A DNA stretch of 64,000 nucleotides, from positions 1 to 64,000 of the forward strand of contig DASYVT010000121.1 of NCBI GenBank assembly GCA_035936835.1, written 5' to 3'. The position numbers and the translations under genes were made by a program. A model generated the notes under the pieces. That model ran no database searches. It was not told the origin of the DNA and saw only the letters and a list, made by a program, of their open reading frames with translations. Source of the DNA: Candidatus Methylomirabilota bacterium. GTDB lineage: Bacteria > Methylomirabilota > Methylomirabilia > Rokubacteriales > CSP1-6. Each line of letters starts with the position of its first letter. Within the stretch, counting starts at the first letter, position 1. Positions 1-64,000 of the stretch are shown here, piece after piece.

Positions 1-117
1 CTTCGTGTGCAGCACCTTCGTGATCGCGGAGGTCAGCGTCGTCTTCCCGTGATCGATGTGCCCAATCGTCCCTATGTTCACGTGCGGCTTCGACCGATCG
101 AATTTCGCCTTGGCCAT
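1..117 (-). CDS. tuf: Elongation factor Tu, copy A (5' end only)
   Basis: Only the first 39 codons are in the window; the gene runs off the left edge. It starts with ATG at 117 behind an AGGAGAGAGAG ribosome binding site. The start of the GTP-binding domain is visible, with the P-loop GHIDHGKTT at residues 19-27. EF-Tu carries aminoacyl-tRNA to the ribosome. It follows fusA after 21 bases, the usual end of the str operon (rpsL-rpsG-fusA-tuf). All 117 bases are identical to the 5' end of the second tuf gene at 15124-16320, while the upstream sequence differs, as expected for duplicate tuf genes kept alike by gene conversion. Confidence 0.95.
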
Positions 118-138
118 GACTCTCTCTCCTGTGGCGGG

Positions 139-2247
139 CTAGCGGGAACCGGCCCGAGGAGCGCCCTTGCCGGCAACCTTCGCCATGATCTCTTCGGCGA
201 TGTTCCGGGGGACTTCCTCGTAGCGGGCGAACTGCATGGTGTAGGTGGCCCGCCCCTGTGTCATCGAGCGGACGTCGGTAGCGTATCCGAACATCTGGCC
301 CAGCGGGACGTTGGCGCGGATGACGTGGGCGTTGCCCCGGCTGTCCATGCTGACGATGCGCCCGCGGCGGCTGTTGAGATCGCCGACGACGGCACCCTGG
401 TACTCCGAGGGCGCGACGACCTCGACGTCCATCACGGGCTCGAGCAGCACGGGCTTGGCCTTGCGGCAGCCCTCCTTGAAGCCCATGGACGCGGCGATCT
501 TGAAGGCCATCTCGTTCGAGTCGACCTCGTGGTAGCTGCCGTCGGTCAGCGACACCTTGATGTCGACCACGGGGTAGCCGGCGAGCACACCTGTCTCGGC
601 TGCTTCCCTGATGCCCTTCTCGACCGCGGGCACGTACTCGCGCGGGATGGCGGGGCCCTTGAGCTTGTTCTCGAAGACGACGCCTTCACCCGGCTCGGAG
701 GGCTCGACCTCGAGCCAGACGTCGCCGTACTGGCCGCGGCCGCCCGTCTGCCGGACGAAACGCCCCTGCGCTTCGGCCTTCTGGCGGACCGTCTCGCGGT
801 AGGCGACCTGCGGCTTGCCCACGTTGGCGTCGACCTTGAACTCGCGCAGCAGCCTGTCGACGATGATCTCGAGGTGCAACTCGCCCATGCCGTGGATCAG
901 CGTCTGGTTCGTCTCAGGATCCACGTTGACCTTGAAGGTCGGGTCCTCCATGGCGAGGCGCGCGAGCGATTGGCCGAGTTTTTCGTCGTCGGCCTTGGTC
1001 TTGGGTTCGATCGCCACGGCGATGACCGGCGCGGGGAAATCCATCGACTCCAGCACGATGGGCTTGTTGGGATCGCACAGCGTGTCGCCAGTGCGCGTGT
1101 CCTTGAGCCCGAGCACGGCGGCAATGTCGCCCGCCGAGACCGACTCGATCGCCTCGCGGTCGTTGGCGTGCATCCGCACGAGCCGGCCGATGCGCTCCTT
1201 TTTGTCCCGCGTCGAGTTGTAGACGCCGGTGCCGGACTCGAGCGTCCCGGAGTACACGCGGACGAAGGTCGACTGGCCCACGAATGGGTCGTTCATGATC
1301 TTGAAGGCCAGCGCGGAAAACGGCGCCTTGCTGTCGGCCGCGCGCGTCTCGTGCTCCTGCGTCTCGGGATTGATCCCGTCCAGCGGCGGGATGTCGAGCG
1401 GCGACGGCAGGTAGTCCACGACGGCGTCGAGCATGGGCTGGACGCCCTTGTTCTTGAACGAGGCGCCGCAGATCACCGGGAAGAGCTTCATCGAGATCGT
1501 GCCGGCCCGCACAGCGGCCTTGATCTCCTCCGGGCTGGCCTTCTCACCGGCGAGATACTTCTCCATCAGGTGGTCGTCCACCTCGGCCAGCGCCTCGATC
1601 ATCTTCTCCCGGTACTCGGCGGCCTGCTCCTTCACGTCCGCGGGAATGTCGACGGTCTCGAAAGTCTGCCCGAGGTCCCCGCTGTCGGACCAGATGTAGG
1701 CGACCTGCTCGATCAGATTGACCATGCCGCAGAAATTGTCCTCGCGGCCGACCGGGATCTGGATCGGCACCGCGTGGGCGCCCAGGCGGTCCTTCAGCAT
1801 GGCGAGGCAGCGGTAGTAGTCGGCGCCGACGCGGTCCATCTTGTTGACGTAGACGATGCGCGGCACCTTGTACTTGTCCGCCTGCCGCCACACGGTTTCG
1901 GTCTGGGGCTCGACGCCCGACACGGCGTCCAGGATGGCGATCGCGCCGTCCAGGACGCGCAGGGAGCGCTCGACCTCCATGGTGAAGTCCACGTGGCCGG
2001 GCGTGTCGATGATGTTGATCCGGCAGTCCCGCCAGAAGGAGGTGGTCGCGGCGGACGTGATGGTGATCCCGCGCTCCTGCTCCTGGACCATCCAGTCCAT
2101 GGTCGCCGTGCCCTCGTGCACCTCGCCGATCTTGTAGGACCGGCCGGTGTAGTAGAGCACCCGTTCCGTGGTCGTGGTCTTGCCGGCATCGATGTGGGCC
2201 ATGATGCCGATATTCCGGGTTTTCTCCAGCGGGTACTGCGCTTCCAC
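139..2247 (-). CDS. fusA: Elongation factor G
   Basis: A 702-residue translational GTPase that drives ribosomal translocation and, with ribosome recycling factor, subunit splitting. The length is normal for EF-G. GTPase motifs are complete: AHIDAGKT at residues 17-24, DTPGH at 81-85 and NKMD at 135-138. The remainder has the expected EF-G domains II-V, including the C-terminal region with [13 protein letters not shown]. It is the third gene of the str operon, 82 bases after rpsG, and is followed by tuf. A long perfect stem-loop lies in the rpsG-fusA gap and may modulate how much fusA is made from the shared transcript. Confidence 0.98.
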
Positions 2248-2283
2248 GACGCTGCCTTCCCCTCTGCTCGGCGCTACTCAAGA

Positions 2284-2317
2284 GAAGAGGGGGGTCGAGG
2301 CTCCGGCCCCCCTCTTC
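2284..2317 (-). promoter_or_regulatory. Perfect stem-loop between rpsG and fusA
   Basis: On the transcript, an 11-base arm (GAAGAGGGGGG, 2317-2307) is perfectly complementary to CCCCCCTCTTC (2294-2284) with a 12-base loop. It begins about 13 bases after the rpsG stop and ends about 37 bases before the fusA start. There is no run of T after the stem, so it is not a standard intrinsic terminator. It could be an attenuator, an RNA-stability element or an RNase site that sets different levels of ribosomal proteins and elongation factors. Confidence 0.6.
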
Positions 2318-2329
2318 GAATCTCGGTCG

Positions 2330-2797
2330 CTACCAGCGGTAGTGCGCGAACGCCTTGTTGGCCTCCGCCATCTTGTGAGTGTCTTCGCGCTTCTTCACGG
2401 CCGTCCCGCGGTTGTTGGCCGCGTCCAGCAGCTCGCCGGCGAGCCGCTCCGACATGCTCTTCTCCACGCGGCGCCGTGCGGCCCCGATCAGCCAGCGCAT
2501 GCTGAGCGCCGTCCGTCGGTCCGGGCGCACCTCGACCGGCACCTGGTAGGTCGAGCCGCCTACGCGACGCGACTTGACCTCCACCGAAGGCTTGCAGTTG
2601 TCCACGGCCGCCTTGAAGAGCTTGAGCGCGTCCTGCTTGGCCCGGTCCTCCATGGCGCCCATGGCCTCGTACATAATCTTCTCGGCCGTGCTCTTCTTGC
2701 CGCCGTACATCATCATGTTGACGAACTTCGCTACGATACGGCTCCCGTACTTGGGATCCGGCAGGATCTCCCGCTTCGCCGCCCCTGCCCGACGCAT
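2330..2797 (-). CDS. rpsG: 30S ribosomal protein S7
   Basis: 155 residues, the normal length for S7, which binds 16S rRNA and nucleates assembly of the 30S head. Recognisable stretches are the N-terminal [17 protein letters not shown] and the later [20 protein letters not shown]. The start codon directly abuts the rpsL stop (0 bases between), so the two are probably translationally coupled. In E. coli S7 represses its own operon by binding the rpsL-rpsG junction; here that junction has no spacer, so any feedback must use another site. Confidence 0.98.
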
Positions 2798-3184
2798 TTA
2801 CGCCGCGCTCCCGGCCTTGGGTTGCTTCGCGCCGTACTTCGAGCGGCTCTGCTTCCGCCCGGCGACGCCGGCCGTGTCGAGCGACCCGCGGATGATGTGG
2901 TACCGGATGCCCGGCAGGTCCTTCACCCGGCCGCCCCTGATCAGGACGATCGAGTGCTCCTGCAGATTGTGGCCGACGCCCGGGATATAGGACGTGACCT
3001 CGAGGCCGTTTGTCAGCCGCACGCGGGCCACCTTGCGCAGGGCGGAGTTCGGCTTCTTGGGCGTGGTGGTGTACACGCGGATGCACACCCCGCGCTTCTG
3101 CGGGCAAGCCTCCATGGCTGGCGTCTTGGACTTCTTCCGCACCGCCTCGCGGCCCTGGCGCACCAGCTGATTGATTGTCGGCAT
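2798..3184 (-). CDS. rpsL: 30S ribosomal protein S12
   Basis: 128 residues, the decoding-centre protein. The conserved loops [14 protein letters not shown] (containing Lys43) and GGRVKDLPG (containing the Lys88 equivalent) are intact. These are the positions where streptomycin resistance mutations arise, so the protein looks streptomycin-sensitive. First gene of the str operon, 119 bases after the rpoC start-proximal neighbour in transcription order (rpoC ends at 3304), with its own good promoter in the gap. The start is ATG at 3184, preceded by AGGGGAGAT. Confidence 0.98.
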
Positions 3185-3253
3185 ATCTCCCCTATGGCTC
3201 TGATCGACCCCCCGGGTAGCCTAAGCCCCGGTCAATAGGGCCAAAACTCTAAC

Positions 3254-3282
3254 TTTCTACCTGAAATAGGGGCCCTTGTCAA
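3254..3282 (-). promoter_or_regulatory. Sigma-70 type promoter of the str operon (rpsL-rpsG-fusA-tuf)
   Basis: On the minus strand, -35 TTGACA (3282-3277), a 17-base spacer and -10 TAGAAA (3259-3254). The -35 is a perfect consensus match and the -10 matches 4 of 6. Transcription would start near 3247, giving a leader of about 60 bases before rpsL. This lets the str genes be expressed independently of the rpoBC transcript that ends at 3304. Confidence 0.75.
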
Positions 3283-3303
3283 GTCGCTGACACCTGGCCC
3301 CTC

Positions 3304-7500
<4,197 letters not shown>

Positions 7501-7524
7501 TCTGGGAATCTCCTTTTGCTAGGT

Positions 7525-7693
7525 TCGCCTCGTACGGCGGGGCCCCAGCCCCGCGACGCCCTGCGGCTCAGCCGGTCTTCTCCGCTCGCCTCGGACGGCG
7601 GGGCCCCAGCCCCGCGACGTCCTGCGGCTCACCCTGTCTTCTCCGCTCGCCTCGGACGGCGGGGCCCCAGCCCCGCGACGTCCTGCGGCTCAC
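7525..7693 (-). repeat. 61-bp tandem repeat (about 2.8 copies) with hairpins between rpoB and rpoC
   Basis: Units begin at 7525, 7586 and 7647, a strict 61-base period; the third is cut after about 47 bases. Units 2 and 3 are identical over those 47 bases, and unit 1 differs from unit 2 at about four positions. Each unit carries a perfect 7-bp stem GCGGGGC / GCCCCGC with a 4-base loop (first one at 7537-7554). The transcript therefore has three identical GC hairpins between the rpoB stop and the rpoC ribosome binding site. No open frame looks like a gene. Parts (GAGCCGCAGG, GAGGCGAG) resemble the spacer repeats at 13560, 23751, 28076 and 31375. Confidence 0.9.
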
Positions 7694-7701
7694 ACTACAA
7701 G

Positions 7702-11706
<4,005 letters not shown>

Positions 11707-11785
11707 ACACCCTCCGCGCCCCGACGGCATCTAGCCGCCGGGTGCTCAACCCCGCCGGACGGGCCGGGGCCACACGTTGGTCGAG

Positions 11786-11801
11786 GGGGGCGCGCGCCCC
11801 C
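11786..11801 (-). promoter_or_regulatory. 16-bp GC palindrome in the rplL-rpoB gap
   Basis: GGGGGCGCGCGCCCCC is self-complementary and would form a 6-bp stem with a 4-base loop in RNA. It lies about 29 bases after the rplL stop and 80 before the rpoB start. No T-run follows. In E. coli the same gap holds a partial attenuator and an RNase III site that lower rpoBC relative to L7/L12 output; this may be the functional counterpart, but that is inference. Confidence 0.45.
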
Positions 11802-11829
11802 GTTCTATGCTCTCCCGCGCGTGCGGAGG

Positions 11830-12213
<384 letters not shown>

Positions 12214-12262
12214 GTCATCCGCCTCCGTGTGTGGTTGCTACGTCGTGATATGAAAGCCTGTC

Positions 12263-12787
12263 TCAGGCCGAATCGGCTGCGCCCTTGCCCCGGGCCTCGA
12301 GCACGTACACGATCTCCCGGAGCGGCGCCTGCAGTAGGCTCACAAGCTGTGCCATCGGTCCCTGCAGGGCGCCCACGATCTGGCTTCGGAGCTGCTCCCT
12401 GGACGGAAGGTCCGCCAGGGCCTTGAGCTCCGCCGGCTGAACGACCTTGCCGTCCACGAGCCCGAGCTTGATCTGCAGCCGCGGGTTGGTCTTGACAAAC
12501 GCCTGCAGCGCCTTCGCCACCGCCACCGGGTCCTGCTTCGTGAACACGAGTCCCGTCGGACCCTTGAGGTGCACGCCGAGCGCGTCGAGGGCCGAGCCCT
12601 TGACGGCGAGGCGGGCCAAGCGGTTCTTGACCACCTTGTACTCCGCCGCGGCGCCCTTGAGCTGCTTGCGCAGGTCCGACAGCTGCTGGACGCTGAGCCC
12701 GCGATACTCGGTCAGCACCACGGTCTTGGCGGTGCCCAGCCGCTCCTTCAGGGCATCGACGCTCTCCACTTTCGCTTGAGTCGGCAC
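12263..12787 (-). CDS. rplJ: 50S ribosomal protein L10
   Basis: 174 residues, normal length. L10 anchors the L7/L12 dimers to 23S rRNA and in many bacteria represses its own mRNA. The N-terminal rRNA-binding domain includes VVLTEYRGLSVQQLSDLR; the C-terminal helix that binds L7/L12 ends near residue 165. The gap to rplA is only 19 bases, too short for the long L10 leader structure known from E. coli, so any feedback site must overlap rplA or be absent. Confidence 0.97.
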   Translation of the reverse strand: MPTQAKVESVDALKERLGTAKTVVLTEYRGLSVQQLSDLRKQLKGAAAEYKVVKNRLARLAVKGSALDALGVHLKGPTGLVFTKQDPVAVAKALQAFVKTNPRLQIKLGLVDGKVVQPAELKALADLPSREQLRSQIVGALQGPMAQLVSLLQAPLREIVYVLEARGKGAADSA

Positions 12788-12806
12788 GTCCCCGCTCCTT
12801 GTCCGG

Positions 12807-13520
12807 CTAGATCTGTTTCTTGAACTGGTTTGCGACCCGCTGGGCGTCCACCGGGATGCCAGGCCCCATGGTCGTGGACAGCGTCAGCGAGCGCAGGTAC
12901 ACGCCCTTTGACGCCGCCGGCTTGGCCTTGACGATGGCTTCCAGCAGCGCCATCGCATTGGCAACGAGGCTCTCCTGCGGGAATGACTTCCTGCCCACCT
13001 GCACGTGGACGTTGCCGGCCTTGTCCGCGCGAAATTCGACCTTGCCCGCTTTGACCTCCCGCACGGCGCGGCCCACGTCGAACGTCACGGTGCCCATCTT
13101 CGGGTTCGGCATGAGCCCGCGCGGGCCCAGCACCTTGCCGAGCCGGCCGACCTGCCCCATGAGGTCGGGCGTCGCGATGGTCGAGTCGAAGTCCATGAAG
13201 CCGCCCTGGATCTTCTCGACCAGGTCCTCGGCGCCCACCACGTCGGCCCCGGCCTCGCGCGCCTCGCGCTCCTTCTCACCCTTCGCGAACACGGCCACGC
13301 GCACCGTCTTGCCGATGCCGTGCGGCAGCACGATGGCGCCGCGGACCATCTGGTCGGCGTGCTTGGGGTCGACCCCGAGCCGGAGCGACAGATCGACGCT
13401 CTCGTCGAACTTCGCCGGGGGCGCCTTCTTCACGATGTCCATCGCCTCCTCGACCGAGTACGTCTTCGCCCGATCGATCAGCGCCTCTGTCGCCTTCAGC
13501 CGCTTCGTCATCACTGGCAT
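12807..13520 (-). CDS. rplA: 50S ribosomal protein L1
   Basis: 237 residues, normal for L1, part of the mobile L1 stalk near the ribosomal E site. Conserved pieces include the [15 protein letters not shown] segment near residue 125 and [13 protein letters not shown] near the C-terminus. The start at 13520 (MPVMTKRL) has GGAGACC 8-10 bases upstream; the ATG three codons later is an alternative. Unlike most genomes, the rplK-rplA gap is long (130 bases) and is occupied by one copy of the spacer repeat family. Confidence 0.97.
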
Positions 13521-13559
13521 CAGTCTTGGTCTCCGATTTCGATCATTTCACCGCTCGTG

Positions 13560-13648
13560 ATCGTCTCAGCCCTCGGCTCGCGCCTCCGGCGCTCACCTCG
13601 AACTGCCACGCTCTCGTGCCTCCTGCAACTCGGCCGCGTCTCATCTCG
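13560..13648 (-). repeat. Interspersed spacer repeat, copy in the rplK-rplA gap
   Basis: On the minus strand the spacer reads GTTCGAGGTGAGCGCC, then GAGGCGCGAGCCGAGGGCTGAG, i.e. the same GTTCGAGNTGAG and GCGAGGGCTGA blocks found at 23751-23863, 28076-28183 and 31375-31489. It starts right after the rplK stop. This copy is more diverged and stops about 40 bases before the rplA start, so it does not supply the rplA ribosome binding site. Confidence 0.6.
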
Positions 13649-13650
13649 CA

Positions 13651-14073
13651 CTACACGACATCGATGCCCATGCTGCGGGCCGTGCCTTCGACCGTGCGCA
13701 TGGCGGACTCGATCGAGTCCGTGTTGAGGTCCACCAGCTTGGTCTGGGCGATCTCGCGGACCTGGGCGCGCGTGACCTTGCCGATCTTGTCCTTGTGCGG
13801 CACGGCCGAGGCCTTGGCGATGCCCGCCGCCCGCTTGAGCAGCACCGCCGCCGGGGGCGTCTTCACCACGAAGGTGAAGGACCGGTCCTGGTAGATCGTC
13901 ACCACGACGGGCAGGATCAGCCCCTCCTGGGACCCGGTCTGGGCGTTGAAGCCCTTGCAGAATTCCATGATGTTGACCCCGTGCTGGCCGAGCGCGGGAC
14001 CCACCGGCGGCGAAGGGTTGGCCTTACCCGCCGGGATCTGCAGCTTCACCATCGCCTGAACTTTCTTCGCCAT
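13651..14073 (-). CDS. rplK: 50S ribosomal protein L11
   Basis: 140 residues, the usual length. L11 binds the GTPase-associated region of 23S rRNA and is needed for RelA activation and thiostrepton action. The N-terminal domain has the proline-rich switch [20 protein letters not shown] (residues about 18-37) and the C-terminal rRNA-binding domain has [17 protein letters not shown]. It starts 3 bases after the nusG stop, indicating tight coupling. Confidence 0.98.
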
Positions 14074-14076
14074 GGA

Positions 14077-14625
14077 TCAGAGCCTCTCCACCTGGTAGTA
14101 CTCGAGCTCGACCGGTGTCATCCGCCCGAAGATCGCCACCATCACCTTGAGCTTCCCGCGCTCCGGGTTGAGATCGTCGATCGAGCCCTGGAAGTTCACG
14201 AACGGCCCCTCGATGACCCGCACCTTGTCCCCCTTTTGGAAGGTGGACTTGAGCTTGGGCTTCTCGGCGCCTTCCTCCATCTGCTTCAGAATGCCGTCGA
14301 CCTCCTCCGCCGGCAGCGCCACGGGCTTGGCGCCCGACCCCACGAATCCGGTCACCTTGGGCGTCGAGCGCACCAAGTGCCAGGTGTCGTCGGTCAGCTC
14401 CATCTCCACGAGCAGGTAACCCGGGAAGAACTTCTGCTCGGTCTCGATCTTCTTGCTCTTCCGGATCTCACGAACCTTCTCGGTCGGGACGATGACCCGC
14501 CCGAACAGGTCCTGAAGGTTGAAGATCTTCGCCCGCGATTCGATTGCCGCCGCCACCTTGTTCTCGAAACCCGAGTAGGTGTGGACGACGAACCACTGCT
14601 TCGCCGACGTGCTGGTCTCGCTCAT
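14077..14625 (-). CDS. nusG: Transcription termination/antitermination factor NusG
   Basis: 182 residues: an NGN domain that binds RNA polymerase (residues about 8-110, starting KQWFVVHTYSGFENKV) and a C-terminal KOW domain (about 128-180, GDKVRVIEGPFVNFQG) that contacts Rho or ribosomal protein S10. The order secE-nusG-rplK is nearly universal in bacteria. The gap to secE is 25 bases. Confidence 0.98.
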   Translation of the reverse strand: MSETSTSAKQWFVVHTYSGFENKVAAAIESRAKIFNLQDLFGRVIVPTEKVREIRKSKKIETEQKFFPGYLLVEMELTDDTWHLVRSTPKVTGFVGSGAKPVALPAEEVDGILKQMEEGAEKPKLKSTFQKGDKVRVIEGPFVNFQGSIDDLNPERGKLKVMVAIFGRMTPVELEYYQVERL

Positions 14626-14650
14626 GCCCGAATGACCCCCGTGCTTTGAA

Positions 14651-14848
14651 CTAACCCCACCGAAGGACCCGCTCCACGATCCACGAGAGCCCCATGTCCA
14701 CGGCCGCCAGGAACACGGCCAGCACCACCACCACCGCGAGGACCACGACGGTCGAGTTGACGACTTCGGCCCTGTTGGGCCAACTCACCCGCCGGAACTC
14801 GCCCGCCACCTCGTGGACGAACTGCTTGACGCGCTCGAAGAATCCCAT
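14651..14848 (-). CDS. secE: Preprotein translocase subunit SecE
   Basis: 65 residues, the short single-span form found in most bacteria (E. coli has three spans). The conserved amphipathic segment VAGEFRRVSWPNRAEVVNST is followed by one hydrophobic helix (about residues 35-57). SecE clamps SecY in the protein-conducting channel. It starts 24 bases downstream of the tRNA-Trp gene and is followed by nusG. Confidence 0.96.
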   Translation of the reverse strand: MGFFERVKQFVHEVAGEFRRVSWPNRAEVVNSTVVVLAVVVVLAVFLAAVDMGLSWIVERVLRWG

Positions 14849-14871
14849 GACCTCTCACTGGTTCCCGAATC

Positions 14872-14948
14872 TGGCAGGCGTGGAGGGATTCGAACCCCCA
14901 TCCCCCGGATTTGGAGTCCGGTGCTCTAGCCGTTAGAGCTACACGCCT
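14872..14948 (-). tRNA. trnW: tRNA-Trp (CCA anticodon)
   Basis: A 77-base cloverleaf with acceptor stem AGGCGTG / CACGCCT, D-arm GCTCTAACGGCTAGAGC, anticodon loop CTCCAAA with anticodon CCA, and T-arm GGGGGTTCGAATCCCTCC. Discriminator base G and the 3' CCA are encoded in the DNA. It sits between rpmG and secE, a conserved position for tRNA-Trp in many bacteria. Confidence 0.97.
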
Positions 14949-14970
14949 ACGAATCTTGTAATGTTCCGCC

Positions 14971-15120
14971 CTACTTCGATTCCTTGTGCGGAGCGTGCTT
15001 CCTGCACCACTTGCAGAACTTCTTGATCTCCATGCGGTCCGGATGGGTCCGCTTGTTCTTCGTCATCGTGTAGTTCCGCCGCTGGCACTCGGTGCACGCG
15101 AGCGAGATGATGTCGCGCAT
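14971..15120 (-). CDS. rpmG: 50S ribosomal protein L33
   Basis: A 49-residue protein starting with ATG at 15120 ([17 protein letters not shown]). Both zinc-ribbon cysteine pairs are present (CTEC near residue 9 and CKWC near residue 36), so this is the zinc-binding C+ form. It lies 3 bases downstream of the tuf stop and upstream of tRNA-Trp and secE, matching the conserved tuf-rpmG-trnW-secE order. Confidence 0.95.
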
Positions 15121-15123
15121 CGC

Positions 15124-16320
<1,197 letters not shown>

Positions 16321-16364
16321 TCCTCGCTCGCCTCCTCAGTCCGCCTGCCGGTCTGTCAGAGTGA

Positions 16365-16440
16365 TGGAGCCCATGTCCGGGCTTGAACCGGAGACCTCGC
16401 CCTTACCAAGGGCGTGCTCTGCCAACTGAGCTACATGGGC
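16365..16440 (-). tRNA. trnT: tRNA-Thr (GGT anticodon)
   Basis: A 76-base cloverleaf: acceptor GCCCATG / CATGGGC, D-arm GCTCAGTTGGCAGAGC, anticodon loop TTGGTAA with anticodon GGT, T-arm CCGGTTCAAGCCCGG. Discriminator T and the CCA end are encoded. It is the last tRNA before tuf, the position of thrT in E. coli. Confidence 0.97.
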
Positions 16441-16483
16441 CTGGATCATGTTCCTCGTCCGTCTCGCGGATGCCGGAGCCAAG

Positions 16484-16558
16484 TGGAGCGGGAAACGGGA
16501 TTCGAACCCGCGACCCCCAGCTTGGAAGGCTGGCGCTCTACCGCTGAGCTATTCCCGC
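16484..16558 (-). tRNA. trnG: tRNA-Gly (TCC anticodon)
   Basis: A 75-base cloverleaf: acceptor GCGGGAA / TTCCCGC, D-arm GCTCAGCGGTAGAGC, anticodon loop CTTCCAA with anticodon TCC, T-arm GCGGGTTCGAATCCCGT. Discriminator T plus encoded CCA. It corresponds in position to glyT of the E. coli tufB operon. Confidence 0.97.
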
Positions 16559-16594
16559 GCTCCCTCTCGGCGCGCCGCTCGCCGCCCGCTAAGA

Positions 16595-16680
16595 TGGTGG
16601 GGAGAGGAGGGTTTGAACCTCCGAAGGCGTTCGCCAGCAGATTTACAGTCTGCCCCCTTTGACCACTTGGGTATCTCCCC
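16595..16680 (-). tRNA. trnY: tRNA-Tyr (GTA anticodon)
   Basis: An 86-base class II tRNA: acceptor GGGGAGA / TCTCCCC, anticodon loop CTGTAAA with anticodon GTA, a long variable arm (TGGCGAACGCC region), T-arm GGAGGTTCAAACCCTCC, discriminator A and encoded CCA. It corresponds in position to tyrU of the E. coli tufB operon. Confidence 0.97.
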
Positions 16681-16714
16681 GCTGGTTCCTCAGGCTGTAA
16701 CCCCTTGAAATGTC

Positions 16715-16789
16715 TGGCGCTGGCGGGAGGATTTGAACCCCCGACCCACTGCTTACAAGGCAGTTGCTCTACCCCTGAGCTACGCCAGC
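16715..16789 (-). tRNA. trnT: tRNA-Thr (TGT anticodon)
   Basis: A 75-base cloverleaf: acceptor GCTGGCG / CGCCAGC, D-arm GCTCAGGGGTAGAGC, anticodon loop CTTGTAA with anticodon TGT, T-arm GGGGGTTCAAATCCTCC, discriminator G and encoded CCA. First gene of the tRNA-tuf transcript, the position of thrU in E. coli, about 15 bases downstream of the -10 of a strong promoter. Confidence 0.97.
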
Positions 16790-16803
16790 AGTCGCAAAAC
16801 TTC

Positions 16804-16832
16804 ACTGTAGTTTCGAGGTCCCCGTAAGTCAA
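16804..16832 (-). promoter_or_regulatory. Sigma-70 type promoter of the tRNA-tuf-secE-nusG-rpl operon
   Basis: Minus strand: -35 TTGACT (16832-16827), 17-base spacer, -10 TACAGT (16809-16804). The predicted start lies near 16797, a few bases before tRNA-Thr. The -35 hexamer overlaps the end of rlmB: the rlmB stop codon TGA is inside TTGACT. It is a strong match and the natural start for a stable-RNA transcript. Confidence 0.8.
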
Positions 16833-17602
16833 GACAATTTTGCCTGTTTCGCGAGCCTCTGGCGCTCCACCTCGTAGCAGAGAACGGCCGCCGCCGCGGA
16901 CACGTTGAGCGAGCCGATCTTTCCCCGCATGGGAATGCTCGTGAGAAAGTCGCAGCTCTTGGCCACCAGAGGCCTCACGCCGGGCCCCTCGCCTCCCAGG
17001 ACCAGGCAGATTGGACCGGAGAGATCGACCTCCCATGGGGCCTGACCTCCCTTGACCACGGCACCGACGATCCAGACACCGTCCCTCTTCAGTATCTCAA
17101 TGGTCTGGACGAGATTCGTCTCGCGGGCGACTGGCAGATACTCGACGGCCCCCATGGCAGACTTCGCGGCCGCGGCGGTAACCCCGGCGGCGTGGTGCTT
17201 GGGCACGATGGCTCCGTGCGCTCCGGTCGCCTCGGCGGAGCGCAGAATGGCTCCCAGGTTGCGTGGATCCTGGATCTGGTCCAGGGCCAGGAAGAAGGCC
17301 GGCTCGCCCCGCTGCCCGGGTATGGCCAGCAGCTCATCGAGAGAAGCGTAATTCGCGCCCGCGACCCGCGCGACCACGCCTTGATGGTGTGGGGTGCCCG
17401 CGATGGCCGTCAGCTGGTCGCGGGTCCGGTAGGAGACCTTGACGCCAAGGCGCCTGGCCAAGCTCAGGAGGTCCTGGAGCGCGGGGCCTCGGCCCTCGGA
17501 AAGAATGGCGACTTCCTCCACCCGGCGGCTCTGGGCCCGCAGGAGCTCGAGCACGGGGTTTCGCCCGGAGAGAGGAGTGTCCTCGGCTTCGGGGGCGCTC
17601 AT
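16829..17602 (-). CDS. rlmB: 23S rRNA (guanosine-2'-O)-methyltransferase RlmB
   Basis: 257 residues starting at ATG 17602 (MSAPEAEDTPLSGRNPVLELL), which overlaps the cysS stop as ATGA. It is a SpoU/TrmH-type knotted methyltransferase with an N-terminal substrate-binding domain (about 10-85) and the three SPOUT motifs: DQIQDPRNLGAILRSAEATG, LVLGGEGPGV and GSLNVSAAAAV. In E. coli RlmB methylates G2251 in the ribosomal P site; the cysS-rlmB adjacency supports this over TrmH. It is the last gene of a long overlapping chain and its stop lies inside the next promoter. Confidence 0.9.
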   Translation of the reverse strand: MSAPEAEDTPLSGRNPVLELLRAQSRRVEEVAILSEGRGPALQDLLSLARRLGVKVSYRTRDQLTAIAGTPHHQGVVARVAGANYASLDELLAIPGQRGEPAFFLALDQIQDPRNLGAILRSAEATGAHGAIVPKHHAAGVTAAAAKSAMGAVEYLPVARETNLVQTIEILKRDGVWIVGAVVKGGQAPWEVDLSGPICLVLGGEGPGVRPLVAKSCDFLTSIPMRGKIGSLNVSAAAAVLCYEVERQRLAKQAKLS

Positions 17603-19032
17603 GACCCGAGCCTCCATTTGGTGCCGCCGCCGCCGTCGCGCGAGTCCTTGAGCGTGACGCCGAGCGCTGTCAGCTCGCCGCGCAACCGGTCGGCCTCGGC
17701 GAAATCGCGCTGCTTGCGGGCCTGCTCGCGGAGGTACAGGAGGGATTCGATCCGGGCCTTGAGCTGCGGATCCACGGGCCGCTCCGGCCGCCCGCCCGGC
17801 TCGAGCAAACCGAGCGCTCGCGCGAGCGTCACCAGCTCGCCCACGCCCATGAGGAGGACGCCCGCCGCGAGCCGGCCGTCGTCGGCCTGCGCGCGCGCGC
17901 CCTGGAGCAATCGCGCGAGGTCGAACAGGACACCGAGCGCCTGCGGCGTGTTGAAGTCGTCGTCCATCGCCGCCTCGAAGCGCGCGCGGTGGGCGGCAAT
18001 CTCGTCGAAGAGCCCGCCGTTGGGTCCGGGCGCTGGCGTGCCCTTGGCCGCGATGCGGTCGGCCTCCTCGACGAGAGCCCGCAGGCGGCCCAGGGCCTTG
18101 GCCGAGTCGCCCACTCGCTCCTCGGCCCACTCGAGCTGGTGACGGTAGTGGGTGCCGAGCATCCAGAGCCTGAGCGCGTCGGGGTCGTGGCGTTTGATGA
18201 GCTCGCGGATCGTGAGCGTGTTCCCGAGCGACTTCGACATCTTCTCGGCGCCCAGGTTCAGCATGCCGTTGTGCAGCCAGTAGCGCGCGAACGGCTTACC
18301 CGTGTCGGCCTCGGCCTGGGCGATTTCGCACTCGTGATGCGGGAAGACCAGGTCGGTGCCGCCGCCGTGGATGTCGAACGTCTCGCCGAGGTAGAGCATG
18401 GACATCACGGAGCACTCGATGTGCCAGCCCGGCCGGCCGGGGCCCCACGGACTCCCCCACGTGGGCTCGCCGGGCTTCGCCGCTTTCCAGAGGGCGAAGT
18501 CGCGAGGGTCGCGCTTGCGCTCGTCCACCTCCACGCGCGCGCCCGCGAGCAGCTCGTCGAGCTTCTTGCCCGAGAGCCGCCCGTAGGGAGGAAACCGACG
18601 GATCTCGAAGTACACGTCGCCGTCGACGACGTACGCGACGCCCTTCGCCACGAGGCGCCCGATCAGCGCGACCATCTCAGTGATGTGCTCGGTGGCCTTC
18701 GGCGCGACGTCGGGTGGGAGGAGGCCGAGCGCCGCCATGTCGCGTCCCTCCGCCTCGATGTAGCGGTCCGCGATCTCCACGGCGGAGACGCCCTCCCGAT
18801 TGGCGCGTTGGATGATCTTGTCGTCGACGTCGGTGTAATTCCGCACCGTCTTCACCAGGAAGCCACGGTATTCCAAGTAACGACGGATCACGTCGAAGAC
18901 GACCGCGCTGCGCGCGTGGCCGATGTGCGAGTAGTCGTAGGGCGTGACGCCGCACACATACATGCCCACCCGGCCAGCGACGAGCGGAGTGAAGTCCTCC
19001 TTGCTGCGCGTCATCGTGTTGTAGATCCTCAC
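17599..19032 (-). CDS. cysS: Cysteinyl-tRNA synthetase
   Basis: 477 residues, normal for class I CysRS, which charges tRNA-Cys. Catalytic HIGH is at residues 36-39 and KMSKS near residue 265. Zinc ligands include Cys27 (YVCGVTPYDYSHIGH) and the HHECE region. The GTG start at 19032 overlaps the ispF stop by 4 bases (GTGA) and the stop overlaps rlmB. No T-box or other leader is visible upstream because the gene is embedded in an operon. Confidence 0.97.
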   Translation of the reverse strand: MRIYNTMTRSKEDFTPLVAGRVGMYVCGVTPYDYSHIGHARSAVVFDVIRRYLEYRGFLVKTVRNYTDVDDKIIQRANREGVSAVEIADRYIEAEGRDMAALGLLPPDVAPKATEHITEMVALIGRLVAKGVAYVVDGDVYFEIRRFPPYGRLSGKKLDELLAGARVEVDERKRDPRDFALWKAAKPGEPTWGSPWGPGRPGWHIECSVMSMLYLGETFDIHGGGTDLVFPHHECEIAQAEADTGKPFARYWLHNGMLNLGAEKMSKSLGNTLTIRELIKRHDPDALRLWMLGTHYRHQLEWAEERVGDSAKALGRLRALVEEADRIAAKGTPAPGPNGGLFDEIAAHRARFEAAMDDDFNTPQALGVLFDLARLLQGARAQADDGRLAAGVLLMGVGELVTLARALGLLEPGGRPERPVDPQLKARIESLLYLREQARKQRDFAEADRLRGELTALGVTLKDSRDGGGGTKWRLGS

Positions 19033-19511
19033 GGAGCCTCCACGTTGACGACAGCCATGGCGGCGATCCCCTCTCCGCGCCCGAGGAGTCCCAGCCCCTC
19101 GGGGCTCTTCGCCTTGACGCTCACGCGATCGGTGGGGACGCCCATGGTCTGCGCTAAGCGCGCGGCCATGGCGGGCAGGTGCGGGCCGAGCCGCGGCGCC
19201 TGGCAGATCACCGTGGCGTCCACGTTGACGAGGGTCGCGCGCCGCGCGCGCAGGGCGTCCAGGACGCCCTCGAGCAGGACCAGGCTCGAGACGCCCTTCC
19301 AGCGCGGGTCCGTGTCCGGGAACATTCGGCCGAGGTCGCCCAGGGCCAGCGCCCCGAGCAGCGCCTCGCAGACGGCATGGGTCAGGACGTCGGCGTCGGA
19401 ATGGCCGCCGAGTCCCCGCTCGTGCGGCACGGCGATGCCGCCCAGCACGAGCGGGCGCCCGTCCACCAGCGGGTGGAGATCGAAGCCGAGGCCGCTCCGC
19501 GTGGAGGTCAT
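19029..19511 (-). CDS. ispF: 2-C-methyl-D-erythritol 2,4-cyclodiphosphate synthase
   Basis: 160 residues from ATG 19511, which overlaps the ispD stop (ATGA). IspF converts CDP-ME 2-phosphate to MEcPP in the non-mevalonate isoprenoid pathway. The metal site GFDLHPL near residue 9 and GLGGHSDADVLTHAVCEALLGA near residue 40 are intact, as are the C-terminal VSVKAKSPEGLGLLGRGEG residues. It is next to ispD, the step two positions earlier in the pathway, so the pair is a MEP-pathway module; ispE is not here. Confidence 0.97.
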   Translation of the reverse strand: MTSTRSGLGFDLHPLVDGRPLVLGGIAVPHERGLGGHSDADVLTHAVCEALLGALALGDLGRMFPDTDPRWKGVSSLVLLEGVLDALRARRATLVNVDATVICQAPRLGPHLPAMAARLAQTMGVPTDRVSVKAKSPEGLGLLGRGEGIAAMAVVNVEAP

Positions 19512-20200
19512 GCCCTGCGCCCGCCCCCGACCCACGCCCGCGCCGCCTTGAGGTCGTCCGGCGTCGTGATCTTGAGGTTCTGCGGCAGCCCCTCGACCAT
19601 GGAGACGCGCCCGCCCAGCCGCTCGATCAGCATGGCGTCGTCGGTGGCGCGGTAGCCGTCGCGCGCGGCCTTGTCGTGCGCCTCCGCGAGGAGCGCCCGC
19701 CGAAAAGCCTGCGGCGTCTGTGTCAGCCACAGTCCCTCGCGGGGGAGGGTCGTCTCGACGACGCGGTCCCGCACCCGCTTCACAGTCTCACAGACCGGCC
19801 AACCGCAGGTGGCGGCGCCGGGAACGCGCGCGGCGGCCAGCACCCGCTCGACGATCTCGGGAGTGATGAACGGCCTCACCGCATCATGGACGACCACCCA
19901 TGCCGCCTCCGGGGGAACGGCCTCAAGTCCCAGCCTCACCGAGTCCTGCCGCTCTTCCCCTCCCGCGACCACGGCCAGCACCCGCGGCACCCTGAAGCGG
20001 GCGAGGAGCGCGCGGGTCGCCTCGACCCGGTCGCTCGGCGCGGCAATGACGAACCCGTCCAGCGACCGGCAGCGGGCGAGCGCGCGCAAGGTGTGGACGA
20101 GGATGGGCGCGCCCCCGAGGGTCAGGTACTGCTTGGGCCGTGAGCCGCCCATGCGCGCGCCCACGCCTCCCGCCGGCACAACCGCGACGGCGGTCTTCAC
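19508..20200 (-). CDS. ispD: 2-C-methyl-D-erythritol 4-phosphate cytidylyltransferase
   Basis: 230 residues from GTG 20200, overlapping the upstream PIN/TRAM gene stop (GTGA). It couples MEP to CTP. The nucleotide-binding signature VPAGGVGARMGGSRPKQYL is at residues 8-26, followed by VHDAVRPF near residue 105 and the C-terminal RATDDAMLIE. Forms an overlapping pair with ispF. Confidence 0.96.
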   Translation of the reverse strand: MKTAVAVVPAGGVGARMGGSRPKQYLTLGGAPILVHTLRALARCRSLDGFVIAAPSDRVEATRALLARFRVPRVLAVVAGGEERQDSVRLGLEAVPPEAAWVVVHDAVRPFITPEIVERVLAAARVPGAATCGWPVCETVKRVRDRVVETTLPREGLWLTQTPQAFRRALLAEAHDKAARDGYRATDDAMLIERLGGRVSMVEGLPQNLKITTPDDLKAARAWVGGGRRA

Positions 20201-21201
20201 TTGGACGCGCCCTCCTCTTCCCTCAGACGGGCGAAGATCATGCGCCCGGCCGTGGTCTGGAGCACCGAGGTGACCGTGGCGCTGACCTGCTGGCCGATGA
20301 AGCGCTTGCCGTGGTCCACCACCACCATCGTCCCGTCGTCGAGGTAGGCGACGCCCTGGCCGACCTCCTTGCCCTCCTTGACGACGTGGACATGCACCAC
20401 CTCGCCTGGCAGCACGACCGGCTTGAGCGCGTTCGCCAGCTCGTTGACGTTGAGCACCGACACGCCCGACAGCTCCGCGACCTTGTTGAGGTTGTAGTCG
20501 TTGGTGACGACCTTGCCGCCCATCGCCTTGCCCAGCTCGATCAGCTTCCGGTCCACCTCGCGGATATGAGGGAAGTCCTGGTCCTCGACGCGGACGGTCG
20601 TCCCCGGGATGCGCTGCAGGCGCTGCAGCACGTCGAATCCGCGCTTGCCCCTGTTGCGCTTGAGCGGGTCGGGCGAGTCTGCGATCTGCTGCAGCTCGCG
20701 AAGGACGAACTGCGGGACGACCAGCGTGCCGTCGAGGAAGCCCACCTCGCAGAGGTCCACGACGCGGCCGTCGATGATCACGGAGGTGTCGAGGATCTTG
20801 AACCCCTCGCGGCGCGCGGCGGTCTTGGGGAAGAGCTTGGCCGACATGTCCTCGAGCTCGTCCCGCTTGGCGAGCGCGACCGAGGCGCCCAGGTAGGAGA
20901 AGAGCAGGCCGAAGAGCCCGCGCCCGAGCGGCCCCGCGTCGGGTGAGACGGCGCCCATGGCGGTCCCCAGCCCGAGCCCGAGCCCAAGCCCCACGATGCC
21001 ACCCATGGCACCCCAGAAGATCCGGTCCACTGGGATGCGCCGCGCCTGCCACTCGAGCAGGACCGCCAGCACCCCGAAGAGGAAGCCGGCGCCGCCGAGC
21101 CACCAGTTGGTGGCGTGAATGCCGAGCGGCGGGCCGAAGGCCATTCCCGCTCCGGTCGCCGCCGCCAGCATGAATACCCGCACGATGACGATTCCCATCA
21201 T
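20197..21201 (-). CDS. Membrane-anchored PIN/TRAM-domain protein (YacL family)
   Basis: 334 residues. The N-terminus (about 1-115) has four hydrophobic segments. A PIN nuclease-like domain follows (about 133-260) with acidic residues in ILDTSVIIDGRVVDL and VTNDYNLNKVAELSGV, and a C-terminal TRAM RNA-binding domain (about 265-325). This matches the YacL/PilT N-terminus-like proteins found next to ispD in Firmicutes and other phyla. The molecular function is not firmly established; a ribonuclease role is possible from the PIN fold. Starts at ATG 21201 behind GAGGCGACC, 9 bases after radA, and overlaps ispD by 4 bases. Confidence 0.88.
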   Translation of the reverse strand: MMGIVIVRVFMLAAATGAGMAFGPPLGIHATNWWLGGAGFLFGVLAVLLEWQARRIPVDRIFWGAMGGIVGLGLGLGLGTAMGAVSPDAGPLGRGLFGLLFSYLGASVALAKRDELEDMSAKLFPKTAARREGFKILDTSVIIDGRVVDLCEVGFLDGTLVVPQFVLRELQQIADSPDPLKRNRGKRGFDVLQRLQRIPGTTVRVEDQDFPHIREVDRKLIELGKAMGGKVVTNDYNLNKVAELSGVSVLNVNELANALKPVVLPGEVVHVHVVKEGKEVGQGVAYLDDGTMVVVDHGKRFIGQQVSATVTSVLQTTAGRMIFARLREEEGASK

Positions 21202-21210
21202 GGTCGCCTC

Positions 21211-22575
21211 TCAGTGTCCTAACAGTGCCTTGACCGCTTCATCCACCGACCCCACCCCGTGCACCTCAAGGGGCTGCGCGGCGCCCGCCGCGAGATTGTT
21301 CTGCGGCACCACCGCCGCCGTGAAGCCCAGGGCCGCCGCCTCCTTGAGCCGCGCCGCGAACCCCGCCACCGCGCGCACCTCGCCGGCGAGGCCGACTTCG
21401 CCCATGATCACCGTGTCGCCCCGCACGGGGCGGTCGAGATAGCTCGAGGCCGCCGCCACGACCACGCCCAGATCCGCGGCGGGCTCAGTGACGCGGCCGC
21501 CGCCCGCCACGTTGACGAAGACGTCCTGGCTCTGCAGCGGAAATCCGACCCGCTTCTCGAGCACCGCCAGCAGCAGGCAGACCCGGTTGTAGTCGGCGCC
21601 GAGCACGGTGCGGCGCGGCGTCCCGAAGCTGGCCGGCGTCACCAGCGCCTGGAGCTCGAGGAGCAGCGGCCGGCTGCCCTCGAGGCTCGACACGATGACC
21701 GACCCGGCGGCGCCGCGTGGCCGTTCGGCGAGGAAGAATCCCGATGGGTTCGTGACCTCGGCGAGGCCCTGCTCTCCCATCTCGAAAACGCCGATCTCGT
21801 TGGTCGAGCCGAAGCGATTCTTGACGGCGCGCAGCACGCGGTACGCGTGGTGCTGCTCTCCCTCGAAGTAGAGCACGGTGTCCACCAGGTGCTCGAGGAC
21901 GCGGGGCCCGGCGATCGCGCCGTCCTTGGTGACGTGCCCCACGAGGAACGTCGCCGTGCCGCGCCCCTTGGACCAGAGCATGAGGCGCGCCGCGCACTCC
22001 CGGACCTGGCTCACGCTGCCGGGCGCCGACTCGAGTCCGGGCAGGAAAACGGTCTGGATCGAGTCGACCACGATCGCGCGGGGCTTGAGCTCGGCCGCGT
22101 GCGCCTCGATCACCTGGAGATCCGTCTCGGCCAGGAAGTAGAGGCCGCGCGGCGAGATGCCGAGCCGATCCGCGCGGAGCTTGACCTGGGCCGCCGACTC
22201 CTCGCCCGAGACGTAAAGCACGGGGCCGGCGCGCTCCGACAGCGAGCGGCTCGCCTGCAGCAGGAGCGTGGACTTGCCGATGCCGGGGTCGCCGCCGATC
22301 AGCACCACCGAGCCGGGGACGACACCGCCGCCCAGCACGCGGTCGAGCTCGCCGATGCCGGTGGTGATGCGCTCGCCTGACGTCACCGCAATGTCGCCGA
22401 TGGGCACGGGCCGGGCGCCGGCGGCGAGCTTGGGCCGTTCCGAGTGCGACGGCGCCGGCCGCTCTTCGACGAGGGCCACGTACGTGCCGGCCCGCGCGCA
22501 GTCCGGGCACGTGCCGGCCTTCGGCGCGGCGAAGCCGCAGGTCTGGCAGCGATAGACCGGGCGTTCCCTCGCCAC
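21211..22575 (-). CDS. radA: DNA repair protein RadA
   Basis: 454 residues, standard length. The N-terminal zinc finger has cysteines at 10, 13, 23 and 26; the RecA-like ATPase has Walker A GGDPGIGKST at about 94-103; the RadA-specific KNRFGSTNEIGVFEM follows; the C-terminal Lon-protease-like domain ends the protein. RadA is a helicase that extends D-loops during recombination. The GTG start shares one base with the mlaD stop (TAGTG). RadA followed by the PIN/TRAM gene and ispD resembles the B. subtilis order, but without disA. Confidence 0.97.
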   Translation of the reverse strand: MARERPVYRCQTCGFAAPKAGTCPDCARAGTYVALVEERPAPSHSERPKLAAGARPVPIGDIAVTSGERITTGIGELDRVLGGGVVPGSVVLIGGDPGIGKSTLLLQASRSLSERAGPVLYVSGEESAAQVKLRADRLGISPRGLYFLAETDLQVIEAHAAELKPRAIVVDSIQTVFLPGLESAPGSVSQVRECAARLMLWSKGRGTATFLVGHVTKDGAIAGPRVLEHLVDTVLYFEGEQHHAYRVLRAVKNRFGSTNEIGVFEMGEQGLAEVTNPSGFFLAERPRGAAGSVIVSSLEGSRPLLLELQALVTPASFGTPRRTVLGADYNRVCLLLAVLEKRVGFPLQSQDVFVNVAGGGRVTEPAADLGVVVAAASSYLDRPVRGDTVIMGEVGLAGEVRAVAGFAARLKEAAALGFTAAVVPQNNLAAGAAQPLEVHGVGSVDEAVKALLGH

Positions 22576-23750
22576 TACTTTTCCTTCCCCGTCTGGCCCG
22601 TCTGAATGGTCGAGCGCACGAGCGAGCGCAGCAGGAAGCTCCGCTGGGCGCCCTCGAGGAACGTGACGAGGTTCTCGTAGACCGTCGGGTCCTCGATCAG
22701 GGCGCCCACCGTGCCCTCGCCCGACTTGAGCTTCTCGCTCACCGCGCGCAGGTTGGCGAGCGCCGCGCGGAAATCGGCCCCGGCCTCGCCCATGCTGCCG
22801 TTGCCGCTGCCCTCGAGCAGCCCGCCGAGCAGGCCCTCGCCGCGCGCGAGCTTTTCGGAGACGTCGCGGAAGTTTTTGGCGAGGGCCTGGAGGTCGCGCG
22901 CGACCGGCCGGTATTCCGGGTCGAACAGCAGCGCGGGCAGAAGGCCGTCCCCCGGGCCCGGGGTCGACGCGGCGCGGCCCAACGCGTCGAGCGCGGCCAG
23001 GAGCGCGCGGGCCGACTTGCCCGAGTCCTTGGAGAGCAGCACGCCCACGGCGCTTTCGCCGCTTTCGGCGCGGGCGATCAGCTGCTGAGTCGAGGCCAGG
23101 AGACCGTTGAGGCGCCGCAGCGCTTCGGGCTCCTCATAGACGAGGACGTGGAGCCACCCCTTGCCCCTCTCCACCTCGTCGGTGATCCGCCGAGCCGACC
23201 TGGCCGCCGCCCCGATATCGTCGAAGGCGCCGCCCTTGTCGAGCCTGTCCGCGGCGGCGCGAAGGGTCGACACCAGCTCGTTGATGGACTTGAGGGTGGC
23301 CGCGCCCTCGGCGAACATCCGGCTCATCTCCTGGGGGTCTTGCGAGGCCAGCGCCTCGCCGGGCCCGAGCGGCGGCGCCCCGGGCAAGCCCATCGTGATC
23401 TCGACGATCTTGTCGCCCAGCAGCCCCTGGGTCGAGATGCGCGCTTCGGAGTTTCGGCGGATGCGGTCCTGGAAACGGCGCGCGACGGTCATGGTCACCC
23501 GCACCTTGCCGCCGGGCTGCGGCGGCAGGATCACGCTCGTAACCCGGCCGATCTGCACGCCTGCCAGGCGCACCGTGGCGCCCTCGATCAAGCCGCCCAC
23601 TTCGATGAACTCCGCCACGAGGTCGTACTTGCTCTCGAAGTACCGCGCCCGCGCGCCGAGCAGGTAGACGATGGCCAGGAACACGCCGAGCGCCACCAGG
23701 ATGAAGGCGCCGATGCGGAGTTGGAGCCCGTAGCGCCGCTCGTCCGGCAT
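22575..23750 (-). CDS. mlaD: MCE-domain lipid transport protein (MlaD-like)
   Basis: 391 residues. One N-terminal transmembrane helix (about 12-32), one MCE domain (about 38-120, containing VRLAGVQIGRVTSVIL and QGLLGDKIVEITMG), then a long helical C-terminus. That tail carries repeated motifs of the form VSEKLxxGEGxxGxLxED (near residues 295 and 340, plus a weaker copy near 235), typical of MCE proteins. MlaD hexamers bind phospholipid and connect to an inner-membrane ABC transporter; mlaE and mlaF lie just upstream. ATG 23750 is directly preceded by the repeat-derived GCGAGGGCTGACTA, where GAGGG serves as ribosome binding site. Confidence 0.92.
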   Translation of the reverse strand: MPDERRYGLQLRIGAFILVALGVFLAIVYLLGARARYFESKYDLVAEFIEVGGLIEGATVRLAGVQIGRVTSVILPPQPGGKVRVTMTVARRFQDRIRRNSEARISTQGLLGDKIVEITMGLPGAPPLGPGEALASQDPQEMSRMFAEGAATLKSINELVSTLRAAADRLDKGGAFDDIGAAARSARRITDEVERGKGWLHVLVYEEPEALRRLNGLLASTQQLIARAESGESAVGVLLSKDSGKSARALLAALDALGRAASTPGPGDGLLPALLFDPEYRPVARDLQALAKNFRDVSEKLARGEGLLGGLLEGSGNGSMGEAGADFRAALANLRAVSEKLKSGEGTVGALIEDPTVYENLVTFLEGAQRSFLLRSLVRSTIQTGQTGKEK

Positions 23751-23863
23751 TAGTCAGCCCTCGCCTCGCCGCTGATCCATTCAGCCCTCACCTCAGGGCT
23801 TCGCCCTTCAGCTCGAACTGCCGCGCCTGCGGCTCCTCGGCAGCGTCTCAGCTCGAACATCAC
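23751..23863 (-). repeat. Interspersed spacer repeat, copy in the mlaF-mlaD gap
   Basis: The whole 113-base gap is repeat. On the transcript it contains GTTCGAGCTGAGAC, GAGCCGCAGGCGCGGCA, a second GTTCGAGCTGAAGG, GAAGCCCTGAGGTGAGGGCTGA and GGCGAGGCGAGGGCTGACTA, ending at the mlaD ATG. The blocks GTTCGAGCTGAG, CCGCAGGCG and GCGAGGGCTGA recur in the hisH-hisA, murA-hisG and rplK-rplA gaps. The last block provides GAGGG about 8 bases before ATG. Confidence 0.8.
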
Positions 23864-24622
23864 CTACTCCTCCCGGAGCTCGCCGGCGAGGAAACGCCGG
23901 ACATCGGGGTTGGACGAGCCGCGGATCTCACCCGGCGTGCCGAGATCGGCGAAGCGCCCCTGGTACAGGATCGCCATCTGGTCGGCAACCATGTCGGCGA
24001 AGCCGACGTCGTGGGTGACCACGATGGCTGTGTCGCAGACGCCGGCCCTGAGCGTCGCAATCAGCTCGGCGACCAGCCGGGCGTTTGTCGGATCGAGACC
24101 GGCCGTAGGCTCGTCGAAGAAGACGACCTCCGGCTCCATCACGAGCGCACGCGCGATCCCGACGCGCTTGCGCATGCCGCCCGACAGCGCGGCGGGCAGG
24201 AGCTCGTCCGTGCCCGGCATGCCCACCAGCGACAGGAAGCGGTGCACGCGGTCCGTGATCTCCCCCAGCGGCATCCGCGTATGCTCGCGCAGTGGGTACG
24301 CGACGTTTTCGAACACGGACAGCGAGTCGAAGAGCGCCGCGCCCTGGAAGACGAAGCCGGTGCGCTTGCGGACGGCCAGCATGGCCTCCTCCCTCATGCG
24401 CTCGATCCGCGTGCCGTAGAGCGAGACCTGCCCGGCATCGGGCCGGACCAGACCCGCCGAGATCCTCAGCAGCACGGTCTTGCCGGCGCCGCTGCCTCCC
24501 ATGACGGCCAGCGTCGTGCCCTTCCGAAGGGAGAGGCTCACGCCGCAGAGGACCTCCTTCTGCTCGAAGGACTTTCGAACGTCACGCAGCTCGACGAGGG
24601 CCGGGGCCACGGTGTCCATCAC
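23864..24622 (-). CDS. mlaF: Lipid transport ABC ATPase (MlaF-like)
   Basis: 252 residues. Walker A GGSGAGKT at 42-49, signature ALSGGMRKRVGIARAL, Walker B VVFFDEPTAGLDP and the H-loop VVTHD. The GG(M)RKR signature is typical of MlaF/Ttg2A-type ATPases. It powers MlaE/MlaD phospholipid movement between inner and outer membranes. The GTG at 24622 overlaps the mlaE stop by 4 bases; an ATG at 24619 (TGATG) is an equally plausible start. A repeat element separates it from mlaD. Confidence 0.93.
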   Translation of the reverse strand: MMDTVAPALVELRDVRKSFEQKEVLCGVSLSLRKGTTLAVMGGSGAGKTVLLRISAGLVRPDAGQVSLYGTRIERMREEAMLAVRKRTGFVFQGAALFDSLSVFENVAYPLREHTRMPLGEITDRVHRFLSLVGMPGTDELLPAALSGGMRKRVGIARALVMEPEVVFFDEPTAGLDPTNARLVAELIATLRAGVCDTAIVVTHDVGFADMVADQMAILYQGRFADLGTPGEIRGSSNPDVRRFLAGELREE

Positions 24623-25398
24623 CAGAAGAGCAGCAGCATGAGCTTGGTCAGGAAAAAGTCGGACACGATGACGGCCATGGCTACCTGCACCACGGTGTCC
24701 GTGGTGGAGCGGCCGAGCCCTTCCGTCCCGCCGCTCGTCTCGAGCCCGTTGTAGCAGCCGATGAGGGTGATGAGACCGCCGAAGACCACGCTCTTGCCGA
24801 TACCGGTCAGGAAATCCTTCATCACGACCCAGTAGGAGATCGTGTTCCAGTAGAGATACGGGTCAACGTCGCGGTCGAAGACCACGATGAGCATGCCGCC
24901 CAGGAGCCCGATCGCGTCGGCCATGATGGTCACGAGCGGGAACACGACGAGCGCCGCCAGGATGCGCGGGACGATCAGCTTCTTGATGTAGTTGACCCCG
25001 ATGGCCCGCAGCGCGTCGATCTGCTCCGTCACCTTCATCGAGCCGAGCTCGGCCGTGATGCCGGAGGCAACCTTGCCGCCGACCAGGATGGCCGTCAGCA
25101 CGGGCCCGAGCTCGCGCAGGATCGACAGCGCGACGACGGGTCCGACGTAGTTCTCGGCGCCGAAGCGCGCCATGTTCACGGCGGACTGGAGCGCCAGCAC
25201 CATGCCCGTGAAGAGCGCGGCCGTGAGGGCGACCACGAGCGAGCGGACGCCGATGATGTCGATCTCCCGCGCCACGATGACGAGGTACGACGGGGGGAGC
25301 CTGAGGTTGCGCATCACCCGGAGCGTCAGCAGCCCTAAGCCCCCGTACCAGGCGACGGACTCACGCCCATGCCGGCGCGCGTACGCGAGCACGCTCAC
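24619..25398 (-). CDS. mlaE: Lipid transport ABC permease (MlaE-like)
   Basis: 259 residues from GTG 25398, which overlaps the upstream lipoprotein stop (GTGA). A DUF140/MlaE permease with an N-terminal amphipathic region and about five transmembrane helices. Conserved segments are LPPSYLVIVAREIDIIGVRSL, RELGPVLTAILVGGKVASG, AELGSMKVTEQIDALRAIG and, near the C-terminus, GCYNGLETSGGTEGLGRSTT. Together with mlaF and mlaD it forms the inner-membrane core; mlaA, mlaB and mlaC are absent here. Confidence 0.95.
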   Translation of the reverse strand: MSVLAYARRHGRESVAWYGGLGLLTLRVMRNLRLPPSYLVIVAREIDIIGVRSLVVALTAALFTGMVLALQSAVNMARFGAENYVGPVVALSILRELGPVLTAILVGGKVASGITAELGSMKVTEQIDALRAIGVNYIKKLIVPRILAALVVFPLVTIMADAIGLLGGMLIVVFDRDVDPYLYWNTISYWVVMKDFLTGIGKSVVFGGLITLIGCYNGLETSGGTEGLGRSTTDTVVQVAMAVIVSDFFLTKLMLLLFW

Positions 25399-25907
25399 CT
25401 GGCGCCCCCGCTGAAGCTCTCGACGCCAGCGAAGCTCTCGACGAAAGTTCGGAAGTCGCCGCGCCCCGTCTCGAACGCCGCCGCCGGCGCGACATAGAGA
25501 AAGTCGTAGACGCAGCGCTCGCCCTTGATCACCACCGCCTCGACCCCGACGGGCGCGCCGTCGAGGCTGCCCCGCACCACGGCGCGCTGCGCCGGGCGCC
25601 CGGCCAGCGTGAGCGGCCCGCCGTCCTCGAGGACGCGGTCCTTGAGGCCGAAGGTCAGGTGACGCGTCAGCACGGTCAGCGGTCGGCCGGCCGTCTTGTC
25701 GTCGCAGGTCGCGTCGGCCAGCATGCCGCCCGCGGGGTCCTGCCGCTGGAGCTCGAGCTCGGCCGCGCCGCCCGGCTTGACCGCCCACCCCTGTCGCGGG
25801 AGGCTGACCTGGTAGCCCTTGGGCGAGTAGAAGATACCGTTCTCGATACGGCTTGCGCTGCAGCCGGCGAGAAGGACCGCAACGAGAAGAACCCACGCCC
25901 GCTTCAT
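25395..25907 (-). CDS. Putative lipoprotein of unknown function between hisIE and mlaE
   Basis: 170 residues from ATG 25907. A signal peptide ends in the lipobox LLAGC, with Cys16 as the lipidated residue; no Asp follows at +2 (Ser), so outer-membrane sorting is plausible. The body (about 17-165) has no motif I recognise; it begins RIENGIFYSPKGYQVSLP and contains paired cysteines (TCDDKT and GERCVYDFLY). The start shares one base with the hisIE stop (TGATG) and the stop overlaps mlaE by 4 bases. Translation is thus locked to the Mla genes, suggesting an envelope partner of that system. Confidence 0.75.
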   Translation of the reverse strand: MKRAWVLLVAVLLAGCSASRIENGIFYSPKGYQVSLPRQGWAVKPGGAAELELQRQDPAGGMLADATCDDKTAGRPLTVLTRHLTFGLKDRVLEDGGPLTLAGRPAQRAVVRGSLDGAPVGVEAVVIKGERCVYDFLYVAPAAAFETGRGDFRTFVESFAGVESFSGGAR

Positions 25908-26581
25908 CACCTGCTCTTCTCCTCGTGGCGGCGGGCCAGCTCCTCGAAGACCCGGCGAAGCGGGATGCCCCGCGAGGCGAGCAGCACCATGGTGTGAAAC
26001 CACAGGTCCGCGACCTCCGAGACGAGGCGCGCGTCACCCTCGCCACCGAGCGCCGCCGTGACCACCTCGGTCGCTTCCTCGCCGATCTTCCGGCAGATCT
26101 GCGCTTCCCCGCGCTCGAAGAGCCCCGCGGCGTACGACCCCGACGGCCGCTCGACCTTGCGCGACTGGAGAACCCGCTCCAGCACCTCGAGCATGGCGGG
26201 GCCCGCGCCCGAGGCCCGCGGCCCAGCGGCCTGCGACCCAGCGGTCTGATGCAATGTCCCGCCTTCGAGACGCGTGAAGAAGCACGACCGCGCCCCCGTG
26301 TGGCAGGCGACGCCGTCCTGGTGCGCCTGGACCAGCAGCGTGTCGCGGTCGCAGTCGGCGTAGAGGCCATCCACGTGCTGCGTGTGGCCGGACGTCTCGC
26401 CCTTGCGCCAGTGGGCCCGGCGCGAGCGGGACCAGAAGTGAGCGAGCCCGGACTCGAGCGTCTTCGCCAGCGCCTCGCGGTCCATCCACGCCACCATGAG
26501 CACCTCGCCGGTCTCGGTCTCCTGGACCACGGCGGGGATGAGCCCGTCGCCGTCCCACTTGAGCTCGTCGAGCACGCTCAC
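25907..26581 (-). CDS. hisIE: Bifunctional phosphoribosyl-AMP cyclohydrolase / phosphoribosyl-ATP pyrophosphatase
   Basis: 224 residues from GTG 26581 (overlaps the hisF stop by 4). The N-terminal HisI domain (about 1-115) carries ADCDRDTLL and CHTGARSCF metal/zinc residues; the C-terminal HisE domain (about 135-220) carries [12 protein letters not shown] and [15 protein letters not shown]. It performs steps 2 and 3 of histidine synthesis. The linker is Ala/Gly-rich and contains a 15-bp tandem duplication (26219-26248) absent from a typical HisIE linker. An upstream in-frame extension overlaps hisF and is rejected. Confidence 0.95.
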
Positions 26582-27348
26582 GCCTCTATCCTCACGGCGA
26601 CTCCGCACTGGCGCAGGTAGACCTTGGCCTCGCTGATCGTGTGGCGGCCGAAGTGGAACATGGAGGCCACAAGCACGGCGTCGGCCTTGCCATCGACAAC
26701 GCCCTGGCGCAGGTGCTCGAGCGTGCCCGCCCCTCCCGAGGCGATGACCGGCACGGAGGTTGCCTCGGACACGGCGCGCGTCAGCTCGAGGTCGTAGCCG
26801 TCGCCCGTGCCGTCGCGGTCCATGCTGGTCAGGAGGATCTCGCCCGCGCCCAAGGCCTCGACCTCGCGCGCCCACTGGACGGCGTCCCGTCCGGTCGGCC
26901 GGCGGCCGCCGTGAGTGTAGACGCCCCAGCTTCGCTCCTCGCCCGGCTCGCGCTTGGAGTCGATCGCCACCACGATGCACTGGCTGCCGAAGCGCTGCGC
27001 GGCGTCCCGGATCAGGTCGGGCCGCGCGAGCGCAGCCGTGTTGAGCGAGACCTTGTCGGCGCCCGCGCGCAGGAGCGTGCGGATGTCCTCGATGCTGCGG
27101 ATGCCGCCGCCGACCGTGAGCGGCATGTAGATGCCCTCGGCCGTCCGGCGCACGACGTCGAGCATGATGGCCCGCTCCTCGTGGGACGCGGTGATGTCGA
27201 GGAAGACCAGCTCGTCCGCGCCCTGGGCGTCGTAGGCCAGCGCCGCCTCGACCGGGTCACCCGCGTCGCGGAGGTCGACGAAGCGGACGCCCTTGACCAC
27301 GCGGCCGCCGTGGACGTCGAGGCACGGGATCATGCGCTTGCAGAGCAT
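26578..27348 (-). CDS. hisF: Imidazole glycerol phosphate synthase, cyclase subunit
   Basis: 256 residues, a (beta/alpha)8 barrel. Catalytic Asp11 ([10 protein letters not shown]) and the Asp near 130 (VVAIDSKRE) are present, as are the phosphate-binding GGGIRS and SGGAG turns. It accepts ammonia from HisH to make IGP and AICAR. It starts 4 bases after the hisA stop and overlaps hisIE. Confidence 0.98.
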
Positions 27349-27352
27349 GAGG

Positions 27353-28075
27353 TTATCGGGCCTCCGCGAGCGCCGCGCGGAGGCTGACCGCGCCCGTGTA
27401 CAGCGCCCGGCCCACGATCACGCCGTCGACTCCCGGGATGGCGGCCAGCTGCCGGATGTCCTCCAGCGAGCCCACGCCGCCCGAAGCGAAGACGGGGATC
27501 CCGGCGGCCCGGGCAACGGCCTCGGTGCTCCAGATATTGGGCCCGCCCTGGGTGCCGTCCCGCGCGATATCCGTGTAGATGATGGTGCCGGCACCTGCCG
27601 CTGCCGCGTCGCGCGCGAGTGCCACCGCCTCGAGCTCCAGCACGCGAGTCCAACCGTCCACGGCCACGCGGCCGTCGGAGGCGTCCAGGCCGACGATGAT
27701 CCGGTCCTCGAAGCGCCGGCACACCTCGCCGAGAAAAGCGGGGTCGAGCGCCGCGCGGGTGCCGACGATGGCCCAGCGCGCGCCGGATTCGAGCACGGCC
27801 TGGACATGCTCAAGTGTCCGCAGGCCGCCCCCGACTTCGACCGGAATCGAGACGGCGCGCGCGATCGTGCGGATGATCGCCGTCTGGACGGGGCCGCCGC
27901 CGAACGCGCCGTCGAGATCCACGACGTGGAGGCGCGGCGCGCCCTCGGCCTCCCAGCGCTCCGCCATCGCGACGGGATCGTCCGAGAACACGGTCTCGGC
28001 TGAGGCCTTGCCCTGGAGCAGGCGGACGCACCGGCCGCCCTTGACGTCCACGGCGGGGATGACCTGAAAGCTCAT
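27353..28075 (-). CDS. hisA: ProFAR isomerase
   Basis: 240 residues, a (beta/alpha)8 barrel homologous to HisF. It isomerises ProFAR to PRFAR. Catalytic Asp10 ([10 protein letters not shown]) and Asp near 130 (IVGLDASDG) are visible, with phosphate-binding GGGLRT and SGGVGS. The ATG at 28075 directly follows the spacer repeat: GCGAGGGCTGAATT precedes ATG, so GAGGG of the repeat is the apparent ribosome binding site. Confidence 0.98.
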
Positions 28076-28183
28076 AATTCAGCCCTCGCCGCGCCGCGCA
28101 TCAATTCAGCCCTCGCCGCGCCGCTTCGCGACTCAGCTCGAACGGCCACGCCTGCGGGATCATCTCAGCCCTCAGCTCGAAAT
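28076..28183 (-). repeat. Interspersed spacer repeat, copy in the hisH-hisA gap
   Basis: The entire 108-base gap is repeat. On the transcript: TTCGAGCTGAGGGCTGAGATGATC, CCGCAGGCGTGGCCGTTCGAGCTGAG, TCGCGAAGCGGCGCGGCGAGGGCTGA and then GCGGCGCGGCGAGGGCTGAATT ending at the hisA ATG. The GGCGCGGCGAGGGCTGAATT block occurs twice in tandem about 27 bases apart. It shares its blocks with the copies at 23751 and 31375. Confidence 0.8.
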
Positions 28184-28804
28184 TCATCCGCCGCGCCGGT
28201 CCCGCACGAAGGCGGCGAAGTTCTCGAGGAGGCGCAGGCCCCAGCGCTGGCTCTTCTCCGGATGGAACTGCGTCGCGAAAAGCGGGCCCTTGCCCACGGC
28301 GGCCGGAAAGGTGACGCCGTAGGTGCAGGTCGCCACCTGCAGCGACGCATCGGCCGTCGTCGGATAGTACGAGTGCACGAAGTAGAAGTGGGCGCCGCTC
28401 GGGATGCCGTCGAAAATCGGGAGGTCGCCGTCGTGCCGGACCGTATTCCATCCCATGTGCGGCACTTTGAGCCCGGAGGGAAACCGCCGGACCACGCCGG
28501 GGATGACGTCGAGTCCCTTGCCCTGCCCGAATTCCTCGCTCTCGGTGAAGAGGAGCTGGTACCCGAGACAAATCCCGAGGAACGGCCGCCCTTCGTCGAG
28601 CGCGGCCCGGAGAGGGTCGAGGAGACCGAGGGACTGGAGGTTGCCCATGGCGTCGTGGAAGGCGCCGTCGCCGGGCAGCACGAGGGCGCGGGCGTCCCCG
28701 ATCACGCGCGGGTCCTGGGTGACGACGGCGCGCATACCGAGGCGTCCCAGCGCCTTCTCGACGCTGCCCAGGTTGCCACGCCCGTAGTCGATAACGGCGA
28801 TCAC
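28184..28804 (-). CDS. hisH: Imidazole glycerol phosphate synthase, glutaminase subunit
   Basis: 206 residues from GTG 28804, one base after the hisB stop. A class I glutamine amidotransferase with nucleophile Cys79 (GICLGYQLLF) and the His/Glu pair in ATQFHPEKS near residue 185. It supplies ammonia to HisF. It is separated from its partner hisF by hisA and the spacer repeat. Confidence 0.97.
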   Translation of the reverse strand: MIAVIDYGRGNLGSVEKALGRLGMRAVVTQDPRVIGDARALVLPGDGAFHDAMGNLQSLGLLDPLRAALDEGRPFLGICLGYQLLFTESEEFGQGKGLDVIPGVVRRFPSGLKVPHMGWNTVRHDGDLPIFDGIPSGAHFYFVHSYYPTTADASLQVATCTYGVTFPAAVGKGPLFATQFHPEKSQRWGLRLLENFAAFVRDRRGG

Positions 28805-28805
28805 G

Positions 28806-29426
28806 CTACAGCGTCCCCTTCGTCGAGAGGACTCCGGCGATGCGCGGGTTGAGCCTCGTCGCCTCCGCCAGCGCCCGGCCGACCGCCTTGAACACGGCCT
28901 CGGCGATGTGGTGGAGGTTCTGGCCGTAGTGCATGTTGACGTGCAGCGTGATCTCTGCGTTGAAGGCAAGGGCGCGGAAAAAGTCCTCGAGCAGGTCGAG
29001 ATCGAAGTTCGAGATCCGCGTCCGCCTCACGGGCACGTTGAACACGAGGAAAGGCCGGCCGGAGATGTCCACCGCCGCGTGCAGGAGCGCCTCGTCCATG
29101 GGCAGGAAGGACGCGCCGTAGCGCGCGATGCCCACCCGGTCGCCCAGCGCCTCCCTGAACGCCTTGCCGAGACAGATGCCGACGTCCTCGACCGTGTGGT
29201 GGAGATCCACCTCGAGGTCGCCGCGCGCGACCACCGTCAGGTCCATGAGCCCGTGCTTGGCCCACGCTTCGAGCATGTGATTGAAGAACGGGATGCCGGT
29301 CTCGACCTTGGAGGCGCCCGTGCCGTCCAACCCGACCTGCAGCACGATCTGCGTCTCCTTGGTCTTCCGCTCAACCCGTCCCTGGCGGAGGCCCAGGGGC
29401 GCCCCGCTCGCCATCGCTGCCGTCAT
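28806..29426 (-). CDS. hisB: Imidazoleglycerol-phosphate dehydratase
   Basis: 206 residues, the monofunctional form (no phosphatase domain). Manganese-binding histidine motifs are FFNHML near residue 48, DLHHTVEDVG near 75 and LHHIAEAVFKAVGRAL near 170. The first 15-20 residues are not conserved, so a start inside the frame is possible; the ATG at 29426 overlaps the hisD stop (ATGA) and is preferred. Confidence 0.96.
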   Translation of the reverse strand: MTAAMASGAPLGLRQGRVERKTKETQIVLQVGLDGTGASKVETGIPFFNHMLEAWAKHGLMDLTVVARGDLEVDLHHTVEDVGICLGKAFREALGDRVGIARYGASFLPMDEALLHAAVDISGRPFLVFNVPVRRTRISNFDLDLLEDFFRALAFNAEITLHVNMHYGQNLHHIAEAVFKAVGRALAEATRLNPRIAGVLSTKGTL

Positions 29427-30733
29427 GTCGTGCCTCCCATTCGCTCGATGCGCACCGTCGCCGCGGCCCCGTGACCGTCGAGCCCTTCCACCCGCGCGAG
29501 CTCCGCCAGGTGCGGCGCCGCGTCCCGGAGCCCCGCCTCCGCGTACTGGATGACGCTCATTCGCTTCACGAAATCTTCTGTGCCGAGCGCCGACGCGAAG
29601 CGCGCCGTGCCCCCCGTCGGCAGCACGTGGTTCGGCCCGGCGACGTAGTCGCCCACGACCTCGGGGGTCAAGCGGCCGAGGAAGACGGCGCCCGCGTTCC
29701 GCACCCGCGAGAGCAGCGCCTCGGGATCTTCGACCTGGAGCTCGAGGTGCTCGGGCGCGAGCAGATTCGCGACCTCCACCGCCTCCTCCAGGCTCCGCGT
29801 CAGCACGAGGGCGCCGTGGGCCTCTAGCGCCGCGCCCGCGATCTCGCGCCTCGGCAGCGCGCCGAGCTGGAGCGAAGCCTCGCGCTCGACGCGATCGATC
29901 AGCGCCCGCGAGGGAGTCAGGAGAACGGCGCGGGCCATCGGGTCGTGCTCGGCCTGGGCGAGGAGGTCCGCCGCCACGAAGACCGCATCGGCGCTCTCGT
30001 CGGCCACGACCACGATCTCGCTCGGTCCCGCCACCATGTCGATGCCCACGTCGCCGAAGACCCGGCTCTTGGCGAGCGCGACGTAGAGATTGCCCGGCCC
30101 GACGATCTTGTCGACGCGACGGATCGTCTCGGTCCCGTACGCCAGCGCGGCCACGGCCTGCGCGCCGCCGACCCGATACGCCTCCGTCACGCCGGCCACC
30201 CGAGCGGCGGCGAGCACGGCGGCGTTCAGCGACTTGTCGGCCGACGGCGGGGAGACCAGCACGATCTCCCTCACGCCGGCGACCCGCGCGGGGATGACGG
30301 TCATCAGCACCGTGGACGGATACGCCGCGCGTCCGCCGGGAACATACACCGCCACGCGGTCGATCGGCCGCACTTCTTGGCCCAGCCGCGAGCCCAGGGC
30401 ATCGGTCATCCGCCAGGAGCGCGGCGCGGACTCGCGATGGAAGCGCTCGATCCGTCCCGCGGCGTAGCGAAGCGCCCGCATGGTCGTGTCGCCAACGGTC
30501 CGTTCCGCCGCATCCAGCTCCGACGGCGTCACCGCGAGCTCCCTCGCCGTGAGCGCGACACGGTCGAAGCGCTCCGTGAACTCCAGCAGCGCAGCGTCCC
30601 CCTTGTCGCGCACGGCGACCACGATCTCCTCGACGCGCCGGTGGATTTCGGGATCGACGGCCGCCGGCGACCGATCGAGGGCCTTGGCCACTCCCGCGGC
30701 GCCCAGCGTGGCGGTCTCCATCCGCCTGATCAT
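29423..30733 (-). CDS. hisD: Histidinol dehydrogenase
   Basis: 436 residues from ATG 30733, which overlaps the hisG stop (ATGA). It oxidises L-histidinol to histidine in two NAD-dependent steps. Conserved zinc/substrate residues lie in VAGPSEIVVVADE (near 245), LLAQAEHDP (near 265), and the C-terminal GPNHVLPTGGTARF. In the usual his order G-D-B-H-A-F-IE, with hisC absent from this cluster. Confidence 0.97.
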   Translation of the reverse strand: MIRRMETATLGAAGVAKALDRSPAAVDPEIHRRVEEIVVAVRDKGDAALLEFTERFDRVALTARELAVTPSELDAAERTVGDTTMRALRYAAGRIERFHRESAPRSWRMTDALGSRLGQEVRPIDRVAVYVPGGRAAYPSTVLMTVIPARVAGVREIVLVSPPSADKSLNAAVLAAARVAGVTEAYRVGGAQAVAALAYGTETIRRVDKIVGPGNLYVALAKSRVFGDVGIDMVAGPSEIVVVADESADAVFVAADLLAQAEHDPMARAVLLTPSRALIDRVEREASLQLGALPRREIAGAALEAHGALVLTRSLEEAVEVANLLAPEHLELQVEDPEALLSRVRNAGAVFLGRLTPEVVGDYVAGPNHVLPTGGTARFASALGTEDFVKRMSVIQYAEAGLRDAAPHLAELARVEGLDGHGAAATVRIERMGGTT

Positions 30734-31374
30734 TTGGCGGCTTCCTGGCGCATGGCGGCGATCAGGGCGTTGACGCGGGCGTGGGCCGTCTTGAGCGACG
30801 CGCGGTTCACGATGAGCCGCGCCGTCGAGGACATGATCTCCGCGACCTCGACCAGACCGTTGGCCCGGAGCGTCTCGCCCGACTGGACCAGGTCCACGAT
30901 GCGCTCGGCGAGACCCACGAGCGGCGCCAGCTCGATCGAGCCGTCGAGCCGGATCATCTCGACCTGGATGCCGCGCTCCGAGAAGTAGCGCTCGGTCAGC
31001 GCCGGGTACTTGGTCGCCACGCGGACCCAGGACCACTTGGTCGGGTCATCACGCTCCCAGAGCTCCCGCGGCTCCGCCACGACCAGCCGGCAGAAGCCGA
31101 ACCCGAGATCGACCGGCTCGTACACGTCGGGCTGCTGCTCGGCGAGGATATCCTTGCCCACGATGCCGAGATCGGCGGCGCCATACTCGACGTAGGTCGG
31201 GATGTCTGCGGGCTTCAGGAAGATGAAGCGCAGGTCGCGAGACGCGTCGGTGAGCAGGAGGCGGCGCGTGTCGGCCTCGAGCCCCCGGATGCCCATGGCG
31301 GAGAGCAGCTGCAGCGCGGGGTCGAGCAGCCGGCCTTTGGGCAGCGCGAGCGTCAGCTGCGCGGTGGGGATCAT
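30730..31374 (-). CDS. hisG: ATP phosphoribosyltransferase, short catalytic form
   Basis: 214 residues with ALPKGRLLDPAL at the N-terminus, ADLGIVGKDIL near 70 and the PRPP-binding region IVDLVQSGETLRANGL near 160. The length is that of the short HisG, which lacks the C-terminal regulatory domain and needs HisZ for activity and histidine feedback; no hisZ is in the window. First his gene; its ATG at 31374 is directly preceded by the repeat sequence GCGAGGCGAGTGCTGAG. Confidence 0.96.
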   Translation of the reverse strand: MIPTAQLTLALPKGRLLDPALQLLSAMGIRGLEADTRRLLLTDASRDLRFIFLKPADIPTYVEYGAADLGIVGKDILAEQQPDVYEPVDLGFGFCRLVVAEPRELWERDDPTKWSWVRVATKYPALTERYFSERGIQVEMIRLDGSIELAPLVGLAERIVDLVQSGETLRANGLVEVAEIMSSTARLIVNRASLKTAHARVNALIAAMRQEAAK

Positions 31375-31489
31375 CTCAGCACTCGCCTCGCCACGCTCGT
31401 GCCTGCGGGATCAACTCGGGCCTCGCCTCGCGACGGCCAGAGGCCGCCCCTCAGCTCGAACAGCGGGCCGTGTCTCGGCTCGAACCGCA
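31375..31489 (-). repeat. Interspersed spacer repeat, copy in the murA-hisG gap
   Basis: The 115-base gap from the murA stop to the hisG ATG is repeat. On the transcript: GGTTCGAGCCGAGACACGG, GTTCGAGCTGAGGGGCGG, CGCGAGGCGAGGCCCGAGTTGATC, CCGCAGGCACGAGC and GGCGAGGCGAGTGCTGAG, ending at the hisG ATG. GAGGCGAG in the last block is the only ribosome binding site candidate for hisG. Shares blocks with the copies at 13560, 23751 and 28076. Confidence 0.8.
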
Positions 31490-32746
31490 CTAGCTGACCC
31501 TCCGGATGCGGGCGCCGAGCGCCTGGAGCTTTTTCTCGAGAGCCTCGTAGCCGCGATCCAGGTGGTAGACGCGCGAGACCTCGGTGGTGCCGCGCGCCGC
31601 GAGCCCGGCCACCACGAGCGAGGCCGAGGCGCGCAGATCGGTCGCCATGACGGGCGCGCCCTGGTAGGCGCCGACGCCGCGCACGACCGCGATGGACCCC
31701 TCCGTCTCGATCAGCGCCCCCATGCGGCAGAGCTCGGCCACGTGCATGAACCGGTTCTCGAAGATGGTCTCCGTGATCTTGCTGAGCCCGTCGGCCAGCC
31801 CAAGGAGCGTCATCATCTGGGCCTGCATGTCGGTCGGAAAGCCCGGGAACGGGCTCGTGATGATGTCGGCCGCCCTCGGGCGCGCCGACCCGACGCAACG
31901 GATCCTGTCGCCGTCGACGGTCAAGGCCGCGCCGCACTCTTCGAGCTTCGCCAGGGTGGCCGTCATGTGGCGCGGCGCCGCGCCGGTGACCGTCACGTCT
32001 CCGCCGCTGATCGCCCCGGCGACGAGCAGGGTGCCCGCCTCGATCCTGTCGGGAATGATGCGGTGCCGGGCTCCACCGAGCTCGGCGACGCCCTCGATCT
32101 CGATGCGCTCGGTGCCCGCGCCCTCGATGCGCGCGCCCATGGCGATCAGCAGCCGGGCCAGGTCGGCCACCTCGGGCTCGCGCGCGGCGTTCTCCAGCAC
32201 GGTCACGCCCTCGGCGAGCGCGGCAGCCATCATGAGGTTTTCGGTGCCGGTGACCGTGACGAGGTCGGCCGTGATCCGCGCGCCTTTAAGCCGGCTCGCC
32301 CGGGCTTCGATGTACCCGCGCTCGATGACGATGTCGGCGCCGAGTCTGGCCAGGCCCTTCAGGTGCTGGTCGATGGGGCGCACGCCGATGGCGCAGCCGC
32401 CGGGCAGCGCGACGCGCGCCACCCCGGTGCGCGCCAGGAGCGGCCCCAGCACGACCACCGAAGCGCGCATGGTGGACACGAGCTCGTACGGCGCCTCGTG
32501 GCTCGCCACGCACTTTACCTGGAGCCGCGTGGCGCCGCCGGGCCCCACGGACGTCTCGGCGCCCAGTCTCTCGAGGAGCTTGCGCATGGTCACCACGTCG
32601 GCCAAGGCCGGGACGTTCTCGAGCATCACCGGCTGGGCCGTCAGCAGGCTCGCGGCCATGGCAGGCAGGGCCGCATTCTTGGCGGCGCTGACCTGGACCT
32701 CGCCCCGCAGCGGGGTGCCGCCTTCGATGACCAGACGGGCCGGCAT
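31490..32746 (-). CDS. murA: UDP-N-acetylglucosamine 1-carboxyvinyltransferase
   Basis: 418 residues from ATG 32746, sharing one base with the prmC stop (TGATG). It catalyses the first committed step of peptidoglycan synthesis with PEP. The catalytic cysteine is Cys118 in [18 protein letters not shown], so the enzyme should be fosfomycin-sensitive. The N-terminal [13 protein letters not shown] and C-terminal [14 protein letters not shown] are conserved. It follows prmC, as in Deltaproteobacteria-like gene orders. Confidence 0.97.
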
Positions 32747-33657
32747 CAGCAGTCTATCCTCTGGGCCGCCGCAGCCGTGGGCGGCGCCGACGCCGTGCCC
32801 TCGGCCCACCGGCCCTCGATGTAACGCTCGATCTCGCGCAGGTCGCGACGCGCGCCGATACGCGAGAAGCCCTCGGCGGCCATCAGCGAGGCCAGCGACC
32901 CGGCCTGCTCCTCGCCGATCTCCATCAGGAGCCACGCGCCCGGGCGGAGGAAGCGCGGCGCCTCGGTGATGATCCGCCGCAGCACGCGCATGCCGTCGGG
33001 CCCGCCGTCGAGCGCCAGCCGCGGCTCGAATCGCTCGACCTCCGTGGGCAGCGTCGGGATGACGCCGCTAGGGCAATACGGAGGGTTGGCGACGACCATA
33101 TCGAGGCTGCCGGCGAGCGAAGCCAGGGGGCCAAAGAGATCCCCGGCGAGGAGTCTCACGCGCGACGCCAGCCCGAGCGCGCGCACGTTGTCTGAAGCCA
33201 CGGTCAGCGCGCCCAGCGACTGGTCCACGGCGAGCACCTCGAGATCGGGGCGGGCGGCCGCGAGCGCGCAGGCGATGGCCCCGCTGCCCGTGCCGATGTC
33301 GGCCACGAGCGCCCCAGGCCTCTCGGCGAGAAGCTCGAGCGCGCGCTCCACAAGGCCCTCGGTTTCGGGACGCGGGATCAGGACGTCGGGCGTCACCGCG
33401 ATCCTGAGACCGCGGAACTCCTCGAAGCCCAGGATGTGCTGGACGGGCTCGTGGGCGGCGCGGCGGTCCAGGAGGGCCCTGAAGCTGGCGGCCGCGCGCG
33501 CGTCGACGGAACGGCGCGGCTCGACGTAGACCGTCAGTCGGTCGGTCCCGAGCGCTTGGGCCATGAGGCGCAGGGCGTCCTGGCGGGCGCAGTCGAGCCC
33601 GGCGAGCGCCAGTCGCCGGGTACCCTCTGCGAGGAGCGATGCCGCGGTGATCGTCAC
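32746..33657 (-). CDS. prmC: Peptide chain release factor N5-glutamine methyltransferase
   Basis: 303 residues from GTG 33657 overlapping the prfA stop (GTGA). It methylates the GGQ glutamine of release factors. N-terminal helical substrate domain (about 1-85), SAM-binding [10 protein letters not shown] at 120-129 and catalytic NPPY at 191-194. Its substrate, RF1, is encoded immediately upstream. Confidence 0.96.
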
Positions 33658-34721
33658 GACGCGGCTCCGAGCTTCCGCCGCTGATCTTCGGCGCTCAGCG
33701 CGTCCAGGATCTCGTCGAGGTCGCCCTCGAGGACGGCCGGCAAGCGATGGATCGTGAGGTTGATGCGGTGGTCCGAGATGCGGCCCTGGGGGAAGTTGTA
33801 CGTGCGGATCCGCTCGCTGCGCTCGCCCGTGCCGACCTGGCTGCGGCGGTCGGCGGCGATGGCGGCGGCCTGCTCGTCCTGCGCGCGCTCGAGCAGCCGC
33901 GCCTTGAGCACCCGGAGCGCCTTCGCGCGGTTCTTGATCTGGGAGCGCTCGTCCTGGCAGGTGACGACGAGCCCCGTCGGGATGTGGGTCAGCCGCACGG
34001 CGGAGTCGGTCGTGTTGACGCCCTGCCCGCCGGGTCCCGACGACCGGTATACGTCCACCCGGATGTCCTTCTCCTCGACCCGGATGTCCACGTCTTCGGC
34101 CTCGGGCAGGACGGCCACCGTCACCGTGGAGGTGTGGATGCGACCGCTCGACTCGGTCTGCGGCACCCGCTGGACGCGGTGCACGCCGCGCTCGAACTTG
34201 AGCCGGCTCCAGGCGCCCCGGCCCTGGATAGACAGCACGATCTCCTTGAAGCCGCCCACGCCGGTCGGGTGGCTGTCCATCACCTCGACCTTCCACTTCT
34301 GGCGCTCCGAGTACTTCGTGTACATCCGCGCGAGGTCGGCGGCGAAGAGCCCCGCCTCGTCCCCGCCGGCGCCGGCGCGGATCTCCACGAAGACGTTCTT
34401 GTCGTCGTTGGGATCCTTCGGAAGGATCAGCGCGCGCAACTCGTCCTCGAGCTTGCCCTGGCGGGCGGCGAGCTCGTCCACCTCGGCCTGCGCCATCTCG
34501 CGCATGTCGCGGTCGGCGTCCTCGGCGGCCATGTGACGGGCCTCCTCGAGACGTCCCAGGAGCTGCTTGAACTCCTCGAACTTCTGGACGACCTCGGAAA
34601 GCTCCGAGGCGGCCTTGGCGGTTTTGGCGTAGTCGGCCGGCTGGCCGATGACGGCGGGGTCGGCCATCGAGCGGGTCAACTCGCGGTACCGCTCCTCGAT
34701 CTGGCGGAGCTTGTCAAACAT
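33654..34721 (-). CDS. prfA: Peptide chain release factor 1
   Basis: 355 residues. The GGQ hydrolysis motif is at 231-233 ([14 protein letters not shown]); the stop-codon recognition tripeptide is PQT at 187-189 ([14 protein letters not shown]), the RF1-type PxT form, so it reads UAA and UAG. ATG at 34721. The 113-base gap to rpmE upstream has no clear promoter, so it may be transcribed with rpmE. Confidence 0.98.
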
Positions 34722-34834
34722 GGAGCGCCCTCATCGGGAGCTGGGCAGACAGTGACGCCGCCGCGCGGGGGGACGGGGACAGGAAACGCTTCGGGACACT
34801 GATTGCGTGGCGCGGCGCGCGGCCGGCCTGTGCC

Positions 34835-35050
34835 CTACCCCTCCGCGATCGGCTTCCTCTTGTACTTCCGCTGGAAGCGCTCGACGCGGCCGGCTGTATC
34901 CAGGAATTTGTGCTTGCCGGTAAAGAACGGGTGGCACTTGGAGCACACCTCCACCCGCATCTGCGGCTGGGTGGAGCGGGTGTGGATGACCTCCCCGCAG
35001 TTACAGGTAATCGTGGTGTCGACGTATTCGGGATGAATACCAGCCTTCAC
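34835..35050 (-). CDS. rpmE: 50S ribosomal protein L31
   Basis: 71 residues starting at GTG 35050 (KAGIHPEYVDT), preceded by AGGAGGTGGGCC, a strong ribosome binding site; longer upstream frames are not supported. All four zinc cysteines are present (ITCNCG and EVCSKCHPFF), so this is the C+ form. It lies between rho and prfA, a widely conserved order, and has its own candidate promoter. Confidence 0.95.
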   Translation of the reverse strand: MKAGIHPEYVDTTITCNCGEVIHTRSTQPQMRVEVCSKCHPFFTGKHKFLDTAGRVERFQRKYKRKPIAEG

Positions 35051-35085
35051 GGCCCACCTCCTGTATAAATGCGAATGAAGCTCAG

Positions 35086-35114
35086 AGGATAACAGCGAAG
35101 GCGACAAAACGCAA
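35086..35114 (-). promoter_or_regulatory. Candidate promoter of rpmE
   Basis: Minus strand: -35 TTGCGT (35114-35109), 17-base spacer, -10 TATCCT (35091-35086). The spacing equals that of the other promoters here, but both hexamers are moderate matches. It lies just downstream of the rho stop and could drive rpmE-prfA and the long gene chain after it. A short GC-rich inverted repeat (CCCCCGCCCCAGGGGG) right after the rho stop may slow or end transcription from rho. Confidence 0.5.
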
Positions 35115-35159
35115 GAAATCCGATACTTCCACCCGATAGACCCCCCTGGGGCGGGGGAC

Positions 35160-36413
<1,254 letters not shown>

Positions 36414-36562
36414 CCTGTTACCTCCTGCCCCACCGGACTCGGACGAGGCCTCATCGGTGGCGTCGGACTTCTGCGGCGAGGGCCGCCTGGGACTACGCTG
36501 CGAGATGGCGATCTCCGGGGGGTTGAATGTGTACGGGGTGTTGAAATCGACTACTTCGATCA

Positions 36563-36592
36563 ATCTCCCACAGCCCCGCGGGAGATGTCAAA
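36563..36592 (-). promoter_or_regulatory. Rho leader: TTGACA box with overlapping inverted repeat
   Basis: Minus strand: a perfect -35 TTGACA (36592-36587) is followed immediately by an inverted repeat ATCTCCC / GGGAGAT (36586-36580 and 36569-36563) with a 10-base centre. The -10 would fall at or just after the second arm (GAGATT, a poor match). An operator covering the promoter, or a terminator-like hairpin after the SurA-like gene, would both fit. Rho would have a leader of about 140 bases, in keeping with known rho autoregulation through its leader. Confidence 0.45.
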
Positions 36593-36616
36593 CGAATTCT
36601 CGGGGGCCTCAGGCTG

Positions 36617-37699
36617 TCAGAGGCGCGTCTCGATAATGGCCTTGCCTCGGATCTCGACCAGCCACTCGTTCAGGCGAACGTCGTACTTCTGCTTGTAGAG
36701 GATATCGCGGATCTGGTTGCGCGCCTGGGTCAGCTGCTCGCCCGCCAGCGTCTCCTTGGACTCGAGCTCGAACAGGTGGTAGCCGACCGCCGAGCGGAAC
36801 GGTGACGAGTGCTCCCCGGGAGAGAGCCGCAGGATGGCCTTCTCGATGTCGGGAGCCAGCTCTCCCCGCTTGAGCACACCGAGCCGGCCGCCATTCTTGG
36901 CGGTCGCGGTATCGTCGGAGAACTCCCGCGCCAGCTCGCCGAACTCCTCCCCGCCCATGACGCGCGTGAAGACGTCCTCCGCGCGCCGCCTCGCCGGCTG
37001 CCAGCCGTCCTCCCCCGCCCCCGCGGGCGGCACGAAAAGGATGTGCCGCGCCTCGAAAGACAGGCCCGTCTCGAGCTTTTCGCGGTTGGCGTTGAGGTAC
37101 TGGTCGATATCCTCCTCAGTCACCGAGATGCGGAGGTTGACCTTGCGGCGCTTGATGCGCTCCACCAGCAGCTGCTCCCGAAGCCGCTTCTTGACTCCGT
37201 CCAGGCTCAGTCCCTGGGCCTTGACCATCTGTTCGAATTCGACCTCGTTCTTGGCGCCCAGCCGCTTCTGAATCTCGTCGAGCTGCTCCTTCATCTCCGC
37301 GTCGTCCACGACGATCTTCTCGCGCTCGGCCTGCTGGAGCTGGAGGCGCTTCTCGATGATGCTGGCCAGCGTCTTCTCGCGAAGCCCCGCGCGCTCCTCG
37401 GGCGTCGACGGCGCCTGCTTGGTCTCGTAGACGGCATAGGCCTCCGCCTCCTCCAGCTCGTACAGCGTGACGGCGTCGCTGTTGACGACGCAGATGACGC
37501 GGTCCACGACCAATTCGCCGTCCGAGAGCGGCGCGGGCCGCGAGAGGATCGGAGCGCGGACCTCGTGGGGAGGCGGCGGGGGCGGCGGGGGTTCGGGCGC
37601 CTTGGCCTTGCCCACGAGCGGCACCCACGAGGGGGTGGAGCAGCCGGACAGAGCCAAGAGCGCGGCGGCAGCCAGGATGAGGCGCGCCGCGCCGCTCAC
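36617..37699 (-). CDS. SurA-like parvulin peptidyl-prolyl isomerase, predicted lipoprotein
   Basis: 360 residues from GTG 37699, overlapping the mfd stop (GTGA). Signal peptide with lipobox ALSGC (Cys20), then a Pro-rich linker with eight consecutive prolines (about 36-43). A SurA N-terminal chaperone domain (about 65-200, with VDRVICVVNSDAVTLYELEE) and one parvulin domain (about 210-310, FEARHILFV and GGRLGVLKRGELAPDIEKA) follow. Most SurA proteins are soluble periplasmic; this one appears membrane-anchored. It probably helps fold outer-membrane proteins. Confidence 0.87.
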   Translation of the reverse strand: MSGAARLILAAAALLALSGCSTPSWVPLVGKAKAPEPPPPPPPPHEVRAPILSRPAPLSDGELVVDRVICVVNSDAVTLYELEEAEAYAVYETKQAPSTPEERAGLREKTLASIIEKRLQLQQAEREKIVVDDAEMKEQLDEIQKRLGAKNEVEFEQMVKAQGLSLDGVKKRLREQLLVERIKRRKVNLRISVTEEDIDQYLNANREKLETGLSFEARHILFVPPAGAGEDGWQPARRRAEDVFTRVMGGEEFGELAREFSDDTATAKNGGRLGVLKRGELAPDIEKAILRLSPGEHSSPFRSAVGYHLFELESKETLAGEQLTQARNQIRDILYKQKYDVRLNEWLVEIRGKAIIETRL

Positions 37700-40600
37700 G
37701 CGAGAGACTCCAAGAGGGCCCGGAGCGTGTCGCGCACCGCGGGCCAGGGACCCGCAGGGACCGCTGCCTCCAACATGAACTCCTTCCGCATGCGCACTCC
37801 GCCGCCGGTCCGGCCGATGACGGCCAGGATCCGCTCGGGCGTTACGGGCGTCGACGGGGCGAAGGTCACGAGCACCCGGCCCCCACCGACCTCGACGCGC
37901 TCGGCGTGAAGTCGCCGGGCCAGCGCCCGAAGCCCCACCACGTCGAGCAGCGCCTCCACCGGCGGCGGCGGCGGGCCGAAGCGGTCCGCGAGCTCGGCCC
38001 GCATCTCCACGATCGCCCCGTCCCCGTCCAGGTCCGTCAACCGCTGGTAGATCGCGAGCCGCTGATTGACCTCGGGGACGTAGGCGTCAGGTAGGAGCGC
38101 CTCGACGCCCACCGTGATGACCGGATCCACCGTGGTCCCGGCCGGTTCGCCCTTCAATTCTCTCACGGCCTCGGCCAGGAGCTTGGTGTAAAGATCGAAC
38201 CCCACGGCCGCGATGTGGCCGTGCTGTTCCGCGCCCAGGAGGTTGCCGGACCCGCGGATCTCCAGGTCCCGCATGGCGAGCCGGAAGCCGGCACCGAGCT
38301 CCGTCATGTCCTCGATGACGCGCAGGCGCCGCTGCGCCGTCAGGTCGAGACGGCCGTCGGCGGGCACCAAGAGGTACGCGTAGGCCTGCTGGCGCTCCCG
38401 TCCGACGCGGCCGCGCAGCTGGTAGAGCTGGGCCAGGCCGAAGCGGTCGGCGCGGTTGATGATGATGGTGTTCGACGCCGGGATGTCGAGCCCCGACTCA
38501 ACGATGGCCGTCGAGACCAGGATGTCGGCCTGCCCGTCGACGAACTTGATCATCACCGACTCGAGCTCCCGCTCGCCCATCTGTCCGTGACCCATGACCA
38601 CCCGCGCCTCGGGGCAGAGCGCCTGCACGAATGCGGTCATGGACGGCAGCGACTGGACGCGGTTGTGGACGAAGAAGACCTGGCCGCCGCGGCCGAGCTC
38701 CCGCTCGATCGCCTCCTTGATCACCGCACGGCTGAAGCCGGTGACCACGGTCTCAACCGGCAGCCGGTCGAGCGGCGGCGTCTCGATCACCGAGAGGTCT
38801 CGCACGCCCGCCAGCGACATGTACAGCGTGCGCGGGATCGGCGTGGCCGTGAGCGTCAGCGCGTCCACCGAGGCGCGCAGCTGCTTGACGCGCTCCTTGT
38901 GGGTGACGCCGAAGCGGTGCTCCTCGTCCACCACGAGGAGACCCAAGTTGCGAAACTGCACGTCCTTGGAGAGCAGCCGGTGCGTGCCGATGACGACGTC
39001 CACGGCGCCTGTCCGCAGGCCCTCGACGACCGCCTTCTGCTCTTTCGGGCTGCGGAAGCGCGAGAGAACCTCCACGCGAGCCGGGAACGCGCCGAAGCGG
39101 TCGCTGAAGGTGTGGAAGTGCTGCTGGGCGAGCACGGTGGTCGGCACGAGGACAGCCACCTGACGGCCGTCGGCCACCGCCTTGAAGGCCGCGCGCAGCG
39201 CGACTTCGGTCTTGCCGTAACCTACGTCACCCGCCACGAGCCGGTCCATGGGCCGCGGGCGCTCGAGGTCGGCCTTGACGTCCTCGATGGCGCGCAGCTG
39301 GTCGGGCGTCTCCTCGAAACGGAAGGCGGCCTCGAACTCGCGCTGCCAGGGCGTGTCGGGGGAAAAGGGCGCCCGCTCGGCGACTGAGCGGGCAGCGTAG
39401 AGCCGGAGGAGCTGCTCGGCCATCTGGCGAACGGCCGCGCGCACCGACTCCTTGATGCGCTGCCAGGCGCCGCCGCCCATGCGGTCGAGCCGAGCCGCGC
39501 CCGAGGGCGCGCCCATGTACTTGGAAATGAGGTCGAGCCGCTCGACGGGCAGGTAGAGCCGGCCGCCCTCGGCGTACTCGAGGAGGAGGAAGTCAGCTTC
39601 GCGGCCGTCCACGGCCATGGTCTGAAGCCCGTGGTAGCGGCCGACGCCGTGGGACTCGTGGACCACGAGGTCGTTGGGGTTGAGGTCGGTGAAGGCCGCG
39701 ATGGCCTGGCCCCGCTGGAAGACCGGGCGGCGGAGCCGGCGGCGCCGCGCGCCGAAGATGTCTTCCTCGGCGAGAAGGACGAAACCCAGCGCCGGCAGCT
39801 GGAAGCCGGCGGCGCAATCGCCGGCGATGACACCGAGCCCCTCGCCGCTCCAGAGGGATGCGCCGGGCCAGGGCTCGAGGTCGTGCTCGGCCAGGATGCC
39901 CCGGAGACGGACGGCCTGCTGCTCGTCGTCCACGACGAGGCGCACGGCGAAGCCCTCGGCCCGCCAGCCTCGGATCTCGCCGGCCAGCTCCTTGAAGCGG
40001 CCCTGGAAGCCGCCCACCGAGCGCGCGCCCATGGCGACGCGCGGCGCGCTCCCGGCTCCGCGCTGGAGCAGCGGCAGCTCGAGCCGCTGGAACCCGGACA
40101 GCGCCTCCGCGAGCGGCACGGCCGAGGGCGCGTCCTCAGGGGGCGCTTCGAGGAGCGCCGGGTCGTCGAGAATCACCAGCGCGTCACTCGGAAGCCAGGC
40201 CGAGAGCAGGACGGCGGAGCCCGGATCGGCCCCGAGCGGCAGGACGACGATCTCGCGGAGCGACTCCACCGAGCGCTGGGTCGTGGGGTCGAAGAGACGC
40301 AACGACTCGACCTCGTCGCCCACGAACTCGGCCCGCACCGGCCGCTCGCGCGCCGGCGAGAACACGTCCACGATGCCGCCCCTCAAGCTCCACTGCCCGA
40401 CCTCGACCACGGTGTCCACGCGCTCGTATCCCGCGGCCTCGAGCCGGCCGAGGAGCACGTCGCGCTCGATCGTGCCGCCGACCTCCAGGGAGAAGGTGCG
40501 CGCGCGGAACTCACCGGGCGGGAGCAGCGGGGCGGCGAGCGCGGAGGGCGTCGCGACCACGACGACGGGGCGCCCGCGCGCCATATAGTGGCAGGCCCGC

Positions 40601-40929
40601 GCGCGCTCGGCCGCGTGGTCCCGATGCCGGCCGCGCCACGAGGCGGGCTCGGCGGGCGGGAACTCCAGCACGGGCGCAGCGCCCGCGCCCTCGAGGCTGT
40701 CCAGGAAGAAGCGGGCGTCCTCGGCCATCCGGTGCCGCTCCGGCATTCCGGGTGCCAGCAGCAGCGCGGGCCGTCCCGTCTGGCTCACGAGAGCGGCGGC
40801 CACGAGGGCGCGGGCGGAGCCCCAGAGCCCGTCGGCCTGGAGACAAGGAACTCCCCGGGCGAGGGCCGCCCCGAGCTCTCCAAGCGCGGCCCACCGGGAC
40901 AGGATCGACTCCGAAGCCGTGACGTTCAT
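37696..40929 (-). CDS. mfd: Transcription-repair coupling factor
   Basis: 1077 residues. N-terminal UvrB-like domains (about 1-330) that bind UvrA, the RNA polymerase interaction domain (about 430-490, NDLVVHESHGVGRYHGL), then a RecG-like translocase with Walker A GDVGYGKTE near residue 566 and DEEHRFGV near 667, and a C-terminal TRCF domain. It removes stalled polymerase and recruits excision repair. Start ATG 40929 has only a weak AAGCG ribosome binding site. A SurA-like gene is coupled behind it. Confidence 0.97.
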   Translation of the reverse strand: MNVTASESILSRWAALGELGAALARGVPCLQADGLWGSARALVAAALVSQTGRPALLLAPGMPERHRMAEDARFFLDSLEGAGAAPVLEFPPAEPASWRGRHRDHAAERARACHYMARGRPVVVVATPSALAAPLLPPGEFRARTFSLEVGGTIERDVLLGRLEAAGYERVDTVVEVGQWSLRGGIVDVFSPARERPVRAEFVGDEVESLRLFDPTTQRSVESLREIVVLPLGADPGSAVLLSAWLPSDALVILDDPALLEAPPEDAPSAVPLAEALSGFQRLELPLLQRGAGSAPRVAMGARSVGGFQGRFKELAGEIRGWRAEGFAVRLVVDDEQQAVRLRGILAEHDLEPWPGASLWSGEGLGVIAGDCAAGFQLPALGFVLLAEEDIFGARRRRLRRPVFQRGQAIAAFTDLNPNDLVVHESHGVGRYHGLQTMAVDGREADFLLLEYAEGGRLYLPVERLDLISKYMGAPSGAARLDRMGGGAWQRIKESVRAAVRQMAEQLLRLYAARSVAERAPFSPDTPWQREFEAAFRFEETPDQLRAIEDVKADLERPRPMDRLVAGDVGYGKTEVALRAAFKAVADGRQVAVLVPTTVLAQQHFHTFSDRFGAFPARVEVLSRFRSPKEQKAVVEGLRTGAVDVVIGTHRLLSKDVQFRNLGLLVVDEEHRFGVTHKERVKQLRASVDALTLTATPIPRTLYMSLAGVRDLSVIETPPLDRLPVETVVTGFSRAVIKEAIERELGRGGQVFFVHNRVQSLPSMTAFVQALCPEARVVMGHGQMGERELESVMIKFVDGQADILVSTAIVESGLDIPASNTIIINRADRFGLAQLYQLRGRVGRERQQAYAYLLVPADGRLDLTAQRRLRVIEDMTELGAGFRLAMRDLEIRGSGNLLGAEQHGHIAAVGFDLYTKLLAEAVRELKGEPAGTTVDPVITVGVEALLPDAYVPEVNQRLAIYQRLTDLDGDGAIVEMRAELADRFGPPPPPVEALLDVVGLRALARRLHAERVEVGGGRVLVTFAPSTPVTPERILAVIGRTGGGVRMRKEFMLEAAVPAGPWPAVRDTLRALLESLA

Positions 40930-40996
40930 GAACGCTTGCTGCGTGACACAGGGATCTACGCTACCACGATGCAGCGGGAGCGGCTTGGGTCGGACG

Positions 40997-41650
40997 TCAG
41001 GCCCTCGGGCCCCGCGCCAGATAGAAGCTCAGGGTTTCGAGCTCAATGGAGAGGTCCACGCTCTTGAAGCGGACGTCCTTCGGCGCGCGGATCCGGCCGG
41101 GGGCGAAATTGAGGATCGCCTTGATGCCTGCCGACACGAGCGCCTCCGTCACGGGCTGCGCCGACTCGGCAGGCACGGCCACGATCGCGAGCTGGAGCTT
41201 GCGGGCCTTGGCCTCCCGGGGCAGATCGCGGAGTGGCAGGATGGGCACGCCGTCGGCCGCCTGCCCGAGCTTGCCTGGGTCGTCGTCGAAGATGGCCGCG
41301 ATCCGGAAGCCCTGGCGCGCGAAGCCCTTGTAGTGGAAGAGCGCGGAGCCGAGGTTGCCGAAGCCGACGAGCGCCACCTGCCATTCGCGGTCCAGCCCGA
41401 GGATCTTCTGCAGTTCGGCCTTGAGGCCCGAAATGTAGTAGCCGATGCCCCGAACGCCGAACTCGCCGAAGTAGGCCAGGTCCTTCCGTACTTGGGCGGA
41501 GTTGAGATTGAAGCGCTCGGCCAGCTCCTGGGAGGAGATGGTCTTGATCCCGTCTTCCTCCAGCTGCTGGAGACACCGGGTGTAGACGGACAGACGGCGA
41601 ACCGTCATCTCCGGGATCCGGGGAATCTTGAACTGGGATCGTCGAGTCAT
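40997..41650 (-). CDS. rex: Redox-sensing transcriptional repressor Rex
   Basis: 217 residues. N-terminal winged-helix DNA-binding domain (about 10-80, with SSQELAERFNLNSAQVRKDLAYFGEFG split around residue 40-65) and a Rossmann fold with GFGNLG at 96-101 that senses the NADH/NAD+ ratio. Rex commonly represses respiration and fermentation genes when NADH is low. It is the last gene after atpE on the same strand, 82 bases downstream, suggesting a link between redox state and ATP synthase expression. Confidence 0.95.
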   Translation of the reverse strand: MTRRSQFKIPRIPEMTVRRLSVYTRCLQQLEEDGIKTISSQELAERFNLNSAQVRKDLAYFGEFGVRGIGYYISGLKAELQKILGLDREWQVALVGFGNLGSALFHYKGFARQGFRIAAIFDDDPGKLGQAADGVPILPLRDLPREAKARKLQLAIVAVPAESAQPVTEALVSAGIKAILNFAPGRIRAPKDVRFKSVDLSIELETLSFYLARGPRA

Positions 41651-41732
41651 TCCGTTCCCGGCCGTCTCCGCCCGCCTCGCTCGAGAGCGCGGCGCGGGGC
41701 GCCCCGGGCGATCGCGGGACGCCCGCCGCCGT

Positions 41733-42059
41733 CTACTTTATCGGCTGGACGAAAAGCAGGATCGCGGCGATGACGAACACGTACAGGGCCAGCGACTCGA
41801 TGAGCGCCAGACCGATGATCATGACGGTCTGGATGCGGGCGGCAGCGCCGGGCTGTCGCGCCACGGCTTCCGCGGCCGAAGCCGCGGCCAGGCCCTGACC
41901 GACGCCGCAAAGACCCGAGGCGATGCCCATGCCCAGGCCGGCGGCCAGCACCGCGAAGGGCCCCACCCAGCTGCCGCTCCCGCCCTCGGCGGCGAAAGCC
42001 AGGCTCGGGATCGAAAGCAGCGACCACGTCATCAACGTCAGTATCAGTGAACGTCGCAC
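41733..42059 (-). CDS. atpE: ATP synthase Fo subunit c, with N-terminal signal-like extension
   Basis: 108 residues from GTG 42059, behind GGAGGACAAGTC. A cleavable signal-like segment (1-23, ending AFA/AE) precedes the mature two-helix c subunit. Helix 1 holds the small-residue motif GLGMGIASGLCGVGQG and helix 2 the proton-binding Glu88 in LALIESLALYVF. No Gln/Ser sodium ligands are obvious, so a proton type is likely. It forms the c-ring turned by proton flow. Follows atpB by 29 bases; subunit b (atpF) does not follow. Confidence 0.95.
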   Translation of the reverse strand: MRRSLILTLMTWSLLSIPSLAFAAEGGSGSWVGPFAVLAAGLGMGIASGLCGVGQGLAAASAAEAVARQPGAAARIQTVMIIGLALIESLALYVFVIAAILLFVQPIK

Positions 42060-42088
42060 GACTTGTCCTCCTTGGCAGTGGTGAACGG

Positions 42089-42847
42089 CTAATGGTGCTC
42101 GGCTTCCTCAAGGGCCAGGGCGATGTAGACCATGGACAGAATGCAGAAAATGAACGCTTGCAGGAACGCCACCAGGATCTTGAGCGGCAGCATGAACCCG
42201 GTCGTGAACGCGACCATAAGAGCCACAAGCGGGGTGCCTAGCACGAGCCCGGCCACCTTTCCCGTCAGCACCCAGCCGAACAACCAGTCAAAGCCCGTGA
42301 GGAGGAAGAGGACTCCGAGCAGGATGTGGCCGGCGAACATGTTGGCGAAGAGCCGGAGCGACAGCGATAGCATCCGCGCCAGGTGGCTCACCACCTCGAT
42401 GGGGAACATGAGCGGTGCGAGCCACGGTACCGGCCCACCGAAGTGCTTGATGTAGGCGAACAGCCCCTGCTTCCGGATCCCTACATAGTGGTAGTAGCAG
42501 AACACGATCACCGCGCAGGGGATGGTGGTGTACATGTTGCCCGTCGGCGCGATTAGTCCTGGGACGAGACCGAGCAGGTTGGAGGTGAGGATGAATAGTC
42601 CCAGCGTCGCGATCAGGGGTAGGAAGCGGCGCCCGTCGTGGCCGATCACCTCGTCGAGCATAGCCAGGAATTGCTCGAGGACGACTTCCATGAAGTTCTG
42701 GAGTCCCCTCGGCGCCATCTGGAGATTCCGCGTGGCGGCCAGGGACAGAAGGACCAGGATGCCCATGGCCACCCACGCGTAAAAGACATGGTCGGGGATA
42801 CCCAAAGGGGCGAGGCTGACGATCGGCGGATGCTCAATGGCTCCCAC
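42089..42847 (-). CDS. atpB: ATP synthase Fo subunit a
   Basis: 252 residues from GTG 42847 (GAIEHPPIVSLAPLG), with AGAGG 6 bases upstream. Five to six transmembrane helices. The essential Arg near residue 163 sits in LSLSLRLFANMFAGHILLG, and the C-terminal helix has FLQAFIFCILSMVYIALA. It provides the proton half-channels next to the c-ring. The gap to the AtpI-like gene is 8 bases. Confidence 0.96.
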   Translation of the reverse strand: MGAIEHPPIVSLAPLGIPDHVFYAWVAMGILVLLSLAATRNLQMAPRGLQNFMEVVLEQFLAMLDEVIGHDGRRFLPLIATLGLFILTSNLLGLVPGLIAPTGNMYTTIPCAVIVFCYYHYVGIRKQGLFAYIKHFGGPVPWLAPLMFPIEVVSHLARMLSLSLRLFANMFAGHILLGVLFLLTGFDWLFGWVLTGKVAGLVLGTPLVALMVAFTTGFMLPLKILVAFLQAFIFCILSMVYIALALEEAEHH

Positions 42848-42855
42848 TGGATCCT

Positions 42856-43224
42856 CTACACAGTGGCGCGGGCGGCGCGGAGCCCGAGGATGATCAGGAC
42901 GGGAGGCAGGACCGACAGCCCGGCCACGAGCCCCATCGGGTGGGCAGCGCCGCTCCACAGCAGCAAGGCCACGACCCCGAAGAGGACCGCATAGCGCAGG
43001 GCCAGAGCCATCACCCACAGCGGGTGGGACCGGCCGCCGGCGAGGAAGGCGCCGGCGTTGCGGACGCCACGCGAGAGCCAGTGAAGGCTGCCCAGCGAAA
43101 GCAGTCCGCCGGCCAGGGTGCCGAGCGCGCTCGATGCGCCGCCGATCCACGCGCTGGCCAGCAGCACTGGCACCAGGAGCGCCAGCGATACCCGGCTCAC
43201 GCGTGCGACCAGCTCAAGACCCAT
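42856..43224 (-). CDS. AtpI-like small membrane protein of the ATP synthase operon
   Basis: 122 residues with four predicted transmembrane helices (about 8-28, 30-48, 66-88, 92-116). The position directly upstream of atpB and the helix pattern match the ATP synthase I/UncI family, which helps c-ring assembly or magnesium supply. No diagnostic residues can be named with confidence. Start ATG 43224 lies inside the upstream AtpZ-like gene (11-base overlap) with GGGAGCGCG as binding site. Confidence 0.72.
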   Translation of the reverse strand: MGLELVARVSRVSLALLVPVLLASAWIGGASSALGTLAGGLLSLGSLHWLSRGVRNAGAFLAGGRSHPLWVMALALRYAVLFGVVALLLWSGAAHPMGLVAGLSVLPPVLIILGLRAARATV

Positions 43225-43444
43225 CGCGCTCCCTTTGCTCTGCCCGCTTGATTGATCGAAATAGATTGCGGAATCCCGCGACGATGCCCACGCCCAGCCC
43301 GATCAGCGTGAACCACGGACTGCTGTTGAGCCAGCGGTCCACAAAGTAGCCGCCGATCATCGCGCCGGCCGTGGCCACCACTAGGGTGATACCCACCGAT
43401 GCCAGCATGCCGAGCGACCCCCAGGGCGACGACTTTGCTGCCAT
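43214..43444 (-). CDS. AtpZ/AtpI family protein
   Basis: 76 residues from ATG 43444 (MAAKSSPWGSLGMLASVGITL); an upstream TTG at 43462 is possible. Two transmembrane helices separated by the loop GGYFVDRWLNSSPWFTLIGLG, the typical AtpZ hairpin with an Asp in the turn. AtpZ proteins are often first in Fo operons and act with AtpI. A promoter lies about 50 bases upstream. Confidence 0.8.
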   Translation of the reverse strand: MAAKSSPWGSLGMLASVGITLVVATAGAMIGGYFVDRWLNSSPWFTLIGLGVGIVAGFRNLFRSIKRAEQRERDGS

Positions 43445-43489
43445 CGCGGGCGCCCTCAGCAAGCCAATGGGTACGTCATGTGAATGGAA

Positions 43490-43518
43490 ACACTATCACA
43501 GCGATTTCGGGAAGACAA
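43490..43518 (-). promoter_or_regulatory. Candidate promoter of the Fo operon
   Basis: Minus strand: -35 TTGTCT (43518-43513), 17-base spacer, -10 TAGTGT (43495-43490), or GATAGT shifted by two bases. The -10 region (GATAGTGTT) closely resembles that of the nuoL promoter (GATAGAGTGTT). The 182-base gap 43445-43626 holds this and the 3' end of the upstream permease transcript; nothing else is visible there. Confidence 0.5.
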
Positions 43519-43626
43519 GGGGCCTAACGTGCTTGAATTGCTGCCGAACATAGGCTTGATCTCCCGTCAGTCAGTCACAAACGCAGGAATTTTGCCGGCC
43601 TGTTCCAGCCCCGCTTCGTCCTGGCA

Positions 43627-45301
43627 CTAGCCAAAGACCCCGCCCATGCGCCCTGCCGCGAGACGGTTGATGATGACCACGCTCAGGGCGGCGACGGCGA
43701 TCAGGATGACGCCGAGCGCGGCCGCCTCGCTCGACGAGCCCGCGATGTAGAAGGCGAAAATGCCGTTGGTGATCATCTCCCAGCCGCCGAGGGCCAGAAA
43801 GAGCACGGCCGAGGCCTCCTGGAGCGAGGTCATGAAGGAGAAGAGGCTGCCCACGACGACGCCCTTCCAGATGAGCGGCAGCGTCACGTCGCGAAAAGCG
43901 CGCAGGCCCGAGGCGCCCACGCTCGCGGCCGCCTCCTCCATCGAGCGGTGGACAAGCTGCAGCGAGGAGTAGGCGCCGCGTACCGTGTACGGCAGGCGCC
44001 GCACCGCCAGCACCAGCGGCATGACGATCCAGTAGGAGGTCAGACCACGGTCGAAGCCCGGCAGGTCGAAGTGGAAGGCGCGGATGTAGGCGATGCCGAT
44101 CGCCGTGCCCGGCACCGCCAGGATCAAGGTGTTCAGCGAGTCGAGCGCCCCGCGCCCCGGCATCGTCGAGCGGCCGAGGATCCAGGCGATGGGCACGCCG
44201 ACGGCGATGCAGAGCACCACCGCGAGCCCCGAGTAGAGGAAGCTGTTGACGATGTACTTCGGGGTCTCGACGATGACGCGCTCGTAATGCTGGAGCGTAT
44301 AGGACAGCGGCAGCGGCGTCAGCGACCACCCCCGGCTGAAGGACGCGAGCGCGACGCCGACGTACGGGATGAAGGACAGCAGCATGAGGACCGAGAGGAA
44401 GGCGACGGCCGCGGCCTGGCGCGGCGGGGAAAGGCGGCGGCGCGCAATGGTTGAGTAAGACAGGGACGAGTAGTCCTTGAGCCCGACCCAGCGGCGAGCT
44501 ACCAAGAGAAAAGCGACGGCTAAGAGCACCATCAGCGCGGAGATGACGATGCCCATCCGGAAGATCCGCCGGTCCACGAACTGGACGATGTTGAGATAGG
44601 CTTGGGGCGCGAGGAGATCCTGGACCCCCAGGATGAGCGGCGTCGCAAAATCGGAAAACGTCCAGATGAAGACCAGGAGCGCGCCCGCGACGTAGCCCGG
44701 CGTGGTCAGCGGCAGGGTGATCGTCCGGAACTTCGTCCAGCCGCGGGCCCCGACGCTCTCGGCCGCCTCCTCGAGCGCGGGGTCGATCTTGCCGAGGGCG
44801 TCCACCACGTTGAGCGTGATCATCGGGAAGAGGTGGAGGGTCTCCACCAGCACCACGCCGTGGATGCCGTACAGGAAGTTGATGGGCTTGAGCATGTCGA
44901 AGAGGTCCATCAGCAGCACGTTGACCGAGCCCGCCCGCCCAAGGATGAACGTGAAGCCGAGCGTCCCCACGAGCGGCGGCGAAATGATGGGGATCAGGGT
45001 CAGGTAGCTGAAGAGCCCCCGGCCCCGGAAGTCGAAGCGCACCAGGAGGAAGGCAACCGCGATCCCGATCACGGAAGACGCCGCGACGGTCGCGACACCG
45101 AGGACGAGCGACTTCCAGAGCGCGCGCAGGTAGAAGCTGTCGGTGAAGAAGCCGGCGAAGTTGGCGAGGGTCAGCCGTCCCGCCTCGTCGGTGACCGCGT
45201 CGTAGAAGATGCGCGCCAGCGGGTAGACGAGGAACAGCGCGAGGAACAGCCAGATGAGCCCGATCCCGAGTGTTGGGCCGAGCGCTCCCTTCGCGCGGGG
45301 C

Positions 45302-45309
<8 letters not shown>
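43627..45309 (-). CDS. Fused two-domain ABC permease (iron(III)/FbpB type)
   Basis: 560 residues from ATG 45309, which overlaps the ATPase stop by 8 bases. Two homologous permease halves (about 60-270 and 350-545), each with an EAA loop (EEAAESVGARGWTKFRTITLPL and EEAAASVGASGLRAFRDVTLPL, broken here only by the quoting limit). About 12 transmembrane helices. This double-permease layout is typical of AfuB/FbpB iron transporters, but related systems move phosphonates, thiamine or putrescine, so the substrate is not certain. Confidence 0.85.
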
Positions 45310-46381
<1,072 letters not shown>

Positions 46382-46384
46382 GGC

Positions 46385-47521
46385 CTACTTCTTCTTCAGG
46401 TCCTCCCATTTGGCCTCGATGTCACTGCGGAAGCGCACCTTGAGCGCGTCGGAACGCTTGGCGGCGACGGCCTCATCGTAGACGTTGGCGACCTCGCGGT
46501 CGAAGTACGAGCGGACTCCACCCGTGAACTCCACGGCCAGCTCCGCCGTCGAGCCGGGCGCGCCCTGGACCTTGAACTTGGGCGTGATCGGGAAGAGCCC
46601 GCGCTCCATGAAGACCTTCTGGCCTCGCTCGGTCAGGAGGAACTCGATGAAGGCCCGCGCCGCTTTCGGGTTGCGCGCGCCGGCCAGGATGGCCATCGGC
46701 TCGGGTGTCACGAAGGCGTACTTGGGCGCGACGAACTTGATGTCGAAGCCCGCCAGCTTCTCCTCGAAAGCCATGTAGGAGGGCACCGCGAAGCCCGCGG
46801 CGAACTCGCCCTTGGCGACGACGGTCGGCACGTCACGGCTGCGCGCCGTGAAGTGTCCCGTGTTGGCGGCCAGGCGCGCCAGCCACTCCCAGCCCTTGTC
46901 CTCGCCGTAGAGCGAGAGCATCACCTCGTACGTCGCGTTCGACGAGGACGAGCGCGTCGGCGCGCACTGGGCGACCTCGCCCTTGAGCTTCGGGTTCAGC
47001 AGGTCGTCCCACTCCTTCGGCTCCGGCGCTCCCAGGCGCTGGATGCGCTTGGGGTTGTACACGAGCCCGTACGGCTCGAGCGCGGTGCCGACCCAGTAGC
47101 CGTCCTTGTCCTTGAGCGGGATGGGCTTGGGCTTGCCGATGGAGGCAGGGATGGACTCCCACGCCGCCTTGGAGATCTCGACCTTCTGGAGGAGCTTCTG
47201 GTCCGCGAGCTTCTCGAAGAGCGCCGACTCGCCGCCCCAGAAGATGTCCACCTCCGGCTTGCCCTTCCACTCCGTGATGCGCCCGTAGGCCAACGGCGTA
47301 CCGGCAGGGATGGCGCTGACCTTGACCGTGACGTTCCACTTCTCCTTCGCGTAGTCGGCGAAGGCCTTGAGCGCCGCGTCGTGGATGAACTTTGACACAG
47401 GGGTGATGAGGTTGAGCTCGCCCTCTATCGGGGCCGGGCCCTGCGCGTAGCTCTGTCCCGCGAAGCCGGCAAGGGCCACCAGCGCGGCCAGCGCCGCCAA
47501 GGCTGCAATGAATCGAACCAT
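46385..47521 (-). CDS. ABC transporter periplasmic binding protein (iron(III)-type family 1)
   Basis: 378 residues from ATG 47521 with AGGAGG 7 bases upstream. Signal peptide 1-26 (ending SYA). The mature part resembles FbpA/AfuA-type proteins (EVDIFWGGESALFEKLADQ, AFIEFLLTERGQKVFMERGL). The adjacent tyrosine pair that binds iron in FbpA is not obvious, so the ligand may differ. It follows glpK after 19 bases and is the first gene of the binding protein-ATPase-permease set. Confidence 0.82.
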   Translation of the reverse strand: MVRFIAALAALAALVALAGFAGQSYAQGPAPIEGELNLITPVSKFIHDAALKAFADYAKEKWNVTVKVSAIPAGTPLAYGRITEWKGKPEVDIFWGGESALFEKLADQKLLQKVEISKAAWESIPASIGKPKPIPLKDKDGYWVGTALEPYGLVYNPKRIQRLGAPEPKEWDDLLNPKLKGEVAQCAPTRSSSSNATYEVMLSLYGEDKGWEWLARLAANTGHFTARSRDVPTVVAKGEFAAGFAVPSYMAFEEKLAGFDIKFVAPKYAFVTPEPMAILAGARNPKAARAFIEFLLTERGQKVFMERGLFPITPKFKVQGAPGSTAELAVEFTGGVRSYFDREVANVYDEAVAAKRSDALKVRFRSDIEAKWEDLKKK

Positions 47522-47540
47522 AAACGCCTCCTTTAACAGG

Positions 47541-49058
47541 TTACGGTTCCGCCCAGCCGCGGGCGCGCTCGACTGCCCGGCGCCAGCCGGCATAGCCCGC
47601 CGCGCGCCCGGCGCTGGCCGCCGACGGCGCGAAGCGGCGCTCGAGGCGCCAGCGGCTCGCAAGGTCGCCCGTCTTCCACAGCCCGGCGCCCACACCCGCG
47701 AGGAACGCGGCGCCCATCCCAGTCGTCTCGGTGACGGCGGGGCGGAGCACCTCGACGTTTAGCACGTCGGCCTGGAACTGGCAGAGAAAGTTGTTGGCCG
47801 CGGCGCCGCCGTCCACGCGCAGCGCCTGGAGCGGCGCGCCCGCCTCGAGCGTCATGGCGTCGAGCACGTCGCGGTTCTGGTAGGCGATCGCCTCGAGCGC
47901 GGCGCGCGCGATATGCGCCTTGGTGGTCCCGCGCGTCAAGCCGACAAGCACGCCGCGAGCGTACGGGTCCCAGTAGGGCGCGCCCAGGCCCGTGAAGGCC
48001 GGCACGAGGTAGACGCCGTCCGCGTCCGCGACGGACTCGGCCAGATCCTCGGTCCCGGCCGCGCTCCCGATGATGCCCAGGCCGTCGCGGAGCCACTGGA
48101 CCACGGCGCCCGCGATGAACACGCTGCCCTCGAGCGCGTAAGTCGCCGCGCCGTCGAGCTGCCAGGCGACGGTGGTGAGGAGCCCGCGCTCGGACACGAC
48201 CGGTTTGTCGCCCGTGTTCAGCAGAAGAAAGCAGCCGGTGCCGTAGGTGTTCTTGGCCATGCCGGGCTCGAAGCAGCACTGGCCGAAGAGCGCCGACTGC
48301 TGGTCCCCGGCGATCCCCGTCACCGGGATACCGGCTGGGAGGGCGCCCGCGGCGGTCTCGCCAGCGCCCGCGGCCGTTTCTCCGAAGAAGCCCGCGGACG
48401 GCCTGACCTCGGGAAGGAGCGCCGCCGGCACGCCGAGCGCCTCGCACAGCGCCTCGTCCCAGCGGAGCGCGCGGATGTCGAAGCAGAGCGTCCGCGAGGC
48501 GTTGGACGGGTCCGTGGCGTGGACGGCGCCGCCGGTGAGCCGCCAGAGGAGCCACGAGTCCACGGTGCCGAAGGCCAGCTCGCCGCGCTCGGCGCGGGCG
48601 CGCGCCCCCGGCACCTCGTCGAGCAGCCAGCGGATCTTGGTGCCGGAGAAGTACGGGTCGAGCATGAGGCCGGTCTTGCGCCTGAACTCGGCCTCGTGCC
48701 CCTCGGACTTGAGGCGCTCGCAGAAGGGCGCCGTCCGGCGGCACTGCCACACGATGGCGCGATGCACGGGGCGGCCCGAGGCGCGCTCCCACAGCACCGA
48801 GGTCTCGCGCTGGTTGGTGATGCCGATGGCCGCGATGTCCGCGCCGGTGACGCGCGCCGCAGACAGCGCTTCGCGAATGGCCTGAGTCGTGGTCTGCCAG
48901 ATCTCCTCGGCGTCGTGCTCGACCCAGCCCGGCTTGGGGTAGTACTGCGGCAGTAGGACGTAGCCGCTTCCCCGGACCGCACCGTCGGGGTCCACGACGA
49001 GCGCGCGGGAGCCCGTCGTGCCCTGGTCCAGCGCCAGGACGAAGCGGCGCGCCGTCAT
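47541..49058 (-). CDS. glpK: Glycerol kinase
   Basis: 505 residues, standard length. N-terminal FGGY ATPase signature [13 protein letters not shown] (9-21), substrate region [25 protein letters not shown] near 80-105, and later [12 protein letters not shown] and [11 protein letters not shown]. Phosphorylates glycerol to G3P. Start ATG overlaps the phosphodiesterase stop by 4 bases, so glycerol released or imported together with glycerophosphodiesters is captured as G3P for GlpD. Confidence 0.97.
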
Positions 49059-49879
49059 CGCCCGAGAAGGGTCTTGGCGACGTCAGGCTGGTCGGTGATG
49101 AGGATGGCGGCGCCGGCGTCGATCTGACGCTTCATGCCCGCCGCGTCGTTCACCGTCCAGGCGCCGATCCCGATGCCGGCCGCGCGGGCCTGCGTCACCG
49201 CCGCCGCGTCCACCGCGGTGTGTTCGACTCCGATGAAGCGCACGCCCGCTGAGCGCAGCGTCTGGAGCTCCTCCGCCAGCGACGTCCGTCCGAGCATGCG
49301 GGCCGAGTAGAGCGCGCACGTCGCGACGGCGGGGCGCAGCTCGCGGACACGCCGCCACGTGGACTCCTCGAAGGCCAGGACGACCGTCGAGCCGGCCATA
49401 CCGTGGCGGTCAAGGATGGCCAGCACCTTCTCCTCGATGCCCGGATAGCGCGCGCGCGACGCGTCGACCTTGATCTCGAGGAGCATGCGGCGGAGGCCCT
49501 GCGCCGCCACGGCCGCGACCTCGTCGAGCGTCGGCACGGTCTCCTCCGTCACCGCGCCCGTCCTGTCCTTGACGCGCAGCGCCTTGAGCTCGGCCACCGT
49601 GCGGTCCTTGACTGGACCCGAGCCCGTCGTGGTGCGGTCGAGCGTCGGGTCGTGGATGACGACGACCTCGCCGTCCTTCGAGAGGTGGACGTCGAACTCG
49701 ATGAAGTCGACGCCCAGCGCGACGGCGTTCCGGAAGGCGAGCAGGCTGTTCTCGGGCCAGAGGAGCGCGCCGCCCCGGTGCGCGGCGAGGAGCGTCGCGG
49801 GCTTGTCCTGCGCGCCGGCGGATCCCGCGATCACGGCTACAGCGCCCAGCGCCCAGCCCATCACGAGCAAGATCCGCAT
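49055..49879 (-). CDS. Glycerophosphodiester phosphodiesterase, secreted
   Basis: 274 residues. A signal peptide (1-23, ending GSAGA) indicates export, so it is GlpQ-like in location, unlike cytosolic UgpQ. The GDPD TIM barrel has AHRGG near residue 34, ENSLLAF, the catalytic [17 protein letters not shown] (about 58-74) and DRTTTGSG. It cleaves glycerophosphodiesters to G3P plus an alcohol in the periplasm. It starts one base after the ugpE stop and overlaps glpK. Confidence 0.93.
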
Positions 49880-49880
49880 G

Positions 49881-50777
49881 TTATTTCTCGCTCTCGACGA
49901 GGCCCTTCACGAACCAGCGCTGCATGAAGAGGATCACGGCCACCGGCGGCAGGAGGGCCATTATGGCCCCGGCCATGATGAGGTTCCACGTCGGCAGCTC
50001 CGTGCCGCTCCGCGGGATCAGCTCCTCGAGCCCGATGACCACGGTACGCATCGCCTCGGTGTTGGTGATCAGGATAGGCCAGAAGTACTGGTTCCAGCCG
50101 AAGATGAAGAGGACGACGAACAGCGCGGCGATGTTCGCCCATGACAGCGGCAGCAGGAACTGGAAGAGGAAGCGCATGGGCCCCGCGCCGTCGAGCTGCG
50201 CTGCCTCGGCGAGCTCGTTCGGGATCGTCATGTAGAACTGTCGGAAGAGGAAGGTCGCCGTCGCCGAGGCCATCAGCGGGATGGTCAGCCCCTGGTAGGT
50301 GTTGATCCAGCCGAGGGTGCCGACGACCTCGTACGTGGACATGATGCGGACGGGCACGGGGAGCATGAGCGTGAGGAAGATCATCCAGAAGCAGAACATA
50401 CGACCGCGGAAGTCGAAGTAGACGATGGCGAAGGCCGACAGCATGGAGATGACGATCTTGCCCACCGCGACCGTCACGCCCATGACGAAGCTGTTGAAGA
50501 GCATCCGGCCCATGTGGGCCTTGCGCCAGGCCTCCGCATAGTTCTCGAGCAGATGCGAGGACGGGTAGAGCCGCGGCGGCCGCTGGACGACCTCCTGGAT
50601 ATCCTGGGTTGAGATCACGAAGGCGTAGTAGAGCGGGAAGACGACCACGGCGATGCAGGCGATGAGCAGCGCGTGGACGATCGCACTCTGCCGCGGGAAC
50701 GGCTTCTTGCTCGGTGCGGCGACCGCGCCGGCCCGCACCCGCGCCTGCTCGAGCTGCCCAACGCCGACGGCGTTCAC
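49881..50777 (-). CDS. ugpE: Glycerol-3-phosphate ABC permease UgpE
   Basis: 298 residues from GTG 50777 overlapping the ugpA stop (GTGA). CUT1-family permease with six transmembrane helices and the EAA loop ELAEAAQLDGAGPMRFLFQFLLPLS (split: ELAEAAQLDGAGPMR near 190). Works with UgpA and UgpB to import sn-glycerol-3-phosphate or glycerophosphodiesters. The identification rests on the clear UgpB homology two genes upstream and the glycerol context. Confidence 0.9.
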   Translation of the reverse strand: MNAVGVGQLEQARVRAGAVAAPSKKPFPRQSAIVHALLIACIAVVVFPLYYAFVISTQDIQEVVQRPPRLYPSSHLLENYAEAWRKAHMGRMLFNSFVMGVTVAVGKIVISMLSAFAIVYFDFRGRMFCFWMIFLTLMLPVPVRIMSTYEVVGTLGWINTYQGLTIPLMASATATFLFRQFYMTIPNELAEAAQLDGAGPMRFLFQFLLPLSWANIAALFVVLFIFGWNQYFWPILITNTEAMRTVVIGLEELIPRSGTELPTWNLIMAGAIMALLPPVAVILFMQRWFVKGLVESEK

Positions 50778-51658
50778 CGATATGTCACTTTCTTCTCGGC
50801 ATACTTGAACTGCAGCATGGTCAAGCCGATCACCAAGGCCATCAGGATGACCGACTGCGCCCCCGAGGAGCCCGCGTTGAGCCCAATGAAGCCGTCCTTG
50901 TAGGCTTTGTAGACCATGATCATCGTCGCGTCCCCGGGCCCACCTTTGGTCACGGCGTCGATGACGCCGAAGGACTCGAAGAAAGCGAAGACCATGTTGA
51001 GGACCACGAGGTAGAAGGTGATGGGCGAGACCAGCGGGAAGGCGATTTTCGTGAAGCGGCGCAGCGGCCCCGCCCCGTCAACGTCGGCCGCCTCGAGCAC
51101 GGCACCGGGGATGGCGAGGAGCCCCGCGACGAAGAAGGCGATGTTGTAGCCGAGGTGCGTCCACGCGGTCGCCGTCACCACGAGGGCCATGGCGACCCAG
51201 CCCTTCAGCAGCCAGTTGAACTCGTAGGCCGTGATGAAGGACAGGAAGTACGGCAGGACGCCGTACGTGGGGTGAAAGATGAAGAGGAAGATGATGCCCG
51301 ACACCGCCGGCGCGATGCCGTACGGCCAGAGCAGCAGCGTGCGGTACGCCGAGAGACCGCGGATCTTCTGGGTGGCGAGCGCCGCCATCAGCAGGGACCC
51401 CGCGACCGCGAGCACGGTCACGCTCCCGGCGAAGACCAGGGAGTTGACGACGCTCCGGTAGTAATCGGGGTCGCCCAGGAGCTTGGCGAAGTTTTCGAGC
51501 CCGATGAAGCGCGTGCTGTCGCCGAAGGGATTCACGCGGTAGACCGACAGCTGGAGCGACTTGAGCGCCGGCCAGAAGAAGAACAGGACGGTGACCGCCA
51601 TCTGCGGGAACACCAGCAGGTATGGCAGCCACCGGCTCCTGAAGACCGTCCGCTGCAT
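50774..51658 (-). CDS. ugpA: Glycerol-3-phosphate ABC permease UgpA
   Basis: 294 residues, CUT1-family permease with six transmembrane helices. EAA loop EAADVDGAGPLRRFTKIAFP near residue 185-205. The N-terminus RSRWLPYLLVFPQMAVTVLFF is typical of UgpA. Starts 18 bases after the ugpB stop and overlaps ugpE. No ugpC ATPase follows, unlike E. coli ugpBAECQ. Confidence 0.9.
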   Translation of the reverse strand: MQRTVFRSRWLPYLLVFPQMAVTVLFFFWPALKSLQLSVYRVNPFGDSTRFIGLENFAKLLGDPDYYRSVVNSLVFAGSVTVLAVAGSLLMAALATQKIRGLSAYRTLLLWPYGIAPAVSGIIFLFIFHPTYGVLPYFLSFITAYEFNWLLKGWVAMALVVTATAWTHLGYNIAFFVAGLLAIPGAVLEAADVDGAGPLRRFTKIAFPLVSPITFYLVVLNMVFAFFESFGVIDAVTKGGPGDATMIMVYKAYKDGFIGLNAGSSGAQSVILMALVIGLTMLQFKYAEKKVTYR

Positions 51659-51676
51659 GCCGTCGCGCCCCCGCGG

Positions 51677-53008
51677 CTACTGCTTGTTAGCCGCCGCGAA
51701 CTCCTTCAGGATCTCGTTGGACTTGGCGACAGCGTCGTCCAGTCCCTGCCTGGTCGTCTTCTTGCCCGCGAAGATGTTTTCCATCTCCGCCTCGATGACG
51801 TCGCGGATCTGGACGAAGTTGCCGAGCCGCAGCCCCTGGCTGTTCGCGGTCGCCTTCCCCTTGGTCAGCTGTGCGAACGCCGTGTACTGGTCCGGGTACT
51901 TCTTGAAGTGATAGCCCGCCTCGAGGTTCTTCACGGCGGTGTTGGAGATCGCGAGGTAGCCGGTCGTGACGTGCCACCACATCTGCTGGTTGGGCTCCGA
52001 GATGAACTTGAGGAACTTGGCCGTGCCGCGGTTCTCGGCGGCCGGCTTGCCCTTCATCACCCAGAGAGTCGCGCCGCCGATGATGGAGGTCGCCTTGGTG
52101 TACGGCGGGCCCCAGAACGGAAGCTGTCCCGTCCCCCACTGAAACTTGACGCCCCGGGTGAAGCCGCCGATGAGCGCCGAGGACTGGATGTACATGGCGC
52201 ACTCGCCGTTGATGAACTTGGGATCCGCGATCCCCTGCCGCCCGCCGTAGGAGTACACGTTGTCCTTCTGCCAGGCGGCCAGCTGGCCGATGTGCTTGAG
52301 GCCGAACTCCTTGTTGATGAGGAGCTGGACGTCGAGGCCCTCGAAGCCGTCGCGCTTGGTCGCGAAGGGCTGGTCGTGCCAGGCGTGCATGTTCTCGACC
52401 ATCGTCCACGAGGGCCAGCCGGTCGAGAAGCCACATTTCGCGGCGCCCGACGCGATAATCTTCTTCGAGTATTCCTCGACCTGCTTCCAGGTCTGCGGCG
52501 GCTTCGATTGGTCGAGCCCCGCCTTCTGGAAAGCGTCCTTGTTGTAGTAGAAGATCGGCGTCGAGGAGTTGAACGGCATGGAATAGAGGTTGCCGTCCTT
52601 CGAGTAGTACCCGACGACCGGCGCGATGAAGTCCTTCCACTCGACCGCGATCTCCTGCTCCTTCATCAGCTGGTACACGGGGAGGACCGCGCCGGAGAGC
52701 AGCATGGTCTGCGTGCCGACCTCGAAGACCTGGACGACGTGCGGCGCCTGCTTCTGGCGGTAGGCGGCGATGGCCGCGGTCAGCGTCTCGGGATAGGTTC
52801 CCTTGCGGAGCGGCTTGACCTCGTACTCCGACTGGCTCTCGTTGAACTGCTTCACGAGCTCGTTGGTGGCATCAACCAGCTGGCCGGTCATGGCGTGCCA
52901 GAAGTGGATCTCGGTCTTGGCCGAGGCCGGCGCGGGCGCGAGAGCAATCACCGCCCACAGGGCGCAAGCCCAGGCGGCCGAGCGCAAGAGGGTCGTGTTA
53001 CGTGGCAT
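51677..53008 (-). CDS. ugpB: sn-Glycerol-3-phosphate-binding protein UgpB
   Basis: 443 residues from ATG 53008 (AGGAGG site 6-7 bases upstream). Signal peptide 1-30. Strong similarity to E. coli UgpB across the mature part: HFWHAMTG, VVQVFEVGT, MPFNSSTPIFYYNKDAF, KCGFSTGWPSW, IIGGATLWVM, TGYLAIS and LRLGNFVQIR all align with the known protein. It captures G3P and glycerophosphodiesters in the periplasm. First gene of the ugp-glpK run, with a promoter and a palindrome upstream. Confidence 0.95.
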   Translation of the reverse strand: MPRNTTLLRSAAWACALWAVIALAPAPASAKTEIHFWHAMTGQLVDATNELVKQFNESQSEYEVKPLRKGTYPETLTAAIAAYRQKQAPHVVQVFEVGTQTMLLSGAVLPVYQLMKEQEIAVEWKDFIAPVVGYYSKDGNLYSMPFNSSTPIFYYNKDAFQKAGLDQSKPPQTWKQVEEYSKKIIASGAAKCGFSTGWPSWTMVENMHAWHDQPFATKRDGFEGLDVQLLINKEFGLKHIGQLAAWQKDNVYSYGGRQGIADPKFINGECAMYIQSSALIGGFTRGVKFQWGTGQLPFWGPPYTKATSIIGGATLWVMKGKPAAENRGTAKFLKFISEPNQQMWWHVTTGYLAISNTAVKNLEAGYHFKKYPDQYTAFAQLTKGKATANSQGLRLGNFVQIRDVIEAEMENIFAGKKTTRQGLDDAVAKSNEILKEFAAANKQ

Positions 53009-53094
53009 GGCTGTCCTCCTCGTCACGGGTAAATCCATGGGGATGCCGACGCCGGTCACGCTACCGGAGACGTGTGTCGATCGCGTTGCGCGCT

Positions 53095-53139
53095 CGCAAA
53101 GTTTGCGCATCGTTGCGCCAAGCGGGACGGACTATAGCA
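53095..53139 (-). promoter_or_regulatory. Extended -10 promoter and operator-like palindrome upstream of ugpB
   Basis: Minus strand: TGC-TATAGT (53139-53131), an extended -10 without a good -35. About 24 bases downstream is the perfect palindrome CGCAAA-G-TTTGCG (53107-53095), within a region carrying three TTGCGC repeats (plus strand, about 53085-53117). A repressor binding here would block elongation into ugpB, as expected for carbon-source or phosphate control. No regulator gene is nearby. Confidence 0.5.
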
Positions 53140-53143
53140 CGAA

Positions 53144-54769
53144 TCAGGGGCCCCGGAACCTCAGGCTCCGGTCCACGCAGCCGCGGTAGGCGTCGAGCTC
53201 GGCGTCGAGCCGGCGCGGGGACCAGCCGAGGAGCGCGCCCATGCGCGAGCCTATCGTCTCGTAGCAGTCGAGGCCGAGGCAGGCGCTCTGGCCGATGGCG
53301 GTGCGCCGCAGGAGAAAGTCCTGGAGCGAGACGGCCATCTCCTCGCCCACCGCATGGTGCAGCTGAGCCAGAATCTCCGCGTTCTGGGGGCACAGCCGCG
53401 CGGTGCCGTCGGGAAGCTTCTTCGCCAGCTCGAGCACGCGCGGGTAGCCCCGGCCGTAGGTCTCCACGAGGATCTGGAGGGTCTCGCGCGACAATCCCGT
53501 CGCAGCGATCTCCTCGGACACGTCCATCCACGCCCGCGCCTCGAGCTTGCCGGCTTCGTCGTCGAGCCCGTCGAGTGTGAGCCCGGCCGTCCGCGAGGGC
53601 ACCCGGCGGCCGAGCGCGCCCATCACGCGATCCCCGACCTCCTCGGCCAGGCTCCTGAAGCAGGTCAGCTTGGTGCCCGTGATGGAAAGGAAGCGGCCTT
53701 CCGGTCCCTCGACCACGACCTTGTGGTCGCGGGAGACCTTGGAGGCGGAGGCGCCCTCCTCGAAGGCCAGCGGCCTCACCCCGGCCCACGTATAGACGAC
53801 CTGGTCGAAAGCCACGCGCGGGTCGGGCAGCGCGGGGCGGACGGCATCCAGCAGGTACTCGACCTCTGTGCGCGTGGCCCAGAGACGGTCCGGGTCGCCG
53901 TCGAAATCGGTGTCCGTCGTGCCGACCATGGAGAACTCGCGCCACGGGATCACGAAGATCATGCGGTCGTCGCCCGTGGAGAGGTAGACGGCCCGGTCCG
54001 TCATGCGCGGCAGCATGCAGTGGATGCCCTTGGTCGTCCGGAGGATGGATCGACCCGCCTCGCTCACGCCCGCCAGCTCGCGCAGGCGGTCGACCCAGGG
54101 CCCGGCGCAGTTCACGATGACTGGGGCCCGCACCGCGTGCACCCGGCCCGTCAGGAGATCGCGCACCCGCACGCCGTCGATGCCGCCGGGACCGCGCGTG
54201 ACCTCTTCCACCTCGCAGTAGTTGTGCACGCGGGCGCCGTGGCGGGCGGCGGACAGCGCGTTCTCGAGGCAGAGCCGCTCGGGGAAGAGCAGGAGGTCGT
54301 CGAAGTAGTAGCCGGCGCCGCGGAGGTCCCGCGCCTGGATGGACGGCTCGAGGGCGAGCGCGTCCACCGCCCGGACCACGCGGAAGCGCTCCCGCTCCTT
54401 GCCCGGCGTCAGGAGGTCGTAGAGCCACATGCCGATGCGAACGGTGATGAGCCCGCGCTTGGAGCCGCGGTAGACCGGGACCAGGAAGGGCAGCGGGCGC
54501 ACGAGGTGCGGCGCCAACCGCTCGAGCGTCTTCTTCTCGCGGAGAGATTCGCGGACGAGCCGGAAGTCGAACAGCTCGAGGTAGCGCAGGCCGCCGTGGA
54601 TAAGCTTGGAGGACTTGGAGGAGGTGCCGGAGGCGAAGTCGCCCTTTTCGAAGAGGGCGACCGAAGCGCCGCGCAGGACCAGGTCGCGCGCCACGCCCGC
54701 GCCCGCCATCCCGCCGCCTATCACCACGGCGTCGAAAGTCGCGGTATCGATCCCGTTCAGCCGGCTCAC
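53144..54769 (-). CDS. glpD: Glycerol-3-phosphate dehydrogenase, respiratory (FAD)
   Basis: 541 residues from GTG 54769, overlapping the HAD gene stop (GTGA). FAD-binding GGGMAGAGVARDL near residue 18, the GlpD signature SSKLIHGGLRYLE near 55, and a C-terminal DAO_C helical domain (about 400-530). It oxidises G3P to DHAP and passes electrons to the quinone pool at the membrane. Located between complex I genes and the G3P uptake genes, joining supply to respiration. Confidence 0.95.
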   Translation of the reverse strand: MSRLNGIDTATFDAVVIGGGMAGAGVARDLVLRGASVALFEKGDFASGTSSKSSKLIHGGLRYLELFDFRLVRESLREKKTLERLAPHLVRPLPFLVPVYRGSKRGLITVRIGMWLYDLLTPGKERERFRVVRAVDALALEPSIQARDLRGAGYYFDDLLLFPERLCLENALSAARHGARVHNYCEVEEVTRGPGGIDGVRVRDLLTGRVHAVRAPVIVNCAGPWVDRLRELAGVSEAGRSILRTTKGIHCMLPRMTDRAVYLSTGDDRMIFVIPWREFSMVGTTDTDFDGDPDRLWATRTEVEYLLDAVRPALPDPRVAFDQVVYTWAGVRPLAFEEGASASKVSRDHKVVVEGPEGRFLSITGTKLTCFRSLAEEVGDRVMGALGRRVPSRTAGLTLDGLDDEAGKLEARAWMDVSEEIAATGLSRETLQILVETYGRGYPRVLELAKKLPDGTARLCPQNAEILAQLHHAVGEEMAVSLQDFLLRRTAIGQSACLGLDCYETIGSRMGALLGWSPRRLDAELDAYRGCVDRSLRFRGP

Positions 54770-55545
54770 GCGATCAGCTCCCGGACCGATCGTAGCACGT
54801 GGTCGGGAGCGAGCGCGGCGATTCGCGGGTCGTCGGGGCGCGTGACGCCGGAGAGGACGAGAATGGTCGCGAGTCCCATCCGCCTGCCCATGACCATGTC
54901 GGTCTCGATGCGGTCGCCGACGATGACGGACTCCGATGCGGGGCAGCCGAGGGCCTGGAGCGCGACCTCGAGGATGATGGGCGAGGGCTTGCCCACGATG
55001 ACCTCGACTTTGCGGTCGGTGACAGCTTCGACGGCGGCGATCATGCCGGCGCAGTCGGGGATCTCGCCGCCCTCGACCGGGCAGGTACGGTCCGGGTTGG
55101 TCGCGATGAGCCGCGCGCCCTGCTTCACGGCCTGGAGCGCCGTGTTCAGCTTCGCGTACGTGAAGGTCCGGTCGAAGGCGATCACCACCCACCGCACGCG
55201 CTCGTCGTCGCGCACCTCGAAGCCGTGCGCGCGCATCTCCGCCAGCATCGCCGGCTCGCCGATGACGAAAACCGGCGCGCCAGGGTCGAGCGCGCGGAGG
55301 TGGCGCGCGAGGACGAGCGACGAGTTGATCACGTCGTCGGCCGAGGCCGGCACGCCCAGGCGGCTGAGCTTGGCGGCATAGTCCTCGCGGGTCTGCAGCG
55401 GCTTGTTGGAGAGAAAACCCACGCGCCTGCCGTCGGCGCGCAGCGCGGCGATGACCTCCGCCGCGCCGGGGATCAGCGCCTCGCCGAGGTAGACGGTGCC
55501 GTCGAGGTCGAAGAGCCAGCCGCGGTAGGGAAACCTGACAGCCAC
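54766..55545 (-). CDS. HAD-IIA phosphatase, NagD-like
   Basis: 259 residues from GTG 55545, sharing one base with the nuoN stop (TAGTG). Motif I FDLDGTVYLGEALIPGA (Asp13, Asp15), motif II FLSNKP, and motif IV VGDRIETDMVMGRRMG near residue 209; the cap lies between. NagD-family enzymes act on UMP, 4-nitrophenyl phosphate or G3P. Coupling to glpD makes a G3P or phosphoglycolate phosphatase role attractive, but the sequence does not prove the substrate. Confidence 0.85.
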   Translation of the reverse strand: MAVRFPYRGWLFDLDGTVYLGEALIPGAAEVIAALRADGRRVGFLSNKPLQTREDYAAKLSRLGVPASADDVINSSLVLARHLRALDPGAPVFVIGEPAMLAEMRAHGFEVRDDERVRWVVIAFDRTFTYAKLNTALQAVKQGARLIATNPDRTCPVEGGEIPDCAGMIAAVEAVTDRKVEVIVGKPSPIILEVALQALGCPASESVIVGDRIETDMVMGRRMGLATILVLSGVTRPDDPRIAALAPDHVLRSVRELIA

Positions 55546-57005
55546 TACCGCAACAGGGGGAGAACCGCTGACTGTGCCAGATCGAAGATCGGCGCGGGCA
55601 TGATCCCGAGCTGGATCACGCCCCAGAGGGCGACGACCAGGGCGAGCGCGCCCGCGAAGGAGGGCGCGAGCACGGTCGGCGTCCCTTCCGGCTCGCGCAT
55701 GTACATGCTGACGATGACGCGCAGGTAGTAGTAGGCCGCCACGGCCGAGTTGAGCACGCCGATGACCGCCAGCCAGATGTAGCCCGACCGGACCGCGGCG
55801 CCGAACAGGTAGAACTTGCCGACGAAACCCGCCGTCGGCGGGATGCCGACCAGCGAGAGCAGGAACACTGACAGCGCGAGCGCGGCCAGCGGGTGGCGCA
55901 CCGCCAGACCCGCCGTGTCCCCGAGGCGCACGGCCTCCTCGCCGCCGCGCTCGAGCAGCAGGATCACGCCGAAGGCGCCGGCCGTCGTGAACGTGTACAC
56001 GAGAAGATAGAAGAGCACGCCGCCGTTGCCGAGGGAGCCGCCCGCGACGATGCCGATCAGCATGTAGCCGACGTGGGCGATGGAGGAGTACGCGAGCATG
56101 CGCTTGAGGTTCTGCTGGGCGATCGCGACCACGTTGCCGAGCGTCATGCTCAGCACCGCCAGCCCCCAGAAGAGCCACGCCCACTCGCCCTGGACCGGCC
56201 GCATCGCCGTGAGCAGCACCCGCACCAGCGCCGCGAAGGCCGCGGCCTTGGACCCGGTGGCGATGAACGCCGTCACCGACGTGGGGGCGCCCTCGTAGAC
56301 GTCCGCCGTCCACATGTGGAACGGCACCGCGGAGATCTTGAAGCCGAAGCCCACCAGGAGGAGCCCGAAGCCGATCAGGAGCAGCGGGTCGCGCGCCGCC
56401 CCCGCGGCGACGGCCGCGCCGATCTTGTTGAAATTGGTCGAACCCGTCGCGCCGTAGATCAGCGCGATGCCGTAGAGGAAAAAACCCGAGGCGAAGGCGC
56501 CCAGCAGGAAGTACTTCATCGAGGCCTCGCCCGCCTCGATCCGTGTGCGGAAGATGCCCGCCAGGACGTACAGCGCCAGCGACATGGTCTCGAGCCCGAG
56601 GAAGACGACGATCAGGTCGTTGGCGCCGGCCATCACGACCATGCCCGTGGCGGCGAACAGCACGAGGATGTAGAACTCGCCCGTCTCCATCCCCAGGCGC
56701 TGCAGGTAGTCGATCGACAGGAGCAGCACCAGCCCCGTCGCGTACCCGATGACGAGCGTCAGGAAGAGGGTGAAGTTGTCGAGCACGACCATGCCCTGAA
56801 AGCCGGACTCTTCCGAGCCCCAGAGCAGCACCGTGGCGACGAGCGCGGCGGCGACCCCCGCCAGCCCCACGAAGGCCATGTGCTCGCGGCGCTGCCGCGG
56901 CGGCAGGAGATCGAGCAGCATGAGGACGAAGCCCGTCACCGCCAGCACCGCGGCCGGCGCGATGACGCGCAGGCTCACCACGGGGAGCAGGATGGAATCG
57001 GTCAT
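55545..57005 (-). CDS. nuoN: NADH-quinone oxidoreductase subunit N
   Basis: 486 residues from ATG 57005 (MTDSILLPVVSLRV). About 14 transmembrane helices of the antiporter-like family, with conserved Glu in FLGLETMSLALYVLAG and Lys/His residues in FKISAVPFHMWTADVYEGAPTSVTAF (as separate motifs near 220-245) and LKRMLAYSSIAHVGYML. One of three proton-pumping units of complex I. Separated from nuoM by 58 bases and coupled to the HAD gene. Confidence 0.96.
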   Translation of the reverse strand: MTDSILLPVVSLRVIAPAAVLAVTGFVLMLLDLLPPRQRREHMAFVGLAGVAAALVATVLLWGSEESGFQGMVVLDNFTLFLTLVIGYATGLVLLLSIDYLQRLGMETGEFYILVLFAATGMVVMAGANDLIVVFLGLETMSLALYVLAGIFRTRIEAGEASMKYFLLGAFASGFFLYGIALIYGATGSTNFNKIGAAVAAGAARDPLLLIGFGLLLVGFGFKISAVPFHMWTADVYEGAPTSVTAFIATGSKAAAFAALVRVLLTAMRPVQGEWAWLFWGLAVLSMTLGNVVAIAQQNLKRMLAYSSIAHVGYMLIGIVAGGSLGNGGVLFYLLVYTFTTAGAFGVILLLERGGEEAVRLGDTAGLAVRHPLAALALSVFLLSLVGIPPTAGFVGKFYLFGAAVRSGYIWLAVIGVLNSAVAAYYYLRVIVSMYMREPEGTPTVLAPSFAGALALVVALWGVIQLGIMPAPIFDLAQSAVLPLLR

Positions 57006-57063
57006 TGGAGTTGCCTCGCGGTGGAGGACTCCAGGTGTCGGCCGGGGCTCTTCGCGCAAGCGC

Positions 57064-58578
57064 TCATCGGGCGACCATCGCGGCCGACGCGGCCGCTTTC
57101 GTCTGGACCTGGGTGATCAGCGCCTGGACGCTCGCCTCGGTCTTGCCCGTGAACGCGACCGGGTACACGCCGATCCAGACGATGAAGACAAGCACGGGCA
57201 CCAGGATCACCCACTCGCGGAGCGACAGGTCCGGAAGCCGGCGGTTCTCTTCATGCGTCACCTCGCCGAAGATCACCCGCTGGTACATCCACAGGAGGTA
57301 GACGGCGGCGAAGATGATCCCCGTCGTCGCCAGAACAGCCGCCGGCCGGTGAACCTGGAAGGCGCCGACCAGGATGAGGAACTCGCCCACGAACCCGTTG
57401 AGCCCCGGCAGGCCGATGGAGGACAAGGTCACGATGAGGAAGATCGCCGAGAGCGCCGGCACGACGCTCCACAGCCCGCCGTAGTCGGCGATGAGCCGGG
57501 TGTGCCGCCGCTCGTAGAGCATGCCCACGATCAGGAAGAGCGCGCCCGTCGAGAGGCCGTGGTTGACCATCTGGATGATCGCGCCGACCATGCCCTGCGG
57601 GTTCAGCGTGAACAGTCCGAGCACCACGAAGCCCAGATGGCTGACGCTCGAGTAGGCGACCAGTTTCTTCATGTCGGCCTGCACGGTCGAGACCCAGGCG
57701 CCGTAGATGATGCCGATCACGGCCAGCGCGAACATCCACGGCGCGAAGGTCATCGTCGCCTGGGGGAAGAGCGGCAGGCAGAAGCGGAGGAATCCGTACG
57801 TGCCCATCTTCAGCAGCACGCCCGCCAGGATCACGCTGCCCGGCGTGGGCGCCTCGGTGTGAGCGTCAGGCAGCCAGGTGTGGAACGGCCACATCGGCAC
57901 CTTGATGGCGAAGGCCAGCGCGAAAGCGAGAAACATGAGGTTCTGCGCCCGGCCGGCGGGCAGCACGTAGCGCACGAGCACGGGCAGGTCGAAGGTGTAG
58001 GCGCCCGTCGCCGCCCCGTGGAGGAAGTAGAGCGCGAGGATGGCGACCAGCATCAGCAGCGAGCCGGAGAGCGTGTAGAGAATGAACTTCACCGCCGCGT
58101 ACACGCGATTCGGACCGCCCCAGATCCCGATGATGAGGTACATCGGGATCAGCATCGCCTCCCAGAAGACGTAGAAGAGGAAGAGGTCGAGCGCCACGAA
58201 CACGCCAAGCATTCCCGTTTCGAGCAGCAGCATCGTGATCGCGAACTCCTTCCAACGCCGCTCGATCGAGTGCCACGAGGAGAGCAGGACGAGCGGCATC
58301 AGGAAGGTCGTCAGCAGCACCAGCAGCAGGCTGATCCCGTCCACGCCCAGGTGGTACGAGACGCCGAGGGTGGGCATCCACGCGCGCTGCTCGACGAACT
58401 GGTAGGCGGACAGCGACGCGTCGAAGCGCGTGAACAGCGGCACCGAGACCGCGAAGGTCACGAGGCTCGTCGCGAGGGCCGTCACCTTGACCAGGCCCTC
58501 CCAGCGGCGCGGCAGGACGAAGATGAGGGCGGCGCCGACCACGGGCAGGAAGGTCACCGCCGAGAGGACCGCTCTCAC
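57064..58578 (-). CDS. nuoM: NADH-quinone oxidoreductase subunit M
   Basis: 504 residues from GTG 58578, overlapping the nuoL stop (GTGA). About 14 transmembrane helices. Conserved residues: Glu in FWEAMLIPMYLIIGIWGG near 140, Lys in IKVPMWPFHTWLPDAHTEAP near 235 and MKKLVAYSSVSHLGFV near 315. Proton-pumping membrane subunit of complex I. The order nuoL-nuoM-nuoN is standard, but nuoA-K are not in the window. Confidence 0.97.
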   Translation of the reverse strand: MRAVLSAVTFLPVVGAALIFVLPRRWEGLVKVTALATSLVTFAVSVPLFTRFDASLSAYQFVEQRAWMPTLGVSYHLGVDGISLLLVLLTTFLMPLVLLSSWHSIERRWKEFAITMLLLETGMLGVFVALDLFLFYVFWEAMLIPMYLIIGIWGGPNRVYAAVKFILYTLSGSLLMLVAILALYFLHGAATGAYTFDLPVLVRYVLPAGRAQNLMFLAFALAFAIKVPMWPFHTWLPDAHTEAPTPGSVILAGVLLKMGTYGFLRFCLPLFPQATMTFAPWMFALAVIGIIYGAWVSTVQADMKKLVAYSSVSHLGFVVLGLFTLNPQGMVGAIIQMVNHGLSTGALFLIVGMLYERRHTRLIADYGGLWSVVPALSAIFLIVTLSSIGLPGLNGFVGEFLILVGAFQVHRPAAVLATTGIIFAAVYLLWMYQRVIFGEVTHEENRRLPDLSLREWVILVPVLVFIVWIGVYPVAFTGKTEASVQALITQVQTKAAASAAMVAR

Positions 58579-60455
58579 GGGCGCGCCACGAGGAGGAAGG
58601 CGACCAGGGCGACCGCGCCCAGGAGCATGCCGAAAGCGTAGTTCATCACGAAGCCCGTCTGGATCCGGCGCAGCCCCAGCGCCCAGGCGACGACGGCCGA
58701 CGCGACCCCGTTGACGAGGCCGTCGATCACCTTGACGTCGACGACGCGGGCGCACCAGAGGCAGAGACGGTAGATGGGCCGGACGAAGAGCGCGTCGTAG
58801 ATCTCGTCCACGTAGTATTTGTTCAGCACGATCCGGTGCACCACGTTGCGCGGCACGCCGATGCGAGAAGCATCCACCGGGCCGCGGCCATAGACGAGCC
58901 CCGCGAAGAAGACGCCGCCCACGGCCACCACGACCGACACGGCCGCCAGCGCGAGCGCCGTCACGCCGCCGTGCTCCGCCAGATGAAGCGGCAGCACCGG
59001 CGCCAGGAAGCGCGCGAAGGCCGTGCCCTGGGAGGACGGCACGCCGACGATGCCCGCCAGGGCCGTGAGGAGGGCCAGCGCCCCCAGCGGCAGCGTCATC
59101 ACAGCCGGCGACTCGTGGATGTGGTGCGCCTCCTCCTTGGACATGCGCGGCGAACCGAAGAAGGCCAGCAGGACCACGCGCGCCGTGTAGAACGCGGTCA
59201 GCAGCACGCCCAGCAGGAGAACGGCCCAGAGCGCCACGTGTCCGCCGTGGAACGCCGAGGCCAGAATCTCGTCCTTGGAGAAGAAGCCGGCAAAGGGCGG
59301 GATGCCCGCCAGGCCGATCGCGCCGACGAGAAACGTGACGGTGGTGACGAGCATGCGCGGGGCGATCCCGCCCATCTTGCGCAGGTCCTGCTCGCCGTGG
59401 AGACCGTGGATGACGCTGCCCGCCCCCAGGAAGAGAAGCGCCTTGAAGAACGCGTGGGTCACGAGGTGGAAGATGCCCGCCGCGTACGCGCCGACGCCCA
59501 CGGCCGCGAACATGTAGCCCAGCTGGCTGATGGTCGAATACGCGAGCACGCGCTTGATGTCCGTCTGCGCGAGCCCGATGCTGGCCGCGAAGAGCGCGGT
59601 CAAGCCGCCGACCCAGGCGACGATCTCGAGCGAGAGCGGCGCCATCTCGAACAGCTTGTGGCAGCGCGCGACCATGTACACGCCCGCCGTCACCATCGTG
59701 GCCGCGTGGATCAGGGCCGACACCGGCGTCGGGCCCTCCATCGCGTCGGGCAGCCAGGTGAAGAGCGGCAGCTGGGCCGACTTGCCGCATGCGCCCATGA
59801 AGAGCAGCAGCGCGATCGCGAGGTACGTGCCGCCGCCGACGGCGTCGGTCGCCTTGGCAAAAACCTCGCCGTACGTCAGCGTGCCGAACGTCGTCCAGAT
59901 GAGCATGATGCCGAGGCCGAAGCCGAAGTCGCCCACCCGGTTCACGATGAACGCCTTCTTGCCCGCGTCCGAGGCCGACTGCTTCTGGTACCAGAAGCCG
60001 ATCAGGAGGTACGAGCAGAGGCCGACCGCCTCCCAGAAGACGTAGAGGAGGAGGAAGTCGCCCGCCAGCACCAGCATGACCATGGAGAAGACGAAGAGGT
60101 TGAGGTAGGTGAAGAAGCGGGCGAAGCCGGCATCCCCGTGCATGTAGCCGGCCGAGTAAAGGTGGATCAGGAAGCCCACGCCGGTGACGACGAGCAGCAT
60201 GACGGCCGAGAGCTGGTCCACCTGCACCGCAACCGCCGTCTTGAATCCGCCCGCGCTGATCCATGGAAAGAGCTGGCCCACGTACGTCTCGCCGTGGAGC
60301 ACGCGCGCGAAGATGAAGCACGAGACGACGAAGGATAGACCGAGCGCGGGGACGGCGATCCAGTGCGCGAAGCGTCCGGTGAGGCGACCGAAGAGCGCGT
60401 TGGCCAGCGCGCCCGCGAGCGGGAAGAGCGGGATCAGCCAGACGAGTCGCGACAT
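58575..60455 (-). CDS. nuoL: NADH-quinone oxidoreductase subunit L
   Basis: 626 residues. About 16 transmembrane helices with the long amphipathic C-terminal helix of NuoL. Key residues: Glu in FWEAVGLCSYLLIGFWY near 145, Lys in GKSAQLPLFTWLPDAM near 235 with nearby His in SALIHAATMVTAG, and IKRVLAYSTISQLGYM near 320. The ATG at 60455 has no clear ribosome binding site and a leader of only about 20 bases from the predicted start, so it may be nearly leaderless-like in initiation. Confidence 0.97.
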   Translation of the reverse strand: MSRLVWLIPLFPLAGALANALFGRLTGRFAHWIAVPALGLSFVVSCFIFARVLHGETYVGQLFPWISAGGFKTAVAVQVDQLSAVMLLVVTGVGFLIHLYSAGYMHGDAGFARFFTYLNLFVFSMVMLVLAGDFLLLYVFWEAVGLCSYLLIGFWYQKQSASDAGKKAFIVNRVGDFGFGLGIMLIWTTFGTLTYGEVFAKATDAVGGGTYLAIALLLFMGACGKSAQLPLFTWLPDAMEGPTPVSALIHAATMVTAGVYMVARCHKLFEMAPLSLEIVAWVGGLTALFAASIGLAQTDIKRVLAYSTISQLGYMFAAVGVGAYAAGIFHLVTHAFFKALLFLGAGSVIHGLHGEQDLRKMGGIAPRMLVTTVTFLVGAIGLAGIPPFAGFFSKDEILASAFHGGHVALWAVLLLGVLLTAFYTARVVLLAFFGSPRMSKEEAHHIHESPAVMTLPLGALALLTALAGIVGVPSSQGTAFARFLAPVLPLHLAEHGGVTALALAAVSVVVAVGGVFFAGLVYGRGPVDASRIGVPRNVVHRIVLNKYYVDEIYDALFVRPIYRLCLWCARVVDVKVIDGLVNGVASAVVAWALGLRRIQTGFVMNYAFGMLLGAVALVAFLLVARP

Positions 60456-60481
60456 TGTGCTTTTAGGTACAAACCCGCAAC

Positions 60482-60510
60482 ACTCTATCGGAAGGGCTTG
60501 GGGGTGTCAA
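60482..60510 (-). promoter_or_regulatory. Sigma-70 type promoter of the nuoLMN-HAD-glpD operon
   Basis: Minus strand: perfect -35 TTGACA (60510-60505), 17-base spacer, -10 TAGAGT (60487-60482). Predicted start near 60475, about 20 bases before the nuoL ATG. It lies in the short gap after the DppC-like gene and shows that nuoL begins a new transcription unit. Confidence 0.8.
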
Positions 60511-60532
60511 GGACGCGGGGGCGCGGCGCGCG

Positions 60533-61426
60533 TCAGGAGCCGCGGAGCCGCGGGTCCAGCGTGTCGCGGAGCGCGTCGCCCAGCAGGTTCGTGCCGAAGA
60601 CGGCCACGCTGATGGCGAGTCCGGGGTAGATCACGAGCCACGGCGCCTTCTGAGCGTACTCGGCGGCGGCGATCGACAGCATCCGCCCCCAGGACGGGTA
60701 GGGCTCCGGAATGCCGAGTCCGAGGAACGAGAGCGCCGCCTCGGCCAGGATGGCGCCGCCGAGCTGGGCGGTGACCAGCACGACGAAGGGCCCGAAGGTG
60801 TTCGGCAGGATGTGAAGGAAGGCGACCCGCGAATGGCTGACGCCCAAGGCGCGGGCCGCCTCGATGAAGGCAAATTCGCGAATGGCAAGCACGCTGGCGC
60901 GAACGACGCGGGCAGCGCGCGGCGCGATCACCACCGAGATGGCGATGATGGTATTGATGAGCGAGGGGCCGAGGGCCGCCGCCATGACCAAGGCCAGGAC
61001 CAGGATGGGAAGCGCCTGCATGATGTCCATCAGCCGCTGGGCGATCAGGTCCGTCTTGCCTCCGACGTAGCCTGACACGAGCCCGATCAGCCCCCCCGTC
61101 ACCGCCCCCATGAGCGTGGAGGAGACCCCCACGAGGAGCGAGATGCGGGCACCGTACACGACCCGGCTCCAGAGATCGCGGCCGAGGTTGTCCGTCCCCA
61201 GCCAGAACTCGGCGCCCGGCGCCACCAGCACGCGCATCGAGGTGCGGATCGGGTTGTGGGTGGCGAGAATCCCGGCGAGGGCCGCCGCGAGGATCAGGAG
61301 CAGCATCAGGACCCCACCGGCCGCGCCGAGCGGATTCCTTCGCACGAACAGCCAGAGGGCGCCACCCCATCCGCGCTCCTCCCCGAGGGCGTAGGGAACC
61401 GTGACGTCCAGCGCGCGGATTGCCAT
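60533..61426 (-). CDS. Peptide/nickel ABC permease, DppC family
   Basis: 297 residues from ATG 61426, sharing one base with the DppB stop (TGATG). Six transmembrane helices; the N-terminal region ends in the typical GTDNLGRDLWSRVVYGARISL motif (shown in part: GTDNLGRDLWSRV near 80), and the EAA loop is IEAARALGVSHSRVAFLHILP near 200. Forms the inner-membrane channel with the DppB-like partner. Substrate unknown (di-/oligopeptides, nickel or sugars are possible). Confidence 0.92.
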   Translation of the reverse strand: MAIRALDVTVPYALGEERGWGGALWLFVRRNPLGAAGGVLMLLLILAAALAGILATHNPIRTSMRVLVAPGAEFWLGTDNLGRDLWSRVVYGARISLLVGVSSTLMGAVTGGLIGLVSGYVGGKTDLIAQRLMDIMQALPILVLALVMAAALGPSLINTIIAISVVIAPRAARVVRASVLAIREFAFIEAARALGVSHSRVAFLHILPNTFGPFVVLVTAQLGGAILAEAALSFLGLGIPEPYPSWGRMLSIAAAEYAQKAPWLVIYPGLAISVAVFGTNLLGDALRDTLDPRLRGS

Positions 61427-62382
61427 CAGGCGCTTCCGTACTTGATCCGCGGGTCGAGCCACGTGTAAAGGAGATCGACGGCGAGGTTGGCCAGCACCAC
61501 CACCACCGCGATCAGCATGACCAGGTTCTGAACGATCGGGTAGTCGCGGACCTGGATGGCGTCGACCAGGTAGCGCGCCACGCCGGGCAGGTTGAAGACG
61601 GTCTCGGTGACGATCAGGCCCCCGATGAGGAACGCGAACTCGATGCCGATGAGCGTGACGACGGGCAGCGAGGCGTTCTTGAAGGCGTGCCGCCATACCA
61701 CCTGGGTCTCCCGCTGGCCCTTGGCCCACGCCGTCCGGATATAGTCCTCCCGCAGCACCTCGAGCATGGCCGAGCGGGTGATGCGCATGATGAGGGCGGA
61801 GCTGCGGTAGCCCACCGCCAGCCCCGGTAGGAGGAACTGGAATAGATTGGCGCCCAGGTTCTCGAATGGCGAGACGTAGGTCATCGACGGGATCACGCCG
61901 AGCGAACGGACGAGCAGCAGGATCACGATCATGCCGAGCCAGAAGGACGGCATGGACAGGCCGGCGAGGGACAGGACGCGCAGCGCGTAGTCGAGCGGAC
62001 GGCCCCGCCGCGTGGCGCTGATCACGCCCGCCGGCACGCCGAGAAGCACCGAGAAGCCGATGGCCAGCACCGCCAGCTCCAGCGTGACGGGCAGTCGAGG
62101 CTTGATCACCTCCCACGCGGGAAGGTCGTAGCGATACGACTTGCCGAGATCACCGCGGACGAATTCGCCGAGCCAGTGCGCGTACTGCACGGCGACGGGC
62201 TTGTCGATTCCCAGCTCCGCCTCCAGGCGCTTGCGGTCCGCCTCGTCGACATAGCCGGCCGACTCGAACACGATGTCGGTGATATTGCCGGGCGCCAGAC
62301 GCATGAGGACAAAGATGAGCATGGACATCCCCAGGAGGGTGACGCCGGCGATGACGAGACGCTTGAAGACGTAGACACGCAT
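61426..62382 (-). CDS. Peptide/nickel ABC permease, DppB family
   Basis: 318 residues, six transmembrane helices. DppB-type features: N-terminal LVIAGVTLLGMSMLIFVLMRLAPG (in part), the SGDLGKSYRYDLP-like GDLGKSYRYDLPAWEVI region near 90, and EAA loop YIRTAWAKGQRETQVVWRHA near 205. Starts 44 bases after the binding-protein stop. No ATPase genes follow; they may precede the binding protein outside the window or lie elsewhere. Confidence 0.92.
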   Translation of the reverse strand: MRVYVFKRLVIAGVTLLGMSMLIFVLMRLAPGNITDIVFESAGYVDEADRKRLEAELGIDKPVAVQYAHWLGEFVRGDLGKSYRYDLPAWEVIKPRLPVTLELAVLAIGFSVLLGVPAGVISATRRGRPLDYALRVLSLAGLSMPSFWLGMIVILLLVRSLGVIPSMTYVSPFENLGANLFQFLLPGLAVGYRSSALIMRITRSAMLEVLREDYIRTAWAKGQRETQVVWRHAFKNASLPVVTLIGIEFAFLIGGLIVTETVFNLPGVARYLVDAIQVRDYPIVQNLVMLIAVVVVLANLAVDLLYTWLDPRIKYGSA

Positions 62383-62425
62383 GGCGCTTCGGGGCCGGAG
62401 GCGAGGGCGCCCGGCCCCGTCTGCT

Positions 62426-64000
62426 TTACTTGTCCAGCCAGACGTCCTGGCGCCGGCTCACGTTGTAGATGGAGTTCTCGTGCACGACCCAGCCCTTGAC
62501 GTGCGGCCACAGCACATAGTGCTGCTTGGCCCAGCCGAGGATCGGTCGCGCCCCGTCCGCCTGGAGCTTTCGATCGATCTCGTTGACCAGCGCGAGCCGC
62601 TTGACCCGGTCCAGGGTCTGCGACTGCTCGACCATGAGCCGGTCGATCTCCTCCGAGCAGTAGCCGGAGAAGTTCCGCTGCGATCCGCACCGGTAGTTCT
62701 CGAAGAGCTGGGCGTCGGGGTCGTCGATGCCGATGCCGGTGAGGTTCAGCGCGACCTGGTACTCGAGCCGGGTCATCTTCGGGTGCCAGACCCCGGTCTC
62801 GATCTGCTCGAGGGTGGCCTCGACCCCGATCTGCTGGAGCTGGTCGACCATCCAGCTCGCGGTGTCCACGTACAGCGCGAGCGCGCGGGTGGACAGCGTG
62901 AACTTGAGCGGATTGCCAGGGCCGAAGCCGGCCTCGGCGAGGAGCTTCCTGGCCTCGGCCTTTTGCTTGGCCGGATCACCCATCCCGGCGAGCCGGGCCA
63001 CCTCGACGGCGGGCAGCCCCCAGACTCCGGCCGGCCGCGGCAGCAAGGCTCCGCCGAACGTGGCCGCGCCCTGCCGCGGCCCCACCAGGTACGCCTTGCG
63101 GTCCAGCGCCAGATTGATCGCCTGCCGCACCCGGCGGTCGTTGAATGGCGGCTTCTTGAAGTTGATGAGGACATTGTCGTTGACGTTGTTGTCCATCTCG
63201 ACCAGGACGAGCTTCGGCGCGCCCGCCTTGGCGTCCTCGGCATTCGTCCGGTTCCAGCCGGTGCCCGCGACATCGAGCTGGCCCGACTGGACCGCCGCGA
63301 TCTGGGTCGAGCGGTCCCGGATGACCACGAACTTGATCCCGTCGAGGTACGGCCGGCCCTTGACGAAGTAGTCGGGGTTCTTCACGTACTCGATGTACTC
63401 GCCGGGCTTGTTTTCCTTGAGCTTGAACGGCCCGGTGCCGACGCAGCGGTTCTTGAACTCGGCGAGCGGCACGTGCGCCGGGTAGACGGGCGAGTAGCCC
63501 GAAGCCAGCATGAGGAGGAGCGACGGCTGCGGCCGCTTGAGCCGGAAGACCACCGTGTACGGGTCCGGCGCCTCGATCGCGTCGATGTTCTCGAACCAGA
63601 GCTTGCGCGGGTTGACTTTGAGCTTGGCCTTGGCGTCGGCGGCCCCCCGCACCATGTCGAAGGTGTACTTCACGTCCTGCGACGTGAAGGGCTTGCCGTC
63701 ATGCCACCTGACGTCCCGGCGGAGGAAGAAGACCAGGTTCCGGTGGCCGTCCTGCCACGACCACTTCTCCGCCAGCTCGGGAATCAGCGTGTCGACGCTC
63801 TCCTGCTTCTTGGCTGGATCGTAGTAGACGAGGTTGTTGAAGCAGGGGCTGGCCTGCTGGGTCGTGGCGACGGTGGACTCTTCGTGGGGGGAGAGGCTCG
63901 GCGTCGCGGACAGCGGGTGGGTGACGAGCACCCCTCCGTATTTAGGGGCCTGCGCCCTGGCTGGGGCCATCGGGCCGAGCAATGTGAGGACGGATACCAG
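62426..64000 (-). CDS. Peptide/nickel ABC binding protein, family 5 (5' end beyond window)
   Basis: At least 525 codons; the frame stays open to the right edge, so the true start is outside. The visible N-terminus reads as the end of a signal peptide (LLGPMAPARAQA), with mature protein from KYGGVLV. SBP_bac_5 features include the domain opening HPLSATPSLSPHEES, RDVRWHDGKPFTSQDVKYTF, GTGPFKLKENKPGEYIE and NINLALDRKAYL-like INLALDRKAYLVG. It delivers peptide-like ligands to the DppB/DppC-like permease downstream. Confidence 0.93.
   Translation of the reverse strand: MVSVLTLLGPMAPARAQAPKYGGVLVTHPLSATPSLSPHEESTVATTQQASPCFNNLVYYDPAKKQESVDTLIPELAEKWSWQDGHRNLVFFLRRDVRWHDGKPFTSQDVKYTFDMVRGAADAKAKLKVNPRKLWFENIDAIEAPDPYTVVFRLKRPQPSLLLMLASGYSPVYPAHVPLAEFKNRCVGTGPFKLKENKPGEYIEYVKNPDYFVKGRPYLDGIKFVVIRDRSTQIAAVQSGQLDVAGTGWNRTNAEDAKAGAPKLVLVEMDNNVNDNVLINFKKPPFNDRRVRQAINLALDRKAYLVGPRQGAATFGGALLPRPAGVWGLPAVEVARLAGMGDPAKQKAEARKLLAEAGFGPGNPLKFTLSTRALALYVDTASWMVDQLQQIGVEATLEQIETGVWHPKMTRLEYQVALNLTGIGIDDPDAQLFENYRCGSQRNFSGYCSEEIDRLMVEQSQTLDRVKRLALVNEIDRKLQADGARPILGWAKQHYVLWPHVKGWVVHENSIYNVSRRQDVWLDK

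Follow-up and report, generated by a model that had tools for sequence, protein, structure and literature searches.

The spacer between rpoB and rpoC in this genome very probably holds a small non-autonomous mobile element of Rokubacteria, a strong imperfect hairpin of ~60 bp that entered at the stop codon of rpoB no later than the common ancestor of the genus and now stands there as three head-to-tail copies. Comparison with related genomes shows an element that is mobile, structured, directional and multiplying in tandem. A mobile palindromic element had been put forward in the first-pass annotation of this DNA, and dispersed copies, empty sites, flanking duplications and family-wide covariation of the hairpin now support that proposal well.

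Within the window (the whole stretch of 64,000 nucleotides analysed), the spacer is filled by 2.8 copies of a 61-bp unit at 7525-7693 (Tandem Repeats Finder: 96% match, score 310), by far the top-scoring of the seven rows that the program returned, which bears out the first-pass description of almost three 61-base copies, each with a perfect 7-bp stem. On the transcript, the rpoB stop codon is followed by the array, then by AAGGAG and the rpoC start (Table 1). The GCTAGG repeats that flank the array make up a 6-bp match with a chance probability of ~2% as estimated from shuffles. The units are not fully identical, as unit 3 carries GGGCG/CGTAC and the two junctions differ (GACAGGGT versus GACCGGCT), and these differences argue against an assembly duplicate. 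The genomes are metagenome drafts, so array lengths may be misassembled. No intrinsic terminator or U-tract is present in the array, and no promoter-like site was seen there. The next-best match to the element model in the window reaches 24.5 bits, against 78, 76 and 67 for the three units; this match (E 0.001), at 8452-8496 (+) opposite the rpoB coding sequence, is probably due to chance. Elsewhere in the window, a GC-rich inverted repeat (GAAGAGGGGGGTCG/CGGCCCCCCTCTTC) at 2284-2317, just past the fusA start, may form a structure.

Table 1 Features of the rpoB-rpoC region (window coordinates) and hemW of the source species (coordinates on L002).
Feature	Position	Strand	Details
rpoB	7702..11730	-	TIGR02013
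GCTAGG (coding strand CCTAGC)	7701..7706	.	5' copy of probable target-site duplication; holds rpoB stop codon TAG
Whole inserted array	7524..7700	-	three head-to-tail elements between two GCTAGG repeats; sense to rpoB-rpoC
Element copy 1, first in transcript	7645..7694	-	inner hairpin 7659-7676; covariance model R1 78.2 bits, E 2.1e-17; RNA fold -32.8 kcal/mol
Element copy 2	7584..7633	-	inner hairpin 7598-7615; covariance model 75.6 bits, E 9.8e-17; RNA fold -32.7 kcal/mol
Element copy 3, more diverged (GGGCG/CGTAC)	7523..7572	-	inner hairpin 7537-7554; covariance model 66.7 bits, E 1.8e-14
GCTAGG	7518..7523	.	3' copy of probable target-site duplication
AAGGAG, Shine-Dalgarno-like sequence of rpoC	7510..7515	-	outside insertion; read from sequence; same motif in element-free relatives
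rpoC	3304..7500	-	TIGR02386
hemW	L002:986-2269	-	two in-frame copies, about 40 extra residues

In each unit of the array, the perfect 7-bp stem GCGGGGC-TGGG-GCCCCGC is prolonged outward by GGACG/CGTCC and a basal arm into a hairpin of ~49 nt. This stem is the tip of a bigger hairpin throughout the family, whose consensus is GCGMGCY-GCA-GGNCG-TC-GCGGGGC-TGGG-GCCCCGC-CGNCC-GA-GGCGMGC; classical terminal inverted repeats are absent from the element's outermost ends. When the family alignment is scored under this structure, 94.9% of cells pair, compared with 90.7% after shuffling and 34-49% in slid versions, and double-change cells number 40 versus 16.4 in shuffles. None of 500 shuffles reached the observed values for paired or double-change cells; these controls remove relatedness incompletely, and several independent pairs agree. 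The most variable pair, 2-27, stays paired as C-G, A-T, T-A or G-T (91% versus 46% shuffled). An internal motif reads GC/GC in some genera and GA/GA in others, with GA/GA in 80, GC/GC in 51 and a direct mixture in only one of 156 distinct copies, as would be expected if tandem G·A pairs replaced two G-C pairs. The covariation shows that a single-strand structure matters for the element, either as RNA or as single-stranded DNA.

A search of the genome and its relatives for the unit, a check proposed at first pass, recovered eight strong copies at four sites in the source genome (G000): three in the rpoB-rpoC spacer, two inside hemW, two between the genes for pyruvoyl-dependent arginine decarboxylase and agmatinase, and one between those for two subunits of a 2-oxoacid oxidoreductase. 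The element model gives a ninth match in this genome. The first-pass annotation had also entertained that there might be no copies anywhere else, and the dispersed copies refute this. Strict copies number 103 in G032, 36 in G002 and 26 in G028. A covariance model built from 58 copies matches 45 of 60 Rokubacteriales genomes, a few of them weakly, and no genome among 35 from the rest of the class, with top per-genome counts in this model search of at least 63. In a scan of a genome collection, all named records among the matches listed are Candidatus Rokubacteria. Phage or plasmid origin was rejected, with no match in IMG/VR (exact pattern), PLSDB or INPHARED, as was membership in a known RNA family, with no match in Rfam. 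No description of Rokubacteria repeats of this kind was found in the open-access literature, and the family, so far seen only in Rokubacteria, is apparently undescribed.

The element occupies the rpoB-rpoC spacer in all four genomes of the genus for which this spacer is complete, with three copies in the source genome and one each in G001, G002 and G004, and is absent from the spacer in the genomes of other genera examined. Element-free spacers in relatives are mostly 9-50 nt long, in line with the earlier statement that this gap is usually short, although the statement does not extend to three relatives with element-free spacers of 78-130 nt.

Insertion is demonstrated by empty sites in sister species, often accompanied by target duplications of 5-9 bp. 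At locus C34, G002 and G004 have the empty site GAATAG|GGAGAG, whereas the source genome has the filled version GAATAG-element-GAATAAGGAGAG. Copies at G001:C56 are bounded by CGCRCGRTA at a site that is empty in G000 and G004, the copy at G001:C130 is bounded by GGTAG at a site empty in G000, and the copy at G002:C1 is bounded by TCCAAG at a site empty in G000, G001, G004 and G006. Across 84 clean single copies, flanking repeats of at least 6 bp at the right place occur in 8, versus 1.4 expected and a maximum of 6 in 200 shuffles. This excess spans 6-9 bp, concerns a minority of copies and is also seen at several of the filled/empty pairs; most of the 84 single copies show no recognisable target duplication. 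Target duplication therefore appears real for some insertions, with a length that varies (5-9 bp). To our knowledge, Y1 transposition would not be expected to leave such duplications.

The number of copies at a site differs even among closely related species. At the four sites of the source genome, counts in G000 and its nearest sister G001 are 3/1, 2/1, 2/1 and 1/2. In the single rpoBC copy of G001, the 5' flank is that of G000 unit 1 and the body that of unit 3, with which the copy has GGGCG and the GGCGAA end in common; as it looks like a join of units 1 and 3, G001 may have lost units by recombination, and at rpoBC a loss in G001 and a gain in G000 are equally possible. Of the recent expansion proposed at first pass, a recent change in copy number is supported by the differences from G001 at all four sites; recent gain in the source genome is unproven.

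Neighbouring pairs less than 250 bp apart are head to tail in 35 of 35 cases, and none is inverted. Array periods are mostly 59-66 bp without preference for multiples of three, and frame preservation in arrays was accordingly rejected. One array in another species, L178, is a plain local duplication in which 107 bp, 5' flank included, are repeated, and another, L047, fits duplication by microhomology. Dimer junctions at hemW (G000) and at G001:C56 are near-identical, which suggests that dimers may move as one unit. Nested elements, with one copy in the loop of another and a recurrent junction GCGGGGCCGCAGTGCGAGCC, are found at L236, L238, L243, L057 and L177 (G028 and others), where the nesting yields larger hairpins. 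In G002 and G004, a dozen copies (L278-L290; for example L282 ~495-735) lie within a composite repeat of ~215 bp that contains further hairpins (CTCGGAGGGGGGCTCCGCCCCCC..., GCGCCGGCGAAGCCGGCGC); the composite begins directly after TAG stops, often with CTAG at both ends, and the filled/empty comparison yields an empty version of its site as well (in G004).

Placement of the element relative to genes is strongly directional. Counting independent sites, co-directional spacers hold 87 sense and 24 antisense insertions (p = 1.4e-9), with 22 further sites in divergent and 12 in convergent spacers; the genes around the sites were called by a simple codon-bias script, and individual starts are uncertain. 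Of 79 upstream sense genes, 55 have their stop codon at -30 to -13. In 14 cases the upstream stop is the TAG in the TAGTG that forms the edge of the element itself, and in 6 the upstream gene continues across the element and stops at +42. The orientation bias could stem from the insertion mechanism, through recognition of the stop-codon sequence, or from selection that removes antisense copies.

The sense strand of the element holds an 18-codon frame, GTG CGN GCY GCA GGN CGT CGC GGG GCT GGG GCC CCG CCG NCC GAG GCG MGC CTA TRA. Of the copies, 72% have its start codon at -12 (neighbouring offsets that were tested give 0-7%) and 42% a stop (TGA/TAA/TAG) at +42 (0-9% at adjacent positions); 80 of 239 carry both exactly. 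The first copy at rpoBC reads GTG TGA, so that its frame is broken. An ATG at +41 shares an open frame with the downstream gene in 9 of 24 cases, no clear excess over the third that chance alone would place in frame, and this ATG (in ATGA) was rejected as a general start for the downstream gene. The view that the +42 stop is a mere copy of the upstream stop was likewise rejected, as concordance is weak (23 versus 18 expected, p = 0.08). Within hemW, G000 and G004 have two copies and G001 and G002 one each, all of them in a single reading frame, which is that of the mini-ORF; G003 and G006 lack the element there. It is conceivable, and we offer this tentatively, that a MIRU-like, translation-transparent element arose independently in Rokubacteria, one that lies in sense at operon stops, combines a recognition hairpin with a mini-ORF that would pass ribosomes on from the preceding gene to the following one, and is mobilised by neither a RAYT nor a reverse transcriptase.

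The whole-genome search for a mobiliser covered the Y1 and reverse transcriptase families. Y1_Tnp (PF01797) is absent from G000, G002, G008, G012, G022, G028 and G032, the last being the richest genome with 103 copies, and occurs in only 9 of the 27 genera sampled, there chiefly in genomes with no or few copies of the element; a RAYT/Y1 transposase was rejected as mobiliser on these grounds. A reverse transcriptase (PF00078), missing from the element-rich genomes G008, G012, G028 and G032, was rejected because its occurrence does not correlate with that of the element. At no locus examined do element halves flank a gene, and among these loci an autonomous parent was rejected in turn, since long-range orphan pairs look like chance and short-range ones are nested elements. 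We infer that the mobiliser is best sought in a DDE-type or other transposase acting in trans.

The rpoBC array could in principle be the product of slippage or misassembly at this one locus, and the L178 and L047 arrays show that local duplication does occur in relatives. We regard this as highly improbable, given that the same element occurs at many unrelated sites and in many species, that the units differ among themselves while sisters carry a single copy, and that the G000 junction GGAGAAGACAGGGT does not occur on either side of the lone copy in G001. The element might instead be a conserved regulatory RNA hairpin (an attenuator, an RNase barrier or a coupling element) that is not mobile and that tunes RpoB:RpoC at this locus, as structure-level covariation, the strong sense bias, the tight placement behind stops and its retention at rpoBC in every genus member for which data exist could suggest. 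Covariation, however, is equally expected where a mobilising enzyme must recognise the hairpin, and presence in unrelated operons and in frame within hemW, absence from the rpoBC spacers of other genera, shifting copy numbers and empty sites among sisters, and the lack of a terminator, U-tract or Rfam match make this explanation unlikely. Pausing of ribosomes or polymerase and stabilisation of the rpoB 3' end had also been suggested at first pass; nothing specific to rpoBC was found about the element, since it recurs in many unrelated operons and even within hemW. At rpoBC a tolerated insertion is likelier than a dedicated regulator, because there is no terminator and rpoC retains its own ribosome-binding site; the likeliest effect would be that translational coupling is weakened by a longer and structured spacer, and any change in the RpoB:RpoC ratio would probably be mild.

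A further alternative is a REP element moved by a RAYT, in which a single-strand hairpin with a tetranucleotide foot is cut and pasted by TnpA_REP. The short imperfect palindrome with bulges and its G(T/C)(A/G)G foot fit this model, and the positions in operon spacers near gene 3' ends, the TAG stops supplied by the element and the intragenic copies are as in REPs (PMC3733652). The lack of Y1 transposases in element-rich genomes, the exclusively direct arrays and the target duplications at some insertions nonetheless speak against the mechanism, and only 19% of copies have a TAG at the foot. The element is not a standard REP-RAYT system, and we consider a RAYT-driven origin very unlikely. Under the preferred account of a non-autonomous mobile element, an enzyme would move it in trans into an AT-rich stop-codon region as its target, and tandem copies would arise when new insertions land beside old ones or through slippage and unequal recombination. 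Such insertions would be tolerated because they lie after a stop and before the ribosome-binding site of the next gene, and because the element is open in its reading frame.

These results add an apparently undescribed family of sub-100-bp mobile palindromes from an uncultured lineage. Its direct arrays, sense bias at stops and lack of Y1 or reverse transcriptase do not match the accepted REP-RAYT model, and the natural series of filled and empty sites, rpoB-rpoC included, could be used to test both the mobiliser and the effect on expression. They also caution that a hairpin in an essential operon of such a genome is not necessarily a regulator.

Among known repeats, REPs of the GTAG and CGTC superfamilies (Di Nocera 2013, PMC3733652) are likewise short imperfect palindromes in tens to hundreds of copies, located in operon spacers near gene 3' ends, sometimes supplying a stop codon, and with intragenic copies reported; the Rokubacteria element shares in-frame intragenic copies and, in the broad sense of REP, is a short palindrome dispersed in many, mostly extragenic, copies. 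It differs in its length of ~60 bp with a three-part stem, in its strong sense bias and flanking duplications, and in having been found only in Rokubacteriales. REPs occur mainly head to head or in alternating orientation (PMC3733652, PMC8266576), whereas our element forms head-to-tail arrays and not the inverted dimers of BIMEs. Compared with GTAG-REPs, the foot has only a consensus of G(T/C)(A/G)G, the TAG at -14 is infrequent and there is no Y1 transposase. CGTC-REPs, which have no dedicated transposase either, are defined by an unpaired CGTC tag, an 8-9 bp stem starting with AT and a CCA-type tail (PMC3733652); CGTC also precedes the inner stem of our element, but its CG is paired (GGNCG/CGNCC covariation) and the inner stem has 7 bp and starts with GC. 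MITEs resemble the element in being non-autonomous, palindromic and near genes, and apparently also in target duplications, and are unlike it in that the element has only 60 bp, no terminal inverted repeats at its very ends, no parent IS found at the loci examined and duplications that are variable or missing. Rickettsia palindromic elements (RPE), likened here by description, can also insert in frame in genes (compare hemW), whereas the Rokubacteria copies are mostly intergenic. MIRUs, again compared by description, are apparently mobile sub-100-bp units of operon spacers that form arrays between two genes of one operon, as in the senX3-regX3 spacer of M. tuberculosis H37Rv with its three 77-bp MIRUs (PMC4213456), and our element shows the same direct tandem units in sense orientation. 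MIRUs are reported to insert at start codons, where their internal ORF is coupled to the gene that follows (PMC12548453). A GTG...TRA mini-ORF next to stop and start codons is likewise present in many of the Rokubacteria copies, a parallel in coupling that is suggestive only, as no more than a third of copies have the exact mini-ORF; the element is, moreover, a strong covarying hairpin found at stops more than at starts. The element thus fails the tested features of strict REP-RAYT and CGTC-REP systems and fits a REP-like or MIRU-like description.
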